Shown piece after piece: positions 1 to 12,285 of a stretch of DNA of 12,285 bases; the stretch's first letter is position 1, and every line of letters begins with the position of its first letter. A program made the position numbers and the translations under genes. This DNA comes from Eudoraea sp. (GTDB lineage Bacteria > Bacteroidota > Bacteroidia > Flavobacteriales > Flavobacteriaceae), in assembly GCA_013042125.1 (NCBI GenBank), contig JABDQS010000054.1, positions 1-12,285 of the forward strand. The letters run 5' to 3'. A model generated the notes under the pieces. That model was not told the origin of the DNA. It saw nothing but the letters and a program-made list of their open reading frames with translations, and did not search any database.

Positions 1-684
1 CCAAAGGATTTTGATGGTAACAAGGAAGAGTATCTGGAAATGATGGCAAATGAACTACTGCCAAAGATCAAAAAAGAAAACCTGTCGCCAAGGGTAGATG
101 CCTTTATTGAAGAAGGGGCATTTTCCAGGGCGGACATAACACCATATTTTGAGAAGGCTTCTGCCCTTGGTTTCGATATTACCGTTCATGCAGATCAGTT
201 TAGTGTGGGAGGCAGTGAAGTGGCAGTTCACCACAAAGCCCTCAGTGCAGACCACCTGGAGGCCAGTACTTCAAAAGAAATCAATCTCCTGGCAAAAAGC
301 GATGTGATCGCCGTGGCCCTGCCCGGGGCCTCATTGGGCCTGGGTTGTAATTTTACGCCTGCAAGGGCCTTATTAGATGCCGGCGCAGCGGTTGCCATTG
401 CAAGCGACCATAATCCGGGATCGGCTCCTATGGGACAATTGCTGACGCAGGCGGCCATTCTCGGAGCATTCGAAAAGTTAACTACTGCTGAAGTACTAGC
501 AGGAATTACATACAGAGCGGCCACTGCTTTGGGGCTGAAAGACCGGGGGGTACTCACCCAGGGAATGTTGGCAGACCTTGCTTTATTTAAAACTCGTGAT
601 CACCGGGAGATCTTATATCATCAGGGTAATTTGCAACCTTCCTCGGTGATAAAGAAGGGAGCCCTTGTTTATTCAAATTTGTAG
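1..684 (+). CDS. hutI: Imidazolonepropionase, C-terminal part (5' end outside window)
   Basis: This enzyme hydrolyses 4-imidazolone-5-propionate to N-formimino-L-glutamate, the third step of histidine degradation in the cytoplasm. The reading frame is already open at base 1, so the Met codon at 40 is internal. About 227 residues remain of a family normally near 410. Visible amidohydrolase features are the strand end VHADQ (His at 187-189, a metal or substrate ligand), SADHLE (His at 253-255) and SDHNPGS (Asp at 406-408, metal ligand/catalytic base), followed by the usual GQLLTQAA and the terminal TQGMLADLALF of the small composite domain. The stop at 682-684 lies 11 bp before hutU, which indicates one operon. 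The family call is secure because of the SDHNPGS signature and the hut neighbours. The N-terminal metal-binding HxH motif is outside the window and cannot be checked. Confidence 0.95.
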   Translation, partial: PKDFDGNKEEYLEMMANELLPKIKKENLSPRVDAFIEEGAFSRADITPYFEKASALGFDITVHADQFSVGGSEVAVHHKALSADHLEASTSKEINLLAKSDVIAVALPGASLGLGCNFTPARALLDAGAAVAIASDHNPGSAPMGQLLTQAAILGAFEKLTTAEVLAGITYRAATALGLKDRGVLTQGMLADLALFKTRDHREILYHQGNLQPSSVIKKGALVYSNL

Positions 685-695
685 AATTTTACTGA

Positions 696-2717
696 ATGAA
701 AAATTCAACGACTACCGACTTTAATTCGCAGATCCTTCAGGGTATTCCAGCGGAACTACCTCCAAAACCAACGCTGCGAAGTAGTCAAAGTCATGCTCCA
801 AACCGAAAACAGATCCTTTCCAAAGAAGAGAAACTTCTTGCCATAGAAAATTCCTTGCGATATTTTCCCTCAAAATGGCATCGGGAACTAGCTCCGGAGT
901 TTGCAGATGAACTTGAAACATATGGCCGTATCTATATGTACAGGTTTAAACCCGCATACCCAATGTATGCCAGGCCAATTTCGGAATACCCTGCTAATTC
1001 CATGGAAGCAGCAGCCATTATGCTGATGATACAAAATAACCTGGATCCGGCTGTTGCCCAGCACCCGGATGAGCTGATCACGTATGGAGGTAATGGCGGC
1101 GTATTTCAGAATTGGGCTCAGTATGTACTCACCATGCAATACCTGGCTACCATGACCGAGGAACAAACCCTTCACATGTATTCCGGTCATCCCATGGGTC
1201 TCTTTCCCTCTTCAAGATCGGCGCCCAGGGTAGTGATTACCAATGGGATGATGATCCCGAATTATTCGAAGCCAGATGACTGGGAGCGATACAATGCCCT
1301 TGGGGTTACCCAATACGGACAAATGACTGCCGGCTCCTATATGTACATTGGTCCGCAAGGGATAGTTCATGGAACCACCATCACGGTTATGAATGCATTT
1401 AGAAAGGTCCTGAAAAAAGGAGAATCTTCTGAAGGTAAATTATTCCTGACCTCAGGATTAGGCGGCATGAGTGGTGCACAGCCAAAAGCCGGAAACATTG
1501 CAAGATGTGTAACGGTTTGCGCTGAAGTGAATGCGGATGCTGCACAAAAAAGACACGAGCAAGGCTGGGTAGATGAGCTACATTACTCCCTTGACGCACT
1601 TGTAAAAAGAACCAAAGAAGCCATGGAAAAAAGTGAGACGGTATCACTCGCTTATGTTGGGAATGTGGTAGATGTCTGGGAACGGTTTTATGAGGCAGAT
1701 ATTTTTATCAGCCTTGGATCGGATCAAACCTCCCTTCATAATCCATGGGCCGGAGGATATTACCCTGCCACACTATCCTTTGAAGAATCGAATGCCATGA
1801 TGGTAGACGATCCCAGACAATTTAAAGAAAAGGTACAGGAATCTCTTCGCAAACAAACAGACCTTATAAACAAGCATTCAGAAAGAGGCACCTACTTTTT
1901 TGATTACGGTAACGCCTTTCTCCTGGAAGCGTCCAAGGCTGGGGCCGAGGTTATGGCAGAAAATCGGATAGATTTTAGATATCCATCCTATGTGCAGGAC
2001 ATTTTAGGTCCCCTGTGTTTTGACTATGGTTTTGGGCCGTTTAGATGGGTGTGTACCTCGGGCGATCCTGAAGATCTTAGAAGAACAGATACCATCGCGT
2101 TAAGCGTACTGGAAAAGATAAAAAATAAGGCTCCAAAAGAAATTCAGCAGCAAATGCAGGATAATATCCGCTGGATAGAAGAAGCCGAAAAGAACAAACT
2201 TGTAGTAGGTTCCCAGGCCCGTATTTTATATGCCGATGCTGAAGGGAGAACAGCTATTGCACTGGCTTTTAATGAAGCCATCCATAAAGGTGAACTTAAT
2301 GCGCCGGTTGTTTTAGGAAGGGACCATCACGATGTGAGTGGTACGGATTCTCCCTTTCGGGAGACCAGTAATATTTACGACGGGAGCAAGTTTACAGCAG
2401 ATATGGCCATACATAACGTTATTGGGGATAGTTTTAGGGGTGCCTCCTGGGTGTCTATCCATAATGGAGGAGGTGTTGGTTGGGGCGAAGTGATCAATGG
2501 TGGATTTGGAATGGTGCTCGATGGTACAAAGGCAGCTTCAACCAGGATAAAAAGTATGTTGTTCTATGATGTGAACAACGGCATTGCCCGCCGAAGTTGG
2601 GCAAGAAACGAAGAAGCCCTCTTTGCTATAAAAAGAGAAATGGAACGAACCGATACCTTGAAAGTAACCTTACCCTCTTTGGTAGAAAAAACTGTACTGA
2701 AAGGGCTTTTTAAATAA
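696..2717 (+). CDS. hutU: Urocanate hydratase (urocanase), long form
   Basis: Urocanase adds water to urocanate to give 4-imidazolone-5-propionate, using tightly bound NAD+ as electrophile. The protein has 673 residues. Classical bacterial urocanases are near 555, while the animal enzyme is near 676, so this is the long form. Its N-terminal extension includes NSLRYFP and YGRIYMYRFKPAYPMYARP (about residues 53-93), which closely resembles the animal protein. Core motifs seen are YGGNGGVFQNWAQY (130-143), the NAD-binding LTSGLGGMSGAQ (251-262), Cys441 in GPLCFDYGFGPFRW, which by position should match the essential active-site Cys of the Pseudomonas enzyme, SGDPEDL (455-461) and HNGGGVGWG (589-597). 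The ATG at 696 follows the hutI stop by 11 bp. No clear Shine-Dalgarno sequence is present, which is usual in Bacteroidota. It is operonic with hutI and hutG. Confidence 0.97.
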   Translation: MKNSTTTDFNSQILQGIPAELPPKPTLRSSQSHAPNRKQILSKEEKLLAIENSLRYFPSKWHRELAPEFADELETYGRIYMYRFKPAYPMYARPISEYPANSMEAAAIMLMIQNNLDPAVAQHPDELITYGGNGGVFQNWAQYVLTMQYLATMTEEQTLHMYSGHPMGLFPSSRSAPRVVITNGMMIPNYSKPDDWERYNALGVTQYGQMTAGSYMYIGPQGIVHGTTITVMNAFRKVLKKGESSEGKLFLTSGLGGMSGAQPKAGNIARCVTVCAEVNADAAQKRHEQGWVDELHYSLDALVKRTKEAMEKSETVSLAYVGNVVDVWERFYEADIFISLGSDQTSLHNPWAGGYYPATLSFEESNAMMVDDPRQFKEKVQESLRKQTDLINKHSERGTYFFDYGNAFLLEASKAGAEVMAENRIDFRYPSYVQDILGPLCFDYGFGPFRWVCTSGDPEDLRRTDTIALSVLEKIKNKAPKEIQQQMQDNIRWIEEAEKNKLVVGSQARILYADAEGRTAIALAFNEAIHKGELNAPVVLGRDHHDVSGTDSPFRETSNIYDGSKFTADMAIHNVIGDSFRGASWVSIHNGGGVGWGEVINGGFGMVLDGTKAASTRIKSMLFYDVNNGIARRSWARNEEALFAIKREMERTDTLKVTLPSLVEKTVLKGLFK

Positions 2718-2740
2718 AAGATAAACCTTAGCTATAGCAT

Positions 2741-3712
2741 ATGAAAGCTCATTACTCAAAACCGCTGCCCAATAATTGGACAGGCAGAGCTACTAATACG
2801 CAAGAATATCTTCATGAAAAAATAATATTACACAATGCCATGGACGAATTGTCCGGTGCAGTAAATGAAAAGTCATTTGCGCTCCTGGGATATGCCTGTG
2901 ATGAAGGAGTAAAAAGAAATTTAGGTCGGCCCGGTGCGGCCAAAGGTCCGGATGCTATCCGAGCCCAATTGGGCAGACTGTCCAATCATCTGCCGGATAG
3001 GGTTTCATTTTATGACCTAGGTAATTTTGATTGTTTGGATGGGGATATGGAAGCTACGCAGCAAGCCCTGCAGAAACAGGTTCAAATTATTTTAAACAAC
3101 AAGACATTTCCTCTGCTGCTCGGGGGGGGTCATGATATAGCTTATGGGCATTATTGCGGATTAAGAGACTATTTGGGTAAAAACCAAACCTTAGGCATCA
3201 TAAACTTTGATGCTCATTTTGATCTTAGAAAGAATGAAGCAGAAAATAATTCGGGCACCCCATTCTATCAAATTGCTCAAGCATGTGTGCAACAGAATTC
3301 CCCATTTCATTACCTATGTCTTGGGATCAGAAAGGAGGCCAATTCCAGAGAATTATTTAGAACTGCAGAAAAACTTGGTGTTCGCTATGTATCCAGTGCT
3401 GAATTTACAATGAAGCATGTTGCACAAGTGAAAAAAGTGATCGAAACCTTTCTCGCCAAGGTAGATGCAGTATACCTTACTATTGATATGGATGGGTTCT
3501 CCTCGGCGTATGCGCCTGGCGTAAGCGCTGCCTCCCCATTAGGGTTTTCACCAGATATCTTGTTCGAGAGTTTGGGAATTATAATCCGATCCAAAAAACT
3601 GATAAGCGCTGACGTGGCAGAGATGAATCCTTCCCATGACAGGGATGACCAAACAGCAAAATTAGCAGCCTCAATGCTGCATTATATCATGCATGAAATT
3701 ACCTTACTCTAA
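2741..3712 (+). CDS. hutG: Formimidoylglutamase (arginase/ureohydrolase family)
   Basis: This enzyme hydrolyses N-formimino-L-glutamate to glutamate and formamide, closing the histidine route that begins in the two upstream genes. At 323 residues it has the usual length. All ureohydrolase manganese motifs are visible: GGGHD (His131), NFDAHFDLR (Asp157, His159, Asp161) and TIDMDGFSSAYAPGVSAASP (Asp249, Asp251), plus the C-terminal ADVAEMNPSHDRDDQTAKLAA-type segment (290-310). The DGFSSAYAPGVSA form fits HutG better than arginase or agmatinase, and the hut context supports this. The start at 2741 is 23 bp after hutU. An eight-G run at 3122-3129 encodes the GGG before His131 and could be slippage-prone. 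The last 9 bp overlap the end of hmgA on the other strand, so no room exists for a private terminator. Confidence 0.94.
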   Translation: MKAHYSKPLPNNWTGRATNTQEYLHEKIILHNAMDELSGAVNEKSFALLGYACDEGVKRNLGRPGAAKGPDAIRAQLGRLSNHLPDRVSFYDLGNFDCLDGDMEATQQALQKQVQIILNNKTFPLLLGGGHDIAYGHYCGLRDYLGKNQTLGIINFDAHFDLRKNEAENNSGTPFYQIAQACVQQNSPFHYLCLGIRKEANSRELFRTAEKLGVRYVSSAEFTMKHVAQVKKVIETFLAKVDAVYLTIDMDGFSSAYAPGVSAASPLGFSPDILFESLGIIIRSKKLISADVAEMNPSHDRDDQTAKLAASMLHYIMHEITLL

Positions 3713-4861
3713 CCAGGATTTAAAATATTTCCCATCGTCTAAATTAAGGGCGGTTTGTGTAAGCTGTAATGGTCTGAAAGTATCTATCATTACGGCCAGT
3801 TCCTCTGTGCCTTTCTTACCGATACTCGCTTCATAAGTACCGGGATGAGGCCCATGTGGAATACCCGCAGGGTGCAGGGAAATATAACCTTTATCGATCC
3901 CTTTACGGCTCATGAAATCGCCATCAACATAGTATAGCACCTCATCCGAATCAATATTGGAATGATTGTAAGGGGCAGGAATTGCCTGTGGGTGATAATC
4001 ATACAACCTGGGGCAGAAAGAACAAACCACAAAGGCAGAAGTCTCAAAGGTCTGGTGAACCGGTGGCGGTTGATGTACCCTTCCGGTAATAGGCTCAAAA
4101 TCGTGAATGGAGAAGGCATATGGATAATTATATCCATCCCAGCCTACCACATCGAAAGGATGTGTGGCATACACCAGGTGGTGTAAATGACCTTGTTTTT
4201 TTACTTTGATCAAAAACTCCCCCTTTTCATCATGAGTTTGCAGATTTGAGGGTAATCTGAAATCGCGTTCGCAAAAAGGAGAATGCTCCAGATGTTGGCC
4301 AAACCAGTTCCGGTATCGTTTTGGCGTGTAAATTGGGTGATATGATTCTGTAATAAGTATCCGGTTATCTTCACTGTCAAAATGGATCTGATAGATCATT
4401 CCTCGTGGTATCATTATGTAATCTCCATAGGCAAAGGCAATCTCTCCCAAGAATGTTTTTAAGGTTCCGGAGCCTTTATGAATGAATAACAGTTCGTCCG
4501 CATCTGCATTTTTGTAGAAATAGTCGGTCATGGACTTTCTGGGTGCAGCGAGCGCCACATGCACGTCCGAATTAAACAGTATGACATTTCTACTGATCAG
4601 AAAGTCGTCTTCAGTAGGAAGTTCTAATCCTTTTAGTAAACGCGACTTCACGTGATACTCCACCGCAGCCTTTGGTGCGATGTCTTGTGTTTTAATGATA
4701 TTTTTTACCTGGGTGGGCCGATGCACGTGATACATTAATGAAGACATTCCATCAAAACCTATGGTCCCAAATAATTGCTCGTAGTACAAAGTACCATCGG
4801 GCTTCTTAAAAGTTGTATGTCTTTTATGTGGAATGGTACCTAAAGTGTGATATCGTGGCAT
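3704..4861 (-). CDS. hmgA: Homogentisate 1,2-dioxygenase, short bacterial form
   Basis: This non-haem Fe(II) dioxygenase opens the ring of homogentisate to maleylacetoacetate in tyrosine and phenylalanine catabolism. The 385 residues are shorter than the 445 of the human enzyme. The N-terminus GTIGFDGMSSLMYHVHRPT (32-50) and the PPPVHQTFETSAF block (265-277) are family signatures. Aligned by eye with human HGD, the iron ligands H335, E341 and H371 correspond to His300 (PYNHSN), Glu307 and His336 (SLHPAGIPHGPH). One extra residue lies between His300 and the Glu, so Asp306 cannot be fully excluded as the ligand. ATG at 4861 is the natural start, with the MPRYHTLG N-terminus reading directly into conserved sequence. 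It is transcribed towards hutG and overlaps it by 9 bp. The upstream gap contains a candidate terminator-ended leader or small RNA. Confidence 0.93.
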   Translation of the reverse strand: MPRYHTLGTIPHKRHTTFKKPDGTLYYEQLFGTIGFDGMSSLMYHVHRPTQVKNIIKTQDIAPKAAVEYHVKSRLLKGLELPTEDDFLISRNVILFNSDVHVALAAPRKSMTDYFYKNADADELLFIHKGSGTLKTFLGEIAFAYGDYIMIPRGMIYQIHFDSEDNRILITESYHPIYTPKRYRNWFGQHLEHSPFCERDFRLPSNLQTHDEKGEFLIKVKKQGHLHHLVYATHPFDVVGWDGYNYPYAFSIHDFEPITGRVHQPPPVHQTFETSAFVVCSFCPRLYDYHPQAIPAPYNHSNIDSDEVLYYVDGDFMSRKGIDKGYISLHPAGIPHGPHPGTYEASIGKKGTEELAVMIDTFRPLQLTQTALNLDDGKYFKSWLE

Positions 4862-4927
4862 GAAAAACTGGATTAATATTCTAGCCTAAAATTACGACAA
4901 ATTGAAGGTTCTTTAAAATTTCTACCT

Positions 4928-4980
4928 GAAAGATATTTCGGAATGGAAAGGCATTTCACTATTGAAAAAAAAGAGTGAAA
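4928..4980 (-). promoter_or_regulatory. Possible hmgA promoter with a 7-bp dyad
   Basis: On the minus strand TATCTTTC (4928-4935) matches the Bacteroidota -7 box TAnnTTTG at seven of eight positions, about 66 bp before the hmgA start codon. Just upstream lies an inverted repeat, TTTCACT at 4954-4960 and AGTGAAA at 4974-4980, with 13 bp between. Its centre falls near -44 if the box is used. No good -33 TTG is visible. The dyad may be an operator, but this rests on pattern only. Confidence 0.3.
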
Positions 4981-4986
4981 AGGTAT

Positions 4987-5021
4987 AAAAAGAAAAAAGC
5001 CTCCCAACTTGGAAAGCCTTT
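4987..5021 (-). terminator. Rho-independent terminator on the minus strand
   Basis: Read on the minus strand, AAAGGCTTTCC (5021-5011) and GGGAGGCTTTT (5005-4995) form an 11-bp stem with loop AAGTT and are followed by a T-rich tail down to 4987. Three of the pairs are G-U. On the plus strand those become C-A mismatches, so the hairpin is strong only for minus-strand RNA. No minus-strand protein gene lies upstream, so it must end a non-coding RNA or act inside an hmgA leader. Confidence 0.6.
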
Positions 5022-5085
5022 CATTGGCTGAAACTAATATATTAGTTTTCAACACCTGGCTTCAATTAAATGAAGCCCAACACAA
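4987..5085 (-). ncRNA. Candidate small RNA or attenuating leader upstream of hmgA
   Basis: A stretch of about 99 nt on the minus strand has the layout of an independent short transcript. A TATCTTTG box at 5091-5098 is a perfect TAnnTTTG and places the start near 5085. Three hairpins follow: GGCTTCA/TGAAGCC with a six-base loop (5077-5058); a longer stem built on the perfect 18-bp palindrome AAACTAATATATTAGTTT (5048-5031) and extended with bulges towards GGTG/CAGCC; and the terminator hairpin ending at 4987. No convincing -33 element is seen. The alternative to a small RNA is a 5' leader in which the terminator controls read-through into hmgA, which starts 126 bp further on. It does not match any RNA family I can recognise. 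Start and function are inferred. Confidence 0.42.
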
Positions 5086-5098
5086 CAAGGCAAAGATA

Positions 5099-5422
5099 AC
5101 AAAGGTTTTGGATTTCCTGTTGAATCCGTTGCATATTTCGCCCTTTCTGTCCTTCTAAATGTCAAAACCTACACAAGAAATATCTAAATATCATGATTCC
5201 AAAGCGAAATATCCTAATAAAACATCGACGAACTGCACAGTTGTACGATTAGTCAAACTTGTAAGAAACAGATGACAAACTCAAAAGTCGGACGTGGTGT
5301 ACAATGGTCAAAAATTGGTCGAATTTCCTGTGCCGTTGGTCGGGAACGCATAGTAATACCGTCTTATCCCTGTTATTTTATGAAAGATCTTGTTCCCGCA
5401 TCAGATCGAAAATTAACCTACT
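5099..5422. other. Intergenic region with inverted repeats and phased TGGT(C) repeats
   Basis: No gene is seen here. Two inverted repeats cross each other: AGGTTTTG (5103-5110) with CAAAACCT (5163-5170), and ATATTTCGC (5133-5141) with GCGAAATAT (5204-5212). A small dyad AACTG-CA-CAGTT sits at 5231-5242. TGGT occurs at 5295, 5305, 5316 and 5337, the last three as TGGTC, spaced 10, 11 and 21 bp. CGGGAAC (5341-5347) and GTTCCCG (5392-5398) form another inverted repeat just before the lipoprotein gene. No clear -33/-7 promoter for that gene could be assigned; TATTTTAT at 5374-5381 is a weak candidate. Confidence 0.5.
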
Positions 5423-6622
5423 ATGAAATCTAAATTTCTAATGCTATTGGTACCTGTCTTCTCCCTACTTTCTTGTATGGAAGATGTAACAACAATCTAT
5501 GACCACCCTATTCCTGTGATAAAGGTTGTGGATATTCCTGCTGTGGATATAAATACAGCTGCTCAATCATCGTCACCAGAACAGGTTTATGCATGGATGG
5601 CGCATATGCAAGCGGATAATGGTTTAGTTGAAAGTGCAGAAAACACAAATTTTGTATCCTTATATGATAATGCACTGGCCGCTCTTGCCTTTCTTGCCGA
5701 AGGGGATATAGCCCGTGCAGAAATGATCCTAGATTATTTTGATCAACAATTGGAAACAGAATTTTATGGAAACAACGGTGGATTTTTTCAATACCGCGAA
5801 ATATCCGGTGAAAACGGATCCCGTATATGGATGGGTGACAATGCCTGGTTGTTGCTAGCCGTTAATAATTACCATGAAAGGACAAAGTCTTATAAATATG
5901 AACATTTAGCTTTTGAACTGGAGAATTACCTGCGTTCATTACAAGAACAGGATGGTGGCCTAAAAGGAGGGATCAATGAGGATGGAACCCTAATTCCCAA
6001 AGTAACAGAAGGAATAATTACTGCTTATAATGCAGTTCCCGGTTTTGATGATTTTCATATGGGTATTCTACAATTCCTGGAAGAACAGCGCTGGGATGTT
6101 AATGAAGAAGTACTGATCACTCAAACTCAAAATCCGGCATATAACTATGCATTGGATCTTTACTCTCTGGGATATATGATCCTTGAAGATTTCCCGGAAG
6201 AGATCCTTACAAAGGCCAATCGCTTTTTAAATTCTCAAACATCAACCACTCATGGAAAAGTAATTAGCGGTTATTGTTTCGATGATGATAAGGACGTTGT
6301 TTGGTTAGAAGGTACTGCTCAGATGGCTATGGCTTTCAAGGCTGCGGCACAATCAAGTAATGCCGAAAATATCGTTCTGAATATAGAAGAGACCTTTATA
6401 AATAGTGCTACCAATGAAGGTGGCATAGGAATTCCATACACAACTAATCACGGAACAAATTTTGGCGCCTCTTTTTTATGGGATCACACGGACATTACCC
6501 CTACTATCTCATCTAGTGCCTGGTATCTTTTTGTAAAGAGATCCTTTAATCCTTTTCAACTTCAAAAAAATAAGGGGATCCCTGCTGAGGACAAGTTTTG
6601 GATGAATTCCGGCGTAAACTAA
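5423..6622 (+). CDS. Lipoprotein with an (alpha/alpha)6-toroid domain, probably carbohydrate-related
   Basis: The N-terminus MKSKFLMLLVPVFSLLSC is a type II signal peptide with the lipidated Cys at residue 18; MED after it gives acidic residues at +3/+4, compatible with but not proof of surface export. From about residue 55 the protein shows six repeating inner helices: LYDNALAALAFL (80-91), MGDNAWLLLAVNNY (137-150), VTEGIITAYNAV (194-205), YALDLYSLGYMIL (242-254), WLEGTAQMAMAF (294-305) and SSSAWYLFVKRSF (363-375). Between them are loops of the NGGFFQY and DGGLKGG type. This is the pattern of an (alpha/alpha)6 barrel as in many glycoside hydrolases, lyases and epimerases. Asp82, Asp139, Glu196 and Glu296 lie at comparable positions of the repeats and are candidates for catalysis. 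I do not recognise the exact family, and no SusC/SusD genes stand next to it. It has no close operon partner. Confidence 0.75.
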   Translation: MKSKFLMLLVPVFSLLSCMEDVTTIYDHPIPVIKVVDIPAVDINTAAQSSSPEQVYAWMAHMQADNGLVESAENTNFVSLYDNALAALAFLAEGDIARAEMILDYFDQQLETEFYGNNGGFFQYREISGENGSRIWMGDNAWLLLAVNNYHERTKSYKYEHLAFELENYLRSLQEQDGGLKGGINEDGTLIPKVTEGIITAYNAVPGFDDFHMGILQFLEEQRWDVNEEVLITQTQNPAYNYALDLYSLGYMILEDFPEEILTKANRFLNSQTSTTHGKVISGYCFDDDKDVVWLEGTAQMAMAFKAAAQSSNAENIVLNIEETFINSATNEGGIGIPYTTNHGTNFGASFLWDHTDITPTISSSAWYLFVKRSFNPFQLQKNKGIPAEDKFWMNSGVN

Positions 6623-6702
6623 TGGCCGGCAGTAGTAAGATTTTGCCACTTTCTTAACATATTGTATTCCCCATAAGTCTTATTTTTATCAAAAAAAGAG
6701 AT

Positions 6703-6921
6703 ATGAAAACTTCTGCTATGTTCTGGGTGGGCGTCACAACGCTTGTTTTACTTACCGTGACTATAATGGCGGCTATGAACTTTCCTTTTAACTGGGTATT
6801 CTATGTAACTGTCTTAGGACAGATAATGATCGTTTATATGGTCTATAAGGTATTGACAGATAACTATACCACAGATAAGACCTTCAAAGACTTCTACGAA
6901 GATTTACCAATTAGGGAATAG
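6703..6921 (+). CDS. Small two-helix membrane protein of unknown function
   Basis: The 72-residue product has two hydrophobic segments, about residues 7-25 and 28-48, joined by a very short turn (NFPFNW), then a polar, acidic tail ending in KDFYEDLPIRE. This suggests a hairpin membrane anchor with a cytoplasmic or periplasmic tail. I do not recognise the family. A box TATTTTTA at 6681-6688 fits a -7 element, with TTG at 6662-6664 at a rather short spacing of 16 bp. The stop codon is one base away from the stop codon of the opposing uspA. Its position beside uspA, the Fnr-like gene and the cco genes may mean a link to respiration, but the FNR-like dyad seen at those genes is absent here. Confidence 0.72.
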   Translation: MKTSAMFWVGVTTLVLLTVTIMAAMNFPFNWVFYVTVLGQIMIVYMVYKVLTDNYTTDKTFKDFYEDLPIRE

Positions 6922-6922
6922 T

Positions 6923-7825
6923 CTATTTAACTTCCTGGAATTCCTTTTCTTTTGTGAGGTGGGCCGGTGCATTCATTCCCAATTCCGGGATCACCAGTAA
7001 CGGCACCTGCGTATGAAAAGCAACTTGTTTAACCACGGGTTCTCTGGTTATTCGTTCCATATAACTGTGCTGATAATTTAACATTGCCAGCAAGTGAATA
7101 TCCAGCTCATCAGCAAATACTTCAAGGGTCCTGGAAACGGAGTTGAGTGCTGAAACGGTATGTATGTAATGATCGATACCTTCAAAGTACTTTCTAAGCA
7201 TATTTAAATTGAATTGTTGTATCTCCGACAGCGCCTTGATCTCACTTTGAACATAGACTACTCTTATGGTGGCCTTGAAACTTTTTGCAAGGTCTATCAA
7301 GGGAAGAAGTTCTGAGATACTGTAATACCGTTTAAAATCGGTCGCAAAAACGATCTCCTGAGGTTCTAAGTAATTAAATCCTTGTGGAATAGTAAGAACC
7401 GGACAATTTCTGATCGACTTTATAATACGCACCGTATTGCTTCCTAAAAATACCTCATCGATCCCGGAGGCACCTTTTGTCCCCGTAACAATAAGGTCTA
7501 TAGATTCAGTATCAATTATATTCTTGATCTCATCTATCAAAAGACTAAAAGAGGATATGGTCTTAAAAGTATGATTCTTATTTTTATAGGTTTTCCTGAT
7601 TCTCTTTAAAATTTTATCAAGTCCCCTGGTAGAAGTTTCCTTACTCCCCTCGTCAATAATACTCGGCTGTAAACTAGAGGCCATAAATCTATTGTTTGGA
7701 ATTACAGGAGTATAGGTATTCAATATATGAAAGGTGCAGGGTTCTGCTTTGTACAATTCTAATATATACCTGATGGCGTTCCAGGAATTCTCGGAAAAAT
7801 CTGTAGGTAATAAGATATTCTTCAT
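6923..7825 (-). CDS. uspA: Universal stress protein, tandem two-domain type
   Basis: The 300-residue protein consists of two UspA folds. Domain 1 (1-147) starts with ILLPTDFSENSWNA and carries a full nucleotide-binding motif G-x2-G-x9-G-S (Gly115, Gly118, Gly128, Ser129), followed by CPVLTIP. Domain 2 (about 157-280) begins EIVFATDF and ends HTQVPLLVIPE, but has no glycine motif, so it probably does not bind ATP. Tandem proteins of this kind are common in Bacteroidota and are tied to stress or oxygen limitation; no enzymatic role is implied. The upstream gap holds a promoter with an FNR-type dyad at the activating position, so expression at low oxygen is likely. The gene ends one base from the opposing small membrane protein gene. 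Confidence 0.9.
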   Translation of the reverse strand: MKNILLPTDFSENSWNAIRYILELYKAEPCTFHILNTYTPVIPNNRFMASSLQPSIIDEGSKETSTRGLDKILKRIRKTYKNKNHTFKTISSFSLLIDEIKNIIDTESIDLIVTGTKGASGIDEVFLGSNTVRIIKSIRNCPVLTIPQGFNYLEPQEIVFATDFKRYYSISELLPLIDLAKSFKATIRVVYVQSEIKALSEIQQFNLNMLRKYFEGIDHYIHTVSALNSVSRTLEVFADELDIHLLAMLNYQHSYMERITREPVVKQVAFHTQVPLLVIPELGMNAPAHLTKEKEFQEVK

Positions 7826-7850
7826 GGGCTTTTTTCTACTTCAACAGGGG

Positions 7851-7893
7851 TAAAAGTAGGCCCCATTATAGGTCTAAACAATGACTTTTATCA
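7851..7893 (-). promoter_or_regulatory. uspA promoter with FNR-type operator
   Basis: On the minus strand the dyad TGATAAAAGTCA (7893-7882) is followed directly by TTG (7881-7879), a 20-bp spacer and TACTTTTA (7858-7851). The last two fit the Bacteroidota -33 and -7 elements at normal spacing. If transcription starts about five bases after the box, the dyad is centred near -41.5 and the leader is about 20 nt. The dyad-to-box distance of 23 bp is the same as at ccoI and ccoS. Confidence 0.65.
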
Positions 7894-7976
7894 GGTTTTA
7901 CAGTACCTTGCGGAATAGTGCAGGATAAATCTTATAAAGTGTTGGTGTAAACAGCAGTAATGGTTGTTATGCTTTT

Positions 7977-8666
7977 TTAAAATCCTTCTACCAGATCGCG
8001 AAGTTTTTTTTCATTGGCAACACCAATCTTTTTCCCTGAGGTTTTGATATAGCCCTTCTTTTTAAATTCGGAGATGATCCTGATACAAGACTCGGTAGCT
8101 GTCCCTACAACATTAGCTATATCTTCCCTGGAAAGGGTTACGCTCAGGAAGCCTTCTGAATCCTCTCCAAAACTCTCTTTGAGATACAGGAATGCTTCTG
8201 CCACTCGTTGTTTTACTGATTTTTGCGACATATTTACGATCACATCATCGGCTTCACGCAGATCATGTGCCATATGCCGTAAAACTTCTACGGTAAAGTC
8301 AGGATTCTTGTGCAGCGTATCAACAATGCCTTCCTTAGGAATAAAACATACTTCCATATCACTAACGGCTACTGCACTTAGGTTAGAGGATTCTTCCGCT
8401 ATAACGGATCTCTGCCCCATCACCTCTCCTTTGCTTGCCAATTTTACTATCTGATCTTTCCCATTGGCACTTAATTTGGAAAGTTTAGATACACCTGCAC
8501 GGACACAGAAAACGCCATTTAGCTTTTCACCTTCCTCAAAAATAGACTGACCTTTCTTAATAGACTTTGAAATCTTGGAATCGGAAACACGCTTTAATTC
8601 CTCTTTGCTCATGGCGCGCAAGGAATTAAATTGTCTAATTATACAATTCTCACATCTATCTTTCAT
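7977..8666 (-). CDS. fnr: Crp/Fnr-family regulator, Fnr-like with partial Fe-S cysteine set
   Basis: This 229-residue protein has a cyclic-nucleotide-type beta barrel (about 25-120), a long dimer helix (about 122-145) and a winged helix-turn-helix (LSREDIANVVGTATESCIRIISEFKKKGYI, 178-207). Compared by eye with E. coli FNR, Cys5 and Cys8 (CENC) match C20 and C23, and Cys107 in MEVCFIP matches C122 (MVCEIP). The position of C29 is Asn14, so three of four cluster ligands are kept. In the recognition helix Glu192 and Arg196 match FNR E209 and R213, while S212 is replaced by Ile195. Oxygen sensing through a cluster with a non-Cys fourth ligand is possible, as in Bacillus Fnr. It lies divergent to ccoI and next to uspA, both of which carry matching dyads. 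The symbol rests on similarity and context. Confidence 0.85.
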   Translation of the reverse strand: MKDRCENCIIRQFNSLRAMSKEELKRVSDSKISKSIKKGQSIFEEGEKLNGVFCVRAGVSKLSKLSANGKDQIVKLASKGEVMGQRSVIAEESSNLSAVAVSDMEVCFIPKEGIVDTLHKNPDFTVEVLRHMAHDLREADDVIVNMSQKSVKQRVAEAFLYLKESFGEDSEGFLSVTLSREDIANVVGTATESCIRIISEFKKKGYIKTSGKKIGVANEKKLRDLVEGF

Positions 8667-8787
8667 TCAACTAAAATTACACCCAACTAAATTAATGTAT
8701 TTTAAACACCTGTCCATGGTATTTAACTGATTTTATGACGATTCAATTCGATAGAATAACCAGTATTTACGTAAGGTTTTAGAAAAC

Positions 8788-8830
8788 TGACTAAAATCAT
8801 ATTTTTGAATAGAGGCAATCTGCATCTTTG
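8788..8830 (+). promoter_or_regulatory. ccoI promoter with FNR-type operator
   Basis: The dyad TGACTAAAATCA (8788-8799) is followed after 23 bp by CATCTTTG (8823-8830), one mismatch from TAnnTTTG; the ATG is 22 bp beyond. This puts the dyad near -41.5. A perfect alternative box TATTTTTG (8800-8807) abuts the dyad, with TTTT at 8777-8780 exactly 19 bp upstream; a protein bound at the dyad would block that second promoter. Confidence 0.6.
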
Positions 8831-8852
8831 TGCCCGGGTATAAAGCAAATGT

Positions 8853-11228
8853 ATGGATAACACATACTGCTATCATTGCGGTGATCCTTGTGATGATCAG
8901 ATCATTCACTTCAAGGATAAGCCATTCTGTTGTTATGGTTGTAAAACCGTTTTCGAGATCTTTGACGAACACGATCTTGGTTATTACTATGAACTTCAGG
9001 CTGCCGCCGGAAGTACTCCCAATATTGCAAAAGGCAAATACGATTACCTGGAAACTCCCTCGATCGCTGAAAAATTGTTGGAGTTCAATGATGGTACATA
9101 CCAGATAATAAATTTATTTATACCTGCGATCCATTGCAGCTCCTGTATTTGGATCCTGGAAAATCTTCATAAAATAGCACCCGGAATTTTGCAATCGCAG
9201 GTCGATTTTCCAAAAAAGACAGTCAGGATAAACTTTGAAAGCAGCAAGATCTCCTTGAAAGAAGTTGTGCTTCTGCTTACACGCATTGGGTACGAACCCA
9301 ATATATCCCTGGAGAACTATGACCGGAAGGAAAAAAAACAGAACAAAACCCTGATCTATCAGTTAGGGATCGCAGGCTTTGCCTTTGGAAATATTATGTT
9401 TCTTTCCTTCCCTGAGTATTTTGAGGTAAACGAATTTTGGTTAGACCAGTACAAGCCTCTTTTCAGGTGGTTGATGTTCGCCTTTTCTCTACCTGTAGTT
9501 TTCTACGCCGGAAGAGACTATTTAATTTCAGCCTTCAAAGGCTTGCGAAGTCGCCATCTGAATATAGATGTCCCCATTGCTCTCGGTATCCTGACGCTTT
9601 TTATCAGAAGCACCCTCGAGATATTATTCGATTGGGGCAGCGGATTTTTTGATAGCTTAAGTGGTTTGATATTTTTCTTGCTTCTGGGTAAATATTTTCA
9701 ACAAAGGACCTATGCCTTTCTTTCTTTTGAACGAGATTACAAGTCCTATTTCCCCATTGCCGTAACCCGTCTGTTAGAGCAGAATAAAGAAGAGACCATA
9801 CAGGTCTATGAGATCAGGAAAGGGGACAGGATACTTATACGCCATGAGGAACTGATCCCGGTAGACGGACTGCTTCAGAAAGGACCGGTGGAAATAGATT
9901 ACAGCTTTGTAACAGGAGAGGCCACACCGGTAAAAAAAGAAGTAGGTGAAAAGGTATTTGCCGGAGGAAAGCAATTATTGGGTGCCATGGAAATGCTGGC
10001 ATTAAAGAACGTTTCTCAAAGTTATTTAACTCAATTATGGAGTCAGGCTGTATTCAATAAAGATAATGTAAGTTCCTTTCAGACACTTACAGATAGTATC
10101 GGAAAGCGTTTTACGCTCGTCGTATTACTCATAGCTTTTAGTGCTACGTTCTTTTGGATATTTAATGATCCCACAAAGGTTTGGAATGTTTTTACAGCTG
10201 TACTTATCATTGCCTGTCCTTGTGCAATAGCCCTTTCGGCACCTTTTACCCTCGGGAATATGCTGCGGATATTCGGGAGAAAGAAATTCTATCTTAAAGA
10301 TTCAGGGGTCATAGAGCAATTGGCAACTATTGATACGGCTATTTTCGACAAAACAGGGACACTGTCAACCAGGTCCCATGATACCATTGTTTATGAAGGT
10401 TCTGCCCTGAGCAAAGAGGAAAAATCCTTGTTGAAGAGTACGCTGAGGGCTTCTAATCATCCTTTGAGCAGATCACTCTACAAACTTCTGAAAGACCAGG
10501 ACATAATGACGCTAGACGACTACCAGGAATACGTAGGCAAAGGGCTTTATAGCAGTAAGGGAGATCAAAAACTGAAACTGGGATCGGCATCATTTGTGGA
10601 TAATTGCAGTTCAGATGCATCTGATCAGACGGTTGTACATCTAAGCACAAATACCCAATACAGAGGGCATTTTGTTTTTCAAAATCAGTACAGACCGGGT
10701 ATTTCAGAGCTTTTTACGAAACTAAAAAAGAACATGGAACTTGCGTTGTTATCCGGAGATCATGAAGGGGAAAAACATCGTTTGGAAGCTTTATTGCCTA
10801 GTTTAATTCCCATGTACTTCAATCAAAAACCAGATGACAAGCTTTTCTTTGTTAAGGAACTGCAAGATCAGGGGAAGAAAGTTATGATGGTGGGAGACGG
10901 TCTCAATGATGCGGGCGCCCTGGCCCAAAGCAATGTAGGTATTGCCATATCTGAGGATATAAATGTGTTCTCGCCTGCGTGTGATGGGATCCTCGACGCT
11001 AGTAAATTCAAATATCTTTCTCAATATATCGGAGCTTCCAAACAGGCTATTAAGATCATTAAATTGAGTTTTGTACTGTCCCTCCTTTATAATGTAATTG
11101 GTTTGTATTTCGCAGTCACGGGTCAGTTAGAACCGGTAATAGCCGCCATACTTATGCCCTTGAGTTCCATTAGTATTGTAGCATTTACCACTTTGGCAAC
11201 AAACCTGCTTGGAAGAAAAATTAAATAA
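8853..11228 (+). CDS. ccoI: Copper-transporting P1B-type ATPase for cbb3 oxidase assembly
   Basis: CcoI (FixI) is an inner-membrane copper ATPase needed to mature the CuB site of cbb3 oxidase. The 791-residue protein begins with a cysteine-rich segment, CYHCG (6-10) and CCYGC (26-30), typical of the CcoI branch, followed by a ferredoxin-like metal-binding domain with HCSSC (94-98). Eight membrane helices are expected. The P-type motifs are all present: TGE (354-356), the transport CPC (455-457), DKTGT with the phosphorylated Asp499, the HP motif (His536-Pro537) and GDGLND (681-686). The start at 8853 gives the conserved cysteine segment right at the N-terminus. An out-of-frame ATG occurs four bases earlier. 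ccoS follows after 69 bp and has its own promoter. The copper direction and partner are inferred from the family and from the neighbouring ccoS and ccoN. Confidence 0.95.
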   Translation: MDNTYCYHCGDPCDDQIIHFKDKPFCCYGCKTVFEIFDEHDLGYYYELQAAAGSTPNIAKGKYDYLETPSIAEKLLEFNDGTYQIINLFIPAIHCSSCIWILENLHKIAPGILQSQVDFPKKTVRINFESSKISLKEVVLLLTRIGYEPNISLENYDRKEKKQNKTLIYQLGIAGFAFGNIMFLSFPEYFEVNEFWLDQYKPLFRWLMFAFSLPVVFYAGRDYLISAFKGLRSRHLNIDVPIALGILTLFIRSTLEILFDWGSGFFDSLSGLIFFLLLGKYFQQRTYAFLSFERDYKSYFPIAVTRLLEQNKEETIQVYEIRKGDRILIRHEELIPVDGLLQKGPVEIDYSFVTGEATPVKKEVGEKVFAGGKQLLGAMEMLALKNVSQSYLTQLWSQAVFNKDNVSSFQTLTDSIGKRFTLVVLLIAFSATFFWIFNDPTKVWNVFTAVLIIACPCAIALSAPFTLGNMLRIFGRKKFYLKDSGVIEQLATIDTAIFDKTGTLSTRSHDTIVYEGSALSKEEKSLLKSTLRASNHPLSRSLYKLLKDQDIMTLDDYQEYVGKGLYSSKGDQKLKLGSASFVDNCSSDASDQTVVHLSTNTQYRGHFVFQNQYRPGISELFTKLKKNMELALLSGDHEGEKHRLEALLPSLIPMYFNQKPDDKLFFVKELQDQGKKVMMVGDGLNDAGALAQSNVGIAISEDINVFSPACDGILDASKFKYLSQYIGASKQAIKIIKLSFVLSLLYNVIGLYFAVTGQLEPVIAAILMPLSSISIVAFTTLATNLLGRKIK

Positions 11229-11235
11229 TAAAACC

Positions 11236-11278
11236 TGACTTTTGTCATTTTTTAACGATTGAAGCAATTTTAATTTTA
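11236..11278 (+). promoter_or_regulatory. ccoS-ccoN promoter with FNR-type operator
   Basis: Between ccoI and ccoS the dyad TGACTTTTGTCA (11236-11247), TGAC/GTCA being perfectly symmetric, is followed after 23 bp by TAATTTTA (11271-11278), a seven-of-eight match to TAnnTTTG. The ccoS start is 19 bp further. This is the same geometry as at ccoI and uspA, and it shows that the oxidase genes need not depend on read-through from ccoI. Confidence 0.68.
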
Positions 11279-11297
11279 CACGCGAATTCAGGTAGGT

Positions 11298-11513
11298 ATG
11301 AGTGTTATTTATGTGTTGCTGACTATCAGTATTGTGGTAGCAGTTGTCTTTTTTGCAGCCTTTATCTTTTCAGTAAAGAGTGGTCAATACGACGATTCCT
11401 ATACGCCCTCTGTGCGTATGTTATTTGAGGATGAGCTAGTTACAAAAGAAAGCAGTAAGAACCTTCCTAACGACAAGAACGAATTACCAAACTCTAAAAG
11501 AAAACAGTTATAA
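11298..11513 (+). CDS. ccoS: cbb3 oxidase maturation protein CcoS
   Basis: CcoS (FixS) is a short inner-membrane protein required, with CcoI, for putting cofactors into cbb3 oxidase; its molecular role is not well known. The 71 residues contain one membrane helix (about 4-26) followed by [22 protein letters not shown] (26-47), which is the family signature (SGQ-DD ... P--R-L-DDE pattern). The tail is polar and lysine-rich. The start has a rather good purine stretch, AGGTAGG, right before the ATG, unusual for this window, though only 1 bp separates it from the start codon. ccoN follows after two bases, so the two are surely cotranscribed and perhaps translationally coupled. Confidence 0.93.
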
Positions 11514-11515
11514 TT

Positions 11516-12285
11516 ATGGAAGTACAGCAGTTTAGTTACGATAACCAGATCGTAAAGAAATTTATCTATGCCACTCTTTTTTGGGGCATAGTTGGTATGC
11601 TGGTAGGACTCCTACTGGCTTTTTTGTTTCTCTTTCCCAATCTGACCGACGGTATTTCCTGGTTGAGCTTTGGTAGATTACGACCATTGCATACAAATGC
11701 GGTCATTTTCGCTTTTGTTGGTAATGCCATCTTTGCAGGAGTCTACTATTCCACACAGCGACTTTTAAAAGCGAGGATGTTCAGTGATTTCCTGAGTAAT
11801 CTCAATTTCTGGGGTTGGCAAGCCATTATTGTTGCAGCGGCTATTACCTTGCCTTTGGGATATTCAACTTCCAAGGAATACGCCGAACTGGAATGGCCAA
11901 TTGACATTGCAATTGCAGTAGTTTGGGTGGCCTTTGGATGGAACCTTATTGGAACCATGATAAAGCGAAGACAACGCCACCTATACGTCGCTATTTGGTT
12001 TTACCTGGCCACTTTTGTGACCGTAGCTGTACTTCATATTTTCAATAGCTTAGAACTGCCTGTATTGGCTTTCAAAAGCTATTCCGTGTACGCAGGAGTT
12101 CAGGATGCCCTTGTACAATGGTGGTATGGACATAATGCAGTGGCTTTTTTCCTTACAACCCCCTTCCTAGGACTTATGTACTATTTTGTACCTAAGGCTG
12201 CCAACAGACCTATATATTCCTATCGACTATCTATAGTGCACTTTTGGTCCCTTATTTTCATTTATATCTGGGCAGGTCCTCACCA
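11516..12285 (+). CDS. ccoN: cbb3-type cytochrome c oxidase subunit I, N-terminal part (3' end outside window)
   Basis: CcoN is the haem-copper catalytic subunit that reduces oxygen to water at the cytoplasmic membrane with high oxygen affinity. The frame opens at the ATG at 11516 and runs off the window after 256 complete codons. At least six hydrophobic helices are seen. His59 in [13 protein letters not shown] matches the low-spin haem b ligand H60 of the Pseudomonas stutzeri enzyme; His206 in WWYGHNAV matches the CuB ligand H207; His256 in WAGPH matches H257, and the next, cut codon begins CA as expected for the adjacent His. The stop of ccoS is two bases upstream. In Bacteroidota this subunit is often fused to CcoO (CcoNO). 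That would lie beyond the window and cannot be seen. Confidence 0.95.

Follow-up and report, generated by a model that had tools for sequence, protein, structure and literature searches.

Three inverted repeats in the window, the whole 12,285-nucleotide stretch of Eudoraea sp. DNA analysed here, very probably serve a single low-oxygen regulon as class II activator operators and are most likely read by the Fnr-like protein encoded at positions 7977-8666. Such sites are numerous and keep a strict spacing, and the set probably turns on genes for respiration at low oxygen through this relative of FNR, which reads a modified operator and seems to hold its iron-sulphur cluster in a different way.

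The dyad TGAYNNNNRTCA was found three times in the window (7882-7893, 8788-8799 and 11236-11247), against 0.90 expected from shuffles. Since three or more dyads were also obtained in 15 of 200 shuffles, their number by itself is no more than mildly unusual. Each of them, however, lies exactly 23 bp ahead of a -7-like box, and it is this spacing, unlike the dyad count alone, which is the non-chance part of the pattern. Upstream of uspA, on the minus strand, the operator TGATAAAAGTCA (7882..7893), flanked by C...T, is followed by the box TACTTTTA (7851..7858), the end of which is 25 nt from the start codon (7825). The other two units are on the plus strand. The operator TGACTAAAATCA (8788..8799), between fnr and ccoI, precedes the -7-like box CATCTTTG (8823..8830), with a first base other than T and at 22 nt from the ccoI start codon (8853), and the operator TGACTTTTGTCA (11236..11247), upstream of ccoS-ccoN, precedes the box TAATTTTA (11271..11278), at 19 nt from the ccoS start codon (11298). 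An earlier note on this DNA had described three dyads with identical 23-bp spacing and boxes 19-25 bp from the start codons, and both its coordinates and its boxes were recovered in the letters, those of uspA and ccoS also by the genome scan.

The genes behind these promoters are those of a cbb3 oxidase assembly locus, with ccoS and ccoN next to ccoI, and of a universal stress protein. The latter, uspA (6923..7825, minus strand), codes for 300 aa and matches Pfam PF00582. On the plus strand, ccoI (8853..11228) codes for a heavy-metal P-type ATPase of 791 aa (PF12156, PF00122, PF00702; TIGR01525 at 323.5 bits, below its cut-off of 346.25), which presumably supplies copper to the cbb3 oxidase. 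It is followed by ccoS (11298..11513), for a cbb3 oxidase assembly protein of 71 aa (TIGR00847 above cut-off, PF03597), and by ccoN (11516..12283), for subunit I of the oxidase (PF00115; TIGR00780 at 357 bits), the match of which is partial because the contig ends.

The unit dyad-N23-TANNTTTR was then searched in whole genomes, the reversed pattern serving as control. The window's own genome, which is 74% complete, contains 15 units against 0 for the control; the ccoI site is not among the 15, because the first base of its box is not T. When the spacer was left free between 9 and 39, 26 matches were obtained, 15 of them at 23, with 5 for the control. In this genome the targets include HemN, NosZ, pyruvate:ferredoxin oxidoreductase (PFOR), ferredoxin, Usp and HPF, in addition to the cbb3 oxidase. 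In 60 related genomes 663 units were found against 20 for the control, approximately 14 times the mean of the other spacings, and this enrichment amounted to 17.5-fold in the 44 genomes with ccoI and to 1.9-fold in the 16 without. Sorted by regulator, the 41 genomes with an Fnr orthologue hold 593 units, the 3 with only a receiver-CRP-HTH protein (REC-CRP) 46 and the 15 with neither 9, G005 with its 15 units being set apart; the sorting depends on a single search, made with the window Fnr at E <= 1e-15, which weaker REC-CRP proteins would escape. Few sites despite an Fnr orthologue were found in G055 (0), G028 (1) and G034 (2). Overall, the number of sites goes with whether a genome has ccoI and an Fnr or REC-CRP regulator.

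Among 80 named relatives the unit stands at N23 ahead of 71 of 76 ccoI genes, 72 of 73 ccoS genes and 45 of 48 best usp matches, and for spacers from 13 to 33 every bin other than N23 holds 0 to 4 of these loci. In none of these 71 ccoI loci does the box begin with T. The dyads are thus conserved ahead of orthologous ccoI and ccoS genes and of the best usp match, and the lack of conservation that the earlier note had named as contrary evidence was not seen. Together with the site numbers following ccoI and Fnr/REC-CRP, this conservation supports its proposal of a single regulon for low-oxygen respiration. That chance or DNA structure produced the dyads, their common spacing being a coincidence, could be argued from the shuffles, in which three dyads per 12 kb are not rare, but 15 units against 0 genome-wide, 663 against 20 in the relatives and a spacer strictly kept ahead of orthologues leave this explanation next to no probability, and it was rejected.

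The classical FNR operator is TTGAT-N4-ATCAA. Among the 663 sites with a box, MTGAY..RTCAT accounts for 466 and TTGAY..RTCAA for 22, the preferred outer bases being A or C on the 5' side and T on the 3' side, against T...A for FNR. These sites therefore differ from the FNR-type operator, and the outer-base counts rule out the classical operator as the motif. The outer T of TTGAT is indeed missing, as had been noticed, but there is more to it than an absence, since another base is preferred in its place, and the suggestion that the half-site might be a lineage variant is borne out by the same counts. The regulon motif can be written MTGAY-N4-RTCAT-N22-TAnnTTTR. A partial exception is G048, with TTGAY..RTCAA in 4 of its 11 sites.

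In a start-site map of Flavobacterium psychrophilum, the TAnnTTTG box is placed at -12 to -5 (PMC9723704). Given the fixed 23-bp spacer, the dyads are therefore predicted to be centred at -41.5, a value which for the lineage of the window is a transfer from the F. psychrophilum map and which favours the class II position near -41.5 put forward before (PMC9723704). The F. psychrophilum case resembles ours in this box and in the increase of cbb3 oxidase and heme synthesis under oxygen limitation, a response that is predicted for our sites; it differs in that neither Fnr nor Crp occurs in its main text (PMC9723704).

The predicted regulator (7977..8666, minus strand; 229 aa) belongs to the Crp/Fnr superfamily, with a cNMP-binding-like beta-roll followed by a Crp-type HTH (PF00027 at 62.8 bits and PF13545 at 55.7 bits, both above cut-off), and its gene stands between two of the target promoters. 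The nearest NCBIfam model is Fnr PRK11161, with 105.5 bits, short of the curated cut-off of 228. Residues C5, C8 and C107 align with C20, C23 and C122 of FNR and are present in 80/80 named loci and in 34/36 loci beside ccoI. The equivalent of FNR C29 is absent, being Asn14 in the window protein and missing in the aligned orthologues as well, and C54, found in 80/80 named loci, is conserved instead of this third N-terminal cysteine. The recognition helix GTATESCIR reads E-S-C-I-R against E-T-I-S-R in FNR, and so departs from the E-x-x-S-R of FNR-type proteins. Ile195, which holds what we take to be the position of FNR S212 in number and contact, is invariant in the 36 loci beside ccoI and in the 80 named loci, and E192 and R196 are also found in all 80. 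The earlier note had pointed to the Fnr-like gene between the targets. Its protein is likely the reader of the adjacent sites, yet not a classical FNR, since it departs from FNR in several sequence hallmarks. A paralogous Crp/Fnr protein with three N-terminal cysteines is an unlikely reader, because G050, with two such paralogues and without an Fnr orthologue of 150 bits, has 1 site.

As the C29 equivalent is missing, an iron-sulphur cluster is not certain in this protein. It could lack one, its cysteines serving as sensors of thiol redox, of NO or of a metal, to which the regulon would respond, and the orthologues L063 and L065, which have none of the four cysteines and still lie beside ccoI with 11 sites per genome, would agree with this. 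We nevertheless judge it improbable, given that C5, C8 and C107 occupy the places of FNR C20, C23 and C122, that the targets are low-oxygen genes and that C54 follows a definite pattern. Among 77 proteins with at least two N-terminal cysteines and C107, those with exactly two comprise 54 with C54 and 0 without, and those with three or more comprise 8 with and 15 without, these counts hinging on guessed start codons. These counts point to mutual exclusion of C54 and a third N-terminal cysteine, which may reflect as little as one switch in the tree (support 57/39, for 71 of 85 proteins); a Fisher p value computed from them disregards this relatedness and is given no weight. The best 120 of 8000 scored candidates from a broad protein search were all near relatives and were left out of the counts.

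The second regulator, REC-CRP, is about 350 aa long, shares the key helix residues E-x-x-I-R and, in some of the genomes, may read these sites too. G015, G030 and G035, which carry it and have no Fnr orthologue of at least 150 bits, hold 24, 7 and 15 sites; as so many are kept without Fnr, another regulator can serve. The dyads before both ccoI and ccoS are retained in G035 and G030, and that before ccoI only in G015. In 4 of 6 REC-CRP stretches read, REC-CRP is followed by a usp gene, identified from its letters, that has an N23 site; in the stretch L283 of G030 it is followed by a nosZ-like operon, and an N23 site is absent from the stretch. The gene upstream codes for a PAS kinase in 3/3 cases tested, and four genus mates of the window carry both proteins. 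The main reader might accordingly be a two-component system of PAS kinase and receiver-CRP-HTH protein, with Cys-Fnr either providing one of two inputs or playing a minor part. We regard this as possible but rather unlikely, since several site-rich genomes (e.g. G002, G006, G007, G013 and G016) have Cys-Fnr alone at E <= 1e-15, no REC-CRP was found at this threshold in the window's own genome (74% complete), and the Cys-Fnr gene is the one lying between target promoters.

In the mechanism that we favour, with the Fnr-like protein as reader, its dimer would bind M-TGAY-N4-RTCA-T centred at -41.5 and touch the RNA polymerase holding the -7 box TAnnTTTR (VAnnTTTG at ccoI). A cluster held by C5, C8, C54 and C107 would sense oxygen, and Ile at the S212 position would account for the altered outer operator base. 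At low oxygen the dimer would activate the assembly and synthesis of the cbb3 oxidase as well as Usp and the other targets. The chances are about even that Bacteroidota have an FNR class of their own, in which C54 of the beta-roll has replaced C29 of the N-terminal loop as fourth cluster ligand, the code has changed from T-TGAT to A/C-TGAY, and the operator network can be transferred to a PAS-kinase/receiver-CRP system with the same key helix residues, many promoters remaining unchanged.

In the open-licence literature searched no regulator was described as reading these genes; the closest paper predicts a carbon-sensing role for Crp/Fnr proteins of Flavobacteriales (PMC8510549). Flavobacteria rank among the major heterotrophs of the sea, and cbb3 oxidase and nitrous oxide reductase bear on low-oxygen life and N2O consumption. 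The regulon motif, the candidate sensor with its unusual set of ligands and the natural exchange of regulators also offer direct tests of the evolution of iron-sulphur ligation and DNA specificity in the FNR family.

At class II promoters of Escherichia coli and Aliivibrio fischeri, FNR acts from the operator TTGAT-N4-ATCAA at -41.5. The system described here shares with it the Crp/Fnr fold, three of the four ligand cysteines, the E and R of the helix, the class II position (predicted here) and low-oxygen targets; it differs by C54 with no C29 equivalent, Ile in place of S212, A/C...T rather than T...A as outer bases, and a Bacteroidota -7 box. In the FixLJ-FixK cascade low-oxygen control involves a PAS kinase, a receiver, a Crp-type output and cbb3 oxidase. 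Here too a PAS kinase goes with a receiver and a DNA-binding output of Crp type that would be tied to cbb3 oxidase control, but receiver and output are fused in one protein, REC-CRP. The FNR of Acidithiobacillus ferrooxidans retains, out of the four cysteines, C20, C23 and C122 alone and has Ser at 29, which its authors consider a possible fourth ligand, its Cys40 not being favoured (PMC6659574). Both proteins thus have equivalents of only C20, C23 and C122 among the four, and ours differs by a conserved beta-roll cysteine, aligned with A. fischeri FNR residue 70 by hand numbering (PMC6659574).

The gene order uspA (minus strand), fnr-like (minus), ccoI (plus), ccoS and ccoN in the window belongs to a source genome of 2.24 Mb in 344 contigs, 74% complete, of which the window is contig C28. 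The Fnr-like protein (7977-8666, minus) is 89-95% identical to those of three named Muriicola genomes, found among the 80 best of 591 stretches that matched. For two further proteins of the window, of 399 aa (5423-6622) and 72 aa (6703-6921), neither Pfam nor NCBIfam gave a match at E 0.001. The earlier note had described three equally spaced operator dyads, and this observation was confirmed: in the window sequence all three dyads and their -7 boxes lie where it had placed them, each with a spacer of 23 bp, and the boxes stand 25, 22 and 19 nt from the start codons, in line with its account.

Taken alone, three dyads per 12 kb are only mildly unusual, and the dyad, whatever follows it, occurs 174 times in the own genome vs 85 times for the reversed pattern used as control. 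The complete unit, TGAYNNNNRTCA-N23-TANNTTTR, occurs 15 times vs 0 for the control, and when the spacer was left free from 9 to 39 there were 26 matches, 15 of them at spacer 23, and 5 for the control. The earlier note had proposed scanning relatives for the dyad followed by N23 and TAnnTTTR; in 60 related genomes, own included, this unit was enriched, with 663 occurrences vs 20 for the control and a mean of 46.5 for every other spacing between 8 and 38. The 44 genomes with ccoI held 645 of these N23 sites, 17.5 times the other spacings, and the 16 genomes without ccoI held 18 (1.9 times). The fixed 23-bp spacer, not the number of dyads, is the strong part of the case.

Conservation was examined in 80 named loci, the best-matching 80 out of 591 stretches, which are all close kin and therefore not independent. 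The first box base was left free in this search, and denominators below 80 count the loci holding the gene with 260 bp upstream. As the earlier note had expected, the dyads upstream of the orthologous genes are conserved: among these best 80, the unit precedes ccoI in 71/76 loci, ccoS in 72/73 and, in 45/48, the gene of the locus that best matches usp; it precedes fnr in 30/80. When spacers of 13 to 33 are tallied for ccoI, ccoS and usp, the counts pile up at 23, with 0 to 4 in each other bin. The unit is missing before ccoI in L155, L169 and L197 (dyad present, box absent) and in L207 and L219 (dyad absent), before ccoS in L207, and before usp in L159, L196 and L206.

The lack of the outer T of the TTGAT half-site, also pointed out earlier, was borne out, the flanks being A or C on the 5' side and T on the 3' side. 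At 104 different T-box sites of the loci sampled, the base 5' of the dyad was C in 48, A in 47, T in 6 and G in 3, and the 3' base T in 92, G in 5, A in 4 and C in 3; the surroundings of these sites are A-rich upstream and T-rich shortly downstream. Among the 188 sites before ccoI, ccoS and usp in the best 80 loci, a 5' T was found in 2 and a 3' A in none. Since MTGAY..RTCAT-N22-box occurs 466 times in the 60 genomes (control 3) vs 22 times for TTGAY..RTCAA-N22-box (control 3), and given these flank counts, the outer operator base is altered rather than merely relaxed.

In a study on Flavobacterium psychrophilum, the sigma-A box TAnnTTTG is placed at -12 to -5 (PMC9723704). With this box position a 23-bp spacer would put the dyad at -47 to -36, in agreement with the centre near -41.5 predicted by the earlier note. 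The same source reports that cbb3 oxidase and heme synthesis go up under oxygen limitation; a text search of its main text found neither the word Fnr nor Crp. In the named loci (best 80 of 591) the first box base is always T before ccoS (72/72) and usp (45/45), and before ccoI (71 loci) it is C in 40, A in 19, G in 12 and T in none, the last base being always G. The ccoI box (8823-8830 in the window) thus has a conserved anti-consensus first base across L150-L229, and since every one of these relatives retains the weak base, ccoI may be kept dependent on the activator. In 35/80 of the same best loci (for example L154 and L160) a dyad has N23 boxes on both sides, 28 of the 35 lying within 260 bp upstream of fnr; the own-genome dyad at C269:4745-4756, between Rrf2 and cytochrome c-nos genes, is likewise flanked on either side by a box at N23. 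Such dyads would give divergent class II promoters. The window and the three named Muriicola have no fnr-side box.

The first genes after the 15 own-genome N23 sites encode three Usp proteins, of which Pfam recognises two and the third is named by its letters, CcoS (with ccoN next), HPF, YtxH, a ferredoxin, DoxX, a partial pyruvate:ferredoxin oxidoreductase, HemN, whose TIGR00538 score exceeds the cut-off, a biotin-carrier-like protein that scores below cut-offs, two proteins with no Pfam match, and Rrf2, whose gene faces one for a cytochrome c. Behind the latter lie nosZ (TIGR04246, 930.7 vs a cut-off of 625) and nosD, and the gene order points to a nos operon. These predicted targets support the interpretation of a single regulon for low-oxygen respiration. 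In the own genome 12/15 N23 sites are gathered on five contigs (C28, C115, C126, C265, C269), and in the related genome G035 14/15 lie in one 166-kb stretch (contig C1, 308-474 kb), perhaps a low-oxygen island.

An Fnr orthologue of at least 150 bits was present in 41 genomes with 593 N23 sites, and 15 genomes with neither this orthologue nor a receiver-CRP-HTH regulator (REC-CRP) had 9. Three genomes with REC-CRP only had 46 sites, which makes this protein a candidate alternative reader. It comprises a receiver, a beta-roll and an HTH (two proteins tested) and shares the E-x-x-I-R core of its recognition helix with Fnr. In the six stretches read (L281, L282, L283, L284, L285, L286), the preceding gene encodes a PAS-HisKA-HATPase kinase (3/3 tested); downstream of REC-CRP, 4/6 stretches have a usp gene (identified from its letters), each time preceded by an N23 site, and 1/6 has a nosZ-like operon, likewise identified, with no N23 site there. 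G055, G028 and G034, with 0, 1 and 2 sites, are outliers to a simple Fnr account; G005 (15 sites), with a contig break at the place of fnr, was counted apart.

Six distant genomes of the window's class carrying Fnr with C54 had 34 N23 sites (control 2) of 128 for spacers 8-38, half of the 34 being in G183, vs 7 (control 0) of 62 in eight such genomes outside the class; the regulon in its N23 form is therefore mostly a trait of this class. No description of it was found in the open-licence papers searched; the nearest of them assigns the Crp/Fnr proteins of Flavobacteriales a role in carbon sensing of the MalR-like kind (PMC8510549).

The Fnr-like protein is a Crp/Fnr superfamily member by Pfam and scores 105.5 vs the Fnr model cut-off of 228. 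Its C5, C8 and C107 align with C20, C23 and C122 of FNR in structures 5cvr/5e44, assigned to Aliivibrio fischeri in PMC6659574; Asn14 stands at the C29 position and C54 is aligned with residue 70, these correspondences being numbered by hand. FNR of Acidithiobacillus ferrooxidans, treated in the same source, is a precedent for the loss of C29. The fnr gene adjoins ccoI in 36 of 44 loci with ccoI, and all four cysteines are present in 34/36 of these proteins, the remaining two having none; these two orthologues, in L063 and L065, keep the recognition helix. The four cysteines also occur in 80/80 named loci (best 80 of 591) and in 26/30 phylum-wide loci, 14 of them outside the window's order at 31-40% identity; the four exceptions are the same two cysteine-free orthologues and two paralogues. 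In a set of 85 distinct proteins, the combination of two N-terminal cysteines with C54 and C107 is found in 54; 8 have three or more with both, 13 have three with C107 without C54, 2 have four or more with C107 without C54, 7 have no such cysteine and 1 has C107 alone; just two N-terminal cysteines without C54 were found in 0/85. Because of these combinations C54 is likely a replacement ligand, a reading which is suggestive and short of proof, since the tree permits one single switch. A separate group of Crp/Fnr paralogues (L149, L258, L262, L263, L265, L267, L269, L270, L272, L273) has three N-terminal cysteines, no C54 and the helix letters G-T-T/S-E-E-Q.

The recognition helix of the Fnr-like protein reads TATES-x-IR, with isoleucine at the position of FNR S212. 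In FNR this serine contacts the outer T of the operator, and its replacement fits the altered outer base. The protein probably works like FNR, but classing it with the classical FNR proteins would be wrong.
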